From Campylobacter magnus (lineage in GTDB: Bacteria; Campylobacterota; Campylobacteria; Campylobacterales; Campylobacteraceae): a stretch of 64,000 nucleotides of DNA. The DNA lies in contig NZ_JAQSLK010000002.1 of NCBI RefSeq assembly GCF_028649595.1, forward strand, positions 1 through 64,000. The letters are read 5' to 3'. How positions within the stretch are numbered: the stretch's first letter is position 1; each line of letters opens with the position of its first letter. Shown here one piece after another: positions 1-64,000 of the stretch. The notes under the pieces are model-generated. The model saw only the letters and a list, made by a program, of their open reading frames with translations. It was not told the origin of the DNA and made no database searches. A program made the position numbers and the translations under genes.

Positions 1-152
1 TGGTAAGAGGAGCTTTTAAAAGATGAGCTTATAGAGCTTTTATCCAATTTGTGTTTAATTTTCTTAAAAAAATTGCTAGATTATTGCAATATAAAAATAG
101 AATTTAAAAGATTTTTTTTAAATTCTAGAATTCCTAATATTTTAGGAATTCC

Positions 153-1210
153 GGCATAATAGTAAAAAAATGGGTATGAAATTCCACTTTTTGCTTTTAT
201 CTTTCATTATTTTTTAGCTTAAAATAATGTGGAATAAAGACATTTTGTTTTCTAATTTTAATCCACTATGAACTCTAAGTTTAGTCTTTAAATGAGCAAA
301 TTATCCTTCTAGTCCATTATTTGTTTTTGGTAGATTTTCTACGCTTTCATAGGCAAAAAGAAAGGCTATATTTCGTTTTAAAGTGTAATTCGCAGATCGC
401 AATCTAGTATGTGTATATCGCCACTTACCATTTTCATCAATAGTTTTTTCATTTAAAAAGTATTTGTGTCTTTCTTGCCACTTAGAAAGTTTATTGATAA
501 AATCATTACTGCTAAGCTTACAAAGTTCTTTGCTAAGTGCTAGAAGCTCCATTCCAGCATCACTTTTAGGCTTTCTAGTTAGCTTTGCCATTACAGCTCT
601 TAGTATGTGAAAGATTTGAAACGCAATAGGATAAAGAGTTTTGGCAAGTCCCTTAAAGCCATCGCTTACTACTGCTTTGATTATATATCCTTGCTCCACG
701 CACCACTTAAAGCCCAGTTTGTAGTCTTCTAGTTTTTGCTCTATACAATGCCACCAAATAAACTTATTTGAAATAGCATCTTTAAAGACTACTACTCCAA
801 AGTTTAAGCCCCAGTAAGTAGTGTCTATTAGCAATATAATTTCTTTTAGATTTATCTTTATAGGCTTGGTTATCTTGATGGTATTTATGCGATTTCTAAG
901 TGTTTTTTCACAGATATTATTTTCTTTGGATAAGGTATTTAATGTTTTCTTTTCTATAATGTAAGAATTAAATAATTTTTCAGCTTTATTTTTGTTTTTA
1001 AAAGTGAATTTTTTAGAGCAATCTTTGCACTTAAATCTTTGGTTTTTGCTCTTTGTAAAACCTATTTTTACTACTAAATTACCGCCACAATTTTTGCTAC
1101 TGGGTCCGTTGGATGGATAAATTTTTTACTCATATTTTTTATACCCCTTGTAAGTATGAATTTAAGGGACTATTATAGCATTTTCATACCCACTTTTTTA
1201 TCATTATGCC
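153..1210 (-). mobile_element. Insertion sequence with 28-bp terminal inverted repeats
   Basis: The ends are imperfect inverted repeats. The left end (153-180) reads GGCATAAT, then AGTAAAAAAA, then TGGGTATGAA. The right end (1183-1210) is the same on the other strand with two differences. One transposase gene lies on the minus strand between them. The element is flanked on both sides by GAATTC (146-151 and 1212-1217), so it sits in a copy of the window's palindromic repeat; this could be a 6-bp target duplication or chance in repeat-rich DNA. The family assignment rests on the transposase. Confidence 0.85.
301..1133 (-). pseudogene. Zinc-ribbon IS256-variant-type transposase, frameshifted near its N-terminus
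   Basis: Translating the minus strand gives an N-terminal zinc ribbon (a CGGNL segment, then CKDCSKKF), a short helix-turn-helix-like stretch and a DDE-type core beginning DTTYWGLNFGVVVFKD. This matches IS256-related transposases of the variant zinc-binding kind. The natural start is the ATG at 1133 (MSKKFIHPTDP). The frame is lost in a run of five A on the coding strand (1091-1095); one more A would restore MSKKFIHPTDPVAKNCGGN. Downstream of the shift the frame is open to the stop at 301. The element is therefore inactive, switchable at the A run, or affected by a base-calling error. The only non-shifted start is a TTG at 834, which would omit the zinc ribbon. Confidence 0.8.
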
Positions 1211-1363
1211 AGAATTCTAGAATTTACTTATACTGCTTAAACTTGATTTTGATATAATCTCAATATCTAAAATCTCACTTGAAGTAAAATACTTTTTACC
1301 ACTAAAATAGCAAAAGCATAAAGTCTAATAAAAATGCTTAGGGAAAATTAAGGAAAGTAAAGC

Positions 1364-1449
1364 TGGTGCCCGGGACCGGACTTGAACCGGTACAGCCAAA
1401 AGGCCGAGGGATTTTAAGTCCCTTGTGTCTACCATTCCACCACCTGGGC
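1364..1449 (-). tRNA. tRNA-Leu (anticodon TAA)
   Basis: On the minus strand the sequence folds as a tRNA with a long variable arm. The anticodon loop is CTTAAAA within GGGAC/TCCC stems, giving anticodon TAA. The T arm contains GGTTCAAGTCC and the 3' CCA is encoded. The acceptor stem GCCCAGG/CCCGGGC has one A-C mismatch at the fifth pair. It is divergent from tRNA-Ala, which starts 83 bp away. Confidence 0.95.
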
Positions 1450-1509
1450 AATTAAAGAATAAAATTATAGCAAAATTTTCTTAAAACTTGCTCAAATTTA
1501 AGATTTTTT

Positions 1510-1518
1510 TGCTAAAAT
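1510..1518 (+). promoter_or_regulatory. Extended -10 promoter of tRNA-Ala
   Basis: TGCTAAAAT fits the Campylobacter sigma-70 extended -10 form and lies 15 bp before the tRNA-Ala 5' end, after a T-rich stretch. Confidence 0.55.
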
Positions 1519-1532
1519 ACAATATTTATTTT

Positions 1533-1608
<76 letters not shown>

Positions 1609-1614
1609 TTTCAG

Positions 1615-1714
1615 TTTATTTTAAGCTTCTTTTGATTTACAATAATTTAGAATAACACGATATATTCATTATCTTAGCTTAGTTTGATTTAGATTGATTG
1701 ACATTGATTAGCTT
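1615..1714 (+). repeat. Left copy of a ~97-bp repeat flanking the element
   Basis: Starting at TTTTAAGCTTCTTTTGATTT, this stretch matches 14006-14102 with roughly a dozen differences. The shared part includes TTTAGAATAACACGATATAT and TTCATTAT. It lies just inside the element, between tRNA-Ala and the integrase gene. Confidence 0.85.
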
Positions 1715-1792
1715 TTGTTGTAGAATAATTAGCTTAGTTATTAACTCACTTAGAGCTTAATAACTCACTTTTATAAAAAAAAGGGGGCTAAA

Positions 1793-3055
1793 ATGGCGAA
1801 TATTTCAAAAGCTTACTTGCTTGATAAAGATATTAGGCTATTAGAATTTATAGGTAAAGATTACAAAAAAGTAGTTGGTAGCCCAAAAGAGCTTTATGTC
1901 TGTGTGTATGAAAAGACTAAAATGAAAACTTTTAGTTTATACTATAATAAGCACTACATTAAAATAAAAGAATTCCGTGAGGGTATTTATAGCGTGGCTG
2001 ATGCTAGGCGTGATGCCACAAAACTACTTAAAGAGCTAGAAAGTGGCAAAGATATGGCTACCATTAAGGGTAAAAACGACAAATATCTATTCAAAAATCT
2101 TTTTGAGCTACACATAGCCCAAAAGCAAAAAAGAGGTTTAAAAGATAGCTATTTAAAGAAAATAGTTGATATGGCTAATAATTATTTGATGCCAAGCTTG
2201 GCTAGCCGTGATGTAAAAGGTATTAAATATAGCGAGCTTTTAGCAATTTTTAATGCCATTTTTAATCCAAATAATCCAAGAAAGAGTAGACTAGAAACAA
2301 TTCATCGCCTTATAAATGAGCTAAATGCTGTCTTTAAAATAGCTATAAAAGATAGATATATTGAGCATAATCCAAGCGATGGCTTACATGATGAGTTTCC
2401 TACTTCAAGCAGGTTTAATTTGGACAATCAAATAGATACTAGATATCCAGCGCTGACAAATGAGAGCGATATAAAAAGCTTTATAATTGACCTTAAAAAC
2501 GATAATAGGCTTGATTTACAAACAAAAAGAGCTTTATACTTACAAATTATTTGTGGCAATCGCCCTATAAATACAGCAAGTGCTAAGTGGAGTGATATAG
2601 ACCTTGAAAACGGCATTTGGACTATACAGGCTACTGAAATGAAAGCCAAAAGCGAACACAAAATTCCACTTTGTTCTTACGCTCTAAAAGTGCTTAAAGA
2701 ACAGCAGATTTTTAGCGGTAATAGTGTGTTTGTGTTTCCAGCTGACACAATGGCTGGACATCTACACAGAGATAGTATAAGCAAGGCAATTCGCAACCTA
2801 GGAGGCAAAGATAAATATAATGGCAAGGTCACATCTCATGGTTTTCGTGCTACATTTCGCACGATTTGTTCTTTGCACAAGGCTGAACTACTTCAAATGG
2901 GTATAAGCGAAGAGGCTATTGAGAGTGTGCTAGCGCATAAAGAATACAATCCAGTTAAGTTTTCATACGAGAGAGAAAAAGCTACAATAGAGCAAAAACG
3001 CACACTTTTAGAGTGGTATGCTAATTATTTAAATAATATTGAGCCACTTTTTTAA
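1793..3055 (+). CDS. Tyrosine recombinase (integrase)
   Basis: This 420-residue site-specific recombinase would integrate and excise the surrounding element. Residues 1-100 look like an arm-type DNA-binding domain (DUF4102-like), followed by a core-binding helical domain and a C-terminal catalytic domain. The catalytic set is complete: Arg257 (GNRPIN), His349 and Arg352 (SHGFRATFR), His382 (VLAHKEY) and the nucleophile Tyr392. The start has a good ribosome binding site (AAGGGGGC). It lies 185 bp downstream of tRNA-Ala and points into the element, the usual layout for tRNA-targeting integrases. A hairpin terminator follows. Confidence 0.93.
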   Translation: MANISKAYLLDKDIRLLEFIGKDYKKVVGSPKELYVCVYEKTKMKTFSLYYNKHYIKIKEFREGIYSVADARRDATKLLKELESGKDMATIKGKNDKYLFKNLFELHIAQKQKRGLKDSYLKKIVDMANNYLMPSLASRDVKGIKYSELLAIFNAIFNPNNPRKSRLETIHRLINELNAVFKIAIKDRYIEHNPSDGLHDEFPTSSRFNLDNQIDTRYPALTNESDIKSFIIDLKNDNRLDLQTKRALYLQIICGNRPINTASAKWSDIDLENGIWTIQATEMKAKSEHKIPLCSYALKVLKEQQIFSGNSVFVFPADTMAGHLHRDSISKAIRNLGGKDKYNGKVTSHGFRATFRTICSLHKAELLQMGISEEAIESVLAHKEYNPVKFSYEREKATIEQKRTLLEWYANYLNNIEPLF

Positions 3056-3063
3056 GGGATATT

Positions 3064-3089
3064 TAGCACAAAATTCTATTTTTGTGCTA
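3064..3089. terminator. Hairpin terminator after the integrase gene
   Basis: TAGCACAAAA (3064-3073), a 6-nt loop and TTTTGTGCTA (3080-3089) form a perfect 10-bp stem. The A/T-rich stem base would let it work in both directions. It ends within TGTGCTATAAT, which also looks like an extended -10 promoter. Confidence 0.55.
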
Positions 3090-3461
3090 TAATTTCCGTT
3101 GATTATCTAGCAAAATATCTCAAAAATCTTTCAAATAACGATAAAATTGTAACTTTTTAAACTTTTTAATGGATTTTAGCCAAAATTTTAACCGCAAACG
3201 CTACTATATCGTAAAATTTTAAAAATTTTAATATATATTTATTAGCCTTAAAAAATGCCTTTGGGTTAGTGGTGCGATTGTAAATAAAATAGCCTTTCTT
3301 TCTTAATGGCGATTTCTCTTTTATTGGTAAAATATTTGAGAGTAGGTTAAAATCTACTCTCAATTTATGTGATTAACTATAAACCCTAAAAAATCTATTT
3401 TTCGTAAAATTTCCCCAAAATTTCGCTAAAATATCAGCAAGAAAAAATAAAAAGGCAAAAT
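3090..3461 (+). other. Gap between integrase and hsdM: inverted repeat and promoter
   Basis: I see no convincing gene here. TTGAGAGTAG/CTACTCTCAA (3336-3363) is a perfect 10-bp inverted repeat that could be a terminator or operator. TAAAAT at 3427-3432 (in CGCTAAAAT) is a plausible -10 for the hsd operon, 30 bp before the hsdM start. A 65-codon minus-strand frame (3166-3363) starts inside the inverted repeat, has biased composition and no recognisable domain. Confidence 0.45.
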
Positions 3462-5024
3462 ATGAATGTAGCGGAGAGAAAGGCACTTCACAGCGCAATT
3501 TGGAAAATAGCAGATGAGCTCAGAGGCTCAGTAGATGGCTGGGATTTTAAGCAGTATGTCCTTGGAGTGCTATTTTATCGCTTTATTAGCGAGAGTTTGG
3601 AGAGCTACATAAACGAAGCTGAGGGCGCAGGCTTTGCTTACGCTGAGCTTAGCGACGATAAGGCAAAGGACGCAAAGGATGAAATCGTCCGCCAAAAAGG
3701 CTTTTTTATCCTGCCTAGTGAGCTTTTTTCAAATATCATCAAAAACCTTGATAAACACGAAGAAAACATAAATGAGATTTTAAAATCGGTTTTTAAAAAC
3801 ATCGAGAATTCTGCCAAAAACAAAGCAAGTGCTGAGGATATAAAAGGGCTTTTTGATGATATAGACCTTAACTCAAATCGCCTTGGTGCAAACACCCTAG
3901 CACGAAATAAAAACATCTCAAAAGTGCTAAAAGCTATAAATGATATTGATTTTGCTAGTTATGGCGATACGATAAATGATATAGCAGGCGATGCATATGA
4001 GTATCTAATGTCAATGTATGCTAGTAATGCTGGCAAAAGTGGCGGTGAGTTTTTCACCCCTGCTAGTGTGAGCGAGCTACTAGCTCATTTAGTGCTAAAT
4101 GGCGCCAAAGACTACAAAAGTGCCACTATCTACGACCCAGCGTGTGGCTCAGGCTCACTTCTTATAAAAGCACACAAACAAGCTCAAAGCAAAGGCATAA
4201 AAGCGCAGATGCACGGACAAGAGCTAAATATCACTACTTATAACCTTTGTAGAATAAATATGTTTTTACACAATGTAGGCTATGAGAACTTTTCTATCAC
4301 TAATGGCGACACGCTCACTGAGCCAAAATTTACGCGCGCAGATGATAGCGCAATCAAGCTAGATATAAAAGAATTTAGTGCTGATTTTTTAGTATCAAAT
4401 CCACCTTATAGCACTTCGTGGGAGGGCGATAATAGCGAAGTTTTGGTAGCTGACCCTAGATATAGTCCAGCTGGCAAACTCGCACCAAAAAGCTACTCAG
4501 ACCTAGCTTTTATAATGCACTCGCTTTATTTGCTAAAAGATACTGGCGCAATAGTATGTTTTCCTGGCATTATGTATCGTGGCGGTGCTGAAAAAACTAT
4601 AAGAGAATATATGCTAAAAAATAACTTCATAGACTGCGTTATAGCCTTGCCTGAAAATCTATTTTTTGGCACATCAATTGCTACTTGTATAATGGTGCTT
4701 AAAAAGCGTAAAAAAGATGAATCTGTGCTATTTATAAACGCCACTAGCTTTTATGAAAAAGAGCCAAATAATAACTATTTAAGCGATGAAAATATAGCTA
4801 GAATTTTGGATATTTATAACAAAAGAGAGAACAGCAAATTTTGCGCTTTGGTCTCAAATGATGAAATAATCGCAAATAGCTCAAACCTTAGCCCTAGTGC
4901 GTATTTTGAAAGTGAGCAAAAAGAGCAAATTGATATAAATGAGGTAAATAGCGAACTTAATGTTTGTCTAAAAGAGCAAAACGAACTAAGAGCTAAAATA
5001 GATAAAATTCTAAAAGAGCTATAA
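3462..5024 (+). CDS. hsdM: Type I restriction-modification system, methyltransferase subunit HsdM
   Basis: This 520-residue N6-adenine methyltransferase subunit transfers methyl groups from S-adenosylmethionine to the DNA target chosen by HsdS. An N-terminal helical HsdM domain (residues 1-150) precedes the catalytic domain. That domain contains the SAM-binding motif DPACGSGSL at 225 and the catalytic NPPYS at 313. The C-terminus is a coiled helix (NEVNSELNVCLKEQNELR). It is first in a tightly packed operon with an antitoxin, a toxin, hsdS and hsdR. The length is normal and there are no breaks, so it should be functional. Confidence 0.96.
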   Translation: MNVAERKALHSAIWKIADELRGSVDGWDFKQYVLGVLFYRFISESLESYINEAEGAGFAYAELSDDKAKDAKDEIVRQKGFFILPSELFSNIIKNLDKHEENINEILKSVFKNIENSAKNKASAEDIKGLFDDIDLNSNRLGANTLARNKNISKVLKAINDIDFASYGDTINDIAGDAYEYLMSMYASNAGKSGGEFFTPASVSELLAHLVLNGAKDYKSATIYDPACGSGSLLIKAHKQAQSKGIKAQMHGQELNITTYNLCRINMFLHNVGYENFSITNGDTLTEPKFTRADDSAIKLDIKEFSADFLVSNPPYSTSWEGDNSEVLVADPRYSPAGKLAPKSYSDLAFIMHSLYLLKDTGAIVCFPGIMYRGGAEKTIREYMLKNNFIDCVIALPENLFFGTSIATCIMVLKKRKKDESVLFINATSFYEKEPNNNYLSDENIARILDIYNKRENSKFCALVSNDEIIANSSNLSPSAYFESEQKEQIDINEVNSELNVCLKEQNELRAKIDKILKEL

Positions 5025-5037
5025 AAAAGGAAATAAA

Positions 5038-5250
5038 ATGACAAGCCTAACAATAAGTGCAAATAATAGCGCATTTTTAGAACAAATTCTAGAATTTGCC
5101 AAAAAACTAGCAAAAGAACAAAATCAAAAGTTTAAGTTTAGCACCGAACAAAGCCAAACGCTAAAAGTAATAAACGAAGCTAGAAATAACAAAAATCTCT
5201 CAAAAGCTTATAGCGATGTAGATGAGCTTATGAGCGACTTGCTAAAATGA
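5038..5250 (+). CDS. RelB/DinJ-type antitoxin
   Basis: This 70-residue protein starts after a strong AAAAAGGAAA site, 13 bp past hsdM, and overlaps the toxin gene by 4 bp. The N-terminus (LTISANNSAFLEQILEFAKKL) suggests a short DNA-binding segment. The C-terminal part (SKAYSDVDELMSDLLK) resembles antitoxins that wrap YafQ/RelE toxins. The identification leans on the adjacent, clearly recognisable toxin. Such antitoxins normally repress their own promoter, but no separate promoter is evident and the pair appears to be read through from hsdM. Residues ILEF are encoded by a copy of the window-wide palindrome. Confidence 0.8.
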   Translation: MTSLTISANNSAFLEQILEFAKKLAKEQNQKFKFSTEQSQTLKVINEARNNKNLSKAYSDVDELMSDLLK

Positions 5251-5528
5251 AATTTAGCATTAAATACCACAAGGTTTTTAAAAAAGATTTAAAGCCTTTT
5301 AAAAACGACTCTGCGCTTATAGCCGAGCTTCGTGCTGTTATAGAAAAGCTAGCAAATGATGAGATTTTAGAGCCAAAATACAAAGACCACGCACTAAAAG
5401 GCGATTTTGTCGGCACGAGAGAATGCCACATAAAAGGCGATGCACTTTTGGTATATGAAAAAAACGAAAATGAGCTTATTTTACACTGCTTGCGCTTTGG
5501 TTCGCACTCAAAACTAGGACTAAAATAA
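5247..5528 (+). CDS. YafQ-family mRNA interferase toxin
   Basis: This 93-residue RelE-superfamily endoribonuclease would cleave mRNA on the ribosome when free of its antitoxin. The YafQ signature is clear in the second half: YKDHALKG, then TRECHIKGDALLVYE, then LRFGSHSKL. These provide the His, His, Asp and His residues that form the YafQ active site. It overlaps the antitoxin by 4 bp upstream and hsdS by 1 bp downstream (TAATG). It is therefore locked by translational coupling between the methyltransferase and specificity genes, which is unusual for such a module. Confidence 0.9.
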   Translation: MKFSIKYHKVFKKDLKPFKNDSALIAELRAVIEKLANDEILEPKYKDHALKGDFVGTRECHIKGDALLVYEKNENELILHCLRFGSHSKLGLK

Positions 5529-6697
5529 TGAGAATTCTAGAATTTATTAAGCAAAATTGTAAAAATGTGGAATTTAAACCACTTTATGAGCTTACCATTT
5601 GGGATAAAAAATTTAAAGGAATTCCAAAAGAGTGGCAAGAAAAAACTATTAAATTTAATCACATTTTATCTGCTGATTTAAAAAATTTACTTTGCGATGA
5701 TGGCGATATTTTTTTGCTTTCTACTGGAAATTTTAGTGGCTATACAAATAGCGAAATTTGTAAAAATTTCAATCAAGCTGAAATTATAGCTTTGCCAAGT
5801 GGCGGCTTTGCTAATATCAAATATTTTAATGGTAAATTTATCGATAGTGGCAATTTACTTGCTATATCAAAAGATACAAGCAAAGTAAATTTAAAATTTA
5901 TATTTTATTATTTACAAAGTAATTTAAAAATTATAGAAAAAATGTTTCGTGGTGCTGGCATCAAACACCCTGAAATGAGCTCTATTTTAAGTATTAAAAT
6001 TCCTGTGCCGAGTTTAGAGGTTCAAAATAAGATTGTAGAGGTTTTAGATAGCTTTTCTAGCCTTGTGCGTAGCCTTGTGCGTAGCCTTGTGCTTGAAAAA
6101 ACTGCGCGCGAAAAACAATATAAATATTATCTAAATCATCTTATCACAAATGCTAGGAATTCTAGAATTTTCAAACTCGGCGAAGTGTGTGAGTTTGTTC
6201 GTGGAATTCGTGTAACAAAAAAAGACTTAAATAATGGTAAATATTTAGTCTATCAAAATAGTTTAAAACCACTTGGAAATTACGATAAAGCAAATTGTAG
6301 TGCAAACAGCACTTTTATCATAGTTGGTGGTTCTGCTGGAAGTATTGGTTATAGTTATGATGATTTTTGGGCTGCTGACGATTGTTTCTATTGTAAAACT
6401 AACGAAAATGTCATAAATCGTTTTATTTATTATATTTTAATAAATAAACAAAATGAATTACTTAGTAAAGTTCGTAAAGCAAGTGTACCTAGAATTTCAC
6501 GAAATGATATTGAAAACATAGAAATTCCCCTGCCCCCACTTGATGAGCAAGAAAGAATAGTAAGAATTCTAGATTCTTTAAATGAACTAGCAAATGGACT
6601 TAGTGCAGGAATTCCAAAAGAAATAGAACTTAGGCAAAAGCAGTATGAATACTGGCGAGATAGACTTCTAGAATTCCCTAGCAAGGATAGCAAATGA
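5528..6697 (+). CDS. hsdS: Type I restriction-modification system, specificity subunit HsdS
   Basis: This 389-residue subunit reads the bipartite DNA target for both methylation and restriction. It has two target-recognition domains (about residues 10-165 and 210-350). Each ends in a conserved helical spacer: PSLEVQNKIVEVLDSF near 160-176 and PPLDEQERIVRILDSL near 335-350. In the central spacer a 12-bp unit (AGCCTTGTGCGT, encoding SLVR) occurs twice plus a partial third copy at 6059-6091. The first codons and other stretches carry the window-wide palindrome (MRILEF, ARNSRIF, RLLEFP). It starts on the toxin stop codon and overlaps hsdR by 4 bp. Confidence 0.95.
   Translation: MRILEFIKQNCKNVEFKPLYELTIWDKKFKGIPKEWQEKTIKFNHILSADLKNLLCDDGDIFLLSTGNFSGYTNSEICKNFNQAEIIALPSGGFANIKYFNGKFIDSGNLLAISKDTSKVNLKFIFYYLQSNLKIIEKMFRGAGIKHPEMSSILSIKIPVPSLEVQNKIVEVLDSFSSLVRSLVRSLVLEKTAREKQYKYYLNHLITNARNSRIFKLGEVCEFVRGIRVTKKDLNNGKYLVYQNSLKPLGNYDKANCSANSTFIIVGGSAGSIGYSYDDFWAADDCFYCKTNENVINRFIYYILINKQNELLSKVRKASVPRISRNDIENIEIPLPPLDEQERIVRILDSLNELANGLSAGIPKEIELRQKQYEYWRDRLLEFPSKDSK
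6059..6091 (+). repeat. 12-bp tandem repeats in the hsdS central linker
   Basis: AGCCTTGTGCGT occurs at 6059-6070 and 6071-6082, with 9 matching bases at 6083-6091. It encodes SLVR-SLVR-SLV between the two recognition domains, and the copy number can change without altering the frame. Confidence 0.9.
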
Positions 6698-9549
6698 TAG
6701 TTTTAGATGATTACAGCAAAATTCCCCAAAGCGAGCAAAGCTCTCAAAGTGAGAGTGAGCTAGAAAACGAGCTAATAAACGACCTTGTAAATACTGGCGA
6801 GTATGAATACAAAGCAGATATAAAAGATGAAAATTCTCTGTGGCAAAATGCTCATAAATGTATAGAAGAGCTAAATGATATAAAGCTTAGCCAAAGCGAG
6901 TGGGTGCAGATAAAAGAATATCTAAAAGGCAAAAAAAGCAGATATGAAAAGAGCGCAATAGTCTTTGAGAGTGGGCATGTGCTAACAATCAAGCTAGATA
7001 ATGGCAAAGATAAAAATATAAAAATCTTTGATAAAAACGAGCTAGGCAGAAATAAACTTCAAATCATAAATCAAATTTGGCAAAGACGAAACACAAGTGG
7101 CGAAAATCGCTATGATGCTAGTGTGCTTGTAAATGGCTTTCCGCTTGTGCATATAGAGCTAAAAAGGCGTGGAGTAAGTATGCTAAATGCCTTTGAGCAA
7201 ATCAAGCGGTATAAGGCGCAAATGAGCGAAGATAGCATTTATGGCTTTGCGCAGATTTTTATCATCTCAAATGGCACTTTTAGCAAGTATTTTTCAAATA
7301 CAGCAAAAGACTATGGCTTTACCTCAAAATGGATGGATGCTAAAAATAATGAAATAGATGATTTAAAAGACTTTTGCGCTACATTTCTAGCCAAAAAGAC
7401 GCTTTTAGAAGTGATTTTTCGCTACTGCGTGCTTGATAGCGAGAAAAATCTAAAAGTGCTAAGACCGTATCAAATCGCAGCTTGCGAGAGAATTTTGGGG
7501 CGTATAAACTCTAGTAGCAAGCAGGCTGGTAGCAGAGAGGCTGGCGGATATATATGGCACACCACAGGTAGTGGTAAGACACTAACTAGCTTTAAAACAG
7601 CCGTGTTAGCAAGCAGGCTAGAAAATATCAAAAAAGTGCTTTTCGTAGTGGATAGAAAAGACCTATATACTCAAACACAAAGAGAATATGAGAACTTTGC
7701 CAAAGGTAGCGCAAACGGCGCAAACAATAGCAAGACTCTAAAAAAGCTTTTGGGCGACAAAGACGCAAAAATCGTAATAACCACAATCCAAAGGCTAGTA
7801 AAGGCTCTAAATGATGAGTTTAGCGTGTATGATGATGAAGTAGCTATCATAATAGATGAGTGTCATCGCTCGCAGTTTGGCGATATGCACAGGCGCATAA
7901 AAGAGCGGTTTAAAAGGGCGCATATTTTTGGCTTTACTGGCACGCCGATATTTGATGAAAATGCTAGCGCAAATAGCTACTATAACACGACTGAAAATCT
8001 CTTTGGCGATAGACTTCACACCTATAATATAATCTCAGCGATAAGAGATGAAAATGTGCTGAAATTTAATATCATCAAAACAGCCAGCGCAAAGGCAAAG
8101 GACAGCGTAGACGAGCAAGTAGAGGGCATAGATGAGCTAAGTGCACTAAATGATGAGCGCAGGATAGAAAATAACTGCGCTTTTGTGCTAAAAGAGTTTG
8201 AGGGACTTACACATAAAAGGGCTTTTAATAGCATTTTTGCTACTAGCTCTACTGCTAGTGCTAAGCTATACTATAACGAGCTAAAAAGGCAGATAGCAAG
8301 CGCGGATTTGGGCTATAAAATAGCGATTATTTTCACAGGCTCAAATAACGAACAAAGCGAAGAAAATGTCAGCATTGAAGGCTTGGAGAGTGAGAATAAA
8401 AGCTTTTTAGCTAGGGCGATAGATGATTTTAACAAAAACTTTGGTTTTAGCTATGGACTAGAGAATTTTAACGAATATTATAAAAAAATAGCTGAGCTTT
8501 TAAGGGATAGAAAGATTGATATTTTAGTCGTGGTGGATATGTTTTTAACTGGCTTTGATGCACCGTGTCTAAATACTCTTTGGGTGGATAAAAGGCTAAA
8601 AATGCATGGACTAATTCAGGCGTTTTCTCGCACAAACCGCATAAGCGATGAGCGAAAGAAAATGGGAAATATAGTCTGCTTGCTAAACCTAGAAAACGAG
8701 ATAGAAAACGCTCTAAGGCTATATGCGAACAATGACAATGTCGCCACGCAAAAAGATAGCCTTTTTGTAAAGGGCTTTGATGAGTATTTTGGGATTTTGA
8801 AAGCGAAGTTTGATGAGCTAAGAGGAATTAGCTTTGAGAGTGAGGATGATGAAAGAGCGTTTATAAAATGCTTTAGCGATATTTTGCGACTTGAAAATAT
8901 TTTGAAAAACTTTATAGAGTTTGATGAAAAAGCACTAAGAAGTGATAGAGAGATAGAAAATCTACTAAGTCGCTATGATGAGCTAAAACGCAGACATGCG
9001 CAGCAAAAGCGAGAAAAGACTGATATTAGCGATGATATAGAGTTTGTGCCAGTGGAGATTTTGAGCAATTATGTAGTGGATAGAAAGTATTTGCTAGCAC
9101 TTATCAAGGACTTTGGGGGCTCAGGGCAAAAGATAGCAGACTTCAAAGAACGCCTTGGCTCAATGCTGGGTGCTGACATCACACTAAAAAGCAAACAAGA
9201 GCTTATAATGAGTTTTATTGATAAGATTACAGCAAATGGTAATTATAGCGATATTTCAGCGCAGTGGATGGCGCATTTTGAAGAAGAGAAAAACAAGCAA
9301 TTAAAAAACATGCTAACTAATGCTGAGTTTAAGCTAGATGAGAACAAGGCTAGGGATTATTTAGAAACTTGCTTACACAGGGGCGAGCTTATGCTAAATG
9401 GCACGGATTTTGATGGCGTTTTTGTGGATAGAGGTAGCATTTTTGGCACAAAAAGCAATGCTCATAAAGAAAAGGCAAAAGAGGCTTTCAGCGAGTTTAT
9501 AGAGGTATTTAAAGAGCCAAGTGCAATTTTTGATAATTCTTTTGTATAG
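6694..9549 (+). CDS. hsdR: Type I restriction-modification system, endonuclease/translocase subunit HsdR
   Basis: This 951-residue motor subunit translocates DNA with ATP and cuts unmethylated DNA at a distance. The N-terminal nuclease domain shows the PD-(D/E)xK-type element VNGFPLVHIELKRRG (Glu155, Lys157). The helicase core has Walker A TTGSGKT at 290-296, the DEAD-box-like DECH at 388-391 and FTGTPIF. Motif VI (AFSRTNR) follows near residue 645. A C-terminal helical domain contacts HsdM. The start overlaps the hsdS stop (ATGA). It is full length with no breaks, so the system looks complete. Confidence 0.96.
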   Translation: MIVLDDYSKIPQSEQSSQSESELENELINDLVNTGEYEYKADIKDENSLWQNAHKCIEELNDIKLSQSEWVQIKEYLKGKKSRYEKSAIVFESGHVLTIKLDNGKDKNIKIFDKNELGRNKLQIINQIWQRRNTSGENRYDASVLVNGFPLVHIELKRRGVSMLNAFEQIKRYKAQMSEDSIYGFAQIFIISNGTFSKYFSNTAKDYGFTSKWMDAKNNEIDDLKDFCATFLAKKTLLEVIFRYCVLDSEKNLKVLRPYQIAACERILGRINSSSKQAGSREAGGYIWHTTGSGKTLTSFKTAVLASRLENIKKVLFVVDRKDLYTQTQREYENFAKGSANGANNSKTLKKLLGDKDAKIVITTIQRLVKALNDEFSVYDDEVAIIIDECHRSQFGDMHRRIKERFKRAHIFGFTGTPIFDENASANSYYNTTENLFGDRLHTYNIISAIRDENVLKFNIIKTASAKAKDSVDEQVEGIDELSALNDERRIENNCAFVLKEFEGLTHKRAFNSIFATSSTASAKLYYNELKRQIASADLGYKIAIIFTGSNNEQSEENVSIEGLESENKSFLARAIDDFNKNFGFSYGLENFNEYYKKIAELLRDRKIDILVVVDMFLTGFDAPCLNTLWVDKRLKMHGLIQAFSRTNRISDERKKMGNIVCLLNLENEIENALRLYANNDNVATQKDSLFVKGFDEYFGILKAKFDELRGISFESEDDERAFIKCFSDILRLENILKNFIEFDEKALRSDREIENLLSRYDELKRRHAQQKREKTDISDDIEFVPVEILSNYVVDRKYLLALIKDFGGSGQKIADFKERLGSMLGADITLKSKQELIMSFIDKITANGNYSDISAQWMAHFEEEKNKQLKNMLTNAEFKLDENKARDYLETCLHRGELMLNGTDFDGVFVDRGSIFGTKSNAHKEKAKEAFSEFIEVFKEPSAIFDNSFV

Positions 9550-9783
9550 TAAAAATTAAATTGTAAGATTGCTTTCTTTTCTTACTGGTAAAAACGCTCT
9601 TGGCGCATTGCGCTGTGGGGTGGGGGATAAAGTAGAGCGATGAGCTTTGCTTATTACCACTCAAAGCCCTTGCGCTGTGGTTGCGTGGTGTTTATTGTAT
9701 GTTGGTAGGCTTGTTGCGTGGTGTGCGTTGGTTGCCCTTGCGCTTGGATATCGTAAGTGCTATAAGTGCTTTTTGATGGGCGT
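9550..9783 (-). other. Gap between hsdR and relaxase: possible shifted relaxase tail
   Basis: This stretch between two convergent genes is more GC-rich than its surroundings. On the minus strand it holds an open frame of about 40 codons (to the stop at 9654) rich in Gln, Thr and Pro (STYSTYDIQAQGQPTHTTQQ). It is offset by one base from the end of the relaxase gene and looks like a detached C-terminal tail. The word GCCCTTGCGCT occurs near 9665 and a close variant near 9737. I see no strong terminator. Confidence 0.4.
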
Positions 9784-10800
9784 TTAAGTGGGTTTAACTC
9801 TATTTTCTACGCTTACATTCCACTTTTTCTCATAAACCACCTTTGAATACACTATATTTGGCTGTTTTTTATCTTTTATAGTAATTGTTCTTGGCACTTC
9901 ATCAGTTATAGCAAATCTACAATACTCTCCACGCTGGATATTATTCTCATTTACTACACGCTCTAAGTCTTTTGCCCAAATAGTAATGTCTTTACCTTTG
10001 CTTGTCGTGTATGTAACATAATAGCTCATCTCGTTTTCATCATTAAAATTAAAATTAGCCTTGCCAAAGTCTTTTACCATATAATGATGAGGCTTATGTC
10101 CAAAATTCTCACTTCCATTTAGCTTTAATTCTCCAAATGCCCTTGATTTCCTAGTAGCTTTCGCATCTACCCCCATATATCTAAGCTCCCTAGCAAATAG
10201 CTCTCTCATATTTGCTAGATCAGCTTTATTGGGATTTATGCGAATACCATCATCGCCCATCATTTTTAGCACTAAATGACAATGTGGATTGTCTGTATCA
10301 TTATGCATAGCAATTACAAAGTGATTATGTGGATACTTTTGCTTTATAGCATTGATTGATGCTTTTTTTATCTGCTCAGTTGTAGCATTGTGATAATGTT
10401 TCATTGAAAATACTATATGAAGTGCCTCACGCTTTGGCTTTATATCATCACGCTCTAATTCTTTCTTGCTTTTAATCTCATAATACTCATTAAAGCTCTG
10501 CGCTATACTCTCAATGCTTTCTTTGCCTTGATAGCTACGCATTTCATCTTTATCAAATACTTCTAGCTCTCCATTGCGTGAGATATAGTGCAAATGCGCT
10601 TTTAGGCGATTAAAATCACACGATGAGCCAGTTACTCTAATAACTACTTCTGCGTTGTGTGGTGTAAAGGGGTTATTGCTAACTTGTTTAGAGCTTTTAG
10701 CTTGTCTTATTTTAAAAGTAGTGGCTGATTTAGATCGTTTTAGATAATCTTGCCAAACCTTTTTAGCCTTAAACTCATCATCAAAGAACTTCTTAGGCAT
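9784..10800 (-). CDS. Relaxase / mobilization nuclease
   Basis: This 338-residue protein should nick the element's transfer origin and lead the strand into a recipient. The relaxase signature is HNDTDNPHCHLVLK (about residues 165-178), the three-histidine metal-binding motif of VirD2/MobP-type nucleases. It is preceded by the conserved EALHIVFSMKHYHNATTEQ segment. The catalytic tyrosine cannot be assigned with certainty. The start follows an AAAAGGAAT ribosome binding site. An accessory protein gene lies upstream with about 165 bp between, a likely place for oriT. The C-terminus may be shortened by a one-base shift (see 9654-9800). Confidence 0.85.
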   Translation of the reverse strand: MPKKFFDDEFKAKKVWQDYLKRSKSATTFKIRQAKSSKQVSNNPFTPHNAEVVIRVTGSSCDFNRLKAHLHYISRNGELEVFDKDEMRSYQGKESIESIAQSFNEYYEIKSKKELERDDIKPKREALHIVFSMKHYHNATTEQIKKASINAIKQKYPHNHFVIAMHNDTDNPHCHLVLKMMGDDGIRINPNKADLANMRELFARELRYMGVDAKATRKSRAFGELKLNGSENFGHKPHHYMVKDFGKANFNFNDENEMSYYVTYTTSKGKDITIWAKDLERVVNENNIQRGEYCRFAITDEVPRTITIKDKKQPNIVYSKVVYEKKWNVSVENRVKPT

Positions 10801-10965
10801 TAAATTCCTTTTATTTTAGATTGAAAATAAAATGAATTCGCCCATAAAATGAAGTTTCGGCTGTGTTTTACGGATGGACAAATGATAAAATTGATTTGGC
10901 TAGTATAATGCTAAAATCATAATGATTTTATAATAAGAGCATTTTAGATAGATTATGCTGTTTAG
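10801..10965 (-). other. Candidate oriT/operator region upstream of the relaxase gene
   Basis: The gap between the two mobilization genes holds a perfect inverted repeat, TAAAATCAT-A-ATGATTTTA (10912-10930), and AATTCGCCCATAAAATG near 10833-10850. Origins of transfer usually lie beside relaxase genes and contain inverted repeats, but no known nic sequence is recognised. Confidence 0.35.
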
Positions 10966-11496
10966 CTATTTCAAACGATTTTGCCTTTTCTTGCTGATAA
11001 TATCCAAATCCTTTTTATAGCTCTCCAAGGCTTGATTGATTTCATCAATTATAGGCTCAAAGCCTTTAAAGCTTTGAATAAAATCATACTCTCTGCTTTG
11101 CTTAAAAAGCGTGATAAACTCAAACAAATCTTTTGATACTTTATTGAATTTCGCAGTAGCAGTTTTAAACTCTTTTAGTTCACAATTATTCAAAAACTGC
11201 TCATCATAAAGTGAGTTAATAACTTGGTATCTACACTCTTTTCTTACAGAGCTAAATCCGTGAGATTTTGCTCTATTTTTTAGCAAATTATACTCATCAT
11301 CACTAAGTGGAATTTGTATTTTATGATTGAGTTTAGTTTGAGCGTTATTGTCTAAAAACTGATCACTTTTATCCTTATCTAAAAACTCTAAAATTGCCGA
11401 GTTTATTAAAGCATTTTTGCTACTAGAATTTTGCTCCATTAGTAGCAAAATTCTATAATAAATTTCATCGCTAACTCTTAGCCTTATTTCTCTCAT
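10966..11496 (-). CDS. Probable accessory mobilization protein with ribbon-helix-helix N-terminus
   Basis: This 176-residue protein starts REIRLRVSDEIYYRIL, resembling the strand and first helix of ribbon-helix-helix DNA-binding proteins. A second similar element follows at HKIQIPLSDDEYNLLKNRAK (about 63-82), as in MobC/MbeC-like relaxosome partners. The C-terminal half is helical and charged. It lies directly upstream of the relaxase gene on the same strand and has its own AAAGGA site. The likely job is binding oriT to help nicking. No catalytic residues are expected and the family name is not certain. Confidence 0.6.
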   Translation of the reverse strand: MREIRLRVSDEIYYRILLLMEQNSSSKNALINSAILEFLDKDKSDQFLDNNAQTKLNHKIQIPLSDDEYNLLKNRAKSHGFSSVRKECRYQVINSLYDEQFLNNCELKEFKTATAKFNKVSKDLFEFITLFKQSREYDFIQSFKGFEPIIDEINQALESYKKDLDIISKKRQNRLK

Positions 11497-11898
11497 TTAT
11501 ATCCTTTCATATTACCATTAAGAGCGTCGCAGACAATGCTTTTTTGATTCAAAGTTCCACACTTTGATATCAAAAAAGCTATCCTGAACTCTACAAAAAT
11601 CCAAAATTTTAAAAACCTCCCACTCACGCAAAAACTCTCACAAAAAATACCAAAATCAAAAAACTTTCATTGCGCACTTATCTGCGAAAATTCTAAAATT
11701 TCCAAAATATTTTTTCAAAAAAAATATCTCAAATTTTCCAAAAACCACCACTAAATTTTCCACCATTAAAAAGAGAATTTCCACTCCAAATAAAAAAGAA
11801 TTTCTCCACCACTAAGAAAGAGAATTTCCACTTCAAACAAGAGAAAATTCTTCCACCACTAAAAAGAGAAACTCCCCTTGCTAACTCTAAAAGAATTC
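11497..11898 (-). other. 402-bp gene-free region, strand-biased and repeat-bearing
   Basis: The region is strongly A- and C-rich on the plus strand and poor in G. Its left part contains CAAAGTTCCACACTTTG (an interrupted inverted repeat near 11551-11567). Its right part contains direct repeats of 46-47 bp (listed separately). No open frame with a start and ribosome site is visible. The strand bias and repeats suit an origin of replication or transfer for the element. Confidence 0.4.
11745..11876 (+). repeat. 46-47-bp direct repeats beside the RepA-like gene
   Basis: The unit starts CCACCA(C/T)TAA, continues AAGAGAATTTCCACT and ends in AAATTCT- or AATTTCT-like sequence. Copies start at 11760, 11806 and 11853, the last partial, with a short lead copy (CCACCACTAAA) at 11745. 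Spacing is 46 and 47 bp. Confidence 0.8.
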
Positions 11899-12870
11899 TT
11901 ACAAATCCTCCATGTCTAAAACAATCTTTTTAATCTCATCAGCATTTTTATTTTGGCAGAGTTTGTATATTTTCTCATTTGGCTTTTCGCCAGTCTTTAT
12001 GCTAAAAAGCTTATTTTCAAACTTTTTAAGCAAACTCCAAAGCTTGTTTCTACCAACAATCTCAAAGTGTGTTTCATCTTTGATTTTATAAAGCTTTGCT
12101 GTGAGTTCTTTTTGATTTAGACCACTCTCATCTTGTTCTAAGATCTCAACACATAGTTTTATAGACATTTTTTCCTCATCACTTAGATTAAAAAGCTCGC
12201 TAAACTTACAAATGCTTTTTATCTCAAAGTTTTCTTTATCTACTTCTATTTTTAAAGGGCTGATATTTGGAATTCTATATTTTTTTGGAGTGAGAGTATA
12301 GATGCTAGCCATTCTTTCGGTTTTGAAGTTTTCATCTGAGTAGTTTTCTAGCTGATTATTGCCTTTTGAGCTAGATTTATCATGTTTGGCGGTGTGATTT
12401 TGAAAGATTATTGTAAGTCTTTTTGCTCTTAGTTCTTTTATAAATCTCATAAACTTTATAGCACTCTCATCACTATTTATCTTGCCACCATCTATGAGAT
12501 TTATAGTGCCATCTATGATTAAAAGCACACCAGTAAAATCATCACAAGAGCTAAAATCGCACTCAAAGCGACTTGGCTCATAATCAGGGTAGTAATAAAA
12601 GATATTTTTATATTTTTCAATAAAATCCCTTACATTATTATCATTTAAACTTGCTAGGCTATTGTCGCAGTCTATGTAGATAACTTGCTTTATGCTTTTA
12701 TTATCAAGTGCGTATTTGGCTAGAGCTAGGCTAAGTGTAGTTTTACCACCACCACTTTGACCAAAGAGCTGAGTGATAGTCTGCTCTTTGATAAAGCCAT
12801 CAACAAGCCACTTTAAATCTAGCTTAGCAAACTCATCAAGAGTTTTTATATCTTTAAACTTTGCTATCAT
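11899..12870 (-). CDS. RecA-like RepA-type ATPase/helicase
   Basis: This 323-residue P-loop ATPase has Walker A GQSGGGKTT at about 38-46 and a Walker B-like strand GVLLIIDGT near 115-123. A QNHTAKHDKSSSKG sensor-like loop lies near 157-170. This is the layout of AAA_25/RepA-type hexameric helicases carried by mobilizable plasmids and integrative elements. The last 100 residues look like a winged-helix tail. The gene is 2 bp downstream of a small DNA-binding protein gene, so the two are co-expressed. It may support replication of the excised circle, using the nearby direct repeats; that role is inferred from context. Confidence 0.75.
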   Translation of the reverse strand: MIAKFKDIKTLDEFAKLDLKWLVDGFIKEQTITQLFGQSGGGKTTLSLALAKYALDNKSIKQVIYIDCDNSLASLNDNNVRDFIEKYKNIFYYYPDYEPSRFECDFSSCDDFTGVLLIIDGTINLIDGGKINSDESAIKFMRFIKELRAKRLTIIFQNHTAKHDKSSSKGNNQLENYSDENFKTERMASIYTLTPKKYRIPNISPLKIEVDKENFEIKSICKFSELFNLSDEEKMSIKLCVEILEQDESGLNQKELTAKLYKIKDETHFEIVGRNKLWSLLKKFENKLFSIKTGEKPNEKIYKLCQNKNADEIKKIVLDMEDL

Positions 12871-12872
12871 GA

Positions 12873-13091
12873 CTAGATATTTCCATTTTGGTTAGCAAGT
12901 AGCCAGTTTTCGATTTGCTCTCTTTTATAGAGAATTCTCTTGCCTATCTTAGTAAAAGGCAAAGGAAATCTATCACTTTCTTGGCGTTTTTTAAGGCGTA
13001 GTATTGCTTGGGCTGGCTTTGAGATGGCGTATTGTTCTTGTAAGTCACTTGGACTTAGCCAGCCATCAGCTAGTGTTTGAATTGCGTTCAT
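12873..13091 (-). CDS. AlpA/excisionase-like helix-turn-helix protein
   Basis: This 72-residue basic protein contains a MerR/AlpA-type DNA-binding fold. It opens with a helix (WLSPSDLQEQYAISKPAQAILRL), continues with a wing (FPLPFTKIGKRILYKREQIENWL) and has a short Asn-rich tail. Proteins of this size and layout act as excisionases or activators of integrase genes. It has an AAAAAGGAACG site and immediately precedes the RepA-like gene. Whether it directs excision or controls replication cannot be decided from sequence. Confidence 0.7.
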   Translation of the reverse strand: MNAIQTLADGWLSPSDLQEQYAISKPAQAILRLKKRQESDRFPLPFTKIGKRILYKREQIENWLLANQNGNI

Positions 13092-13211
13092 ATTCGTTCC
13101 TTTTTCTTAAATTTAGAACGAATTATATTCTTATTGATTTAATTTATAATAAACAAAGTATGTAATATATACTTTTATTTTAGAAAATTCTTTTAGTTTT
13201 ATAGAAATTCT

Positions 13212-13634
13212 CTACTTTATAGAATTAAGCGTTTCTTTTAGATTATTAAACTTCGCTTTTAAATCTTGTATTTCATCTTTAAGGGCTTTATTTTCTAAAA
13301 GTAGATTTAGTGTCATTAGCATAGGGCTACTTACTTTGTCTTTGGCAACAGCACTTTTTAGGGCTGGTTCGCTATATCCTAGCTCTTTTGCTAATTCCTT
13401 ATAAGTAAGTCCCAAAAGCTTTGCTGTGCGTTTTACTGGACTGCTAAACTCTTTTAGAAGCTTGCTAGCATTTGTTTTGGTAAAGGGTAGTTTGTCAATA
13501 AACTTAGCATCTTTATTTAGCATGCCACGCCACTGGCAATATTCTAAAAAATCATTAAAATCTTGCTCATCAGCGTTCTTTTCATTTATAAACCACTTTT
13601 TTAACTCAGTTATATCTTTTTCATAGTTCATCAT
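13212..13634 (-). CDS. Predicted helix-turn-helix regulator with C-terminal coiled coil
   Basis: This 140-residue protein has a helix-turn-helix near residues 70-95 (RTAKLLGLTYKELAKELGYS). A predicted coiled coil follows at the C-terminus (LLENKALKDEIQDLKAKFNNL), which would allow dimerisation. The N-terminal part is acidic and unfamiliar. It has a good AAAAAGGATAT ribosome site and is read toward the replication and mobilization genes, so it may control them. No named family is assigned. Confidence 0.6.
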   Translation of the reverse strand: MMNYEKDITELKKWFINEKNADEQDFNDFLEYCQWRGMLNKDAKFIDKLPFTKTNASKLLKEFSSPVKRTAKLLGLTYKELAKELGYSEPALKSAVAKDKVSSPMLMTLNLLLENKALKDEIQDLKAKFNNLKETLNSIK

Positions 13635-13992
13635 ATATCCTTTTTTGGCTGATTATACTAAAAAATGGTTTAGAATAAGGCTTATTTATTATTTTTTAAC
13701 AAAATTTACTCTTTTATATATACATTAAAATTTTTAAAATATTACTATATAGTAGCGTTTGAGCTTAAAATTTTAATTAGAATTCATTAAAAAGTTTAAA
13801 AAGTTATTATTTTATCGTAATTACAGAGTAATCATAGAGTATTTTTAAGCAAAATTGGCTATAATATGAGATTGGCTTTAAAAGCTTAAAAAAGCAAATA
13901 AAAAATAAATAACTTAGTTTTAAACTCACTTGCACAAACTTAATTGGCTAAAAGATTGTTATTTAGAACTTTAGAGATATATAAACGAGTGA
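13635..13992. other. AT-rich right end of the element, no gene seen
   Basis: About 360 bp of very AT-rich DNA without a credible open frame. It contains several A/T tracts and ends in GAGCTTAACCCACCATTT, the copy of the tRNA-Ala end. Confidence 0.5.
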
Positions 13993-14005
13993 GCTTAACC
14001 CACCA

Positions 14006-14102
14006 TTTAAGCTTCTTTTGATTTATTTTGATTTAGAATAACACGATATATTCATTATTTTAGCTTATTTTGATTTAGTTTGATTGAGATTAATTAGCAT
14101 TT
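14006..14102 (+). repeat. Right copy of the ~97-bp repeat, outside the element
   Basis: This direct repeat of 1615-1714 begins straight after the CCACCATTT att copy. Because it repeats the element's left end, the DNA beyond the right boundary looks like the left end of a second, older element of the same family. Confidence 0.85.
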
Positions 14103-14188
14103 ACTCTCATTAAAGCCCTAATGCTATCAAAAAGCTTTGTTAAAAGCTTATTATGCTCATCGCCTCTATATAAAGGCTTCTGCTTCAT
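14090..14188 (-). CDS. Small conserved-looking accessory ORF (32 aa)
   Basis: A 32-codon frame, MKQKPLYRGDEHNKLLTKL and onward, starts at an ATG that overlaps the stop of an upstream reading frame (TAATG). This is typical of coupled accessory genes. No function is recognised. It may be the remaining start of a longer gene cut off when the neighbouring element arrived. Confidence 0.35.
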   Translation of the reverse strand: MKQKPLYRGDEHNKLLTKLFDSIRALMRVNAN

Positions 14189-14369
14189 TATCGTTTTCTT
14201 TCATCAAGCTTGTCAATAATGTATTTCATAGTATTGATATGCTCTTGTATTTTAAGCTTTTTTATTTCTTTAGCACTTAGGGCATTTTTAGAGCCTAGAG
14301 CTTTTATTTGCTCGTTTAGCTTGATATTTTGGCTACTTAAGGCCTCTATTTTATTTTGGAATTCTAGAT
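14188..14369 (-). pseudogene. Fragment of a coiled-coil accessory protein
   Basis: An open minus-strand frame encodes a charged coiled coil (SSQNIKLNEQIKALGSKNAL, then EIKKLKIQEHINTMKYIIDK) and ends at 14188. Its 5' side runs into a copy of the window-wide palindrome and a stop codon, with no start site. It is probably a decayed remnant. Confidence 0.4.
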
Positions 14370-14428
14370 TTTAAAAATAGCAAAAAAAGTGAAAAGTTTT
14401 TCTCAATTGGCAAAACAAGCAGGCAAAA

Positions 14429-15236
14429 ATGATAAAAAGAGAAAAATACATAGCTAGCATAGCGGTCGTTTTGTAAGCTTTGATATCCGCCCTTTTGTGC
14501 ATAAAGAGCTAAAAGAATACGCAAATGGGCTTGGCAAGGATTTTAGCTTGGGCGAGTATCTAAGCCTTGGTGGCTTTGCTAAAATTCTAAAATTCCAAAG
14601 CAATGAGAGTGTTAAAGCCTACTTAAAAGACCTTGATAGCACGGTAATTATCAATGATTTAATCGATAGATATAATATCAAAAACCGAGCTTTTTAAAAA
14701 AATTGTGGATTTTGTAATACTCTCAAATGCTAGGGTGCTAATAGCATTTAAACTACATAAAATCACAAAAAATCACTTGTTCAATAAACACGGTAATTAA
14801 GTATTTATTGCATTTAGAAAAAGCATATGCTATCCGCAAACTACCAAAATACAGCCTAAAAGCTAAGCGAAAATTAGAGTTTTTTGAAAAAGTCTATAAC
14901 GAAGACATCGCTTTTAGCGTGATCCGCAGAAGAGGATAAGGACATCACAACCTAGAAAATATCATTTATAATGGGCTTATTTTTATGGGATACGAGCTAT
15001 TTTTATACGATAATAACGGCAAAGAGATTGATTTTTTGGCTATCAAAGGTGGCAAAGAGTATTTAATTGCTTATAGCGTGACTGAGAATAAAGCTTATGA
15101 GCGTGAAATAGGCGCATTTGCTAGCCTGGATAATTCAAGGGCAAAAGTGCTTATCACAAATGATGAAATAGATTTTTCTACTAGCACGGTTAGACATATA
15201 AAGCTAAAAGATTTTTTGCTTATGGACAAGCTATAA
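14429..15236 (+). pseudogene. Decayed AAA ATPase with DUF4143 domain
   Basis: Pieces of one protein family are recognisable in order on the plus strand but in several frames. They are MIKREKYIASI at 14429, GRFVSFDIRPFVHKELKEY near 14461-14515, and a middle piece ending YLKDLDSTVIINDLIDRYNI at 14497-14697. A further piece is KRKLEFFEKVYNEDIAFSVI near 14870, and the C-terminal piece GYELFLYDNNGKEIDFLAI ends at 15236. The Walker A region is missing and stops and shifts separate the pieces. In intact relatives this is a single ATP-binding protein of about 400 residues, often on mobile or accessory DNA. Confidence 0.75.
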
Positions 15237-15669
15237 AGGCTGGTAAAAAATACTAAATTTAGTAGTTTTATTTTAGCATGATGACAGCAGCCTCAATGCT
15301 TTATAAAAAACTAAAAAACAGAGCTAAAATCTGCCTTTAAAAGCGAATCTATCGTGCTTTCTAGTTTTTTAATAGCAATTAAAAAACAGGTAAAAAACTA
15401 AATTCTGGCTTTTATTACATCATTTGTTAGCTTAAAAAGTCAGGGCAATACAAGAAATTTAAAAAATTTCTATATAATGCTAGAAATTTTTAGCTTAACC
15501 TGTAAGAATAAATAGTCTTTTTTTTACCAATATTTTTACCAATGTTTTCAAACCTTAAATTGTAAAAATAATGTTTGAGGGCTCTTTTTGAGTCCTAGTG
15601 GACCCACCACCACTACTTTCCTTAATTTTACCCTAAGCATTTTTAAAAGTAATTATTTCATATTTAGAC
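15237..15669. other. Gene-free relic region with a tRNA-3'-end-like fragment
   Basis: No intact gene is visible. GAGTCCTAGTGGACCCACCA (about 15590-15609) resembles the T-arm and acceptor end of a tRNA. It is followed by ACTTTCCTTAATTTTACCCTAAGCATTTTTA, split here as two parts: ACTTTCCTTAATTTT then ACCCTAAGCATTTTTA (15615-15645). That flank also follows the tRNA-Leu 3' end near 1330-1360. It looks like an old attachment site or duplicated tRNA flank. Confidence 0.45.
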
Positions 15670-16240
15670 TATAGTTTTCTCATTATTTACTAGCTCTTTT
15701 AGTCCTTCAAGTACCTTTATCATCGCTAGCATGTCTAGCCCGCAATAGGCTAGCAAGCCCCACAGCGCAACTGCGCTTTGAAAAGTCTCAAAATCAAGAT
15801 GATATAGCAGATAGCTAAGAATGGCTAAAAACTCACACACAGCATCAGCATTAAGAATTCTAGATTTTTCTTTGCGTGCTTTTAGCTAAGCTAGCCTTTA
15901 TTCAGTAATACTTAAAAGCCCAGCAAGCATAAGGCTCTCAATAATGCATGTCTATATCGCACTCTGGTTCATTAGGGAATTCTAGAATTCTCTCAAAACG
16001 AGCGATATTTTCACGCACATTGTTAAACTGCTCTTTGGCGTTTTTGCTAAGGTCGTTTATCACAAAAAGCCAAATTTATCCCACTTTGCTTATCAAAATT
16101 GATTATATCGCACTTTTTGGCAGTGCCATAGAACTCGCTACTATCATCAAAAGCATCATAAATTTTAAATCGATTTATCCTGCTTTTTTTGTCGCTATAA
16201 AGCCTAGCAAAAAGAGCCTGCCGATACATTTTTTGCATTT
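15670..16240 (-). pseudogene. Decayed DUF2779 domain protein
   Basis: Minus-strand pieces in different frames match one family. MQKMYRQALFARLYSDKKSR and an IYDAFDDSSEFYGTAKKCDI segment lie at 16047-16238. RFERILEF is near 15980. LLYHLDFETFQSA joined directly to a YCGLDMLAMIKVLEGLKEL C-terminus lies near 15670-15830. The nuclease-like centre between the last two pieces is deleted and stops interrupt the frame. Intact DUF2779 proteins are far longer and carry an exonuclease-like DFET motif. Confidence 0.65.
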
Positions 16241-16387
16241 TGGCAATTTTAGCTAGAATTGCAGGCTATTTGTTATCGTTTTTTATTTTAAAATCAATTA
16301 TTTTGATTGTTTTGCTTTTGCGTGATGGATGTGGCAGATAGCTATCTTTCTATTTATACATTTTCTTGCCTTTTAATTTTAATTATC

Positions 16388-16435
16388 TTAGGAATTCTAG
16401 AATTCCCTAGATTTTATAACTAGAATTCCCTAATT
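16388..16435. repeat. Palindromic GAATTCTAGAATTC repeats
   Basis: One full copy (AGGAATTCTAGAATTCCCT) and one half copy lie directly at the 3' end of the TSUP gene; the gene's stop codon is at the edge of the repeat. Confidence 0.85.
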
Positions 16436-17185
16436 TTAACTTAAAAAAATTGAGCGCATAACAAGGCTAAAAGTTATGATATTTAGCCCCATAAGAGCTA
16501 GTTTTTGCTTGTGTTTTTCTATCTTGTGATGTGCTAGCGTGCCAAAATACACGCCCACAAGCCCGCCGACACTTAAAATCGCACCGACTTTATAATCAAT
16601 TAGCCCATTATAGCTCATACTCACAAAGCCTCCAAAACTAGAAAAAATCACAAAAAACAGCCCCAGCGAGATTGCCTTTTTGATATCCACTCCAAGCACG
16701 CCAACTAAAAGCGGCGTTAAAAACACAGCCCCACCCATGCCGATTGATATCGCAAAGGCAGCAATCACAGCACCGATGATAAATAGCCAGATCTCAGGGA
16801 TATTTACATCACCGGTGTTTTCGTGTATATTTATGCGAAGTAAGCGGTAGAAGTTAAAGGCTATCACACAAGCAAGCGTGATTTTAAGAGCTAGTTCTGG
16901 CACAGCCTCAACGATAAAGCCACTAAAAAGCGAGCCAAACGCCGCTCCAAGCCCTAAAATAATCGCCCCTCTAAGCTCGTATTTAGCACGCTTGTAGTTA
17001 AAATATGACCCAAAAATCGCAGCTGTTAGCATAAGCATGGTAGCATCAGCAATAGCGCTTTTTATATCATAGCCAAAAGCTAGCAGCACAGGCACCAAAA
17101 TCGCCCCACCGCCAATGCCAAAAAAGCCAGAAATAAAGCCTACAAACACTCCCACAAAAGGCAAAATATACAAACTCTCAAACAT
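16436..17185 (-). CDS. TSUP-family permease (sulfite exporter TauE/SafE type)
   Basis: This 249-residue membrane protein has about eight hydrophobic segments. It contains the paired glycine-rich repeats of the family: GFISGFFGIGGGAILVPVL near residues 17-35 and AISIGMGGAVFLTPLLVGVL near 145-165. Members move small organic or sulfur anions across the inner membrane. The substrate cannot be read from sequence and no sulfur genes are adjacent. The start has a TAGGATGAAAG ribosome site. It is divergent from dapD, with 99 bp between. Confidence 0.9.
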   Translation of the reverse strand: MFESLYILPFVGVFVGFISGFFGIGGGAILVPVLLAFGYDIKSAIADATMLMLTAAIFGSYFNYKRAKYELRGAIILGLGAAFGSLFSGFIVEAVPELALKITLACVIAFNFYRLLRINIHENTGDVNIPEIWLFIIGAVIAAFAISIGMGGAVFLTPLLVGVLGVDIKKAISLGLFFVIFSSFGGFVSMSYNGLIDYKVGAILSVGGLVGVYFGTLAHHKIEKHKQKLALMGLNIITFSLVMRSIFLS

Positions 17186-17242
17186 CTTTCATCCTAAATT
17201 TTCATAAAAAATTAGCAATTCTAACGCAATTTTTCTTATTTT

Positions 17243-17251
17243 TGCTAAAAT
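17243..17251 (+). promoter_or_regulatory. dapD promoter, extended -10
   Basis: TGCTAAAAT lies 34 bp before the dapD start and fits the extended -10 form seen before many genes here. Confidence 0.55.
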
Positions 17252-17284
17252 AAGCAAAATTATTTTAATTTAAAGGGAACAAAA

Positions 17285-18463
17285 ATGCCAGATTTTAACG
17301 AAATATCAAGCAAAATGCACGAAAAAGCAGGCTATAAAGATCCACTAGCCTTTGGTATAGCAAGAGTGTTAAAAAATATGAAAGGCGAGAGCATAAAAGT
17401 AGATTTTGCTGTGGTAAACTACAAAAACTCATTTGCCTCAGCAGCTGTTATCTTGCACGCTTTAGAAAAAAACGGCGCAAAACTAGATTTTAACTCACCA
17501 GAGGCTGTTTATGAGCTTCATGGTGGCGTGCTGGGTGATGCTTTAGAGCCTTTTAGCTCACTTTTTGGCGAGCTAGATAAACACGCAAATGTAAAAGCTC
17601 TAAAATGCGCTAAAAACGCTGCTAAAGTTGATTACACTCTTGACTACTCACATAGCTTTGAGGCTGTTTTTCTCTATGGTGACGCTAAGCCAGCAAGCGT
17701 GGAGAGCGTGTATTTAAAGCTATATTTACTTTCAAAAAACTTTGTAAAGCCTCGTGAAATTTGCCTTGATGGTGCCTTTGGGATACTACCAAATCTAGCG
17801 TGGGACGAAAGCGGAGAGCCTTATGAGCTTGAGTGGCTAAGAGAGCATGAAATAGAGCTAAAAATGGAGGGCAAATATCCAAATATCGCTTTTATAGACA
17901 AATTCCCTCGCATGCTAAGCCACATCATCCCAAGTGATAACGCTACTCGCGTGCTAGATAGCGCAAAAGTCCGCCTAGGCGCACACCTAGCACCTGGCAC
18001 TGTGGTCATGCCAGGCGCTAGCTACATAAACTTCAATGCTGGCACGCTTGGTTCAGTCATGGTAGAAGGTCGTATCTCAAGCTCAGTTAGAGTGGGAGCC
18101 GGCAGCGATGTAGGCGGTGGTGCTAGCATTTTAGGCGTGCTAAGTGGCACAAACGGCAATCCTATTAGCGTAGGCGAAAAATGCCTTCTTGGCGCAAATA
18201 GCACAACAGGCGTGCCACTAGGCGATGGCTGCATCGTGGATGCTGGGCTTGCGATTTTAGAGGGCACAAAGGTCTTTATCTCAGCTGATAATAGAAAAAA
18301 ACTAGCACAAATCAATAAAGATTTCAGCTTTGATAAAGAAATCTATAAAGCAAGAGAACTAAGCGGACTAAATGGTTTACATTTTAGACAAGATAGTAGG
18401 AGTGGTCAAATCACAGCAGCGCTTAGTACAAGAGCGATTAAGTTAAACGAAAGTTTACACTAA
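17285..18463 (+). CDS. dapD: 2,3,4,5-tetrahydropyridine-2,6-dicarboxylate N-succinyltransferase
   Basis: DapD succinylates tetrahydrodipicolinate in the lysine and meso-diaminopimelate pathway, which also feeds peptidoglycan. At 392 residues it matches the long epsilonproteobacterial type. A unique N-terminal half is followed by a left-handed beta-helix of hexapeptide repeats from about residue 230 (VRLGAHLAPGTVVMPGASYI, then VGAGSDVGGGASILGVLSG). The start has an AAAGGGAAC site. It stands alone; a hairpin repeat element begins 7 bp after its stop. Confidence 0.95.
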   Translation: MPDFNEISSKMHEKAGYKDPLAFGIARVLKNMKGESIKVDFAVVNYKNSFASAAVILHALEKNGAKLDFNSPEAVYELHGGVLGDALEPFSSLFGELDKHANVKALKCAKNAAKVDYTLDYSHSFEAVFLYGDAKPASVESVYLKLYLLSKNFVKPREICLDGAFGILPNLAWDESGEPYELEWLREHEIELKMEGKYPNIAFIDKFPRMLSHIIPSDNATRVLDSAKVRLGAHLAPGTVVMPGASYINFNAGTLGSVMVEGRISSSVRVGAGSDVGGGASILGVLSGTNGNPISVGEKCLLGANSTTGVPLGDGCIVDAGLAILEGTKVFISADNRKKLAQINKDFSFDKEIYKARELSGLNGLHFRQDSRSGQITAALSTRAIKLNESLH

Positions 18464-18470
18464 AGCGTTT

Positions 18471-18600
18471 GGCAATTCGTCTTGCGGCACTATTGCGATG
18501 AAAAGCCAGCCACGCGCGCCTTGGGATGAACTATCTGTTCTATCCCTGCGGTGCGCTTGGCTGCCTTTTTTCACACTAGCACCACAATACTAGAATTGCC
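18471..18600 (-). repeat. Long-hairpin element, copy 1 (130 bp)
   Basis: The ends are GGCAATTC (18471) and GAATTGCC (18593-18600). Inside, AAAAGCCAGCCACGCGC (18501-18517) pairs with GCGCTTGGCTGCCTTTT (18553-18569) with two mismatches. The core GGGATGAAC-TATCT-GTTCTATCCC (18523-18546) is a further hairpin. A related copy lies at 49484-49606. Most imperfect pairs in the outer stem become G-U pairs if the minus strand is transcribed, which favours that strand. Function is unknown. Confidence 0.75.
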
Positions 18601-18785
18601 GTTTTTTAAGGAATTCTAGAATTCTAGAAGGAATTCTAGATTTTTATAGAGAATTCTAGAATTCTCTCTAGAATTCTATAAGGAATTCTAGATTTTTCTA
18701 AGGAATTCTAGAATTTTATAAAGAATTCTAAAATTTTTATAGAGAATTCTAGAATTTTCTAAGGAATTCTAGAATTTTATTTTAT
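18601..18785. repeat. Array of GAATTCTAGAATTC-type palindromes
   Basis: Around ten consecutive copies of AAGGAATTCTAGAATTTT-like units, spaced irregularly by about 15-25 bp, fill the gap between the long-hairpin element and the SRP RNA gene. Confidence 0.9.
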
Positions 18786-18832
18786 AATTTTAAAAAATGT
18801 TGAAAAAAATGATTGGATTATATTTAGAAGAA

Positions 18833-18934
18833 CCCTTTCCAGATGACTGCGGCACAGACCAAAACAAAGTGCTCTGCTGTGTTCCCACCCTGAAGCGCTG
18901 CTCTATCAAAGCCTTGCACAGGTCTAGAAAAGGC
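18833..18934 (-). ncRNA. ffs: Signal recognition particle RNA (4.5S type)
   Basis: On the minus strand the conserved SRP apical domain is visible: CAGG, then GUG-GGAA-CAC with a GGAA tetraloop, then AGCAG (18874-18892). The flanks pair as a long rod and the ends close as CCUUUUC/GGAAAGG. The RNA is about 100 nt, the small bacterial type that binds Ffh for co-translational membrane targeting. A TGCTAAAAT promoter element lies just upstream. Confidence 0.88.
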
Positions 18935-18941
18935 AAGCGAG

Positions 18942-18950
18942 ATTTTAGCA
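18942..18950 (-). promoter_or_regulatory. SRP RNA promoter, extended -10
   Basis: The minus strand reads TGCTAAAAT here, ending about 8 nt before the expected RNA 5' end. Confidence 0.6.
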
Positions 18951-18973
18951 AAAAAAGCTTAAAGTAGGTTAAA

Positions 18974-19429
18974 ATGGCATTTAAATTTCTTTCACTTTTT
19001 AATGACCTTCTCATCCCAAATCACCGCTCGCTAAACTTTCGAGCCTTGATTTTTGCTGCTATGCTAGTGGCTAAAAAAAATGTTACAAGTAGCGATTATG
19101 CCGCTATTACGCAAATAGCAAGCCAGATTTATGGTTCAGATATGAGGCGCTGTAATGCTCTATTAAATACTGTAAAAGACTATGTAGAAAAAATCCAAAG
19201 AAAACAAGGCACGCTAGATAGAATGCTGGGGCTAATTGACTCTGAGCTTACTAGCGTCCCACGATATGTCAAAAAAATCGACTTTAGCCACCTAAGACAG
19301 TTGATGATAGAAAGTGATGAAGAAGACGCTATAACTCAAACGCAAGTTTATGATTTCATACTCTCAGAAGTGCGCAGAGTAGAGGAAAAAGAACAAGCAA
19401 AAACAAACAAAAAGGAAAAAAATGCATAA
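18974..19429 (+). CDS. Conserved hypothetical protein upstream of pgpA
   Basis: This 151-residue soluble protein is mostly helical. It starts MAFKFLSLFNDLLIPNHRSL and ends in a Lys/Glu-rich tail (VEEKEQAKTNKKEKNA). There are no membrane segments or catalytic motifs. The middle part (FAAMLVAKKNVTSSDYAAITQ without its first residues) is faintly reminiscent of TerB-like helical domains, but I do not claim that. It overlaps pgpA by 8 bp, so translation is coupled, though no link to phospholipid synthesis can be seen. The ribosome site is weak (AGTAGG). Confidence 0.75.
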   Translation: MAFKFLSLFNDLLIPNHRSLNFRALIFAAMLVAKKNVTSSDYAAITQIASQIYGSDMRRCNALLNTVKDYVEKIQRKQGTLDRMLGLIDSELTSVPRYVKKIDFSHLRQLMIESDEEDAITQTQVYDFILSEVRRVEEKEQAKTNKKEKNA

Positions 19430-19907
19430 ATTATTTGTAACTTTTTTTGGTGTGGGGCTGCTTAGACCAGCTCCTGGGACTTGGGGCAGCGTAGCTGGGG
19501 CGATTTGTGGATATTTTATTTATGAATTACTAAGCCGTGAGACCTTGTTTTTGGCTAGTATTTTGCTCTTTTTGGTAAGCATTAAAATCATCGATGCTTA
19601 CGAAGCTAGCACGCAAACTCACGATGCTAGTCATATCGTAATAGACGAGGTCGCAGGCGTATGGCTAGCAATCGCTATTGGTGGTGGTGGGATTTTAGCT
19701 AGCGTGCTTGCGCTAGTGTTTTTTCGTATTTTTGATATCACAAAACCTAGTTTTATCGGCAGGATTGATAAGCAAGTAAAAGGTGGGCTTGGCGTGATGG
19801 GCGATGATATGCTAGCTGGGCTTATTGCTGGGCTAGTTGCTGGTGCGATTTGGGTGCTAAGTAGGCCTTATTTGCCTGAGCAGATCTTTGGTATTGCGTT
19901 GTTTTAG
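19422..19907 (+). CDS. pgpA: Phosphatidylglycerophosphatase A
   Basis: PgpA dephosphorylates phosphatidylglycerophosphate to phosphatidylglycerol at the inner membrane. The 161-residue protein carries the family motif HDASHIVIDEVAGVW near residues 67-81 and the N-terminal GLLRPAPGTWGS. It has three to four hydrophobic helices. The start, with AAAAAGGAAA, overlaps the preceding gene by 8 bp. Confidence 0.93.
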   Translation: MHKLFVTFFGVGLLRPAPGTWGSVAGAICGYFIYELLSRETLFLASILLFLVSIKIIDAYEASTQTHDASHIVIDEVAGVWLAIAIGGGGILASVLALVFFRIFDITKPSFIGRIDKQVKGGLGVMGDDMLAGLIAGLVAGAIWVLSRPYLPEQIFGIALF

Positions 19908-19952
19908 CTAACATTATAAAAGAAATCAAAAATCTAAAATCAAGGGAATAAA

Positions 19953-20039
19953 ATGCTTGGATATATTTTAATGGCAATATTTTTGGGTGGCATGATATTT
20001 ATTGCTTATAGCGCATTTAACGCTGTTAAAACAAACTAA
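19953..20039 (+). CDS. Small single-span membrane protein (28 aa)
   Basis: MLGYILMAIFLGGMIFIAYS begins a 28-codon frame with a good ribosome site (CAAGGGAATAAA). It encodes one transmembrane helix and a short polar tail ending KTN. It lies 46 bp after pgpA and could be in the same transcript. Size and composition resemble small inner-membrane subunits or regulators, but no family is recognised. Confidence 0.5.
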   Translation: MLGYILMAIFLGGMIFIAYSAFNAVKTN

Positions 20040-20129
20040 AAGAAATTTTGGATTTTTCTAAGGAATTCTAGAATTTACTAAACCTTGTAGCAGTAGTAAA
20101 ATAAAAGCCTTGGCAAGTCCTGCTAGCAA

Positions 20130-20205
20130 TGGTGGCCCCGAATGGGTTCGAACCATCGACCACCACCATGTCAAGGTGGTGCTCTACCAGCTGAGCTACG
20201 GGACC
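20130..20205 (-). tRNA. tRNA-Val (anticodon GAC)
   Basis: The minus strand folds with acceptor GGTCCCG/CGGGGCC and anticodon stem CCACC/GGTGG around TTGACAT (anticodon GAC). The T arm is ATGGTTCGAACCCAT and CCA is encoded. Confidence 0.96.
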
Positions 20206-20315
20206 AAAAAAGGCGCAAATTCTATATAAAGCTTGCTTAAAATAAAATTAAATATAATTTTTCAAGCCAAAAAAGCATAAAAATAGCCAAAAATCACTCA
20301 AAAATCTAGCCTTTT

Positions 20316-20324
20316 TGCTATAAT
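20316..20324 (+). promoter_or_regulatory. Extended -10 promoter of the acidic protein gene at 20369
   Basis: TGCTATAAT is a perfect extended -10 element, 45 bp before the start codon. Confidence 0.6.
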
Positions 20325-20368
20325 CTCGCTTATGATTTTAAAAGAAAGTAAGTTTTAGGGCAAAAAAA

Positions 20369-21445
20369 ATGAGAGATTTTAGCAGTATCGCAGCACGCTT
20401 TGAGGGTGCTTTTAGCGACTATGAAATCCATCTTAGCACGCAAATGAGCGGGTATTTCATCATCACAAAGCGTGGTGGATACAGCTCAGAGCTAATAGGC
20501 GAGGAGGTTGGCGAACTAGTCTTTAAAGACTGCACCAAAACCAGCGATGAAATCCGTGCCTACATCTGTGAAAAAACCCCTAAAGAACACAAACAAGAAA
20601 ACGCCCCAAAAAGTTCTAAAGAAGACTCGCTTAGTTTTGAGATTAAAGAGGATAAAGAAGCGATAAATGAAAAACCTAGCGCGCCAGATTTTAGCATAGA
20701 GTTTGAGGAAACAAAACCTGCCTTTGAAATTATAGATGAAATCACAGATGAAAGCTCAGCTTTTGAGAGCCAAAATTCTAAGGCTAGCAAAGCTCTAGCT
20801 TTTGAAATCATAGATGAAAATAGCGATGGCGCAGGGGATAAATGCTTAGTGGGTGAAAGTCCGCTGGATGAAGACTTGCTGGGCGAAATTCCGTCTGCTT
20901 CATTTGAAATCATAGACGATGAAGATGCTAAAAATAGCGGCGAAATTTTGGCTGATGAAATTTTGGCTGATAAAAATTTTGCTAATGAAAGTTTGGCTGA
21001 TGAAAATTTTGCTGATGAAATTCAAACCAGCCAAACTAGCCAAGCAAACCAAGCAAACCAAACAAACCAAACAAACCAAGCAAACCAAAGCCTAGCAAAT
21101 GATGAAATAATCATCCCTGCTCATCACGACAGCCAAAAGATATTTTTTGCCAAAAACATCGAAATCATCAGCGCAAAAGTAGTAGAGATAGAACTCATCA
21201 TTCACGGCTATGATGAGAGTTGTGATTCTTTTAGCTTTGAGAGAATTCCGCCTGATTGCGAGTATAAATACTCTATTAAAATCGGCGAGCTAAGGGCGAT
21301 TTTTATTGCTACTATGGATGCAAATACTGCAAGCGAGTTTATCTCTGGCTTTAGCTTTAAAACAGAACGCCAAGTGCCAAAAAACATTGAAATATTCATA
21401 AACGAAAGCGTAGAGCCGGTGCTAGAGACTACGCTTTTTGCTTAA
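20369..21445 (+). CDS. Acidic low-complexity protein of unknown function
   Basis: This 358-residue, strongly acidic protein has a folded-looking N-terminus (1-75, FEGAFSDYEIHLSTQMSGYF) and a C-terminal domain (about 250-355). Between them is a low-complexity middle with repeats of SFEIIDE-type phrases and LADENFADE units. Further on is a run of ANQ/TNQ tripeptides coded by 9-bp repeats (about 21030-21095). No signal peptide or membrane segment is evident. It has its own promoter and precedes ilvD by 20 bp, so it may share a transcript. No family is recognised. Confidence 0.7.
   Translation: MRDFSSIAARFEGAFSDYEIHLSTQMSGYFIITKRGGYSSELIGEEVGELVFKDCTKTSDEIRAYICEKTPKEHKQENAPKSSKEDSLSFEIKEDKEAINEKPSAPDFSIEFEETKPAFEIIDEITDESSAFESQNSKASKALAFEIIDENSDGAGDKCLVGESPLDEDLLGEIPSASFEIIDDEDAKNSGEILADEILADKNFANESLADENFADEIQTSQTSQANQANQTNQTNQANQSLANDEIIIPAHHDSQKIFFAKNIEIISAKVVEIELIIHGYDESCDSFSFERIPPDCEYKYSIKIGELRAIFIATMDANTASEFISGFSFKTERQVPKNIEIFINESVEPVLETTLFA
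21030..21095 (+). repeat. 9-bp tandem repeats coding ANQ/TNQ
   Basis: Units of the type AACCAAGCA/AACCAAACA repeat about six times in frame, so copy-number change would lengthen or shorten the protein without a frameshift. Confidence 0.75.
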
Positions 21446-21465
21446 ACCAAAATAAAGGATAAAAA

Positions 21466-23139
21466 ATGAAATCAGATATAGTAAAAAAAGGCTACACAAA
21501 GACCCCGCACCGCTCACTTTTGCGTGCTACTGGGCTAAAAGACGAGGATTTTGCTAAGCCCTTTATCGGCGTGGCAAATAGCTTTATAGAAGTGATCCCG
21601 GGGCATTTTTATCTAAATGAATATGCTAAAATCATCAAAGATGAGATCCGCAAAAATAATTGTGTGCCTTTTGAGTTTAATACAATAGGCGTTGATGATG
21701 GAATAGCCATGGGTCATAGCGGTATGCTTTATTCGCTGCCTAGTCGTGAGATCATCGCAAACTCTATTGAGACTGTGATGAGCGCACACGCGCTAGATGC
21801 TCTAATCTGCATCCCAAACTGCGATAAAATCGTGCCTGGTATGCTAATGGGTGCTTTAAGAGTAAATGTGCCTACAATTTTTGTTAGTGGTGGGCCAATG
21901 AGAGCTGGCGTGGGCAAAAACGGAGAAGCCCTAGATCTAAACTCAGCTTTTGAGGCAGTTGGTGCATATGAAACTGGAAAAATAGATGAGAGCGAACTTC
22001 ACGCAATAGAGTGCGCTTGCTGTCCTGGTGGTGGATCTTGCTCTGGTATGTTTACAGCAAATTCTATGAATACACTTTGTGAGGCTATGGGAATTGCCCT
22101 TAGTGGAAATGGCACGATTTTGGCTCTTAGCCCTGAGCGTGAGGAGCTTTTGAGAGCGGCTGCTAGGCGTATTTGCCAGATCGCCCTAGATGATAAGTAT
22201 AAAATCAAAAATATCATAAACGCCCGCTCAATCCGTAACGCAATGGTCGTGGATATGGCGATGGGTGGTAGCTCAAATACGATTTTACACATGCTAGCAA
22301 TAAGCCGTGAGGCTGACGCGCCGCTTGGTATTGCAGAGCTAAATGACATTAGCCGCGCAGTCCCACACATCACAAAAGTAGCCCCAAGTGAGCCTAGCAT
22401 ACACATGCAAGATGTGCACGCTGCTGGCGGTCTAGCTGCTATCATAAAAGAAATCAGCGAACACGATTCAAGCCTACTTGATCTAAATGCTGCTGTAATC
22501 GAGGGTGGCGATATGGCTGGACGCATAAAAAATGCAAAAATTAGCGACGAAAAAATCATACGCCGCGCAAATAACGCCCACTCACAGCGTGGTGGCTTGG
22601 CTATACTTTTTGGCAATTTAGCCGAGCAAGGCTGTGTGATAAAAGCAGCTGGAATCATCGGCGAGCGTAAGTTTAAAGGCAAGGCAATCTGCTTTAATAG
22701 CCAAGATGAAGCAATAGCAGGCATCAGCACTGGTAAGGTACAAAAAGGTCATGTAGTAGTGATCCGCTACGAAGGGCCAAAAGGCGGTCCTGGCATGCAA
22801 GAAATGCTAAGCCCAACTAGCCTAATCGTAGGTCGTGGGCTAGGCGCTGATGTGGCTCTCATCACTGATGGGCGCTTTAGCGGCGCAACTAGGGGGCTTA
22901 GCATAGGGCATGTTAGCCCAGAGGCTGCTGAGGGCGGGCTAATAGGTCTGCTTAAAGACGGCGATGAGATTGAAATAGATGTTGATAGCTTTAGCATAAA
23001 TGCGCTGCTTAGTGCTGATGAGATAGCAAAACGCAAAAGCGAGTGGAAATACGCTGGCAAGGAAGTGACAAGCAAGTGGCTAAGACAATATCAAAAACTA
23101 GTAACAAATGCTAGCAATGGAGCGATTTTAGAGGCCTAG
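21466..23139 (+). CDS. ilvD: Dihydroxy-acid dehydratase
   Basis: IlvD removes water from 2,3-dihydroxy acids in valine, leucine and isoleucine synthesis. The 557-residue protein has the expected iron-sulfur ligands: CIPNCDK near residue 120 and [19 protein letters not shown] near 183-201. It ends in the conserved SDGRFSG-like [11 protein letters not shown] and [10 protein letters not shown] segments. The ribosome site is TAAAGGAT. A strong palindrome lies 32 bp past the stop. Confidence 0.97.
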
Positions 23140-23166
23140 AGTTTGGCGTGGTGGCTAGAATTCCCT

Positions 23167-23193
23167 GTCATCCCCCAGCTTGACTGGGGGATC
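23167..23193. repeat. GTCATCCC...CTTGA...GGGATC-type palindrome
   Basis: TCCCCCAG (23171-23178), loop CTTGA, CTGGGGGA (23184-23191) is a perfect 8-bp stem. With the flanks GTCA and TCTC it matches a palindrome type found across many proteobacterial genomes. It may terminate ilvD transcription, although no U run follows. Confidence 0.7.
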
Positions 23194-23199
23194 TCTATA

Positions 23200-23365
23200 T
23201 AGAATTCTAGATTTAGGTAAATTTTTCTTAGGAATTCTAGATTTAGGAATTTTAGGTTATGGAATTTTAGTTTAGAGAATTCTAGAATTCCTAGGCTTTT
23301 TGGGGGTTAGGGGGTATTTTTTAGGAATTCTAGATTTAGGAATTCTAGAATTCCTAGGGAATTCT
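23200..23365. repeat. Palindrome array with a GGGGGTTAGGGGGTATTTT module
   Basis: Several GAATTCTAG-type copies flank CTTTTTGGGGGTTAGGGGG and TATTTTTTAGGAATTCTAG (about 23298-23335). The same composite recurs near 31780 and in 45.1-46.0 kb. Confidence 0.85.
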
Positions 23366-23379
23366 AAACTCGTGCTGTC

Positions 23380-23655
23380 CTTTAAAATTCGCGGTAGCGG
23401 CAGTAAAAATTAGGCTCCAAGATTTTTTTGCTTCGCATCCGCTGGTTGCTTCGCACCCGATGGGTGAGCGATTTTTAGTTTTAAAGCCGCTGCGCTAGCC
23501 GTGGGGCGCCGTAGCGGTAGCGTTCGCAAAAGTTTTGCGACAGCTTTTCAAGCGTAGCACAGGAAAGCGAGCAAAAGCTTTTGCGTAAGGCGCAGGGCTG
23601 CGCAAGACTTTAAGGCTAAAAAGCGCATAAAAGCTGAGCCAGCCGATAAAAAAAC
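23380..23655. other. GC-rich stem-loop-rich intergenic region
   Basis: This 270-bp patch is clearly more GC-rich than its flanks. Several perfect stems are visible: CGCAAAA-G-TTTTGCG near 23524-23538, AGCAAAAGCTTTTGC near 23570, and GCGCAG-GG-CTGCGC near 23590. It also carries GCTTCGCATCCGCTGGTTGC, a module shared with 31730 and 45.1-45.6 kb. No convincing coding frame is present. Confidence 0.5.
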
Positions 23656-23708
23656 AATTGTTAGGGAATTCTAGAATTCCTAAATCACAAAAAAGACAAA
23701 GCAAGAAA

Positions 23709-24476
23709 ATGGAATTTTTACAATACTTAAGCGAGGGCAATGTTGTTACATTTTTTTTGCTGCTGCTGCGCATGAGCGGGCTAGTGGTGTTTTTTCCATT
23801 TTTTTCACATATGCAAGTGCCTGTGGTGATAAAAAGCGCATTTGCCTTTGTGCTTACGATTTTTTTGCTACCTTTTACGCCGGTGGTTAGCACAGGGCTA
23901 AGCCTAGAATATCTCGTGCTTGAGAGCATTTCAGAGCTGCTTTTTGGGCTGGCTGCTGGGGCTATGCTAAGCATTTGTTTTGCCGCTTTAAGCCTAGCAG
24001 GCGAGCAGATTAGTATGGTTATGGGCTTTTCTATGGCAAATGTGATGGACCCACAAACCGGCGTTCAAAGTCCGCTTATCTCAAATGTGCTAACGCTCAT
24101 CGTGCTAACAGCCTTTCTTATTGCTGATGGGCATCATATTATTTTGCAATTCATGGCAAAAAGCGTGTCGCTGCTTGAGCTTGGCAGCTTTTATCCAAGC
24201 CAAAATATTTGGAGCTACGCTTCAAAAAGCGTGGTAAATATGTTTTTATTTGGCTTTATTATATCATTTCCTATACTTGCGCTTTCTTTTATGAGTGATT
24301 TTATTTTTGGGATGCTTATGAAAACTATGCCACAATTTAATCTTTTAGTCGTGGGTTTTCCTATTAAAATCGTAGTGGCATTTGGGGTGCTAATAGCGAC
24401 TATTGCGGCAATTGTCAAGCTTTTTGTAGTGCTTTTGACAAGAGTTTTAAATGATTTGCCATTTTTGTTTTTTTAA
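23709..24476 (+). CDS. fliR: Flagellar biosynthetic protein FliR
   Basis: FliR is part of the FliPQR export gate of the flagellar type III secretion system. From the ATG at 23709 the protein is 255 residues, the normal family length, with about six transmembrane helices. The family segment GEQISMVMGFSMANVMDPQTG lies near 117-137. A longer frame from a TTG at 23658 would add 17 residues encoded by a palindromic repeat (NSRIP), so it is rejected. The order fliR, acidic protein, gmk, tatA, argS matches C. jejuni. Confidence 0.95.
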   Translation: MEFLQYLSEGNVVTFFLLLLRMSGLVVFFPFFSHMQVPVVIKSAFAFVLTIFLLPFTPVVSTGLSLEYLVLESISELLFGLAAGAMLSICFAALSLAGEQISMVMGFSMANVMDPQTGVQSPLISNVLTLIVLTAFLIADGHHIILQFMAKSVSLLELGSFYPSQNIWSYASKSVVNMFLFGFIISFPILALSFMSDFIFGMLMKTMPQFNLLVVGFPIKIVVAFGVLIATIAAIVKLFVVLLTRVLNDLPFLFF

Positions 24477-24485
24477 AGTAAATTT

Positions 24486-24494
24486 TGCTAGAAT
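24486..24494 (+). promoter_or_regulatory. Extended -10 promoter before the acidic protein gene
   Basis: TGCTAGAAT lies 25 bp before the ATG at 24519 and matches the local extended -10 pattern with one change. Confidence 0.45.
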
Positions 24495-24518
24495 AGACAA
24501 ATTTTTTTGGGATAAAAC

Positions 24519-26387
24519 ATGAAAGTAATACTACTAAATCAAAATCCAGCCGTCTCTCGTCTAGTTAGGCTAAGCATAGAAAAAATCGGCTACAAACTTG
24601 AAGAATACTCAAACATAGCCCAGCTTGATGAGCAAAATCCAGCTGATGTTTTTATCTGTGATCATGAACTAGTTGATGATAGCGTGGATTACACACCTTT
24701 TGGTAAGCATATTATCTTTTTAGTGCCACGAAATTTTGCCAAAAAGCTTGGCAAGCACACGCTTGAAAAGCCGTTTTTGCCTACTGATTTTATGGATTTT
24801 GTAAAGAGAGTGGCTACTAGCGGCGATGATGAAGCAGAACTACAAGAGCCTAGCAGCAGTGATTTTAGTGATACTAGCGCAGAGAATTTTTCTAGTGATA
24901 TTAATGATTTAGATTTAGATAGTTTTGGTGATTTTGATACTTTAGCTGATGATGATTTGACTAGCCAAAGTGATAGTACTAATAAACCTAGCGATGAGAG
25001 TGCTAAGAGTGATGAGGGCTTGTCTGGTAGCAAGCTAGCCCAGGACTTAGATGAACCAAGCGAGCTAGATACAAAGAATCTTGATGATATTTTAGGACAG
25101 CTGGATTTTGAAGATGATGAGAGCAAGCAGACAAGTGATGAGAGCAAAGAAGTAGCGCAAATCACTAATGTAAGCAAAAAAAGTGATGAGGGGCTTGATA
25201 CTACGCTCTCAGAATCTTTTGTAGAAGGTGGAGAAGACGATCTAATAGAAGATAGAATTCCAGCCCAGCTAGCTAGCAGTGATGTTAATGAACAAGATGA
25301 TTTAATAGAAGAGAGTATCCCAGAAAATCTAGCCGATGAGAAAAAAGAGCAATTAGCCCAGCTAAGCTCTATGGTAGATGAAATAGATAATATGGACAAG
25401 CAAAAAAGCAGTGCTGAAGAAAGCGATGATAGTTTAGATATGAGTGATTTTAAAGACTTAGTTGGCGTTAGCGACAAAGCAGAGACTAAAGAAGAAAGCA
25501 CAAATGAAGTAGCCGGACTTGAGGAAATCGCAGAAGATGTAGCCCCAGCTGATGAAATAGAAGAACTTGATGAAGTTGTAGCAGATGAGATGTCAGCATC
25601 TAGCAAACTAAGTCAAGAAGAGCAAGTAGCTAGTCTAAAAGAAGAAATGGCAAAAGCTGAGGAGAAAACAGCAGCTGTAACGGACGAGGGCAATGAAGAT
25701 ATAGAACTTAGCGAAGCGGCCGGGATAGCAGAAGCTAGCGATGAAATAGTAGCTGATGAAGCAGCTAATGATGATGATAGCTTGGATATGACTGATTTTA
25801 AAGAGCTTGTTGGCGTTAGCGATGATGACATAGCAGAAACTAGCGATGAAATCTCTAAAATCAGCGAAGTTAGAGATGAAATTAGCAAAGTTGCCGAAAT
25901 AGCAGAAGCTAGTGATGAAATAGTAGCTGATGAAATAGCTAGCGATGATGATAGCTTGGATATGACTGATTTTAAAGACTTAGTTGGCGTTAGTGATGAT
26001 GACATAGCAGAAACTAGCGATGAAATCTCTAAAATCAGCGAAGTTAAGGATGAAATTAGCAAAGTTGCCAAGATAGCAGAAGCTAGTGATGAAGTAGTAG
26101 CTGATGAAGTAGCCAAAACTAGCGATGAAGTAGCTAGTGGCGATGATGAGTTTGCTGGTATTAGCGAGAGTGATTTGGCTAGGGCTTTGGGGCTTGATAT
26201 AGCTGGGCTTTCTAGCGAGCAAGAAAAGCCAAAAGAGCAAAAAAACAATGCAGATATAGAACAAGCAAAATCTCAAATCAGCTCACAAATCACCGAGACA
26301 ATAGGTGCTACGCTAGCTAGCTCGCCAGCACTAAAAGAGGCGATAAAAGGCATGAAAATTAAGATTAACATAAGCTTTGAGGAGTAG
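24519..26387 (+). CDS. Highly acidic protein with degenerate receiver-like N-terminus
   Basis: The first 105 residues fold like a CheY receiver (VILLNQNPAVSRLVRLSIEK, then ADVFICDHEL, then LEKPF). However, the paired acidic residues at the start of the domain are replaced by Asn-Gln, so normal phosphorylation is unlikely. About 450 residues of acidic Ser/Asp/Glu-rich sequence follow, including a 58-residue block (DDSLDMTDFK and LVGVSDDDIAETSDEISKIS) repeated in tandem from about 25740. The C-terminus (residues 545-622) looks folded again and ends GMKIKINISFEE. The C. jejuni gene at this place, also between fliR and gmk, is annotated as a highly acidic protein. Function is unknown. Confidence 0.8.
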   Translation: MKVILLNQNPAVSRLVRLSIEKIGYKLEEYSNIAQLDEQNPADVFICDHELVDDSVDYTPFGKHIIFLVPRNFAKKLGKHTLEKPFLPTDFMDFVKRVATSGDDEAELQEPSSSDFSDTSAENFSSDINDLDLDSFGDFDTLADDDLTSQSDSTNKPSDESAKSDEGLSGSKLAQDLDEPSELDTKNLDDILGQLDFEDDESKQTSDESKEVAQITNVSKKSDEGLDTTLSESFVEGGEDDLIEDRIPAQLASSDVNEQDDLIEESIPENLADEKKEQLAQLSSMVDEIDNMDKQKSSAEESDDSLDMSDFKDLVGVSDKAETKEESTNEVAGLEEIAEDVAPADEIEELDEVVADEMSASSKLSQEEQVASLKEEMAKAEEKTAAVTDEGNEDIELSEAAGIAEASDEIVADEAANDDDSLDMTDFKELVGVSDDDIAETSDEISKISEVRDEISKVAEIAEASDEIVADEIASDDDSLDMTDFKDLVGVSDDDIAETSDEISKISEVKDEISKVAKIAEASDEVVADEVAKTSDEVASGDDEFAGISESDLARALGLDIAGLSSEQEKPKEQKNNADIEQAKSQISSQITETIGATLASSPALKEAIKGMKIKINISFEE

Positions 26388-27001
26388 TGGTGAGTAGACA
26401 AATTTTGCTAATCAGCGGACCTAGTGGTTCTGGTAAAAGCTCGCTGCTCTCAAAGCTTTTTGCTGAGTTTAAAGATAAGCTTTATTTTTCAATCTCAAGC
26501 ACCACAAGAGCTGCTAGGCAGGGTGAAAAAGACGGCGTGAATTATCATTTTATAAGCCAAGAGCAGTTTCAAGCTGATATTAACGCTGGGCTTTTTTTGG
26601 AGTGGGCAAATGTACATGGTAATCTCTATGGCACGAGCCTGCGACCTGTAACGCATGCGCTAAATGAGGGTAAAGTAGTGGTCTTTGATATAGATGTTCA
26701 AGGCTATTTTCTAGCCAAAAAGCAGTATCCTAAAGAAATCACCGCTGTTTTTATCAGCACGAAAAACTCTAGTATCCTAGCCTCTCGCTTAGAAAATAGA
26801 GGCAGTGAAAGTAATGAGAGTATAAAAACTCGCTTAGAAAATGCTAAAAACGAGATGAAATACATAAAAGACTACGACCATATTATCGTAAATGATGATT
26901 TAGAGGCGGCTTATGAGAGCTTAAGGGCGATTTTTATCTCAATGCACTCAAAATGTGCAAACTTTGAGATAGAAGAGTTTTGCCAAAACTGGAATAATTA
27001 A
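26387..27001 (+). CDS. gmk: Guanylate kinase
   Basis: Gmk phosphorylates GMP to GDP. The 204-residue protein opens with the P-loop SGPSGSGKSS and continues with the GMP-binding STTRAARQGEKDGVNYHF and VFDIDVQG segments. The start is a GTG that overlaps the previous stop by one base (TAGTG); a second GTG follows immediately, so the exact start is uncertain by one codon. It is operon-like with the acidic protein gene before it and tatA after it. Confidence 0.95.
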   Translation: MVSRQILLISGPSGSGKSSLLSKLFAEFKDKLYFSISSTTRAARQGEKDGVNYHFISQEQFQADINAGLFLEWANVHGNLYGTSLRPVTHALNEGKVVVFDIDVQGYFLAKKQYPKEITAVFISTKNSSILASRLENRGSESNESIKTRLENAKNEMKYIKDYDHIIVNDDLEAAYESLRAIFISMHSKCANFEIEEFCQNWNN

Positions 27002-27014
27002 ATAAGGAGAAAAA

Positions 27015-27272
27015 ATGGGATCATTTAGTATGGGACACTGGCTGATTGTTTTGGCTGTAATTGTGCTGCTTTTTGGAGCAAAAAAAATACCTGAGCTAGC
27101 AAAAGGCGTGGGTAAAGGCATAAAAAGCTTTAAAAAAGAAATGAGCGATGATGAACAAAATGAGCAAATCACAAAGACTGAAAACACCGCTCAAACAAAC
27201 ACTCAAACAAACACTCAAACAAACACTCAAGCAAATACTCAAACAAACACGAATAGCGAGCAAAAAGCCTAA
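27015..27272 (+). CDS. tatA: Twin-arginine translocase subunit TatA
   Basis: TatA forms the pore-forming component of the twin-arginine export pathway for folded proteins. The 85-residue protein has the N-terminal transmembrane helix ([20 protein letters not shown]), the FG-x-x-KIPEL hinge and an amphipathic helix ([16 protein letters not shown]). The C-terminal tail is a run of TNTQ/TQAN tetrapeptides coded by 12-bp tandem repeats. A strong AAGGAGA site precedes it, and its stop overlaps the argS start. Confidence 0.95.
27188..27253 (+). repeat. 12-bp tandem repeats at the tatA 3' end
   Basis: CTCAAACAAACA-type units occur about five times in frame with small differences, encoding the polar TatA tail. 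Confidence 0.85.
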
Positions 27273-28864
27273 TGAAAAATATGCTAAAAGCTAGAATAGA
27301 AAGTATCTTAGGCTGCGACTTAAAAGCAAAGCTAGAACAGCCAAAAGACAAAAATCTAGCTCACTATGCAATGCCAGTTTTTGTGCTAGCAAAAGAGCTA
27401 AAAAAAGCCCCTCCGCAAATTGCTATTGAAATTGCCGAGAAATTGAATTCTAGCGCAAATGATGATTTTACCGCAGAGGCTGTGGGCGGATATGTAAACT
27501 TCAAACTTAATGCTGGTTTTTTAAATGACTTTGCTACTAAGGCTTTAAAAAATCCAGCTGATTTTGCCAAAATAAAGCAAGAAAAGCCTGAGAAATTCTA
27601 CATAGAATATATAAGCGCAAATCCAACTGGGCCACTTCACATAGGACATGTGCGTGGGGCTGTGTATGGAGACGCTCTTGCGCGCACAGCAAAGCACCTT
27701 GGGCATGAGGTTCGCACTGAGTATTATATAAATGATGCTGGCAATCAAATAGACCTGCTAGGGCTTAGCATGGCACTAAGGGCAAAGGAGCTTGCTGGTG
27801 AGCCTGTAAGCTACCCTGAGAAATACTACAGAGGCGAGTATATAGACGAGCTAATACCTGTGATAAAAGAGCGTTATGGCGAGCAAATTTTTAGTGATGA
27901 GGCGCATCTAGCGCAGATTGCTAAAGACGAAGTGCTAAAAATCATTAAAAAAGATTTGGCTGATAATAATATTTTCATAGAGCACTGGGCAAGCGAAAAA
28001 GAACGCTATGGCGAGCTAGAAGAGACCATAGCTCAGCTAGCAAAAAGCGAGCAAATGTATAAAAAAGATGGAAAAACATTTATCGCTAGCACAAAATGTG
28101 GCGATGACGAAGACCGTGTGGTCGTGCGAGAGGATGGTCGCCCTACATACCTAGCAGGCGACATCATCTATCACCGCTATAAGTTTGAGCAAGGATTCGA
28201 TCACTATATCAACATCTGGGGTGCTGACCACCACGGCTACATCGCTAGGCTAAAAGCAGCTATTCATTTTCTAGGCTATGATGAGAGCAAGCTTGAGGTT
28301 ATTTTGATGCAAATGGTAAATCTGCTTAAAGACGCTAAGCCCTTTAAAATCTCAAAACGCAATGGCACAGCTATACTAATGAGCGATATAGTAGCGCAAA
28401 TCGGCAGCGATGCTCTACGCTACATTTTTATCTCAAAATCAGCAAATACTCCTTTGGAGTTTGATATAGACGAGCTTAAAAAAACAGATAGTTCAAATCC
28501 TGTTTTTTATATAAACTACGCTCACGCACGCGTCCATCAAGTAAGGACAAAATCTAGCCTAAGCGATGAGAGTATAGCAAATGCTGATTTTAGCGTACTT
28601 AGCCCTGAGGGGCAAAACCTAGCTTTTAACGCTCTTAATCTAAATAGCACGCTTGAAGCTGCGCTTAGCAAAAGAGAGATGCATAAAATTTGCGAGTATT
28701 TGCGCACTTTAGCAGGTGATTTTCACAAGTTTTATAATGAAAACAAAGTGCTAGGCAGCGAGCATGAAAGCATGCTTTTAAAGCTATTTGAGCTATGTGC
28801 TCTTAGCATTCGCACAGCCCTTGGTCTGCTTGGTATAAAAGCAGCTGATGTCATGGGCGAGTAG
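27272..28864 (+). CDS. argS: Arginyl-tRNA synthetase
   Basis: This class I aminoacyl-tRNA synthetase charges tRNA-Arg. The 530-residue protein has the N-terminal additional domain (residues 1-100), NPTGPLHIGHVRGAVYG with the HIGH signature near 113-129, and KISKRNG as the KMSKS-type loop near 361. A DALR anticodon-binding domain closes it (SDALRYIFI, then a helical C-terminus). The start overlaps the tatA stop (TAATG). Confidence 0.97.
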   Translation: MKNMLKARIESILGCDLKAKLEQPKDKNLAHYAMPVFVLAKELKKAPPQIAIEIAEKLNSSANDDFTAEAVGGYVNFKLNAGFLNDFATKALKNPADFAKIKQEKPEKFYIEYISANPTGPLHIGHVRGAVYGDALARTAKHLGHEVRTEYYINDAGNQIDLLGLSMALRAKELAGEPVSYPEKYYRGEYIDELIPVIKERYGEQIFSDEAHLAQIAKDEVLKIIKKDLADNNIFIEHWASEKERYGELEETIAQLAKSEQMYKKDGKTFIASTKCGDDEDRVVVREDGRPTYLAGDIIYHRYKFEQGFDHYINIWGADHHGYIARLKAAIHFLGYDESKLEVILMQMVNLLKDAKPFKISKRNGTAILMSDIVAQIGSDALRYIFISKSANTPLEFDIDELKKTDSSNPVFYINYAHARVHQVRTKSSLSDESIANADFSVLSPEGQNLAFNALNLNSTLEAALSKREMHKICEYLRTLAGDFHKFYNENKVLGSEHESMLLKLFELCALSIRTALGLLGIKAADVMGE

Positions 28865-28905
28865 GGAATTTAAGAATTCCTTATATTTTACTCAAAGGAG
28901 AAAAG

Positions 28906-29445
28906 ATGAAAGCAGCAATAATTCTAGCAACTGGCTTTGAGGAGATTGAGGCTATCGCTCCACTTGATATTTTGCGCAGAGGTGGCGTGGATGCTAGCCT
29001 TGTGGGCTTGGATAGTAGTGAGGTCATAGGTGCGCATGGCGTGAGCATAAAGACTGATAGCACGCTAAAAAGCTATGATTTTAGCACTTGCGATATGATT
29101 ATTTTGCCAGGTGGCTTGCCAGGCGCCGAGTACCTAAGCCAGAGTAGCGAGCTAAGAGAGCTTCTACTTTCTCAGGCAAACTCTGGCAAATACTGCGCGG
29201 CAATCTGCGCAGCACCTATGGCGCTTGCTAAGGCTGGGCTTATAAAAGGCGCTTATACTTGCTACCCTGGCTTTGAGAGTAATGTAAGCACTAGCGCCCC
29301 AAGCAAAGAAAAAGTAGTGATTGAGGGCAAAATCATCACTTCAAGAGGACCAGGCACAGCATATGATTTTGGTCTTGCTCTTTTAGAGCTACTAGAGGGT
29401 AGAGCAAAAAGAGATGAAGTCGCAAAAGGCATGCTTTTAGCCTAG
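28906..29445 (+). CDS. DJ-1/PfpI family protein (YajL/ThiJ type)
   Basis: This 179-residue protein belongs to the DJ-1 superfamily of stress-response proteins. These have been described as chaperones and as glyoxalase- or deglycase-like enzymes. The nucleophile elbow is AAICAAP (Cys near 107), with Glu in FEEIEAIAPLDILRRG near 15 and the GGLPGAEYL loop. The start has a strong AAAGGAG site. It follows argS by 41 bp including a palindrome copy. The precise chemistry cannot be read from sequence. Confidence 0.9.
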   Translation: MKAAIILATGFEEIEAIAPLDILRRGGVDASLVGLDSSEVIGAHGVSIKTDSTLKSYDFSTCDMIILPGGLPGAEYLSQSSELRELLLSQANSGKYCAAICAAPMALAKAGLIKGAYTCYPGFESNVSTSAPSKEKVVIEGKIITSRGPGTAYDFGLALLELLEGRAKRDEVAKGMLLA

Positions 29446-29454
29446 ATTTTTGCC

Positions 29455-29690
29455 TAGGAATTCTAGAATTCCTAAGAATTTTATATGGGAATTCTAGATT
29501 TTATTTAAGGAATTCTAGAATTTAGCTTAGGAATTCTAGTTTTCTAGGGAATTCTATAATTCCTAAGAATTTTGTATAGGAATTCTGGATTTTATTTAAG
29601 GAATTCTAGAATTTAGCTTAGGAATTCTAGTTTTCTAGGAAATTCTAGAATTTCTAAGAATTTTGTATAGGAATTCTAGAATTTTAATCT
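29455..29690. repeat. Array of GAATTCTAGAATTC-type palindromes before tmRNA
   Basis: About ten full or half copies appear. Within the array a block of roughly 100 bp is itself duplicated (TTTATTTAAGGAATTCTAG and TTTAGCTTAGGAATTCTAG appear twice). Confidence 0.9.
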
Positions 29691-29709
29691 TATTTTAAGT
29701 AAAAAGTAG

Positions 29710-29715
29710 TAGAAT
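29710..29715 (+). promoter_or_regulatory. tmRNA promoter -10
   Basis: TAGAAT lies 19 bp before the mature 5' end of tmRNA. A short CCAC-T6-GTGG stem sits at the junction. Confidence 0.4.
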
Positions 29716-29733
29716 TGCCGTCCACTTTTTTGT

Positions 29734-30094
29734 GGGGGTGATTTGGCTTCGACAGGAGAGCCGAGATTAGCTCGCATGTAGCTTTTGGCATAGCTTAAAA
29801 AGCCTAAATTAAAATTAAACGCAAACAACGTTAAATTTGCTCCTGCTTACGCTAAAGCTGCGTAAGTTCAGTTGAGCCCCTGTGGTGCGCTCGTCTCTAG
29901 GCGTGCTGATTTGGGTCATTATAGGGACTAAGCTTTTGTGCCCGGCTAGCACAAGGGACGAAAATCTTGCTTAGCTTTTGTAAGAGGTTTTGGAAAGTGA
30001 GCCTGCAAGAGCGAAATTTTCACTTTTGCTAAACATGTAGATGAGTTTTTGGACGCTTTTTTGGACTGCAGTTCGACCCTGCACACCTCCACCA
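29734..30094 (+). ncRNA. ssrA: Transfer-messenger RNA (tmRNA)
   Basis: tmRNA rescues stalled ribosomes and tags the nascent protein. The 5' GGGGGTG and 3' CACCTCC form the alanine-type acceptor, ending ACCA. The tag frame reads GCA AAC AAC GTT ... GCG TAA, giving ANNVKFAPAYAKAA, the Campylobacter tag. The 5' segment GGCTTCGACAGG and the 3' TTCGACCC T loop are intact. Confidence 0.98.
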
Positions 30095-30506
30095 TTTTCT
30101 TTATTTTAAGCTTTTTACAAAGAATCTCTAAATCTTTTTGATACATGCTTTGTTTGCTTCAATACTGACTATTTTTTTAAAACTGCTGCTATTTTGCTGT
30201 TATTTTAAAAAATTTGTCTTTAAGGCTAAAAAATACAAGCCTTATGAAGTGGTGATTTTGAGCAAGTTTATAATTGATGATTTGCTTAATATTTCATGCT
30301 TTACTAGAAGTTTGCTTAGCTAGGAGTGCAGCTTGGCTGATGGGATAAAAGATGATTTAAGCACATTTGCAAAGGCAAAAGGCTATAAAGCGCAGAATGA
30401 GGTATAAAATAATTTTAGCATTTAAGGCTTTTTAGCAGAACTGTGCTAGTATTTTAGGGCTTTTTAAAAGCTAAAACTAGCAATTTGAGCCCAAAAAACA
30501 GACATA
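30095..30506. other. Gene-free stretch downstream of tmRNA
   Basis: About 410 bp without a credible gene. A 24-codon piece (LADGIKDDLSTFAKAKGYKA and onward, from a TTG near 30333) and a hydrophobic 61-codon frame look like relics. tmRNA 3' ends are common integration sites, and plasmid-type genes follow, but I find no repeat of the tmRNA end within the window. Confidence 0.4.
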
Positions 30507-30746
30507 CTAAAACAAGATAAAAAAGCTTATAAAAAACAAAATGCACTCAGCCATAAAAATGCTTAAAATCTCAGCCATTTTAGCATTTGAAAAGATGATT
30601 TGATCGCTACTTAGCACCACTGCGTGATAGAGGATATCAAGCCCCAAAACAAAAAGAAATAGCATAAATCCAAGCACTTTTATCACCCTACCTGCTATGC
30701 TAAGGCTACGTTGTAAAATCCCCATTTTAGCCCTAACTTTGCTCAC
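30507..30746 (-). CDS. Small membrane protein in the parA cluster
   Basis: This 79-residue protein has two hydrophobic helices (GFMLFLFVLGLDILYHAVVL and ILSIFMAECILFFISFFILF). Its start overlaps the end of the ribbon-helix-helix gene by 14 bp, so it is translationally coupled and belongs to the same small operon. No family is recognised. Confidence 0.5.
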   Translation of the reverse strand: MSKVRAKMGILQRSLSIAGRVIKVLGFMLFLFVLGLDILYHAVVLSSDQIIFSNAKMAEILSIFMAECILFFISFFILF

Positions 30747-30996
30747 TAATGAACTTTAGCAAGGCTTGTTTTGCTAAGCTTTGGGCTGACATGCCTAAAA
30801 ACTTTTGCTGTGAAATGCTCTCAAGCTTTGCGTACTCATCTTTTGTAAGGTATAAGCACACTCTTTGATTTGCTTTTTCGTCCTCGTTTTTTGGCTTTCT
30901 ACCCCTAGGTCTATCCTGGGCTTCAAAGGTGCGCTGTGCTGTGATACCAGAGCTATTTGCTTCTTTTAAAACTTCGTTTATATCTTTTTTTTGCAT
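30733..30996 (-). CDS. Ribbon-helix-helix DNA-binding protein
   Basis: This 87-residue basic protein has an N-terminal linker with RPRGRKPKNED and a C-terminal ribbon-helix-helix core (QRVCLYLTKDEYAKLESISQ, then a second helix). It sits directly downstream of a ParA ATPase gene with 48 bp between. That suggests a ParG/CopG-like centromere-binding partner that also represses the operon. The assignment is by context and fold pattern. Confidence 0.65.
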   Translation of the reverse strand: MQKKDINEVLKEANSSGITAQRTFEAQDRPRGRKPKNEDEKANQRVCLYLTKDEYAKLESISQQKFLGMSAQSLAKQALLKFISEQS

Positions 30997-31044
30997 ATTT
31001 AGCCTTTTAAATGTTATTTATATTTTTAAAGCATAAAAAATATT

Positions 31045-31605
31045 TTAAATACTTTTTAATGTTTTTAAAAGCCGATCATACTCACCAAGAAAATTCCTAT
31101 AAGCCACTTTTAATAAGGGGCTAGCCTCACCAAGTTCTTTAAATGACCCGCCAAGTCGCATTGAGTTTTCTAGTATTTTTGAGCGTTTAAAATAAAAATA
31201 TTTTAGATTTTTAAAGCTACTTTTAAGCGCACTTTCTACTTGCTCTTTGTCCTCGTCGCTTGTGTAGTCTGTTATTAGCACGATGATATTTTTATTTACC
31301 TCTTTTAGCTCGTTTATAGTCTCACTCGTGCGCAAAATGCTATTATATAGCGCAGTACAAGGCACAATGATAAAATCACTTTTTGTGGCTATGTCTAGCA
31401 CGCCAGCGCTCACAAATCCGCCAAAATCATAAACGCAGTTATCAATTAGCTTTGGCTGCGCTGAGATTTTGCTCATATTTGGATAAATGCTCTCGATTAT
31501 GCTAGCATCATTGCTTTGTAAATACAGCTCCAAATCCTTTGCTATAGAAAAGCCAAATGAGGTTTTTCCCACGCCACCTTTTTTATTTATTATTGAAATA
31601 ATCAT
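31045..31605 (-). CDS. ParA-family partition ATPase
   Basis: This 186-residue protein starts with the deviant Walker A box of the family, NKKGGVGKTSFGF. It continues with a shortened ParA fold (YDFGGFVSAGVLDIATKSDF at Walker B, then DFIIVPCTALYNSIL). Small ParA proteins of this kind segregate plasmids and some integrative elements. It leads an operon with a ribbon-helix-helix protein and a membrane protein and has a good extended -10 promoter. Isolated on the chromosome beside tmRNA, it points to an integrated plasmid or island remnant. Confidence 0.85.
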   Translation of the reverse strand: MIISIINKKGGVGKTSFGFSIAKDLELYLQSNDASIIESIYPNMSKISAQPKLIDNCVYDFGGFVSAGVLDIATKSDFIIVPCTALYNSILRTSETINELKEVNKNIIVLITDYTSDEDKEQVESALKSSFKNLKYFYFKRSKILENSMRLGGSFKELGEASPLLKVAYRNFLGEYDRLLKTLKSI

Positions 31606-31635
31606 ATTTTACTCTTTATGTAGCATTTTTAGCGT

Positions 31636-31644
31636 ATTATAGCA
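31636..31644 (-). promoter_or_regulatory. parA promoter, extended -10
   Basis: The minus strand reads TGCTATAAT, a perfect extended -10, about 31 bp before the parA start. Confidence 0.6.
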
Positions 31645-31724
31645 TAAAAATCATTTAAAATATTTTTTATGCTATTAAATATTTAAAAATATTTTTATTA
31701 TTTTGTATCTGCTAGCAGCTATGG

Positions 31725-32136
31725 TTTTTTTTGCTTTGCATCCGCTGGTTGCTTCGCATCCGGTGGTTGCTTGCTTTTTGGGGGTTAGGGGGTATTTTTT
31801 ACCTAGGAATTCTAGAATTCCTAAAACTAGAATTCCTAGCAAAATTCTAGAATTCTTAAATCTAGAATTCTTAATTTTAGAATTCCTAGTAAAATTCTAG
31901 AATTCTTAAATCTAGAATTCCTAACAAAATTCTAGAATTTCTAGTAAAATTCTAGAATTCCTAAAACTAGAATTCCTAAATATAGAATTCCTAAATATAG
32001 AATTCTTAAATATAGAATTCTTAAATATAGAATTCCTAAATATAGAATTCTTAATTCTAGAATTCCTAACAAAATTCTAGAATTCCTAGCAAAATTCTAG
32101 AATTCCTTAATCTAGAATTCCATAGCGAATTCTAGA
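31725..32136. repeat. Dense composite repeat array downstream of mrdA
   Basis: The array begins with GCTTTGCATCCGCTGGTTGC and TTGGGGGTTAGGGGGTATTT modules. It continues with over twenty GAATTC half-sites in about 330 bp. Inside it, a 15-bp unit (CTAAATATAGAATTC or TTAAATATAGAATTC) is repeated about five times in tandem at 31976-32050. Confidence 0.92.
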
Positions 32137-33945
32137 TTATTTCTTAGCCGTTTTTAGGTATTTTTCATCTATATAGCCAAGTTCAATTAGCTTATTATAT
32201 ACTCTTGCTGCGATTGGTCCACCAGTGCTGCCGCCGTGCGCACCGTGTTCGACGAGCACAGTTACTACATACTGCGGCTCTTCAACTGGACCATAGGTGG
32301 TGATCCACGCATGAGAGCGGTTTAGATACTCCATGGCTTCTTCTTTTATACGCACTTTTTCGCTTTGGCTGATGCCTACAACCTGAGCGGTGCCAGTTTT
32401 TGCACCAAGCCTTATTTTTGCGCCTGCTAGGGCTCTAAATCCAGTCCCGCCAGGCTCATTTGCCACCGCCCACATACCACGGCGAACCTCTGGCAGAGCA
32501 GCTTTTTCGCTCTCGCTCATAGTATCATTACTATCCCAGACTAGCTCTTTTTCTCCCACTCTAAGCGCAAAATGCGGCGTAACAGAACGCCCAGTAGCAA
32601 AAATAGCTGTATTTTTAGCAATTTGAACCGGCGTTACCAAAAAATTGCCTTGCCCTATGGATGTATTTATGGTATCACCTTGAAACCACGGCTCTTTGGT
32701 GCGTTTGCGTTTCCACTCTTTGCCTGGTGCTACTCCCACATACTCATTTGGCAGGTCAATTCCAGTTCGCACGCCAAAGCCATATCGCTCAAGCACCGGA
32801 GTAATCCTATCAATCCCCACATGATACGCCCCCCTATAAAAGTAGGTATCGCAGCTAGTTTTGATAGCATCTACTATGGTCATATTGTAGTTGATTTTAT
32901 CTGTCCAGTTGCGAAACTTGCGATCACCTAGTTCAAAATACGCATCGCAAAGTATAGGCGAGTGAGCATTAAACAAATTGCTATTAAAAAACGCCATTCC
33001 CATAGTCATTTTAATAACGCTACCTGGCGGATATAGGGCATTTACAAGCTTGTTTGTAAAAGGATGGTCAATGTCATTTATCAGCTCATCCCATTCTTTT
33101 TGCGGAATTCCTAGCACAAAGGGGTTTAGGTCGTACTCAGGAAAGCTAGCCGCTGCTAAAATCTCTCCATTTTTAGCATTCATAACGATTATCGCACCTG
33201 CTCTTTGCTCACCAAAGGCTTCTAGTAAATATTTTTGCAATTCTAGATCTATTGAGAGCATTACATCAGAGCTTGATGGATTGATTTGTTCTACTAGTTC
33301 TACTCGTTGATTTAGTGCTGTTACTCTGGTGCGGCGCTGTCCTGGGATGCCTTGCAAATCATCATTATAAAAGCGCTCTATACCAGCTCTACCTATGTAG
33401 TTTGTTAACTTTGTGGTAGGGTCTTCTTCTGTGTCTTTTAGATTTGCCCTGCCTATGTAGCCGATGATGTGGCTTGCTAGATCGCCGTAGGGATATAGCC
33501 TTTTTGATGTAGCGCGCACCGAAATAGCATCATTTAGTTCAAGCTGAGCGTAGCGAGTAAGGGTTTTGTTGTAGTCCAAAAACTCCACTACTGGCACGAA
33601 ATCTTGGTGATAAGGTGAGTCTAAGCGGCGGTAGTTTTTAGCAAGCTGGGTAGCATTTAACTCAGGAAAAACCGAGACAATATGCTCTATATAGCTATTT
33701 AGCTCAGCATCTTTTTTAATGTGTGGTTTGATATTTATGCTAAAACCAAGGTCATTTACAGCTAGTGGCTGGTGATTGCGGTCTAGGATTTGCCCACGCA
33801 CAGGGGCGATGCGCTCTGATTTTATAGAGTTTTGTTCGGCTATTTGCTCGTAGTATTTGTTTGATTTTATGCTTAGATAATACACTCTAGTTAGTAGCAG
33901 AATCCACATTAAAGCAAGCAAGGTAAAGGCAATTTTTATTCTCAT
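32137..33945 (-). CDS. mrdA: Penicillin-binding protein 2 (peptidoglycan D,D-transpeptidase)
   Basis: This class B PBP cross-links peptidoglycan during cell elongation and, in curved Campylobacter cells, helps shape. The 602-residue protein has an N-terminal membrane anchor (IAFTLLALMWILLLTRVYYL), the PBP dimerisation domain with PVRGQILDRNHQPLA, and the transpeptidase domain. The catalytic motifs are SVIK at Ser309, SCD at 364 and KTG at 516. It overlaps the upstream membrane protein gene by 4 bp. Full length. Confidence 0.95.
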   Translation of the reverse strand: MRIKIAFTLLALMWILLLTRVYYLSIKSNKYYEQIAEQNSIKSERIAPVRGQILDRNHQPLAVNDLGFSINIKPHIKKDAELNSYIEHIVSVFPELNATQLAKNYRRLDSPYHQDFVPVVEFLDYNKTLTRYAQLELNDAISVRATSKRLYPYGDLASHIIGYIGRANLKDTEEDPTTKLTNYIGRAGIERFYNDDLQGIPGQRRTRVTALNQRVELVEQINPSSSDVMLSIDLELQKYLLEAFGEQRAGAIIVMNAKNGEILAAASFPEYDLNPFVLGIPQKEWDELINDIDHPFTNKLVNALYPPGSVIKMTMGMAFFNSNLFNAHSPILCDAYFELGDRKFRNWTDKINYNMTIVDAIKTSCDTYFYRGAYHVGIDRITPVLERYGFGVRTGIDLPNEYVGVAPGKEWKRKRTKEPWFQGDTINTSIGQGNFLVTPVQIAKNTAIFATGRSVTPHFALRVGEKELVWDSNDTMSESEKAALPEVRRGMWAVANEPGGTGFRALAGAKIRLGAKTGTAQVVGISQSEKVRIKEEAMEYLNRSHAWITTYGPVEEPQYVVTVLVEHGAHGGSTGGPIAARVYNKLIELGYIDEKYLKTAKK

Positions 33946-34442
33946 ATTTTACTTTCTTTAAATATAAAAAGACAAAGCAAGCACTCAGCAATGATGAAAT
34001 ACACATACTCTACCGAGTAGCGCAAAAGCTCACGATCTAGCACATATAGCACTAGATTGCTAATGCTATATGTGCCTATATAAGCAGCCCCGTTAAAAAT
34101 AGCAAGCTGTATAATGCGAGCTTTAAAGTTTATCACCACCCACTCATAAAAAATATGATAAAACAGCAAATACGAAATAGCCGAGCTAAAAAGTACAAAG
34201 CCATGTAACTGCTCAGCAAATATGAGTAGAGCAAAAGTCGCAAACCACGGCATAGCCACACCTGAGAGCAGTTTTTCTGCCTCACGGCGCTTTTCTACTA
34301 AATAAGTAAAAATCACACCCATAAGTGGTGGCAAAAATAAAAACGCCGTGCTAAGCATCTCGTAGATTATGATAGCTACGAGCAAAAGGCTTAGAGCCAG
34401 AGCATTAGGGCTTTTTCGTCGCAGATTGGAAAGTGTTTGCAT
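33942..34442 (-). CDS. Integral membrane protein, positional counterpart of MreD
   Basis: This 166-residue protein has five or six hydrophobic helices and few charges. It lies immediately upstream of the elongation PBP2 gene with a 4-bp overlap, where MreD or another rod-complex membrane protein would be expected. Sequence alone does not prove that identity. The assigned ATG at 34442 overlaps the acetyltransferase gene by 52 bp; a TTG inside the first hydrophobic helix is less plausible, so the overlap may be real. Confidence 0.65.
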   Translation of the reverse strand: MQTLSNLRRKSPNALALSLLLVAIIIYEMLSTAFLFLPPLMGVIFTYLVEKRREAEKLLSGVAMPWFATFALLIFAEQLHGFVLFSSAISYLLFYHIFYEWVVINFKARIIQLAIFNGAAYIGTYSISNLVLYVLDRELLRYSVEYVYFIIAECLLCLFIFKESKI

Positions 34443-34870
34443 TTTACGCAGTCACTCCATATTTTTTGGCTTGGGATTTGGTTTTTTTCTATTAACTTAA
34501 AGCCAAGTTTTTCAAAAAAACCTTGAGCGTAGGTTAGGGCAATAACCCTTGTAAGCCCAAGTTCTCTAGCCTCAGCGATTAGTTCGTTTACGATTTTTGC
34601 ACCTATACCGCTTTTTTGTTCGCTTGGTGCTACGATTAGCGAGCGAACCTCAGCAAGGTCGGGGGCTATTATGTGCAAAGCACCAAAGCCGATGATTTGC
34701 TCACCACTTTTAGCTAGGATATACGAGCGAATGTTTTGGGCTACTTCATCATCGCTTCTAGGTAGTATTATGCCAGCTTCTACTTGCGGGGCGACTAGGG
34801 TTTGCATTGCTTTTATATCAGCTGGTTTGGCTTTGCTTAGTTTTATCAATTTTTCTCCGATTTTTAGCAT
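34391..34870 (-). CDS. GNAT N-acetyltransferase, short N-acetylglutamate-synthase-like type
   Basis: This 159-residue protein has a GNAT fold: acetyl-CoA binding at SEQKSGIGAKIVNELIAEAR (about 80-99) and YAQGFFEKLGF. It ends in CVKCKHFPICDEKAL, a cysteine-rich tail seen in short ArgA-like N-acetylglutamate synthases. Such enzymes start arginine synthesis by acetylating glutamate. The fold is certain; the substrate is inferred from the tail. No arginine genes adjoin it. Confidence 0.8.
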   Translation of the reverse strand: MLKIGEKLIKLSKAKPADIKAMQTLVAPQVEAGIILPRSDDEVAQNIRSYILAKSGEQIIGFGALHIIAPDLAEVRSLIVAPSEQKSGIGAKIVNELIAEARELGLTRVIALTYAQGFFEKLGFKLIEKNQIPSQKIWSDCVKCKHFPICDEKALMLWL

Positions 34871-34876
34871 TTTAAA

Positions 34877-34972
34877 AATTCTAGTAGGAATTCTAGATTA
34901 TTAGAATTTACCTTTTTGGTATTGCTTAGAGATGTAGGAATTCTAGAATTTCATCTAGAATTCCTTGTTTTA
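34877..34972. repeat. GAATTCTAGAATTC-type palindromes
   Basis: About five half-sites fill the gap between the acetyltransferase gene and the chemoreceptor gene. Confidence 0.8.
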
Positions 34973-36562
34973 TTACACTTTAAAGTTGCTTAGGCGTTTT
35001 TCTAGGCTGATTGTAGTATCGTGTAGCTTGGTAGCTGAGGCAGCTACATTATCACAGATTTCAGCGTTGTTTTTGGTTATTTGATTGCTTTCATCTACGC
35101 ATTTTGTTAGCTTGTCGATTTGAGTTTTGATACTCTCAGCTTTTTGTGCCACGCTACTTACCATTTCAAGGGCATTGCTATTGTTTTGTTGTGTTTGTCT
35201 AGCTTGTGCTATTAGTGAGCTGGCATCATCGTTTAGCTGACCGATTTTAGTAGCGTTGCTTGCTAGGGCGCGACCTAGGCTATTTACTTCTTTTATTAGG
35301 CTATTAGCATCAGCGTCTATTTGAGCTAGTCTTTGATCTGTTTGTTCGGCTAGTTTGCGAACTTCTTCAGCTACTACTGCAAATCCACGACCTACTTCGC
35401 CAGCACGAGCTGCTTCTATAGCAGCATTTAGCGCTAGTAAGTTTGTTTGCTCGCTGACTTCTGCTATGGTGCCAAGGATATTTTTGATAGCCTCAGTTTT
35501 GGCTACTAGTTCTTTGCTTTGGGCTGCTAGGGCTTGTTCTTCTTTGTTTGCGCTTTGGACTCTGCCTACAAACTTATCAAGCTCTGTTATCATCACTCCA
35601 AGTTCAGTAAATGAGCTTTTGTTTGAGTTAGCCGCTTCTCTTGCTAGAACCTTAGAGTTTTCAAGCTCGTCTTCTACTTGGTGTGAAATTTCACTTAGAC
35701 TTTCAAGTTGCTTTAGTCCGTCTTGGACATTGCTTGAGAGTTTGTTTGAGTTTGAGTATAGTGACTCGCTTTGTTCATCTACATTATCTGCGTCTTTTTT
35801 GACAGCTATGATTGTGTTTTGAATTTTTTCTATGAACTGATTGATATTTGCTGAGCTTGAGCCTATTTCATCTTTTGAGCGAACATCGATGCGAGCTCTT
35901 AGATCGCCTTCGCCTACAGCTAGATCTTTTGCTTTTGCTAGTAGGTTATTTATTGGCAAGATTACTACATGGCGAAGAAGCCCTACTACTACAAGCAAGG
36001 TAATAATAAGAGAAATTATAAAAATAGCTAAAAATAGCTTGCTAGCCTCAAAGGTCTCCTCATCAAGTTTGTTTAGTGAGTATTCTAGATCCATCACACC
36101 AAGCACCTCACCCTCAGCTGCGTTTGCGTGGCAGGCCAGACACTGGGCTTTGGCTACAAAAGGCACGATTTGGCGAAGTAGGTGTTGATCACCTTTTTGT
36201 AATTCTAGCGTGATTTTTTCTGGATTTTTAAACTGATTTGCGATTATATCATCTTTTGGTGGAGTTTTTTCTAGATTAAAGATTTCGGCTATGGTGTCTG
36301 AGCGGTAAATTACTAGTGAGCTTACACCTTCGATTTGGCTAGCTTCGTGAACTGTGCCCATAATCACCTCAGGGTCGCCTGTATTCATCGATGTTCGCAC
36401 GGTTTGAAAGATAGACTCTCCCATCATTGCGATATTTTCTTTGGCAGATTTTTTATTGTAGCTTTGAAACTCATTTATAATAATAGCTTCAAGTATACCA
36501 AAGCTGATAAGCAAAACAATGCTTATACCCAAGATGACTTTTTTGCTAATTGAATTTAACAT
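34973..36562 (-). CDS. Methyl-accepting chemotaxis protein with CxxCH periplasmic domain
   Basis: This 529-residue chemoreceptor has two membrane helices (about 8-28 and 178-200), a HAMP domain and the conserved signalling hairpin ([20 protein letters not shown] near 365-385). The periplasmic domain contains [13 protein letters not shown], a CxxCH haem c attachment motif in a DUF3365-like setting, so it may sense redox state or a haem ligand. The C-terminus lacks the CheR/CheB tether pentapeptide. Ribosome site AAAGGG. It is probably monocistronic. Confidence 0.92.
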
Positions 36563-36718
36563 TTTTTCACCCTTTAAATTTTTGCGGAATTATAGCGAAT
36601 TTGTAAGTCTTTTTTACTTAAAAAATGATTTTTTTAAAAATTTATTGTAAAAAGTTTATTTTTTGGTTAAAACTTATTAGGAATTCTAGAATTCTTAATA
36701 AGTTTTATCTAAGTTTTT

Positions 36719-37618
36719 TTAACAAAATCTTTTTAGAATTTTTTTGTAGCTATCTATGCGCCTATCACGCAAAAACGGCCACCATCTACGCACATTTTCA
36801 CAGCGCCCTTTATCAAGCTTGATCACCTCACAAACCTCGCTATTCTCATCACTTTCAAAGAGCTTTTCGCCCTGAGGTCCATAAACAAAACTATGCCCCC
36901 AAAATCTAATGCCCTCATTCCCAGCGCAAAGTGCGTTTTTATCGCTTAGCCTAGCACTTTCAAAGCCTATGCGATTTATCGCTACTACCGGCAAGCCATT
37001 AGCTACTGCGTGCCCTCTTTGCACAGCCATCCACGCATCAAGCTGGCGAGCTTTTTCATCGCTGCTATCACCATCAAACCAGCCTATAGCTGTTGGGTAT
37101 ATAAGAATTTCAGCTCCTTTTAGAGCCATTATGCGAGCAGCTTCTGGATACCACTGATCCCAGCACACTAGCACGCCAAGTGTGCCAAGGCTAGTTTTTA
37201 TGGGCTCAAAGCCAAGATCACCTGGGGTAAAATAAAACTTTTCATAGAAGTTTGGATCATCTGGGATATGCATTTTGCGGTATTTGCCAGCTATAGAGCC
37301 ATCTTTTTCAAAGACCACCGCTGTGTTAAAATACAGCCCAGCACTGCGCCTTTCAAATAGCGAAGTTACTAGCACTATAGCGTGTTTTTTTGCTATAGAG
37401 CCCCAAAACTCGCAATCGCTATTAAAATCCTTTGCTAGATCAAAGTTATCTACATTTTGCCTTTGGCAAAAATATGCCCCTTGATGTAGCTCGCTAAGGC
37501 AAACTAGCTGTGCACCGCCTTTTGCTGCACGCTCTATTAAAGCGCAGGTTTTAGCAATGCTTGCTTCTTTGCTGCCTTCATAAGCATGTGCTATGATAGC
37601 TATATTTAGCTCATTCAT
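36719..37618 (-). CDS. aguB: N-carbamoylputrescine amidase
   Basis: AguB hydrolyses N-carbamoylputrescine to putrescine, ammonia and CO2. The 299-residue nitrilase-superfamily protein has the Glu-Lys-Cys triad in LSELHQG, KYRKMHIPDDP and VLVCWDQWYPEAAR. The WYPEAAR and DDPNFYEKFYFTPGD segments are typical of the plant/bacterial AguB group. It is last in an operon of aguA, a cation transporter and aguB, overlapping the transporter by 4 bp. Confidence 0.94.
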   Translation of the reverse strand: MNELNIAIIAHAYEGSKEASIAKTCALIERAAKGGAQLVCLSELHQGAYFCQRQNVDNFDLAKDFNSDCEFWGSIAKKHAIVLVTSLFERRSAGLYFNTAVVFEKDGSIAGKYRKMHIPDDPNFYEKFYFTPGDLGFEPIKTSLGTLGVLVCWDQWYPEAARIMALKGAEILIYPTAIGWFDGDSSDEKARQLDAWMAVQRGHAVANGLPVVAINRIGFESARLSDKNALCAGNEGIRFWGHSFVYGPQGEKLFESDENSEVCEVIKLDKGRCENVRRWWPFLRDRRIDSYKKILKRFC

Positions 37619-38508
37619 ATTTCGCCCCTTTCAATCTCTTCATCATCTGTGATATCAAAGTGAATTTCAAATATCCATTTATTTTGGCTAAATCTCTCTT
37701 TTATTTCTTTTTCTAGCTCTGCTTCGCACTCGTGGGCTTTGGCTAGGGTAATGTTTGGATCAAACACCAAATGAACGCCAAAATAGCAAATATTTCCACT
37801 TTTTCTAGTGCGGATTAGGTGGGTTGAGAGAATAGGCTCTTTTTTGGCTATTAGCTCTTTTATCTCATCTGTTATCTCAGTAGGTAGTGAGCCATCTAGA
37901 AGCATATACACGCTTTCTTTGATGAGTGGCATAGCTTGCAATACAATATAAGCACTAACACCTATACCAAAAAGCGCATCAATAATGACTAAACCGCTAA
38001 AATGAACGACTATCAAAGCTGCTAGCGTGGCTGCGTTTGTAAGCAAATCTACTTGATAATGCGTAGCATCAGCGTAGATAATCATACTATCGTATTTAGC
38101 AGCCGCGCGGCGCAGGTAAATAACAAGCGCAGTTGTCATCACAAGCGAAATCACCATAACCACAGCACCTATGCTAAAATCAATAGGCTCAGGGTTTAGT
38201 ATTTTCATAACTCCACCATAAGCGACAAGCAAGCCTGCCCCCATGATAAAAAAGCCCTCAAATAGCGTAGTGAGTGCTTCAATCTTGCCATAGCCGAAGT
38301 TAAATTTCTCATTTGGCTGAGCATTGGCTTTTTTAAGCGCAAAAAAGTTAATCGCACTTACTAAGCAATCCCCAAGTGAGTCAAGCGCAGAGCTAACAAC
38401 AGCCATAGAACCACTGCTAAGCCCAAAAACTAGCTTGATAACAGCAAGCACGCTAGCAGTAAGTCCAGCTATAAAAGGTGGAGTAATAAAGCTTTTTTTG
38501 GCACTCAT
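37615..38508 (-). CDS. Cation diffusion facilitator family transporter
   Basis: This 297-residue inner-membrane metal:proton antiporter has about six transmembrane helices. Metal-site residues are seen in SALDSLGDCLVSAINF (helix II) and YADATHYQVDLLTN (helix V), followed by a cytosolic C-terminal domain (HLIRTRKSGNICYFGVHLVF). Such proteins export Zn, Fe or Mn. It is sandwiched between aguA and aguB with 4-bp overlaps on both sides, so all three are translated together. The metal and the link to polyamine synthesis are unknown. Confidence 0.92.
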   Translation of the reverse strand: MSAKKSFITPPFIAGLTASVLAVIKLVFGLSSGSMAVVSSALDSLGDCLVSAINFFALKKANAQPNEKFNFGYGKIEALTTLFEGFFIMGAGLLVAYGGVMKILNPEPIDFSIGAVVMVISLVMTTALVIYLRRAAAKYDSMIIYADATHYQVDLLTNAATLAALIVVHFSGLVIIDALFGIGVSAYIVLQAMPLIKESVYMLLDGSLPTEITDEIKELIAKKEPILSTHLIRTRKSGNICYFGVHLVFDPNITLAKAHECEAELEKEIKERFSQNKWIFEIHFDITDDEEIERGEI

Positions 38509-39479
38509 TTACTGCCTTTATAGATATTTTGCGAACTACAATGCAAACTGCCATTTTGGCGGATAAAAACCCTAGCATCAATAGGGATGATATCTCTATT
38601 TTTAACATGCTTTGCTAGCGCATTTAGCACAGTTTCATCAGCTTTTTTATCGCCGTATGTAGGCACGATAAGAGCGTCATTTATAAAAATAAAATTCGCA
38701 TATGTAGCCCCAAGGCGTCTATTTTCAAACATCACAGGCTTTGGCAGCGGCAGCGGCACTAGATCAAAGCCAGTTTTTTCTAGTTCGCTTTTCATTTTTG
38801 AAAGTGGCAGGTAGTGCGGATCGGCCTTATCATCACAAGCTGCGTAGGCTATGGTGTGAGGGTCAATAAATCTAGCCAAAGTATCAACATGACTATCTGT
38901 ATCATCGCCTAAAATCTCTCCATTTTCTAGCCAGATTATTTGCTCTAAGCCAAAAAGCTCTTTTAGCTGGAATTCTAGATTTTGCTTATCTCTTGAGCCA
39001 CGATTAGCATTTAGTAAGCACTCTGTAGTAGTTAGCATCACACCAGAACCATTAAAATCCACGCTGCCGCCCTCTAGCACTAGCGGAATTTCATAGCGCT
39101 TGCCTTTTAACGCGCCAAGTCTAAAAAGTTCTTTGTTTGCAGCATTATCAAGGACGGACTCAAACTTCCCACCCCAAGCATCAAAGCAAAAATCATAGTA
39201 TCTCACACCAGAGCCATCATCAGCGCAAATAACGCCATAATCACGAATCCAAGTATCATTTACAGCCACAGGCGCAAACTCTACATTTGGCATTTTAAAT
39301 CTAGAATTCTCTTTGGTATCCTTGGCTAAAAGTATGATTTTTTGGTATTTGCTAACAGCAGTTATAAGCTCATAGTAGCTATCAAGTATCTCTTTTAAAT
39401 ACGGTGCCCAGTCAGTGTTTTTATTCGGCAAGGCTAGCAGCAGCGCACTTTGTTCTTCCCATTCGCCAAAAGCTCTCAT
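38505..39479 (-). CDS. aguA: Agmatine deiminase
   Basis: AguA converts agmatine to N-carbamoylputrescine, the step before AguB. The 324-residue protein shows WIRDYG near 77, the LEGGSVDFNGSG segment near 138 and GDDTDSHVDTLARF near 196. The catalytic cysteine is in NGSLHCSSQN near 315. The operon start has an AGAGGG ribosome site. Two palindrome copies lie within the coding sequence (near 38970 and 39301). Confidence 0.94.
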   Translation of the reverse strand: MRAFGEWEEQSALLLALPNKNTDWAPYLKEILDSYYELITAVSKYQKIILLAKDTKENSRFKMPNVEFAPVAVNDTWIRDYGVICADDGSGVRYYDFCFDAWGGKFESVLDNAANKELFRLGALKGKRYEIPLVLEGGSVDFNGSGVMLTTTECLLNANRGSRDKQNLEFQLKELFGLEQIIWLENGEILGDDTDSHVDTLARFIDPHTIAYAACDDKADPHYLPLSKMKSELEKTGFDLVPLPLPKPVMFENRRLGATYANFIFINDALIVPTYGDKKADETVLNALAKHVKNRDIIPIDARVFIRQNGSLHCSSQNIYKGSK

Positions 39480-39504
39480 ATTCCCTCTGTGAAAAAAATG
39501 TAGA

Positions 39505-39592
39505 AAATCTAGAATTCCTAGAAAAAATTCTAGAATTCCTAGAAAAAAATCTAGAATTCTAGAATTCCTAAGCTAAAATGCTTAGGAATTTT
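39505..39592. repeat. GAATTCTAGAATTC-type palindromes
   Basis: Three to four copies lie between aguA and flaC, at the end of flaC transcription. Confidence 0.85.
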
Positions 39593-39595
39593 AAA

Positions 39596-40396
39596 TTAAG
39601 CAAGTAAAGTAGCTACTTTGTTTTGAAGGCCAGCAAAGTTATGTGCGCTTGCGATTGTAGCAGCGTTTAGTTTCATATTTGAAGCTTGTAAATTGCTATA
39701 ATTCTTTGCTATATCGCTGTTTTGTAGTTGGCTCTGGCTAGCTGTTAGATTTATATTTTTTATAGCTATGCTCTCTGCGTTGCTTGCGATATTGTTTTGT
39801 GCTGCGCCTATATCGCTTCTCATGCGGTTTATTGTGTCTCTAAAGTCTTTTATGCTTTGTGGATTACTGATATCAAGCTGATTTAGGTTTGGTGCTTCTA
39901 CATTTACACCGATTACGCCACTAGTTGTCTCAAAGTTTAACTGACCGCCAAACACGCTTTTACCATTAAAAGTAGCTTGGTCAATGCTGCCTTGCATACT
40001 CTCTTTTAGTGCGCTCATTTCGCTTGAAATCGCTTTTTGATAGTCAGTATTCATAGAACTTGGATCAATATTTCCATTTGCATCAAGCTTTACGCCATTT
40101 ACTGCTCGCACGCTTAGTTCGCTCATGCGGTTTGTAGCGTCATTTAGACTGCTTAATGCGCCATCTGCGATTTGCATCATGCCGATTGCGTCATTTGCGT
40201 TTGCTAGGCCTTGGCGTGCTCCATTAGCATCGCTGCGAAGTGCGTCTGCGATAGCTAGGTTTGCTGTATCAGTCCCACTTAGCGCGCGAAGTGCTGAGAT
40301 ATTGCCTAGAGCTTTGCTTGCGCTACTTTGAGCGTTGTTCATATATTTGTTTTGAAGTCCGGTTGTGTAATCCGTTGAACCGATTGTCATTGCCAT
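39596..40396 (-). CDS. flaC: FlaC-type flagellin
   Basis: This 266-residue flagellin has only the conserved N- and C-terminal D0/D1 helices and almost no variable centre. That matches FlaC of C. jejuni, a secreted flagellin that is not a main filament subunit. The N-terminus differs from filament flagellins (MTIGSTDYTTGLQNKYMNNA), and the C-terminus ends in LQNKVATLLA. The start has a strong AAGGAGG site. TGGTATAAA about 50 bp upstream suggests sigma-70 control; no clear sigma-28 or sigma-54 site is visible. Confidence 0.88.
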   Translation of the reverse strand: MAMTIGSTDYTTGLQNKYMNNAQSSASKALGNISALRALSGTDTANLAIADALRSDANGARQGLANANDAIGMMQIADGALSSLNDATNRMSELSVRAVNGVKLDANGNIDPSSMNTDYQKAISSEMSALKESMQGSIDQATFNGKSVFGGQLNFETTSGVIGVNVEAPNLNQLDISNPQSIKDFRDTINRMRSDIGAAQNNIASNAESIAIKNINLTASQSQLQNSDIAKNYSNLQASNMKLNAATIASAHNFAGLQNKVATLLA

Positions 40397-40651
40397 TTTA
40401 TCCTCCTTGAAGCCTTTTTTGTTTTTAGATAAGCAAATTTTATACCAATTTTAGTTAAGCATTTCTTAAAATTCCAAAATTTTTTCTACTTAAATTCTAG
40501 AATTTAAGTATCAGCTTGGCAAAATATTTTCTAGCAATCGTACTTTATATTTTTTAAAATTTTCTTAAAAAAAATTATTAGTTTTATATAAGTGTAATTT
40601 TTTGAGCTTTATTTTTATATAATTCTGCTCTTTTTTCAAAAGCGAGGTAAA

Positions 40652-41275
40652 ATGAGAGATTACGATAAAGAGCCTATTGTAATAAAAGATATGAATTTAT
40701 TATTTATTTTATTAAGAGAATCTCCACTAATCTTTGCGTGTTTGTTGATAGCTGTTTTAAAGCCTGGAACAAATATTTTGTTTTGCGCCATTCTTATGTT
40801 TGTCCCAACTATAACTCAATATGCTAAATATAAAAATAAACGATTAGTAAAACTTACAAACAATAAAATATATTTTTTACAAGAAAATAACGAGCTTGAA
40901 AATATAGATCTAAGCACTAATTTTGAGATTTACAAAACTTTTGAGCCGATTTATCATAAGTCACAAAAACTATCAAATTATAATAAATTTGTCCATTTTG
41001 CTTTATTTCCTTTTATGCCACTTCTTATAATATTAGGTGTGATTGGAAAATTCTCGTATTATTTATTTTCTAGAAATTTAAAAGAATATAGATTATTTGA
41101 TGCTTATTTGATTAAACAAGATGAAAAAATTATAAATATAACAATGCTAAATAAAAATATCCAAAAAGAAGTGGATGTTTATTTAAAGCAAAGAATAAAA
41201 ATTGAGCCAAAAAATCTTAAAATGTTTTTTGACAAAAGTGGTTACGCATATGAAAAAATCGAACTGAAAGGGTAG
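40652..41275 (+). CDS. Membrane protein of unknown function
   Basis: This 207-residue protein has a first helix pair (about 20-60) and another hydrophobic segment near 115-140, surrounding a Lys/Asn-rich cytosolic-looking part (KRLVKLTNNKIYFLQENNEL). This resembles membrane-anchored PH-like domains, but weakly. Codon use is more AT-rich than its neighbours, which may mean recent arrival. A 15-codon frame (MNDNLLIDVLNATTT) starts 3 bp after the stop and then breaks off, perhaps the remnant of a partner gene. Ribosome site GAGG. Confidence 0.6.
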   Translation: MRDYDKEPIVIKDMNLLFILLRESPLIFACLLIAVLKPGTNILFCAILMFVPTITQYAKYKNKRLVKLTNNKIYFLQENNELENIDLSTNFEIYKTFEPIYHKSQKLSNYNKFVHFALFPFMPLLIILGVIGKFSYYLFSRNLKEYRLFDAYLIKQDEKIINITMLNKNIQKEVDVYLKQRIKIEPKNLKMFFDKSGYAYEKIELKG

Positions 41276-41470
41276 AAAATGAATGACAATCTTTTAATAG
41301 ATGTGCTTAATGCCACCACTACTTAAAACTTACAAAATATTTTAATTTATGGCAATGTAGAGCAAAAAACAAGCAAAAAGCAAAGAATTTTCAAATTCTA
41401 GAATTTAGCTCTTGAATTGCTCTTAAATTCTAGAATTTAAAAAGTCCAAATTCTAGAATTTAAGCAATAT

Positions 41471-42757
41471 TTATTGTCTTACTTTTATTGATAGCTCGTG
41501 CGCGCCAAGTCCTTCTGCGCTAGCAAGTGCCATGCACGCTGGGGCTAGTTCGCGCAAGGTTTTTTCATTCATAGCTATTACTGAGCTTCTCTTTACGAAG
41601 TTATTTACTCCAAGTGGGCTAAAAAATCTAGCTGTGCCGCCTGTCGGCAAGGTGTGATTTGGCCCTGCTAGGTAGTCGCCCACAGCCTCAGGCGTAAAGT
41701 GCCCTAAAAATACTGCGCCTGCGTGTTTGATATGCGGTAAATACTCCCACGCATCATTTGTAGCGATTTCTAGATGTTCTACAGCAAGCTCATTTGCTAG
41801 TGCTATTGCGTGGGCTTTATCCCTTGCGATTATGATAGCAGCTTTATTTTCCACGCTTGCTCTTGCTATTTTCTCACGCTTTAAAGTAGTCAAAACGCTC
41901 ATCATCTCAGTCTCAATTGCCTTTGCTAGCCCCTCATCAAAGGTGATTAAAAAACTACTTGCTATCTCATCGTGTTCAGCTTGGCTTAGCAGATCTACTG
42001 CGATATTGTGAGCATTACAGCTACTATCAGCGATAACGCCTATTTCGCTAGGTCCTGCTATCATGTCAATGTTAACATCGCCAAAGACCATTTTTTTAGC
42101 CGTTGCTACATATATGTTTCCAGGTCCAGTTATCACATCTACTTTACTAATAGTATCTGTGCCATACGCCATTACAGCAACTGCGCTTGCGCCACCTACT
42201 TTATAGGCGTTTTTTATGCCTAGCATGTGCATAGCAGCTAGAAGCAGAGCATTTACCTCCCCGCCCACAGCAGGCGTGCAAACACTGATATCACCGACTC
42301 CTGCTACTATCGCTGGCACTGCGTTCATAAGTAGTGAGCTAGGATAAGCAGCCTTGCCGCCTGGGATATATAGCCCAGCACGATCAACTGGCGTTATTTT
42401 TTGCCCCAAAACAGCTCCATCTTTTTCATAGCTTAGCCAACTTTTTTCAATCTGCTTTTCGTGGTAGGCTTTTATACGCTCATAGGCGATTTTTAGGGCT
42501 TCTTTTAGCTTTTCATCGGTAGAATTCCATGCTTGCTCCATCTCATCTGTGCTGATTTTTAGCTCATAGCCACTTTTTGGCTCCCAGTTATCAAAGCGAG
42601 CTATTTGCTCGCAAAGTGCCTTATCGCCACTTTTGCGAATTTCAGCTATTATGCTAGCCACTCTTGGCATAACCTCACTCATATCCATCTCGCCACGATT
42701 TGCTAAAATGCTGAATTTTTCGTCAAAATCCGGCTGTGAAAATTTTAAAATCTGCAT
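41471..42757 (-). CDS. hisD: Histidinol dehydrogenase
   Basis: HisD catalyses the last two NAD-linked oxidations of histidine synthesis. The 428-residue protein contains VDRAGLYIPGGKAAYPSSLL near 110-130, GPGNIYVATAKKMVFG near 215, the zinc-site region LLSQAEHDE near 255, and GPNHTLPTGG near 367. It has its own promoter and is separate from hisH/hisA at 57.9 kb. Ribosome site AAGGAT. Confidence 0.96.
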   Translation of the reverse strand: MQILKFSQPDFDEKFSILANRGEMDMSEVMPRVASIIAEIRKSGDKALCEQIARFDNWEPKSGYELKISTDEMEQAWNSTDEKLKEALKIAYERIKAYHEKQIEKSWLSYEKDGAVLGQKITPVDRAGLYIPGGKAAYPSSLLMNAVPAIVAGVGDISVCTPAVGGEVNALLLAAMHMLGIKNAYKVGGASAVAVMAYGTDTISKVDVITGPGNIYVATAKKMVFGDVNIDMIAGPSEIGVIADSSCNAHNIAVDLLSQAEHDEIASSFLITFDEGLAKAIETEMMSVLTTLKREKIARASVENKAAIIIARDKAHAIALANELAVEHLEIATNDAWEYLPHIKHAGAVFLGHFTPEAVGDYLAGPNHTLPTGGTARFFSPLGVNNFVKRSSVIAMNEKTLRELAPACMALASAEGLGAHELSIKVRQ

Positions 42758-42780
42758 TTTTTATCCTTAAGTTTTTAGAA

Positions 42781-42789
42781 ATTATAGCA
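42781..42789 (-). promoter_or_regulatory. hisD promoter, extended -10
   Basis: The minus strand reads TGCTATAAT, about 24 bp before the hisD start. Confidence 0.6.
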
Positions 42790-42827
42790 CAAGATTTTTT
42801 AAATTTTATAAGTTTTTAAGGGCGAAG

Positions 42828-42836
42828 TGCTAAAAT
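42828..42836 (+). promoter_or_regulatory. panC promoter, extended -10
   Basis: TGCTAAAAT lies 35 bp before the panC start, divergent from the hisD promoter. Confidence 0.55.
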
Positions 42837-42870
42837 GTTGGCTTTTATTTTTTAAATTTTAGGATTCTTT

Positions 42871-43692
42871 ATGCAAATTTTAAGAAATATCGCCGAAGTA
42901 AAAGATTTTCTAATTTTAAATCAAGGCAAAGAAATCGGCTTTGTGCCTACCATGGGCGCACTTCACGCAGGTCATGAAAGCCTTATAAAAAAATCAGTTC
43001 AAGATAATGAAGTTAGCATTGTAAGCGTTTTTGTAAATCCTACGCAGTTTTTGCCTGGAGAGGATTTAGAAAACTATCCAAGAGATGAGGCGCACGACAT
43101 AGAGGTAGCAAAGGCTGCTGGGGCAACTGCTATATTTTTGCCCAAGGTTAGTCAAATGTATCCAAGCGATATTAGTATAAAAGCCCCTAGTGCGCTAGCT
43201 AGCATTTTAGAGGGTGCTACTAGACCTGGGCATTTTGATGGGGTTTGTACTGTTTTGGCTAAGTTTTTTAACATAATTCGTCCTATGCGTGCGTATTTTG
43301 GCAAAAAAGACACCCAACAACTAATCATCGTCCAAAATCTAGTAAAAAGCTTATTTTTTGATATAGAAATCGTGCCTTGCGATATAATCAGGGCAGGGGA
43401 TGGGCTAGCACTTTCAAGTCGCAACTCATATCTAGATGAGAGCGAGCTGATCGAGGCGTGTAAGCTATATCGTGCTTTGGTAAAGGCAAAAGCACTAGTA
43501 AGCGCAGGTACTTTTAGTAGTGATGTGATAAAAGCTGAGATGGCAAAGGTGCTAAACCCACTTAAAATAGACTATATCGAGATTTGTGATAGAGAACTAA
43601 ATAGCATAAATCAAATACAAACAGATAAAAGCATAATCCTAATCGCTGCGTATGTGGGCAAAACTAGGCTTATTGATAATCTTTGGCTGTGA
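42871..43692 (+). CDS. panC: Pantothenate synthetase
   Basis: PanC joins pantoate and beta-alanine with ATP to make pantothenate, a coenzyme A precursor. The 273-residue protein has PTMGALHAGHESL (HIGH-type ATP site, about 28-40), NPTQFLPGEDLENYPR, GHFDGVCTVLAKFFNI and the LSSRNSYL loop in place of KMSKS. It precedes rimO by 8 bp. Confidence 0.96.
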   Translation: MQILRNIAEVKDFLILNQGKEIGFVPTMGALHAGHESLIKKSVQDNEVSIVSVFVNPTQFLPGEDLENYPRDEAHDIEVAKAAGATAIFLPKVSQMYPSDISIKAPSALASILEGATRPGHFDGVCTVLAKFFNIIRPMRAYFGKKDTQQLIIVQNLVKSLFFDIEIVPCDIIRAGDGLALSSRNSYLDESELIEACKLYRALVKAKALVSAGTFSSDVIKAEMAKVLNPLKIDYIEICDRELNSINQIQTDKSIILIAAYVGKTRLIDNLWL

Positions 43693-43700
43693 GTTAAAAA

Positions 43701-45014
43701 ATGGCAAAACTATATCTAATCTCGCTTGGCTGTAATAAAAATCTAGTAGATAGCGAGGTCATGCTAGGACGGCTAAAAAACTATGAAATCACTGATGATG
43801 TAAGCAGTGCTGATGTGCTGATTGTAAATACCTGCGGCTTTATAGAAAGTGCTAAAGAAGAAAGCATTAGAGCGATTTTAGAGCTTAGTAGCGAGCGTAA
43901 AAAGGGCTCGCTTTTGGTAGTTACTGGCTGTCTTATGCAGCGCTATGCTGATGAGCTAATGCGTGAGCTTGAAGGTGAGGTTGATCTTTTTGCTGGGCTT
44001 GGGGACTTTGCTAAGATTGATGAGCTTATCGCAAAGCGTGAGAATGCGGACTTTAAAAACGCTGTGTTTTTACAAGAGCAAGAAAGCAGAGTAATAACTG
44101 GCTCAAACTACCACGCATACATAAAAATAAGCGAGGGTTGCAATCAAAAATGCGCCTTTTGTGCTATACCTACTTTTAAAGGTAAGCTTCAAAGTCGCTC
44201 GCTAAGTGCAATAAGCGCTGAAATAAAAGAGCTAGTGGGGCGTGGATATAAAGATTTTAGCTTTATAGCGCAAGATTCTAGCTCTTATATGAAAGACAGC
44301 GGTGAGCGTGATGGGCTTTTGGCTTTGATTGATGCGGTAGAGGGCATCGCTGGTGTGCGCTCGGCTCGCATTTTGTATCTTTATCCAAGTTCTACTTCGC
44401 TAGAACTAGTCCGTAAAATCATCGCTAGCCCTGTTTTTGTGAATTATTTTGATATGCCTATTCAGCACATAAGCGAAAGCCTTTTAAACACTATGCGCCG
44501 TGGCACGCCAAAAGAGCATATTTTAAAGCTTTTAGAGACGATGAGAGCAGCGCCTGATAGCTTTTTGCGAACTGGGGTTATCGTGGGGCATCCTGGCGAG
44601 AGCGAGGCTGATTTTAATGAGCTTTGCGAGTTTTTAGAGAGTTTTTCTTTTGATAGAATTTCTGCTTTTGCGTATTCGCGCGAAGAAAACACCCTTGCTT
44701 ATGACATGGAGCAAGTGAGCAAAAAAATAATAAACTCACGCCTAAAAAAGATAGAAAAAATCACTACAAAGGCGCTAAATACGAGCCTAGCAGCGATGAG
44801 GGGCAAAGAGATTTTAGTGTATTTAAACGGCAAAAGTGATGAGAGCGAGCTGTTTTACAGCGCAAAACCGCTAGCGTGGGATAGGGACATAGACGGCGAG
44901 GTGCTAATAAACGAAAGCGAGATAGAAAAGCTAGAAAATGGCAAACTCTACTGCGCTAAAATCACAGAACTAGCTGGGCTAAATCCCATCGCTACTATCA
45001 CAAAAGAAGCCTAG
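43701..45014 (+). CDS. rimO: Ribosomal protein S12 methylthiotransferase
   Basis: RimO methylthiolates an aspartate of ribosomal protein S12. The 437-residue protein has an N-terminal MTTase domain with cysteines in SLGCNKN, NTCGFI and TGCLMQR. It also has a radical-SAM core with CNQKCAFC near 150-157 and a C-terminal TRAM domain. It appears co-transcribed with panC. Transcription runs into a large repeat region. Confidence 0.96.
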
Positions 45015-46194
45015 GGAATTCTAGAATTCCTAGGAAAATTTCTTAGGGAATTCTAAAATTCCTAGGCTGCGAACTAGAATTCCCAAAGAAAATTCCTAAA
45101 CTAGAATTCCTATTTTGCTACGCAACCGTGCTTTGCGTTTGCCTTTTTGCTTCGCATCCGCTCTTTGCTAGGTTTTGGGGGTTAAGGGGTATTTTGCCTA
45201 GGAATTCTAGAATTCCCTAATTTAGAATTCCTTAAACTAAAATTCCTTAATCTAGAATTCCCAAAGAGAATTCATAAAGAGAATTCCTAATCTAGAATTC
45301 TATTTTTGCTTAGCATCCGCTGGTTGGAGTATTTTACATAGGAATTCTAGATTTTTAGCGATTTTATTCCTAGGAATTCTAGAATTCCTTAAACTAGAAT
45401 TCTTAATCTAAAATTCCTTAATCTAGAATTCCCAAAGAGAATTCCTATTTTTGCTACGCATCCGCTATTTGCTAAGTTTTTTGGGGTTAGGGGTATTTTG
45501 CCTAGGAATTCTAGAATTTTTAAAGATAATTCCTTAATCTAAAATTCCCTGATCTAGAATTCCTATTTTTGCTTCGCATCCACTCTTTGCTAAGTTTTTG
45601 GGGTTAGGGGTATTTTTGTAATTTGTAATTTATATTTTATAAGATTATAAATATTAGCCTAGAATTCTCAATCTAGAATTCCTAAAGAGAATTCCTAATC
45701 TAAAATTCCTTAATCTAGAATTCCCTAATAAAAATACCCCTTTTTCTAAGGAATTCTAGATTTTTTTCTAAGGAATTCTAGAATTTAGCTTGGGAATTTT
45801 AGAATTCTTTTTTAGCTCGCTTTTGGGTTAGATAAATCTAGCCCAGCTCGCTAGTTTCGTGTCTGGCAAGAGAAAGGGGCAAGCCACTTTAAACCCCTTT
45901 TTTCTAAGGAATTCTAGAATTTAGCCTAGGAATTATAGAATTCCCAAAGAGAATTCCTAAACTAGAATTCCATAAGATAAAAAATACCCCCTAACCCCCA
46001 AAAGCCTAGGAATTCTAGAATTCCTAACTAGAAAAAGCTTAATATTTATTATCCTTTTAAAAATAAAGGCAAAATGAGTGAAAACTTTATTAGAAATTTA
46101 GCTTAAATTAAGCAGTAAATTATTTTAAGAAATTCAATCTAGAATTCCTAAAACTCTAAGACTTTGTCCTAAAAGCTTAAAGTGAAATTCTAGA
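45015..46194. repeat. 1.2-kb composite repeat region without genes
   Basis: This is the largest gene-free stretch. It holds dozens of GAATTC half-sites. Three near-tandem copies of a composite are also present (near 45150-45230, 45450-45525 and 45570-45620): TTTGCTTCGCATCCGCT, then TTTGCTAAGTTTTTGGGG, then TTAGGGGTATTTT and an AGGAATTCTAGAATT palindrome. A shortened copy is near 45310 and an inverted copy near 45985-46020. A non-repeat patch (45840-45895) contains GCCAGCTCGCTAG-like DNA (as CCCAGCTCGCTAG) without a coding frame. Confidence 0.92.
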
Positions 46195-47130
46195 TTAGCT
46201 AGTAAAGCTACCTTTGTTTAGTATGCGCTCCATGCGCTGCGAGATGACCTCGTCAATGCTGTGTTTTTCAAGCTCGTTTAGCTCGCTAACGATATAGTCG
46301 CCTACAAACTGCGCTGCGCCTTGCTTGTCACGGTGAGCTCCGTTTATAGGCTCGTCTATTACAGCATCTATTAGTCCTTGGGCTTTTAGCTCATCAGCAG
46401 TGATTTGCATAGCCTTTGTGGCTGCTTGAACCTTTGCTGGGTCGTTCCACAATATAGCCGCGCAGCCCTCAGGCGAAATTACTGAAAAAACTGAGTTTTT
46501 TAGCATAGCAAAGCGATCAGCCACGCCAATAGCAAGCGCGCCGCCACTGCCGCCTTCGCCAATTACAATTGAGATTGTGCGAGTGCGAAGTGTAGCAAGC
46601 TCTGCTAGATTTCTAGCTATTGCCTCGCTTTGCCCACGCTCTTCTGCGCCAATCCCTGGATAAGCACCTGGAGTATCTATAAAAAATACAATAGGAATCT
46701 CAAATTTCTCAGCCAGCCTTGCAACCCTTAGAGCCTTGCGGTAACCCTCAGGATGCGGCATACCGAAGTTTCTCATGATTTTATACTTTGTGCCACGGCC
46801 TTTTTGCTCGCCGATGATAACTACTTTTTTACCACCGATATAGCCTAGAAAACACACGATAGAAGTATCGTCTTTAAAGGCTCTGTCTCCGTGAATTTCT
46901 TTTGCATCGCTAAAAAGCGCACGAACATAATCTAGCATATAAGGACGATCAGGGTGGCGAGCTAGGGCTAGGCGTTGATACTCATCTAGCCCTTTGTAAG
47001 TCTTTGCTATTTCTTTTTCAAGATTTCTATTTAAAATCGCCACAGCCTCATCATCGCCTCTTATCCTAGCGTTCATGATGTCTTCATCAAGCTGTTTTAT
47101 GTTTTTTTCAAAATCTAAATAATTTGCCAA
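46195..47130 (-). CDS. accA: Acetyl-CoA carboxylase carboxyltransferase subunit alpha
   Basis: AccA with AccD transfers carboxyl from carboxybiotin to acetyl-CoA, the first step of fatty acid synthesis. The 311-residue protein has the crotonase-like carboxyltransferase core ([56 protein letters not shown]). The start is a TTG at 47130, 2 bp after the fabF stop, and [15 protein letters not shown] is the natural N-terminus. Confidence 0.96.
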
Positions 47131-47132
47131 AA

Positions 47133-48341
47133 CTAAACTCTTTTAAATATTACTGCGCCGTTTGTGCCACCAAAGCCAAAGTTCTCGCTCATTACGACAT
47201 TTAGCTCTGCTTTTCTAGCAGTATTTGCTACATAATCCAAATCGCAGTCTTCGTCTTTTTCAAGCTGGTTTATGGTAGGTGGGACAATGCCCTCATTCAT
47301 AGCCATGATAGAAATCACAGCTTCTATTGCTCCAGCTGCGCCTAGACAGTGTCCAGTCTGTCCTTTTGTGGAACTAACTAGCGGAACATTTGAGCCAAAA
47401 ATCTCTTTTAGAGCTGCGGTTTCGTTTTTGTCATTTGCTGGTGTTGATGTGCCGTGAGCATTGATATAATCAATCTTTACATCGCCTGCCATTTTAAGAG
47501 CTCTTTTTATCGCCCTTACTGGTCCATCAAGACTAGGGCTAGTGATGTGATGAGCATCGCCGCTCTCGCCAAAGCCTATTAGCTCAGCATAAATCTTTGC
47601 GCCTCTTGCCTTTGCGCTTTCATAGTCTTCAAGCACTAGAGCACCAGCTCCCTCTCCCATAACAAAGCCATCTCTACCGCCATCAAAAGGACGGCTAGCA
47701 TGCTCTGGGTCGTCATTACGAGTAGAGAGTGCCTTCATAGCAGCAAAGCCGCCTATGCCCACAGGACAAATAGTGCTCTCAGCTCCAACTACTAGCATAG
47801 CTCTTGCTTCACCTACCATAATAGTCTTTGCAGCCTCTATAATAGCGTGAGTTCCAGCAGCGCAGGCTGTTACACTAGCGACATTTGGACCTTTTAGATT
47901 ATGTTTTATGCTAATTACGCCACCTAGCATATTTACAAGTGCTGATGGCACAAAAAATGGAGAAATCCTACGAGGGCCACGCTCTAAGCAGATATTTGAG
48001 TTTTTTTCTATATTTGGCAAGCCGCCTATACCAGCAGCTGAGCTTATACCAAACTCATCTGGCTCAAACTCACTAAGTCCGCAGTCTTTCATAGCCTCAT
48101 CAGCTGCCACATGTCCTAGCACGATAAATCTATCAAGCTTTTTTACATCTTTTGGATCTACAACGCTCTCAGGATTAAAATCGCTTATTTCAGCTGCGAT
48201 TTGCACAGGAAACTCGCTGGGATCAAATAGTGTGATTTTTTTCACACCAGTTTTTCCCTCGCAAATGGCTTTAAACGAGCTTTTTGCATCATTGCCAAGG
48301 GCATTTATCATACCGATGCCAGTTACTACTACTCTGTTCAT
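47133..48341 (-). CDS. fabF: 3-oxoacyl-[acyl-carrier-protein] synthase II
   Basis: FabF condenses malonyl-ACP with acyl-ACP. The 402-residue thiolase-fold enzyme has the catalytic Cys in [10 protein letters not shown] near 162 and the two histidines in [11 protein letters not shown] near 300 and [15 protein letters not shown] near 335. It ends in [10 protein letters not shown]. It lies between acpP and accA in one transcription unit; ribosome site AAAGGA. Confidence 0.97.
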
Positions 48342-48369
48342 TAAAGTCCTTTAAACAATGCACCTAGCA

Positions 48370-48603
48370 TTATTTCTTTAGACCTTCTACGAAAGTAACT
48401 ACATCTTGGATAGTTTTTAGCTTCTCAGCTTCGCTATCTGGAATTTCTACTTCGAATTTCTCTTCAAGAGCCATCACAAGCTCTACTACATCAAGTGAAT
48501 CAGCACCTAGATCCTCGATGATTTTAGACTCTAATTTTACAGCATCTGGAGCCACGCTTAGTTGCTCTACTACTACATCTCTTACTTCGTCAAAAATTGC
48601 CAT
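48370..48603 (-). CDS. acpP: Acyl carrier protein
   Basis: This 77-residue acidic carrier holds growing acyl chains on a phosphopantetheine attached to Ser in [17 protein letters not shown] (about residue 37). It has a strong AAGGAG site. It is located between fabG and fabF, as in many bacteria, with a 119-bp gap to fabG containing a palindrome copy. Confidence 0.97.
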
Positions 48604-48722
48604 ATTGAACTCCTTAATAAAAATAGAATTGCTAATAATAATATAATTTTGCTTAAATTATTGCTTAAAGCTAGAAAAAAATCTAGAATTCCTATAAAAA
48701 CTCCTAGGAATTCTAGAATTCC

Positions 48723-49466
48723 TTACATCAAAAGTCCGCCATTTACTTTTAGCGTCTCGCCTGTGATATAGCTAGCATGATCGCTTAGCAAAAACGCCAC
48801 CGCATCAGCAATTTCGCTAGCCTTGCCCATGCGGCCTAGCGGGATATTTTTTGCGTAGTAGTCCTTTACTTCATCGCTTAATTTCTCAGTCATTGCTGTT
48901 TCAATAAAGCCAGGAGTTACGCAGTTATAGCGCACACTGCGGCTTGCGCCTTCTTTGGCAAAGCTTTTGCTCATAGCTATCATGCCACCTTTGCTAGCTG
49001 AGTAGTTTACTTGCCCAGCATTGCCCATTTCGCCCACGATTGAGGCGATATTTACCACCGCACCAAAGCGTTTTTTACTCATTACTTTTAGAGCCTCTCT
49101 GCAGCCTAAAAACGCACTTTTTAAATTTGCGTCAATCACGCTTGTAAAATCACTCTCGCTCATGCGAAGTGCAAGTTTATCATTTGTAATTCCAGCGTTA
49201 TTTACAAGATAGCTTAGCTCGCCATCGCTTTCAGTTATTAGCTTTATCGCCTCGGCCCAGCCGCTCTCGTCACTTGCATCAAACTTAATTAGAGCTGCTA
49301 CTGCTCCAATGCTTTCAATCTTTGCTTTTAGCTCATCAGCAGGTGCTGGGTCGCTGCGGTAGTTTATCCATACTTTTAAACCCATGCCAGCTAAATTCTC
49401 AGCAATACTTGCGCCTATTCCACGACTTGCGCCGGTTATTAGGACATTTTTTCCACTAAATTTCAT
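48723..49466 (-). CDS. fabG: 3-oxoacyl-[acyl-carrier-protein] reductase
   Basis: FabG reduces 3-oxoacyl-ACP with NADPH. From the ATG at 49466 the protein has 247 residues, with the cofactor loop TGASRGIG near 11-18, NNAG near 89 and the catalytic YSASKGG. The start is fixed by the AAAGGAGAATAAAT site. The longer frame to 49514 would read into a hairpin repeat and is rejected. That hairpin begins 18 bp upstream of the start codon and would be in the mRNA leader. Confidence 0.96.
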   Translation of the reverse strand: MKFSGKNVLITGASRGIGASIAENLAGMGLKVWINYRSDPAPADELKAKIESIGAVAALIKFDASDESGWAEAIKLITESDGELSYLVNNAGITNDKLALRMSESDFTSVIDANLKSAFLGCREALKVMSKKRFGAVVNIASIVGEMGNAGQVNYSASKGGMIAMSKSFAKEGASRSVRYNCVTPGFIETAMTEKLSDEVKDYYAKNIPLGRMGKASEIADAVAFLLSDHASYITGETLKVNGGLLM

Positions 49467-49483
49467 ATTTATTCTCCTTTGTA

Positions 49484-49606
49484 GCAATTCGTCTTGCACA
49501 CCTATTGCGACCAAACTTCGCTCGCAATTGCTTGATGAACTATTTGTTCTATCTACGCTCGTGCTCGCTCAGTTTTGCCACACTAGGTGCACAATATTAG
49601 AATTGC
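49484..49606 (-). repeat. Long-hairpin element, copy 2 (123 bp), in the fabG leader
   Basis: GCAATTC (49484-49490) and GAATTGC (49600-49606) are the ends, and the core GATGAAC-TATTT-GTTCTATC (49534-49553) is almost identical to copy 1. The outer stem follows the same plan with different bases, some changed on both sides. The inner stem is weaker than in copy 1. On the minus strand it lies just upstream of the fabG ribosome binding site. Confidence 0.75.
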
Positions 49607-49662
49607 TTTTAAATTTTTTATTTTAGCATAATTTAGGGAATTCTAGAATTCCCTAGCAAAGC

Positions 49663-51141
49663 CTAGAAAATCGGCTTTTCCATTTCTTTTGGAATTTCAA
49701 GCTCCATTAGTTTTAGCACGCTAGGAGCGACATTTGCTAGTCCTGCATCGCTTGCCATTTCCAATCTTCTACCATCGCTAGTAAGCACAAAGCAAAATAC
49801 ATCAAAAGTGGTGTGATTTGTAAGCATTTCGCCACTAGCTGAGCGCAGTGCCTCGCAGTTGCCATGGTCGCTGATTTGTATGTATTCGTAGCCATTTGCG
49901 CTAGCTTTTTGTATAATTTTGCCAAGACAGCTATCTACAGCCTCGACTGCCTTTGTGGCTGCATCTATATCGCCTGTGTGTCCTACCATATCGCCATTTG
50001 CGAAATTCACTACTATAAAATCAAAGCCCTCATCAAGCCCTTTTAGCACCGCATCGCAAACTTCATAAGCACTCATTTCTGGTTTTTCATCATAGGTTGC
50101 TACCTTTGGGCTTGGGATTAGCACTCTGGCTTCATTTTCTACGCACTCTTCTTTGCCACCATTAAAGAAAAAAGTCACATGAGCGTATTTCTCAGTCTCA
50201 GCGGTGTGTAGCTGGCGTAGGTTATTTGCTGCTATTACTTGCGCTAGAGTGTTATTTATCTCATCAGGGGCAAACATCACAGGGAAAGTAAACTTATCAT
50301 CATACTTAGTAATTGTGATTAGATTAGGGCAAATATTTTTGCGCTCAAACTCGCTAAAATCAGCCACGCTAAGAGCCGAGCAAAGCTCACGAGCCCTGTC
50401 ATTTCTAAAATTTACAAAAACTATGCCATCATCAGCTTTGATGCCACCAAAGTCATAAAAGCTAGCAGGCTTTATAAACTCATCAAAAATCTCATTTTCA
50501 TAGCTTTTTTTCATATATTCATTAGGGCTAAGCTCGCTTAAATTAGAATTCTCAGCAATCACTCTATAAGCACTCTCTACTCTATCCCAGCGCTTATCTC
50601 TATCCATAGCATAAAAGCGTCCGCAAATGCTAGCTATTTCATACTTCTTGCTTAAATGCTCTATAAAGCCTGCCCCAGTAGTAGGCACCACATCACGACC
50701 ATCTGTGATAGCGTGGATTATGGGCTTTGCCCCAGCAGATTTTACTATATCTATAAGAGCGTCAAAGTGGCGCAAATGCGAGTGTACGCCACCATCGCTA
50801 TAAAGCCCTATTATATGAATGCGCTGGCATTTTGCTAGAAGCTCTTTTAGGGCAGGGTTACTAGCTAGCTTGCCATTTTCAATTGCTTTATCAATCTTAA
50901 CTAGGCTTTGATATAGTATGCGTCCTGAGCCTATTGTCATGTGACCAACCTCGCTATTTCCCATTTGCCCACTAGGCAAGCCCACAGCTAGACCGCTGGT
51001 TTTAAGATAGCAGAAATTTGCCTTTTTAAAAAGCATATCATAAGTAGGCTTTTTTGCCCTCATAAAAGCATTGCTAGCGTCATTTTTATCAGGATTTGCG
51101 CCGATTCCATCAGTTATTACTAAAATACATTTTTTACTCAT
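49663..51141 (-). CDS. gpmI: 2,3-bisphosphoglycerate-independent phosphoglycerate mutase
   Basis: GpmI interconverts 3- and 2-phosphoglycerate in glycolysis and gluconeogenesis using manganese. The 492-residue alkaline-phosphatase-superfamily protein has the nucleophile serine in MGNSEVGHMTIGSGR (about residue 62), HAITDGRDVVP near 140, and metal ligands in GHTGDIDAATKAVE and ISDHGNCE. It is upstream of fabG on the same strand, separated by the long-hairpin element and a palindrome. Confidence 0.96.
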   Translation of the reverse strand: MSKKCILVITDGIGANPDKNDASNAFMRAKKPTYDMLFKKANFCYLKTSGLAVGLPSGQMGNSEVGHMTIGSGRILYQSLVKIDKAIENGKLASNPALKELLAKCQRIHIIGLYSDGGVHSHLRHFDALIDIVKSAGAKPIIHAITDGRDVVPTTGAGFIEHLSKKYEIASICGRFYAMDRDKRWDRVESAYRVIAENSNLSELSPNEYMKKSYENEIFDEFIKPASFYDFGGIKADDGIVFVNFRNDRARELCSALSVADFSEFERKNICPNLITITKYDDKFTFPVMFAPDEINNTLAQVIAANNLRQLHTAETEKYAHVTFFFNGGKEECVENEARVLIPSPKVATYDEKPEMSAYEVCDAVLKGLDEGFDFIVVNFANGDMVGHTGDIDAATKAVEAVDSCLGKIIQKASANGYEYIQISDHGNCEALRSASGEMLTNHTTFDVFCFVLTSDGRRLEMASDAGLANVAPSVLKLMELEIPKEMEKPIF

Positions 51142-51247
51142 TTTTTACTCTTTTTTGAAAATTATTTGCCAAATTGTAGCTTTAAAAGTTAAACATTAAC
51201 TTATCTTAGTTAAAATTATGCTTTTTAAATTATTTTTGGATATTTTT

Positions 51248-52312
51248 ATGTTTTATTATTTTGCTGAAATTTTTAATGTTAATTTTCTAAGTTATATCAC
51301 AGTTAGAGCTGGTTTTGCGTTTTTTTTCTCTTTTGTGCTTTGCGTGCTGGCTTTGCCCTTTTTTATCCGCTGGGCGAAAAAGGCCTGCGCTAGCCAGCCT
51401 ATCTACGAACTAGCTCCTAGCACTCATCAAGCCAAGTGTCACACGCCTACTATGGGTGGCATTATTTTTGTCGCCTCAGCTGTAGTTGCTAGCCTTTTTA
51501 GCGCAAAGCTTGATGAGCCTTTTGTGCTTATTTCACTTTTTGTGATTGTTAGTTTTTCTTTGCTTGGCTTTATTGATGATAGGGCAAAGATTTTAGGGGC
51601 TAGCAATCACGCAGGACTTAGCCCAAAGCAAAAGCTTGTTATTCAGTGTATTTTGGCTCTTATAACAGCCGTACTACTGTGGGTGTTTTCTAGCATTGAT
51701 ACGAAGTTTTATTTGCCACTTTTGAAAAACTCGCTTTTTGATTTTAGCTATTTTAGCTTGCTGTTTTGGGCTCTTGTTATCATCTCAGCCTCAAATGCTG
51801 TAAATCTCACTGATGGGCTTGATGGACTTGCTACTGTGCCTAGTGTGCTTGCGATTTTCACACTTGGGGTTTATGCGTATTTTATGGGAAATGCTGTATA
51901 TAGCGGATATTTGCTTTTGCCAAAGTTTGCTGGAATTGGCGAGCTAGTTATCATTGTAAGTGCGATGATAGGGGCGCTGCTTGGCTTTTTGTGGTATAAC
52001 TGCTATCCAGCGCAAGTATTTATGGGAGATAGTGGAAGCCTTAGTATAGGTGCGTTTATCGGCTACCTTGGTATAGCTACAAAAAACGAAATTTTACTAG
52101 TGCTAATAGGCGTGATTTTCGTGCTTGAGACGCTCTCAGTTATACTTCAAGTTGGAAGCTTTAAAATACGCAAAAAACGCATTTTTCTCATGGCACCGCT
52201 ACATCATCACTTTGAGATAAAAGGCTGGAGCGAGAGTAAGATTATTGTGCGTTTTTGGATGATTGCGCTTTTGGCAAATATCATTGCGCTAATCTTGCTA
52301 AAAATCCGCTAA
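51248..52312 (+). CDS. mraY: Phospho-N-acetylmuramoyl-pentapeptide-transferase
   Basis: MraY makes lipid I at the inner membrane in peptidoglycan synthesis. The 354-residue protein has about ten membrane helices and the family motifs [34 protein letters not shown] and [15 protein letters not shown] place the start at the ATG at 51248, which has an upstream GGA and aligns with the Campylobacter N-terminus (YITVRAG follows soon after). An ATG at 51218 in the same frame lacks a ribosome site. Confidence 0.94.
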
Positions 52313-52344
52313 AATCTAGAATTCCCTAAAAAGGCTATATAATA

Positions 52345-53559
52345 ATGAAATCACTTTTTGGCTACGCAAATACCACAAAAGCTATCGCAAAAAGCGGTGG
52401 CTGGGCGATTTATGATGATAAGTTTGAGAGAATTTCTAGCGATGAGTGGGGGAATTTGCTTTTGCCAAGCTCGCATTTTAAGGCAGAAAAAAGCCAGCTT
52501 GAAATCCCAAGCCCAGGCTTTGCGCCAAGTCATGAGCTGATTTTAAAAGCTAGAAACTTAATCAGCGAGTATGATTATTTTTTTGATATGGGTATGCCAA
52601 AGAGTGTGTGGATAAGTGGAACAAATGGTAAAACCACTACTACTAAAATGTGTGAACATTTACTGCGCTTACATGGGGCTTTTATGGGTGGAAATGTGGG
52701 CATTGCGCTTGCTGATTTGCCTAGAGCTGCAAGGCTATGGATTTTGGAGACTTCTAGCTTTACTATACATTATACAAAGCGAGCTAGACCTGATATATAC
52801 GCACTTTTGCCTATCACGCCTGATCATCTTAGCTGGCATGGCGATATGAATGGCTATGAAAATGCCAAGCTAAAGCCACTTAGCATGATGAACGAGCAAT
52901 GCATAGCTATCATCCCAGCGTGCTTTAAGGAGCGTGAGATTGTAAGGAATTCTAGTGCAAAGATTTATTTTTATTCTAGCGAGCAAGATTTGGCTGATAC
53001 TTTTGAGCTAGAGTACGATAAAATCGCTTTTAGAGTGCCATTTTTAATGGATGCACTTTTTGCTTTGGCTGTGCAAAAAATTTTGCTAGGGCAAGCTGAT
53101 TATGAAAGAGTAAATACCTTTGTGATAGAAAATAATAAGCTTGAAGAACTGCGTGATAATCGTGGCAGGCTATGGGTAAATGATACAAAGGCAACCAACA
53201 TTGATGCTAGCATGCAAGCTATTCGCCGTTATGAGAATGAGAAGATTTTTATAATCTTAGGAGGCGATGATAAAGGCGTGGATTTAAGTCCAGTTTTTGA
53301 TGCGCTATCTGCTCTAAAGCAAGAGCCAAAAATATATGCAATAGGCTCAAATACCGAAAAAATCGTAAATCTAGCTAGGAATTCTAGAATTTCTTGTCTA
53401 GCTTGCTATGAGCTAAAAGAGGCCATAAAGGCAATAGATACTGATTTTAGCGGCTCTGGCGTGGCTTTGCTAAGTCCAGCCTGTGCTAGCCTAGATCAGT
53501 TTAAAAGCTACGCTCAGCGTGGAGATATTTTTAAAGAAGAAATAGCAAATTTAAAGTAA
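52345..53559 (+). CDS. murD: UDP-N-acetylmuramoyl-L-alanine--D-glutamate ligase
   Basis: MurD adds D-glutamate to UDP-MurNAc-L-alanine. The 404-residue Mur ligase has the ATP site WISGTNGKTTTTKM near 90-103, a central domain with LPITPDHLSWHG, and a C-terminal domain with WVNDTKATNIDAS and ILGGDDKG. It follows mraY by 32 bp, including part of a palindrome. Another palindrome inside the gene encodes RNSRIS near 53376. Confidence 0.95.
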   Translation: MKSLFGYANTTKAIAKSGGWAIYDDKFERISSDEWGNLLLPSSHFKAEKSQLEIPSPGFAPSHELILKARNLISEYDYFFDMGMPKSVWISGTNGKTTTTKMCEHLLRLHGAFMGGNVGIALADLPRAARLWILETSSFTIHYTKRARPDIYALLPITPDHLSWHGDMNGYENAKLKPLSMMNEQCIAIIPACFKEREIVRNSSAKIYFYSSEQDLADTFELEYDKIAFRVPFLMDALFALAVQKILLGQADYERVNTFVIENNKLEELRDNRGRLWVNDTKATNIDASMQAIRRYENEKIFIILGGDDKGVDLSPVFDALSALKQEPKIYAIGSNTEKIVNLARNSRISCLACYELKEAIKAIDTDFSGSGVALLSPACASLDQFKSYAQRGDIFKEEIANLK

Positions 53560-53573
53560 TTTTAAGCAAAGCT

Positions 53574-53582
53574 TGCTATAAT
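53574..53582 (+). promoter_or_regulatory. tRNA-Phe promoter, extended -10
   Basis: TTGCTATAAT gives a perfect TATAAT with an upstream TG, 20 bp before the tRNA 5' end. Confidence 0.55.
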
Positions 53583-53601
53583 TTCAGTCTTTTATTTGCG
53601 T

Positions 53602-53677
53602 GGCTAGGTAGCTCAGTCGGTAGAGCAAAGGACTGAAAATCCTTGTGTCGGCGGTTCGATTCCGCCCCTCGCCACCA
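53602..53677 (+). tRNA. tRNA-Phe (anticodon GAA)
   Basis: The anticodon loop is CTGAAAA within AAGGA/TCCTT, and the T arm is GGCGGTTCGATTCCGCC. The acceptor GGCTAGG/CCTCGCC contains one T-C mismatch at the fourth pair. CCA is encoded. Confidence 0.95.
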
Positions 53678-53767
53678 CTTTTTTCTTATTTTTCATTTTT
53701 CAATCTAGAATTCCTTTAAAATTTTTATAAAATATCTTTATTTTAGACTTAAACATTTGCCTTTTTG

Positions 53768-53776
53768 TGCTAAAAT
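53768..53776 (+). promoter_or_regulatory. pglE promoter, extended -10
   Basis: TGCTAAAAT lies 39 bp before the pglE start at 53815. Confidence 0.5.
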
Positions 53777-53787
53777 GCGTGCTTTAA

Positions 53788-54918
<1,131 letters not shown>

Positions 54919-54927
54919 GTCTAAAAA

Positions 54928-55165
54928 ATCTAGAATTCCCTAGCTAGAATTCCGTAGGAATTCTAGAATTTATTTAGGAATTCTAGTTTTTTCGTGGGAA
55001 TTCTAAAATTCCTAGCTAGAAATTCCGTAGGAATTCTAGAATTTTACTTTAGGAATTCTAGATTTTACTTAAGAATTCTAGAATTCTTAGCTAGAATTTA
55101 CTTAGGAATTCTAAGATTTTACTTTAGGAATTCTAGTTTTATTTAGGAATTCTAAAATTCCGTCA
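54928..55165. repeat. Array of GAATTCTAGAATTC-type palindromes between pglE and pglF
   Basis: About ten units of the type TAGGAATTCTAGAATTTTAC, several nearly identical to each other, fill the gap between the two pgl genes. Confidence 0.9.
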
Positions 55166-55188
55166 AAACCTAAAAAAATGGATAAAAA

Positions 55189-56961
55189 ATGATAAAAGCT
55201 ACAAAAACCAAAAGAACGATATTTTTTGTTTTTAGCGATATTTTGATATTTTTATCAAGTGCGTATTTTGCCTTTTTGCTTAGATTTTCTGGAGATATTC
55301 CTTATATTTTTATTTCAGGTATGATTAAGTTTGCGTTTATTATGCTGATTTTAGAGCTTATTTTTGCTTACAAATCTGGGCTTTATAAGGTTCCTTGGCG
55401 TTTTTTTGGGCTTAGAGAAGCTAGAAAAATGCTTATAAACTCGGCTCTTTGTGCACTTATTTTTACTGGCATTTTCTTTATTTTTTATGATTTTTTTGAG
55501 CCTTTTCCTCGCAGCGTGATCCTTATATATGCGTTAATCTCACTGCTTTTGATGGGCGTTTTGCGCATATCAAAGCGTGTGCTACTTGACTTTCGCAAGC
55601 CAAGTGCTGGCGAGCCCTGCGTGATAATCGGAGCTACAAATAAAACTCTACAACTTCTAAAAGGCTTTGCTAGTGGCTATGCAAGCTACTATCCACAATA
55701 CATCGTAGATCCTAGAAAAGACAGCATTGGCACTACTTGTGGAGATTTTTTGGTAGCTTCTATGGACGAGCTAAAAAAATACCCAGCCGAGGGCATAACA
55801 ACAGCAATAATCAGCAAAAAGCTAAGCCCAGCAGAGCTAGATGCGCTACACTCAGAGCTAAACGAGTATGGATACAAAAAAATCAAGCTTTTTTCGCTAC
55901 TTGGTGATGATGCAAATATCAAAGACATAAGCATAGAAGACCTGCTAGCAAGAAAGCCAAAAGACCTTGATAGTAGCGTTATAAAAGAGTTCATAGGCGG
56001 CAAGGTTGTGATGATTACTGGAGCTGGCGGGACTATTGGCTCTGAGCTTAGTAGGCTTTGCCTTGCTTTTGGCGCAAAACAGCTCGTTTTAGTAGAGCAT
56101 AGCGAGTATAATCTCTATGCGATAAATGAAGCACTTGGGGCTAATGAAAGGTGTAAACTAGCCCTTGTTAATGTAACGCAGCTTGATAGCTTGGAGCGAG
56201 TATTTAATCGCTACCGTCCACAAATCGTGCTACACGCAGCTGCTTATAAACATGTGCCACTTTGCGAGTTTAATCCAAAAGAAGCCGTGCGAAACAACAT
56301 CCTAGGCACAAAAAATGTAGTAGATCTTGCCAAAAAATACGCCGCCCTAAGAATGGTGCTAATCTCTACTGATAAAGCCGTGCGCCCTACAAATGTAATG
56401 GGAGCTAGCAAGCGAGTTTGCGAGCTTTATGCGCTAAACTCAGGCGATGAGAGAACCGATGTAGTTGCGGTGCGCTTTGGCAATGTGCTTGGAAGCTCTG
56501 GTTCAGTTATACCAAAGTTTAAAGCTCAAATTGCTGCTAATAAGCCTCTAAGCGTAACGCATCCTGATATCACACGCTATTTTATGCTTGTAAGCGAGGC
56601 CTGTCAGCTTGTGCTTCAAGCTGCTAGCATAGCTAGAGGTGGAGAGCTTTTTGTGCTTGATATGGGCAAGCCTGTAAAAATCGCTGATCTAGCCCAAAAA
56701 ATGCTTCTTTTAAGTGGAAAAGAAGAGCTAGGAATTGAGTATGTGGGCTTGCGACCTGGTGAGAAGCTATACGAAGAGCTACTTGTGGATGAAAATGACA
56801 AGCAAACGAAGTTTGAGAGTATTTTTGTAACGCACTCTGAGGCTGTGGATGTAGGAATTTTAGATGAGCAAATAAAAAAGCTTTTAGAGGCAAAACCTGA
56901 GCAAATCGTAGAGATTTTAAAAGAGATTGTGCCTGAGTTTAATCACAATAATAAAGGATAA
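55189..56961 (+). CDS. pglF: UDP-N-acetylglucosamine 4,6-dehydratase
   Basis: PglF is a membrane-bound dehydratase that starts bacillosamine synthesis. The 590-residue protein has four N-terminal membrane helices (residues 10-125), a CoA-binding-like middle domain and the dehydratase domain. The latter carries TGAGGTIGSELSR near 285 and LISTDKAVRPTNVMGASKR near 395-415. A later segment reads DPDITRYFM-like (HPDITRYFML). Its ribosome site is GGAT. It overlaps no gene but pglG follows after 2 bp. Confidence 0.95.
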   Translation: MIKATKTKRTIFFVFSDILIFLSSAYFAFLLRFSGDIPYIFISGMIKFAFIMLILELIFAYKSGLYKVPWRFFGLREARKMLINSALCALIFTGIFFIFYDFFEPFPRSVILIYALISLLLMGVLRISKRVLLDFRKPSAGEPCVIIGATNKTLQLLKGFASGYASYYPQYIVDPRKDSIGTTCGDFLVASMDELKKYPAEGITTAIISKKLSPAELDALHSELNEYGYKKIKLFSLLGDDANIKDISIEDLLARKPKDLDSSVIKEFIGGKVVMITGAGGTIGSELSRLCLAFGAKQLVLVEHSEYNLYAINEALGANERCKLALVNVTQLDSLERVFNRYRPQIVLHAAAYKHVPLCEFNPKEAVRNNILGTKNVVDLAKKYAALRMVLISTDKAVRPTNVMGASKRVCELYALNSGDERTDVVAVRFGNVLGSSGSVIPKFKAQIAANKPLSVTHPDITRYFMLVSEACQLVLQAASIARGGELFVLDMGKPVKIADLAQKMLLLSGKEELGIEYVGLRPGEKLYEELLVDENDKQTKFESIFVTHSEAVDVGILDEQIKKLLEAKPEQIVEILKEIVPEFNHNNKG

Positions 56962-56963
56962 AA

Positions 56964-57854
56964 TTGTTAATTCAAGATATTAGACGCTTTGCTAGGATTA
57001 GATATAACGCAAGGGCATATCTAGCCTATCTTTTTGAGAGAAATATACCAAATCGCTTGCCTATGATAAATTTAGATATCATAAAATCTGGGCTTGATAA
57101 AATCGCACACGAAGTAGAAAATTTTGATGCTTTTTACATCCTTGCTCCTGATGGTGTGCAAATAGAAAACAATATCAGCCTAGATGAGAGCAGGCGCATA
57201 GGCGCAGGAGAAAATAGAAGCAATAAGGCGTATTTTTACAGAGCTGTAAAAGAGCGCAGATGCGTGCTAAGTGATCCTTATCCAAGTAGCTTAACTGGTG
57301 AGCTTTGTGTATCAGCTAGCGAGCCTGTTTATGATGAAAAAGGAACTTTACTATATATAGTTTGCGTAGATATTTCGCTAAATGATATTTTAAAGCTAAT
57401 TCCACCTGGCAGGCTTGATTTTGGCTTTGAGAGCTTTTCTAGGTTTGTTTATGCTCTTATTTCACTAGCGCTTTTTGCTATTACAGCTGTGCTTTTTGTC
57501 CTTGGCATTAAAAGCATTATCTGGGCTCCATTTGGTGCGCTAAATGTAGCTGATATGTTTGAGAGTACGATTATTCTTACCTTAGCCCTTGCACTTTTTG
57601 ATCTAGTAAAGGCGATTTTTGATGAAGAGGTGCTTGGCAAAAGTGCTAAAGAAAATAGCGGCGTATCTCGCACTATGGTGCGTTTTCTCTCATCTATTAT
57701 CATCGCCCTTGCTATTGAAGCGCTTATGCTTGTATTTAAGTTTGCTATAACTAGCCCAGAGCAGATAATTTACGCTGTGTGGCTAATAAGCGGTGTTTCG
57801 CTACTTTTAATAGCACTTAGTGTGTATTTGTATATGAGTAAAAAAGCAGGATGA
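56964..57854 (+). CDS. pglG: PglG-like membrane protein with a PDC-type domain
   Basis: This 296-residue protein follows pglF directly, as pglG does in C. jejuni. Its N-terminal half resembles a PDC/Cache sensor domain (LDESRRIGAGENRSNKAYFY, then LSDPYPSSLTGELCVSASEP). The C-terminal half has four membrane helices. The start is a TTG preceded by AAAGGAT. In C. jejuni the role of PglG in glycosylation is not established, and sequence gives no catalytic motif. The name rests on gene order and overall form. Confidence 0.78.
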   Translation: MLIQDIRRFARIRYNARAYLAYLFERNIPNRLPMINLDIIKSGLDKIAHEVENFDAFYILAPDGVQIENNISLDESRRIGAGENRSNKAYFYRAVKERRCVLSDPYPSSLTGELCVSASEPVYDEKGTLLYIVCVDISLNDILKLIPPGRLDFGFESFSRFVYALISLALFAITAVLFVLGIKSIIWAPFGALNVADMFESTIILTLALALFDLVKAIFDEEVLGKSAKENSGVSRTMVRFLSSIIIALAIEALMLVFKFAITSPEQIIYAVWLISGVSLLLIALSVYLYMSKKAG

Positions 57855-57865
57855 AATAGGAAAAA

Positions 57866-58483
57866 ATGATGAAAATAGCAATAGTTGATTATGGTCTAGG
57901 AAATATTCATAGCGTCCAAAATGCACTTAGTTTTATAGGTGCTAGCTCTACGCTTGAAAGCGAGCCAAAAGAGCTAAAAAACTATGATAAAGTGATTTTG
58001 CCAGGTGTGGGGGCATTTGGCGATGCGATGGATAGGCTTAAAAAAACTGGCATGGACAAAGCTGTTAAAGACTTTGCTAGCTCTAATAAGCCACTTTTAG
58101 GCGTGTGCTTGGGACTGCATTTGCTTTTTAAAAAAGGCTATGAGTTTGGTGAGCATGAGGGGCTTGGAATTCTAGATGGAGAGGTTGTGAAGTTTGATGA
58201 GAGTAAATTTAACGAACCTTTAAAAATCCCGCACATGGGCTGGAATACCTGCGAGTTTTGTAAGCAAAGTGCTCTAAATGCAGGGCTTAAAAAAAGCGAG
58301 TATTTTTATTTTGTCCACAGCTACCATGTAATCTGCGATGAAAGCCTTGTGCTAGCTACTACAAACTACGGCTATGATTTTATCTCAGCAGTGCAGAGTA
58401 AAAATATTTACGCCTTTCAGCCTCACCCTGAAAAATCGCATAATGTAGGCTTAAAAATACTAAAAAATTTCGTGGAGCTATAA
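57866..58483 (+). CDS. hisH: Imidazole glycerol phosphate synthase, glutaminase subunit
   Basis: HisH feeds ammonia to HisF for imidazole ring formation in histidine synthesis. The 205-residue class I glutamine amidotransferase has the nucleophile in [10 protein letters not shown] (Cys near 84), [10 protein letters not shown] near 50 and the His/Glu pair in QPHPEKS near 190. A palindrome copy encodes LGILDG near 58165. It is 1 bp from hisA; hisF is not in the window. Confidence 0.95.
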
Positions 58484-58484
58484 A

Positions 58485-59195
58485 ATGGAAATAATCCCAG
58501 CAATTGATCTAAAAAACGGCTGTGCTGTAAGGCTGTATAAAGGCGATATGAACAGTGCAAAAATCTACTCAAATGAGCCTAGCGAGCTTGCAAAAGCTTT
58601 TGAGGATTTGGGCGCTAGTTATTTACACATTGTAGACCTTGATGGCGCTATAGCAGGCGAGGCGATAAGCTTTAATGTAGTTGAAAAAATCGCTAAAAGC
58701 ACTAAACTAAAAATAGAAATCGGCGGTGGAATTCGCAATGAAGAGCGCATAAAGGACTATCTAAATGCTGGGGCAAAGCGTGTGATTTTAGGCTCAGTTG
58801 CTCTAAAAGACCCTGAGTTTACTAAGCAAATGGCTAGCAAATACGAAGTCGTAGTTGGCATAGATGTAAATAATGGTATGGTAGCAGTTGAGGGTTGGGT
58901 AGAGGTAAGCAAGGTAAAAGGCAGCGAGCTTGCTAAACTCTACGCAAATGCTGGAGTATCAGCTATCATCACAACTGATATTAGCAAAGATGGCACGCTA
59001 AGTGGGGTAAATGCAGAGCTAACTGATGAAATAGCAAGAGCTAGTGGGATTGCTACCATAGCAAGTGGCGGTGTGCGTGATATAGGCGATATTGAGAGAA
59101 TTCTAGAATTCCCTAGCATAGCTGGAGTTATTGTAGGCAAGGCTTACTATGAAGGCACGCTGGATTTAAAAACTGCTTTTAAAATGACTAAATAG
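58485..59195 (+). CDS. hisA: ProFAR isomerase (HisA)
   Basis: HisA isomerises ProFAR to PRFAR in histidine synthesis. The 236-residue TIM barrel has the catalytic aspartates in IPAIDLKNG (Asp8) and TTDISKDGT (near 168), with phosphate loops GGGIRNEER and ASGGVRD. Near the C-terminus (59098-59115) a palindrome copy encodes RILEFPS where homologues have unrelated residues. Confidence 0.96.
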
Positions 59196-59243
59196 TTGCC
59201 AAAATATGCTAAAATAGCTAGAAAATTAAAAAAAGGATGTAAA

Positions 59244-59990
59244 ATGAGAAAAATTCTTTTAGGCTTAGGGCTTTTTGTGGCTTTATTTTTATCTGCTTGT
59301 TCAAGCAATGAAAAAGATACTCTAAGAGTGGCTACAAACGCAAACTTCCCTCCATATGAGTATATTGAAAATGGAGATTATGCAGGTATTGATATAGAAA
59401 TAGCAAAACAAATCGCAAAAGAGCTAAATCTAAAACTAGATATCCAAAATATGCCATTTGACTCTATCATCGCTGCTGTGGCTAGCAATAAAGTAGATAT
59501 TGGTATTTCAGGCTTTACTGTAACTGATGAGCGCAAAAAAAGCATAAACTTTAGCGACTCTTATGCAAAAAGCAAACAAGCAATCATCGTAAAAGATGAT
59601 AGTTCTATTAAAAAAGTAGATGATCTTTATGGAGATAATGCTTATAGTGTGGGCGTTCAGCTCTCAACAACCGGAGCAATTTATTTTGGCGATGATATAA
59701 AAAACAAAAAAACAAAAGCTACTTTACAAGAATACCACAATGGAGCCGATGCTGTGGCTGCTCTCATCGCTGGCAAAATCGACTGCGTTATCATAGATGA
59801 ACAGCCAGCAAAAAGCTTTGTAGCTTCAAATCGTGGTTTACAAATTCTAGCCACTGAGTATATAGAAGAAGAATACGCAATCATCGTTAGCAAAGAAAAA
59901 GAAGAACTGCTTAAAAAGATAAACTCTATTATATCAAAGCTAAAAAGCGACGGTACAATAGATGCGATTCAAAAAAAATATATAAAATAG
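59244..59990 (+). CDS. Amino-acid ABC transporter substrate-binding lipoprotein
   Basis: This 248-residue periplasmic protein has a lipoprotein signal with lipobox LSAC (Cys near 18). It also has a family 3 solute-binding fold (TLRVATNANFPPYEYIENGD, DIGISGFTVTDERKKSINFS), the type that binds polar amino acids. The start follows AAAAAGGATG; the in-frame TTG at 59196 directly after hisA is rejected. A permease and an ATPase gene follow, giving a complete importer. The ligand is not determined. Confidence 0.92.
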   Translation: MRKILLGLGLFVALFLSACSSNEKDTLRVATNANFPPYEYIENGDYAGIDIEIAKQIAKELNLKLDIQNMPFDSIIAAVASNKVDIGISGFTVTDERKKSINFSDSYAKSKQAIIVKDDSSIKKVDDLYGDNAYSVGVQLSTTGAIYFGDDIKNKKTKATLQEYHNGADAVAALIAGKIDCVIIDEQPAKSFVASNRGLQILATEYIEEEYAIIVSKEKEELLKKINSIISKLKSDGTIDAIQKKYIK

Positions 59991-60017
59991 CTCTTTTTAA
60001 AAGCTAAAGGGGATGTT

Positions 60018-60743
60018 TTGCTAGCTTGGTTTGAGGATATTAGGTCTGCGTTTATTTTAAACTTCATTGAGGGCGATAGATACTTACTGATAATAAGTGG
60101 TCTTAAACAAACACTTATTATCACGCTTTTTGCTGGGATTTTGGGACTTGCGATAGGCTTTGTTATCTCGGTAGTTAGGGCTACTTATGATATGCATATT
60201 TCTGAGATGACAGGGTTTAAAAAGCACATTTTAAGCTTTTTTAACGCTATTTTTGGGGCGTATTTGGCAGTTATCCGTGGCACACCTATGGTGGTTCAAC
60301 TGATGATTATGTATTATATAATTTTTGCTAGTTCTACAAACGCTACTCTTATTGCTATTTTAGCCTTTGGGATAAACTCAGGGGCTTATGTGGCTGAGAT
60401 TTTTAGAGGTGGGATAATCTCAGTAGATAAAGGTCAGTATGAAGCAGGACGAAGTCTTGGTTTTAGCTATGTTTCTACTATGACCTTGATTATTTTTCCA
60501 CAAGCTTTTAAAAACTGCTTGCCAGCTTTAGCAAATGAGTTTATAGTACTTTTAAAAGAAACTTCAATTGCTGGATATGTGGCAATTACTGACCTTACAC
60601 GAGCTGGTGATATTATCCGCGGTAGGACATTTTCAGCCTTTATGCCGCTTATTGCTGTGGCGTTAATCTACTTTGTGCTAGTAATGATTCTTAGCTATTT
60701 TGTAAAAAAGCTAGAAAGGAGATTACACCGCCGTGGACACTAA
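60018..60743 (+). CDS. Amino-acid ABC transporter permease
   Basis: This 241-residue inner-membrane protein has about five helices and the HisMQ-family coupling segment ([20 protein letters not shown] near 142-161). It also contains [19 protein letters not shown] near 87. The start is a TTG after an AAAGGGGAT site; an ATG just upstream is out of frame. It overlaps the ATPase gene by 11 bp. Confidence 0.92.
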
Positions 60744-61470
60744 AGTACTTTTAAAAATTCAAGATCTTCACAAAAGCTTTGGCGACCACGAAGTGCTAAA
60801 AGGCATAAACATTGAAATCAAAAAAGGTGAAGTAGTGGTGATAATCGGGGCATCAGGCTCTGGCAAAAGCACTTTTTTACGCACTTTAAACCTGCTTGAA
60901 GTACCTAGTTCTGGTAAAATTATCTTTGAGGGAAATGAGCTTTGCGCCCAAAAAAGTGATGTAAATAAACACCGCCAAAAAATGGGAATGGTTTTTCAGC
61001 ATTTTAATCTCTTTGAGCATTTAAGCGTGCTTGAAAATCTCTGCATAGCCCCTATAAAACTGCTTAAAAAATCAAAAGAACAAGCAAAAAAAGAAGCAAT
61101 GGAGCTGCTAAATCAAGTAGGACTTGCTGATAAAATAAGCGCTTATCCAAGCAGCTTAAGCGGTGGACAAAAGCAGCGCATAGCAATCGTTCGTGCACTT
61201 GCTATGAGCCCTGATGTTATGCTATTTGATGAGCCTACATCAGCGCTAGATCCAGAGATGGTAGGTGAGGTGCTAAATGTAATGAAAAATCTTGCAAGAT
61301 CAGGTATGACAATGGTAGTAGTAACTCATGAAATGGGTTTTGCAAGAGAAGTTGCAAGCAGAGTGCTGTTTTTTGATAAGGGCATTGTAGCTGAGGATGC
61401 AAGCCCAAATGAAATTTTTTCAAACCCAAAAAATAGCCGTTTAAAGGAATTTTTATCAAGAATTCTTTAA
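60733..61470 (+). CDS. Amino-acid ABC transporter ATP-binding protein
   Basis: This 245-residue ATPase powers the importer. Walker A is GASGSGKST near 37-45, the signature LSGGQKQR near 138, Walker B VMLFDEP near 158 and the switch histidine in VVVTHEMGF near 195. The start is GTG, inside the end of the permease gene with an AAAGGAGA site upstream. The group is the GlnQ/ArtP type for polar amino acids. Confidence 0.95.
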
Positions 61471-61497
61471 ATTTTTTAATATATTTTAAAGTTTTTT

Positions 61498-61506
61498 TGC
61501 TAAAAT
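61498..61506 (+). promoter_or_regulatory. cheY promoter, extended -10
   Basis: TGCTAAAAT lies 37 bp before the cheY start. Confidence 0.55.
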
Positions 61507-61542
61507 GCGCAGATTATTTAGAATTTTTTCAAAGGAAAGCTC

Positions 61543-61917
61543 GTGAAACTGTTAGTCGTAGATGATAGCTCTACTATGAGAAGAATTATTAAAAACACGC
61601 TTCAAAGACTTGGTCACAAAGATATTCTAGAAGCTGAGCATGGCTTGGAGGCTTGGGGAATTCTAGAAGCAAACAGCGATATAAATGTGCTTATCACTGA
61701 CTGGAACATGCCTGAGATGAATGGACTTGAGCTAGTAAAAAAAGTCCGTGCCGAGCAAAAATATATTGATATGCCTATTATTATGGTAACCACAGAAGGT
61801 GGTAAGGCTGAGGTTATCACAGCCCTAAAAGCTGGTGTGAATAACTATATCGTTAAGCCATTTACGCCACAAGTTTTAAAAGAAAAGCTTGAAGACGTAT
61901 TGCCAACTGCTCAGTAG
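61543..61917 (+). CDS. cheY: Chemotaxis response regulator CheY
   Basis: Phosphorylated CheY binds the flagellar switch. The 124-residue single receiver domain has the acidic pair in VVDDSSTMRR (Asp7, Asp8), the phosphoacceptor Asp in LITDWNMPEMNGLE (near 53), and MVTTEGG and IVKPFTP with the conserved Lys. The start is GTG with an AAAGGAAA site. A palindrome copy (61658-61671) encodes WGILEA in the helix before the phosphorylation strand. Confidence 0.96.
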   Translation: MKLLVVDDSSTMRRIIKNTLQRLGHKDILEAEHGLEAWGILEANSDINVLITDWNMPEMNGLELVKKVRAEQKYIDMPIIMVTTEGGKAEVITALKAGVNNYIVKPFTPQVLKEKLEDVLPTAQ

Positions 61918-61935
61918 TCGTTCTTTGGCAAAGCT

Positions 61936-62757
61936 TTGAAAGAACAATATTTTGAACTTAGCGTTTTAGGCTCAAATGAACAGAGCTTAAAAGAGCTGGC
62001 TTTTGACCTTGGTGTTACAGCGATTGAAGAGCTTGAAAACGGCTTTATCGTGCGCTCAAATGATGATTTGGAGCTTGTAGAACTTGGCATAAAAAGTCTA
62101 GCCAAGGCTCTAAATATCCCCATTTCTACACAAATACAAATCAAAAATAATAGCGACTGGATTTCAAACTATCAAAATAGCATAAAGCCTGTAAAATGTG
62201 GTTCTTTTTACATCCGTCCAAGCTGGCATGAAGCTAGTAAAGATAGCATTGATATTATCATTGACCCAGCCCTTGCCTTTGGCTCAGGTCATCATGAGAG
62301 CACTAGTTCGTGCTTGGAGCTAATCAGCGAGTTTTGCGCAGGTAAAAAAGAGCTAAAAACTGCTTTAGATGTGGGCTGTGGGAGTGGAATTCTTAGCATT
62401 GCGCTAGCTAAACTTGCTTTTGAAGTAAGTAGCTGTGATACTGAGAGCCAAGCAGTAGAAAGCTGCCTTATAAATGCTAGCAAAAATAATGTAAAACTAA
62501 AAGAAGTTTTGCTAGGTAGCATTGATAAGGCTAGTGGCAAATATGATGTAATTTGTGCTAATATTATCGCTGATGTGATTTTTCTTTTGGCAAATGAGCT
62601 AAAAGCAAAGCTAAATGTAGGTGGCTACTTGGTGCTATCAGGAATTCTAGATCGCTATAAACAAAGAATTTTGGCTGAGTTTAGCGAATTAGAGCTGATT
62701 AAAAGCATTAATAAAAATGAATGGGAAAGTTTTATTTACCAAAAAATAGCAAAATAA
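61936..62757 (+). CDS. prmA: Ribosomal protein L11 methyltransferase
   Basis: PrmA trimethylates ribosomal protein L11. The 273-residue protein has an N-terminal substrate-recognition domain and a SAM domain with DPALAFGSGHHEST near 110 and DVGCGSGILSIALA near 145. NIIADVI takes the place of the NPP motif near 202. The start is a TTG 18 bp after cheY with a poor ribosome site, so it may depend on read-through from cheY. A palindrome encodes GILD near 62643. Confidence 0.93.
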   Translation: MKEQYFELSVLGSNEQSLKELAFDLGVTAIEELENGFIVRSNDDLELVELGIKSLAKALNIPISTQIQIKNNSDWISNYQNSIKPVKCGSFYIRPSWHEASKDSIDIIIDPALAFGSGHHESTSSCLELISEFCAGKKELKTALDVGCGSGILSIALAKLAFEVSSCDTESQAVESCLINASKNNVKLKEVLLGSIDKASGKYDVICANIIADVIFLLANELKAKLNVGGYLVLSGILDRYKQRILAEFSELELIKSINKNEWESFIYQKIAK

Positions 62758-62778
62758 AAAAAAAATTTAGGACAAAAA

Positions 62779-64000
62779 ATGAATAATCCACAAATGAATA
62801 ATCAAATGAACAACGGACAAAACAAAGGTGGTAACAATCCATTTAACCGCAATCCAATCTTTACTTTTGCGATTTTTGCGATAATTATCGTGCTGTTTTT
62901 TCGCTCATTTAGCGATGGTGGTTTAGGGGGCTTTGGTGGCGAACAAGGCTCAGCAAATGTGAGCTACTCGCAGCTAAAACAAATGATAAAAAACAAAGAA
63001 ATCACAAATGTAGCAATCGCACAAACCACCATAAAAGCCACTAGCTCATCTGGCGTGGTATACAGCACTAGAAAAGTAGCTGGAGATAATACCCTCATCC
63101 CTACGCTTGAAGAGGCTGGAGTGCCGTATTCAGCGTATTCTGAGAGTAATTGGTTTAGCGATATACTATTTTCTTGGGTGATACCTGTATTTATTTTCTT
63201 TGCGATTTGGATGTTCTTAGCAGGTCGCATGCAAAAAAACCTTGGTTCTGGAATTCTTGGTATGGGAAGTACTAAAGGACTTATAAATTCAGAGCGTCCA
63301 AAGGTGAAGTTTGATGATGTAGCAGGCGTTGAAGAGAGCAAAGAAGAAGTAAAAGAAATCGTTGATTTTCTAAAAAATCCAGAGCGCTACATCACCCTTG
63401 GTGCTAAAATACCAAAAGGTGTGCTTTTAGTAGGACCTCCTGGCACTGGTAAGACGCTGCTAGCAAAGGCTGTGGCTGGAGAGGCTGATGTGCCGTTTTT
63501 CTCAGTTTCTGGCTCAAGCTTTATTGAGATGTTTGTGGGCGTGGGCGCAAGCCGTGTGCGTGATCTTTTTGAAAAAGCAAAAAAAGAAGCCCCTGCGATA
63601 GTGTTTATTGACGAAATTGACGCAATAGGAAAAAGTCGCGCGGCTGGTGCCATGATGGGTGGAAATGATGAAAGAGAGCAGACGCTAAATCAGCTTCTAG
63701 CCGAAATGGACGGCTTTGATAGTGATAAAAGTCCTGTTATCGTGCTAGCTGCTACAAACCGCCCTGAAGTGCTTGATGCTGCGCTTTTGCGTCCAGGACG
63801 CTTTGATAGGCAAGTGCTAGTTGATAAGCCTGATTTCAAAGGTCGTGTGGATATCCTAAAAGTTCATAGCAAAGAAGTTAAACTAAATAAAAGCGTGGAT
63901 ATGGATGAGATAGGCAGGCTTACAGCTGGGCTTGCTGGGGCTGACCTTGCAAATATCATAAACGAAGCTGCCTTGCTAGCTGGTAGGGCTGGTAAGGCTA
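62779..64000 (+). CDS. ftsH: ATP-dependent zinc metalloprotease FtsH (5' part; continues past the window)
   Basis: FtsH degrades membrane and soluble proteins at the inner membrane. The 407 codons present include an Asn/Gln-rich start ([15 protein letters not shown]), a first membrane helix (near 33-50), the periplasmic domain and a second helix near 133-150. The AAA domain has Walker A GPPGTGKT near 219, Walker [10 protein letters not shown] near 276 and the second region of homology [18 protein letters not shown]. The protease HExxH lies beyond the end. Ribosome site TAGGAC. It follows prmA by 21 bp. Confidence 0.96.

Follow-up and report, generated by a model that had tools for sequence, protein, structure and literature searches.

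Introduction

ERIC, REP and other dispersed palindromic repeats were first recognized decades ago, but the way in which most of them move, and the form (DNA or RNA) in which they act, are open questions. The intergenic elements ERIC (or IRU, 127 bp), RUP, Correia/NEMIS and YPAL are imperfect palindromes of ~100–170 bp that occur in dozens of copies and encode no protein; their orientation matters, and ERIC is co-transcribed (PMC2229807, PMC1590033). REP sequences and REPINs, associated with TnpA-REP (RAYT), are extragenic hairpins with conserved stem irregularities that are recognized as single strands (PMC8266576). The attC sites of integrons, for example the Vibrio cholerae repeats, are long imperfect hairpins of which the folded bottom strand is recognized via its structure and its extrahelical bases (PMC3053210).

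The element described here, found in a 64,000-nucleotide stretch of Campylobacter magnus DNA (the window), resembles ERIC, RUP and Correia in size, intergenic dispersal, copy number and terminal inverted repeats. Unlike these elements, it has strong covariation in the stem, one favoured strand and an apex that is nearly invariant within a genome, no TA ends were seen and no target duplication was recognized, its inner modules are swapped and its 3′ end is located at gene boundaries. At ~125 nt it is about four times longer than the REP/REPIN palindrome, which is of 20–40 bp and has a GTAG tetranucleotide, and none of 22 genomes had the Y1 transposase of the REP/REPIN system at a score over the cut-off. 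As in attC, one folded strand is favoured (judged from energies and G-U pairs only), usually the one opposite to the adjoining gene; unlike attC, the copies are dispersed beside housekeeping genes with no cassettes or arrays, and no integrase was over the cut-off. The level of covariation and the use of G-U pairs are like those of curated Rfam RNA families, yet there was no match in 4227 of these families.

The family is an unusually informative case of a repeat, combining strong covariation, a clear choice of strand, swaps between close genomes and the absence of the usual enzymes where they were tested for. It bears directly on Campylobacter genomics because dozens of housekeeping genes have one of these repeats, unlisted in Rfam, at the 3′ end or in the 5′ leader.

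Results

The two copies in the window

The original prediction was of an unrecognized long-hairpin family with two copies 31 kb apart, and the features of these copies are given in Table 1. Each is a long, imperfect palindrome; the two have the same termini, GCAATTC/GAATTGC, and share the 20-nt hairpin GATGAACTAT[C/T]TGTTCTATC at the apex, in agreement with the predicted shared termini and nearly invariant core. The minus-strand RNA of copy 1 had a folding energy of −72.7 kcal/mol relative to a mean of −36.9 for shuffled sequences (z −10.4), and that of copy 2 a value of −52.8 kcal/mol (z −7.0), whereas the plus-strand folds were weaker (−62.3 for copy 1 and −36.1 for copy 2). The inner stem of copy 1 had been described as 17 bp with two mismatches, which is close: it consists of runs of 6, 6 and 7 pairs with two mismatches between them. 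In a promoter scan that relied on consensus matching alone, promoter-like matches were present 5′ of copy 1 on its minus strand.

Table 1. Coordinates of the element copies in the window and of the features next to them.
Feature	Position	Strand	Basis
Copy 1, type I, whole long hairpin	18471..18600	(−), fold-favoured strand	Fold, models R1 and R2
Copy 1 terminal stem, 3′ half (partner 18593–18600)	18471..18478	(−)	Fold; helix 1 of alignment
Copy 1 terminal stem, 5′ half (minus strand GGCAATTC)	18593..18600	(−)	Fold; helix 1
Copy 1 apical hairpin GAT-A-GAAC-AGATA-GTTC-ATC (3 bp, bulged A, 4 bp, 5-nt loop)	18525..18544	(−)	Helix 6, 99% paired
Copy 2, type I, whole long hairpin	49483..49607	(−)	Fold, model R2
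Copy 2 apical hairpin GATAGAACAAATAGTTCATC	49534..49553	(−)	Fold
DapD-like tetrahydrodipicolinate N-succinyltransferase gene; stop codon 7 nt from 3′ end of copy 1	17285..18463	(+)	Matches DapD models below equivalog cut-offs
fabG (3-oxoacyl-ACP reductase); Shine-Dalgarno/ATG 16 nt from 3′ end of copy 2	48723..49466	(−)	
Tract of GAATTCTAGAATTC palindromes next to 5′ end of copy 1, outside the hairpin; accompanies many copies	18611..18777	(.)	

Size and distribution of the family

More than a dozen full-length copies were found by nucleotide search in the genome that contains the window (G000; 1.71 Mb in 19 contigs). A covariance model made from 21 of its copies (R1) recovered 39 copies at E<1e-5, those 21 among them, and so the predicted number of two was far too low. 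A second model (R2) was made from seven copies of the congener G013 and one copy of C. concisus, and contained no copy of the window's type; it recovered both window copies on the minus strand, with E-values of 6e-6 and 0.002 (90 kb searched). E-values of both models came from a short calibration, and genes were called as the longest ORF.

The same-species genome G007 had a copy number similar to that of G000. When R1 was run across 16 genomes of the genus, weaker matches were obtained in one further genome, G013, the copies of which have quite different outer arms and the same apex and length as those of G000. With R2 there were 75 matches in G013, 17 in G012 and 0 in several congeners; over the taxonomic family, matches were present in 54 of 150 genomes and 4 of 12 genera, with at least 20 in several genomes. 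In an order-wide sample of 299 genomes searched with stricter filters, the matches were confined to this same family.

No match to the element was found in plasmids. Within a phage collection, R2 located the element only in two Helicobacter cinaedi prophage records, with three copies in each that have the same outer module and different apex sequences. Among viral contigs, 73 stretches matched the apex pattern, none of which was the element by R2 at the thresholds used, and there was no enrichment; a second pattern, taken from the type II arm, led to two contigs with elements. Matches of a 20-mer to Raoultella and Morganella were judged to be due to chance, the hairpin being absent.

A search of Rfam 15 (4227 families) at gathering and permissive thresholds gave no match for the window element or for seven element loci, which bears out the prediction of an unrecognized family, and no description was found in a literature search that covered few subscription journals. 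The ~100–130-nt repeats at gene ends in Campylobacter and some Helicobacter are a family undescribed in Rfam and in the literature searched. Elsewhere in the window, at 20025–20168 (+) and 20133–20205 (−), a match to the Rfam antisense RNA HPnc0260, barely over threshold, overlaps a tRNA on the opposite strand.

Architecture and covariation

Read on the folding strand, the element is one long hairpin in which a terminal stem and conserved mismatches are combined with an inner stem that varies freely and with a small hairpin at the apex. Along the folding strand of type I copies come GGCAATTCTAGTATCGTGGTGCTAGTGTG, GGGATAGAACNNNNNGTTCATC and CGCAATAGTGCTGCGAGACGAATTGCC, with a variable inner stem on either side of GGGATAGAACNNNNNGTTCATC. 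The terminal stem GGC...GCC forms the terminal inverted repeats; in the apex, a single bulged base separates helices of 3 and 4 bp, and the latter carries a 5-nt loop. The apex sequence of the main class is nearly invariant within one genome and varies between classes, which include GATAGAAC..GTTCATC, GATAAGGC..GCCTATC, GGCTAGAC..GTCTGCC and, in H. cinaedi, GACTAGCC..GGCTGTC; further copies have other apices. The terminal sequences also vary by type while the architecture is kept, and architecture is more widely conserved than sequence. A similar long hairpin with a second apex class, GAGACGCAC..GTGCGTC, was seen at five loci of G000 (L138, L139, L142, L146 and L148) and in other genera (for example, L195).

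The original prediction was that some stem positions differ between copies on both arms in a matched way. In an alignment of 21 copies evaluated by RNAalifold and pair counting, 41 pairs were found, with 94.5% of cells paired (34–43% when the alignment was slid), and 31 of the 41 pairs were altered on both sides. The covariation score was 0.563, in contrast to 0.189 for shuffled alignments (0 of 500 reached the observed value) and 0.08–0.14 for slid ones. Related sequences can beat such shuffles without having a structure, which gives weight to the sliding control and to the second model, built independently. The further copies clearly covary, and the matched changes are real for some stem positions of the window pair, with exceptions.

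The minus strand (in the orientation of the window) folded better than the plus strand for 38 of 39 copies in G000 and for 33 of 34 other copies, a set that takes in a few copies from G000 or its species. Among 851 minus-strand pair cells there were 106 G-U and 8 A-C, and so the prediction that plus-strand mismatches become G-U pairs on the minus strand was both right and general. This strand bias was equally strong at sense (5′-leader) and antisense sites, and it is therefore a property of the element and not of the host mRNA. These results point to selection on the minus strand for folding. The original interpretation as a folded RNA is borne out as regards the family, the covariation and the strand preference, but not as regards RNA as the molecule: selection could also act on folded single-stranded DNA.

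Placement beside genes

On its folding strand, the element adjoins a stop codon or a Shine-Dalgarno sequence with the 3′ end. For 35 of 41 copies in G000, this end lay on the stop side of a gene encoded on the opposite strand. In a set of 79 distinct copies with such a gene, 13 of them representing one orthologous site, the median distance was 6 nt within a search range of 80 nt. In the genomes G138 and G106, 12 of 34 copies were located directly before a Shine-Dalgarno sequence and start codon on the sense strand, as read by eye, a simple ORF caller being in error there. Several copies are followed by a T-rich flank.

Judged by reading the sequences, the adjoining genes are unrelated and mostly of housekeeping type, as exemplified by the DapD-like gene and fabG of the window, and they differ between species except within one group. 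No replichore bias was obvious by eye in two closed genomes, an observation that carries no weight as evidence.

Swaps and turnover between two genomes of one species

The flanks of the copies were ~2–4% divergent between G000 and G007, and most sites were occupied in both genomes. Because most sites are common to the two strains, movement to new sites appears to be slow. In contrast to this stability of position, about 16 of 37 orthologous copies had been replaced, defined by thresholds of our own setting as at least 15 substitutions or more than 12 missing columns. In the clearest swaps (L001/L061, L002/L067 and L011/L051) the outer arms retain site-specific variants and the inner module comes from another copy. 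For L001/L061 and L011/L051 the identity was 0.94 in the outer part and 0.62–0.70 in the inner part, the best paralogue of which had an identity of 0.95–0.96. At L012/L163, half of a type Ib copy was overwritten by a type I copy.

Unswapped copies had changed by ~3.8%, compared to 2.7% in the flanks, and their paired sites by ~3.0% compared to 5.8% of unpaired sites, or about half, these rates being approximate in that 2 of 24 rows are paralogous matches.

A search for empty sites in G007 yielded no clean one, but an element replaced by another repeat-rich sequence. This locus (L241, G007:C2 ~50863–51111) has a different repeat-rich, hairpin-forming sequence where G000 has the element L034, and it appears that several repeat families turn over in the intergenic regions of the species. 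An insertion of ~21 nt, ACCCAGCGGGTTGCGCAGCAA, was also observed near the junction of the inner and outer parts in L161, L021 and L024; at L007/L161 it is present in one strain only.

Search for mobilizing enzymes and target marks

The transposase families covered were Y1 and IS1595. No Y1 (HUH)/RAYT transposase was over the cut-off in the 22 genomes, element-rich ones included, whereas control genomes were positive. No integron integrase was over the cut-off; weak matches below it occurred in all 14 controls and in almost all of the genomes, whether rich in elements or not. A reverse transcriptase was found in 1 of 22 genomes, which was not G000, and IS1595-type transposases were absent from G000, G007, G012 and G013. 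The original prediction had named a match to transposase ends as evidence for a non-transcribed MITE; none was found, though the repeat may still be a non-coding DNA element. No TA termini were seen at the ends of the elements. In the test for a target duplication, the best similarity of the flanks was 0.47 relative to a shuffled mean of 0.41, a value reached by 4 of 200 shuffles, and no duplication was clear.

Discussion

The reading that we prefer, to which we give not quite an even chance, is that these repeats propagate, or are exchanged, in the form of one folded strand, either RNA or single-stranded DNA, that is recognized by a structure-specific protein. The protein would recognize the minus strand in its folded state and use it as the means by which the element is copied or exchanged from site to site. 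Such a mechanism would explain why pairing and one-strand G-U are kept while the stem sequence changes completely, and also the swapped inner modules and the range of 0 to 75 matches among related genomes. The swaps could be the work of ectopic homologous recombination in the course of natural transformation. The swapping of inner modules and the sporadic copy number are less like an ordinary RNA gene than like a repeat that propagates or exchanges. Against single-strand propagation we count that no mobilizing enzyme, no recognized target duplication and no clean empty site were found, and that most sites are common to the two strains; the constraint on unswapped copies in place (3.0% in paired and 5.8% in unpaired sites) also counts against propagation and fits a function at the site. 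A fuller version, which is possible and to which we give distinctly less credence, is that the elements are a new bacterial repeat class, common to the Campylobacteraceae and Helicobacteraceae, that propagates and exchanges modules as a folded single strand. The enzyme that recognizes this strand would be neither a RAYT nor an integron integrase nor a reverse transcriptase, and the elements would be placed precisely at stop codons or ribosome-binding sites.

The strongest rival is a set of functional RNAs with recombination among them. Transcription of each copy would start in the A+T-rich 5′ flank and give a minus-strand transcript that acts as a small RNA or, before a Shine-Dalgarno sequence, as a 5′ leader, and a protein is predicted to be bound via the apex and mismatches. 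Strand-specific covariation, the bulged A, G-A mismatches and the many G-U pairs are as in structured RNAs, and the 12 of 34 copies directly upstream of a sense-strand Shine-Dalgarno sequence in G138 and G106, the promoter-like matches 5′ of copy 1 and the mild constraint in place agree with it. We nevertheless regard it as unlikely, given that the strand is antisense to a gene 3′ end at most G000 sites (35 of 41), that the adjoining genes are unrelated and vary by species, that copy number ranges from 0 to 75 and that the consensus-match scan established no promoter motif common to all copies. It is more improbable still that the elements are ordinary MITE or ERIC-like sequences for which the hairpin and the bias in strand are incidental, and that a DDE transposase recognizes their GGC...GCC termini and moves them in double-stranded form. 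They resemble ERIC, RUP and Correia in size, in their terminal inverted repeats, in intergenic dispersal and in copy number (PMC2229807), but DDE mobility leaves the inner-stem covariation and the one-strand G-U bias unexplained, the terminal sequences vary by type while the architecture is kept, TA ends were not seen, no target duplication was recognized, and transposases of the IS1595 type, the sole DDE family covered, are absent from the four genomes searched.

The tight spacing after stop codons, with a median of 6 nt over 79 copies, and the T-rich flank after several copies would suit a plus-strand hairpin past the stop codon that terminates the upstream gene's mRNA or stabilizes it. However, the mRNA strand was the poorer-folding one in all 34 of 34 stop-side copies of G000, and many copies elsewhere precede a Shine-Dalgarno sequence, which makes such a role very improbable. 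The least probable reading, by a little, is a mutational artefact in which template switching during replication keeps the arms of the palindrome matched, with no structural selection. Template switching can yield matched changes in the two arms, and the swaps reveal active recombination, but copying from arm to arm gives no reason for G-U pairs on one strand (106 compared to 8), nor does it explain an apex that is nearly invariant within a genome or mismatches that are fixed in position.

Repeats flanking the elements

The hexamer GAATTC occurs 159 times in the window relative to ~18 expected, and is dense at 18611–18777, 31807–32127 and 45016–46138; GAATTCTAGAATTC occurs 19 times relative to ~0.001 expected. 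Many elements of G013, G106 and G138 have TTCAAATTTGAA beside them in place of GAATTCTAGAATTC. Both repeats contain RAATTY, the CtsM methylation site tied to DNA uptake in C. jejuni, and may possibly be uptake-signal repeats. At the G138 and G106 loci L207–L240, a further repeat, TTTTCAAGATGCGGGTCTCGGCGAGT, is located ~80–250 nt 5′ of the elements, with the repeated unit extended upstream; it is sometimes accompanied by an inverted partner, with other repeats in between.
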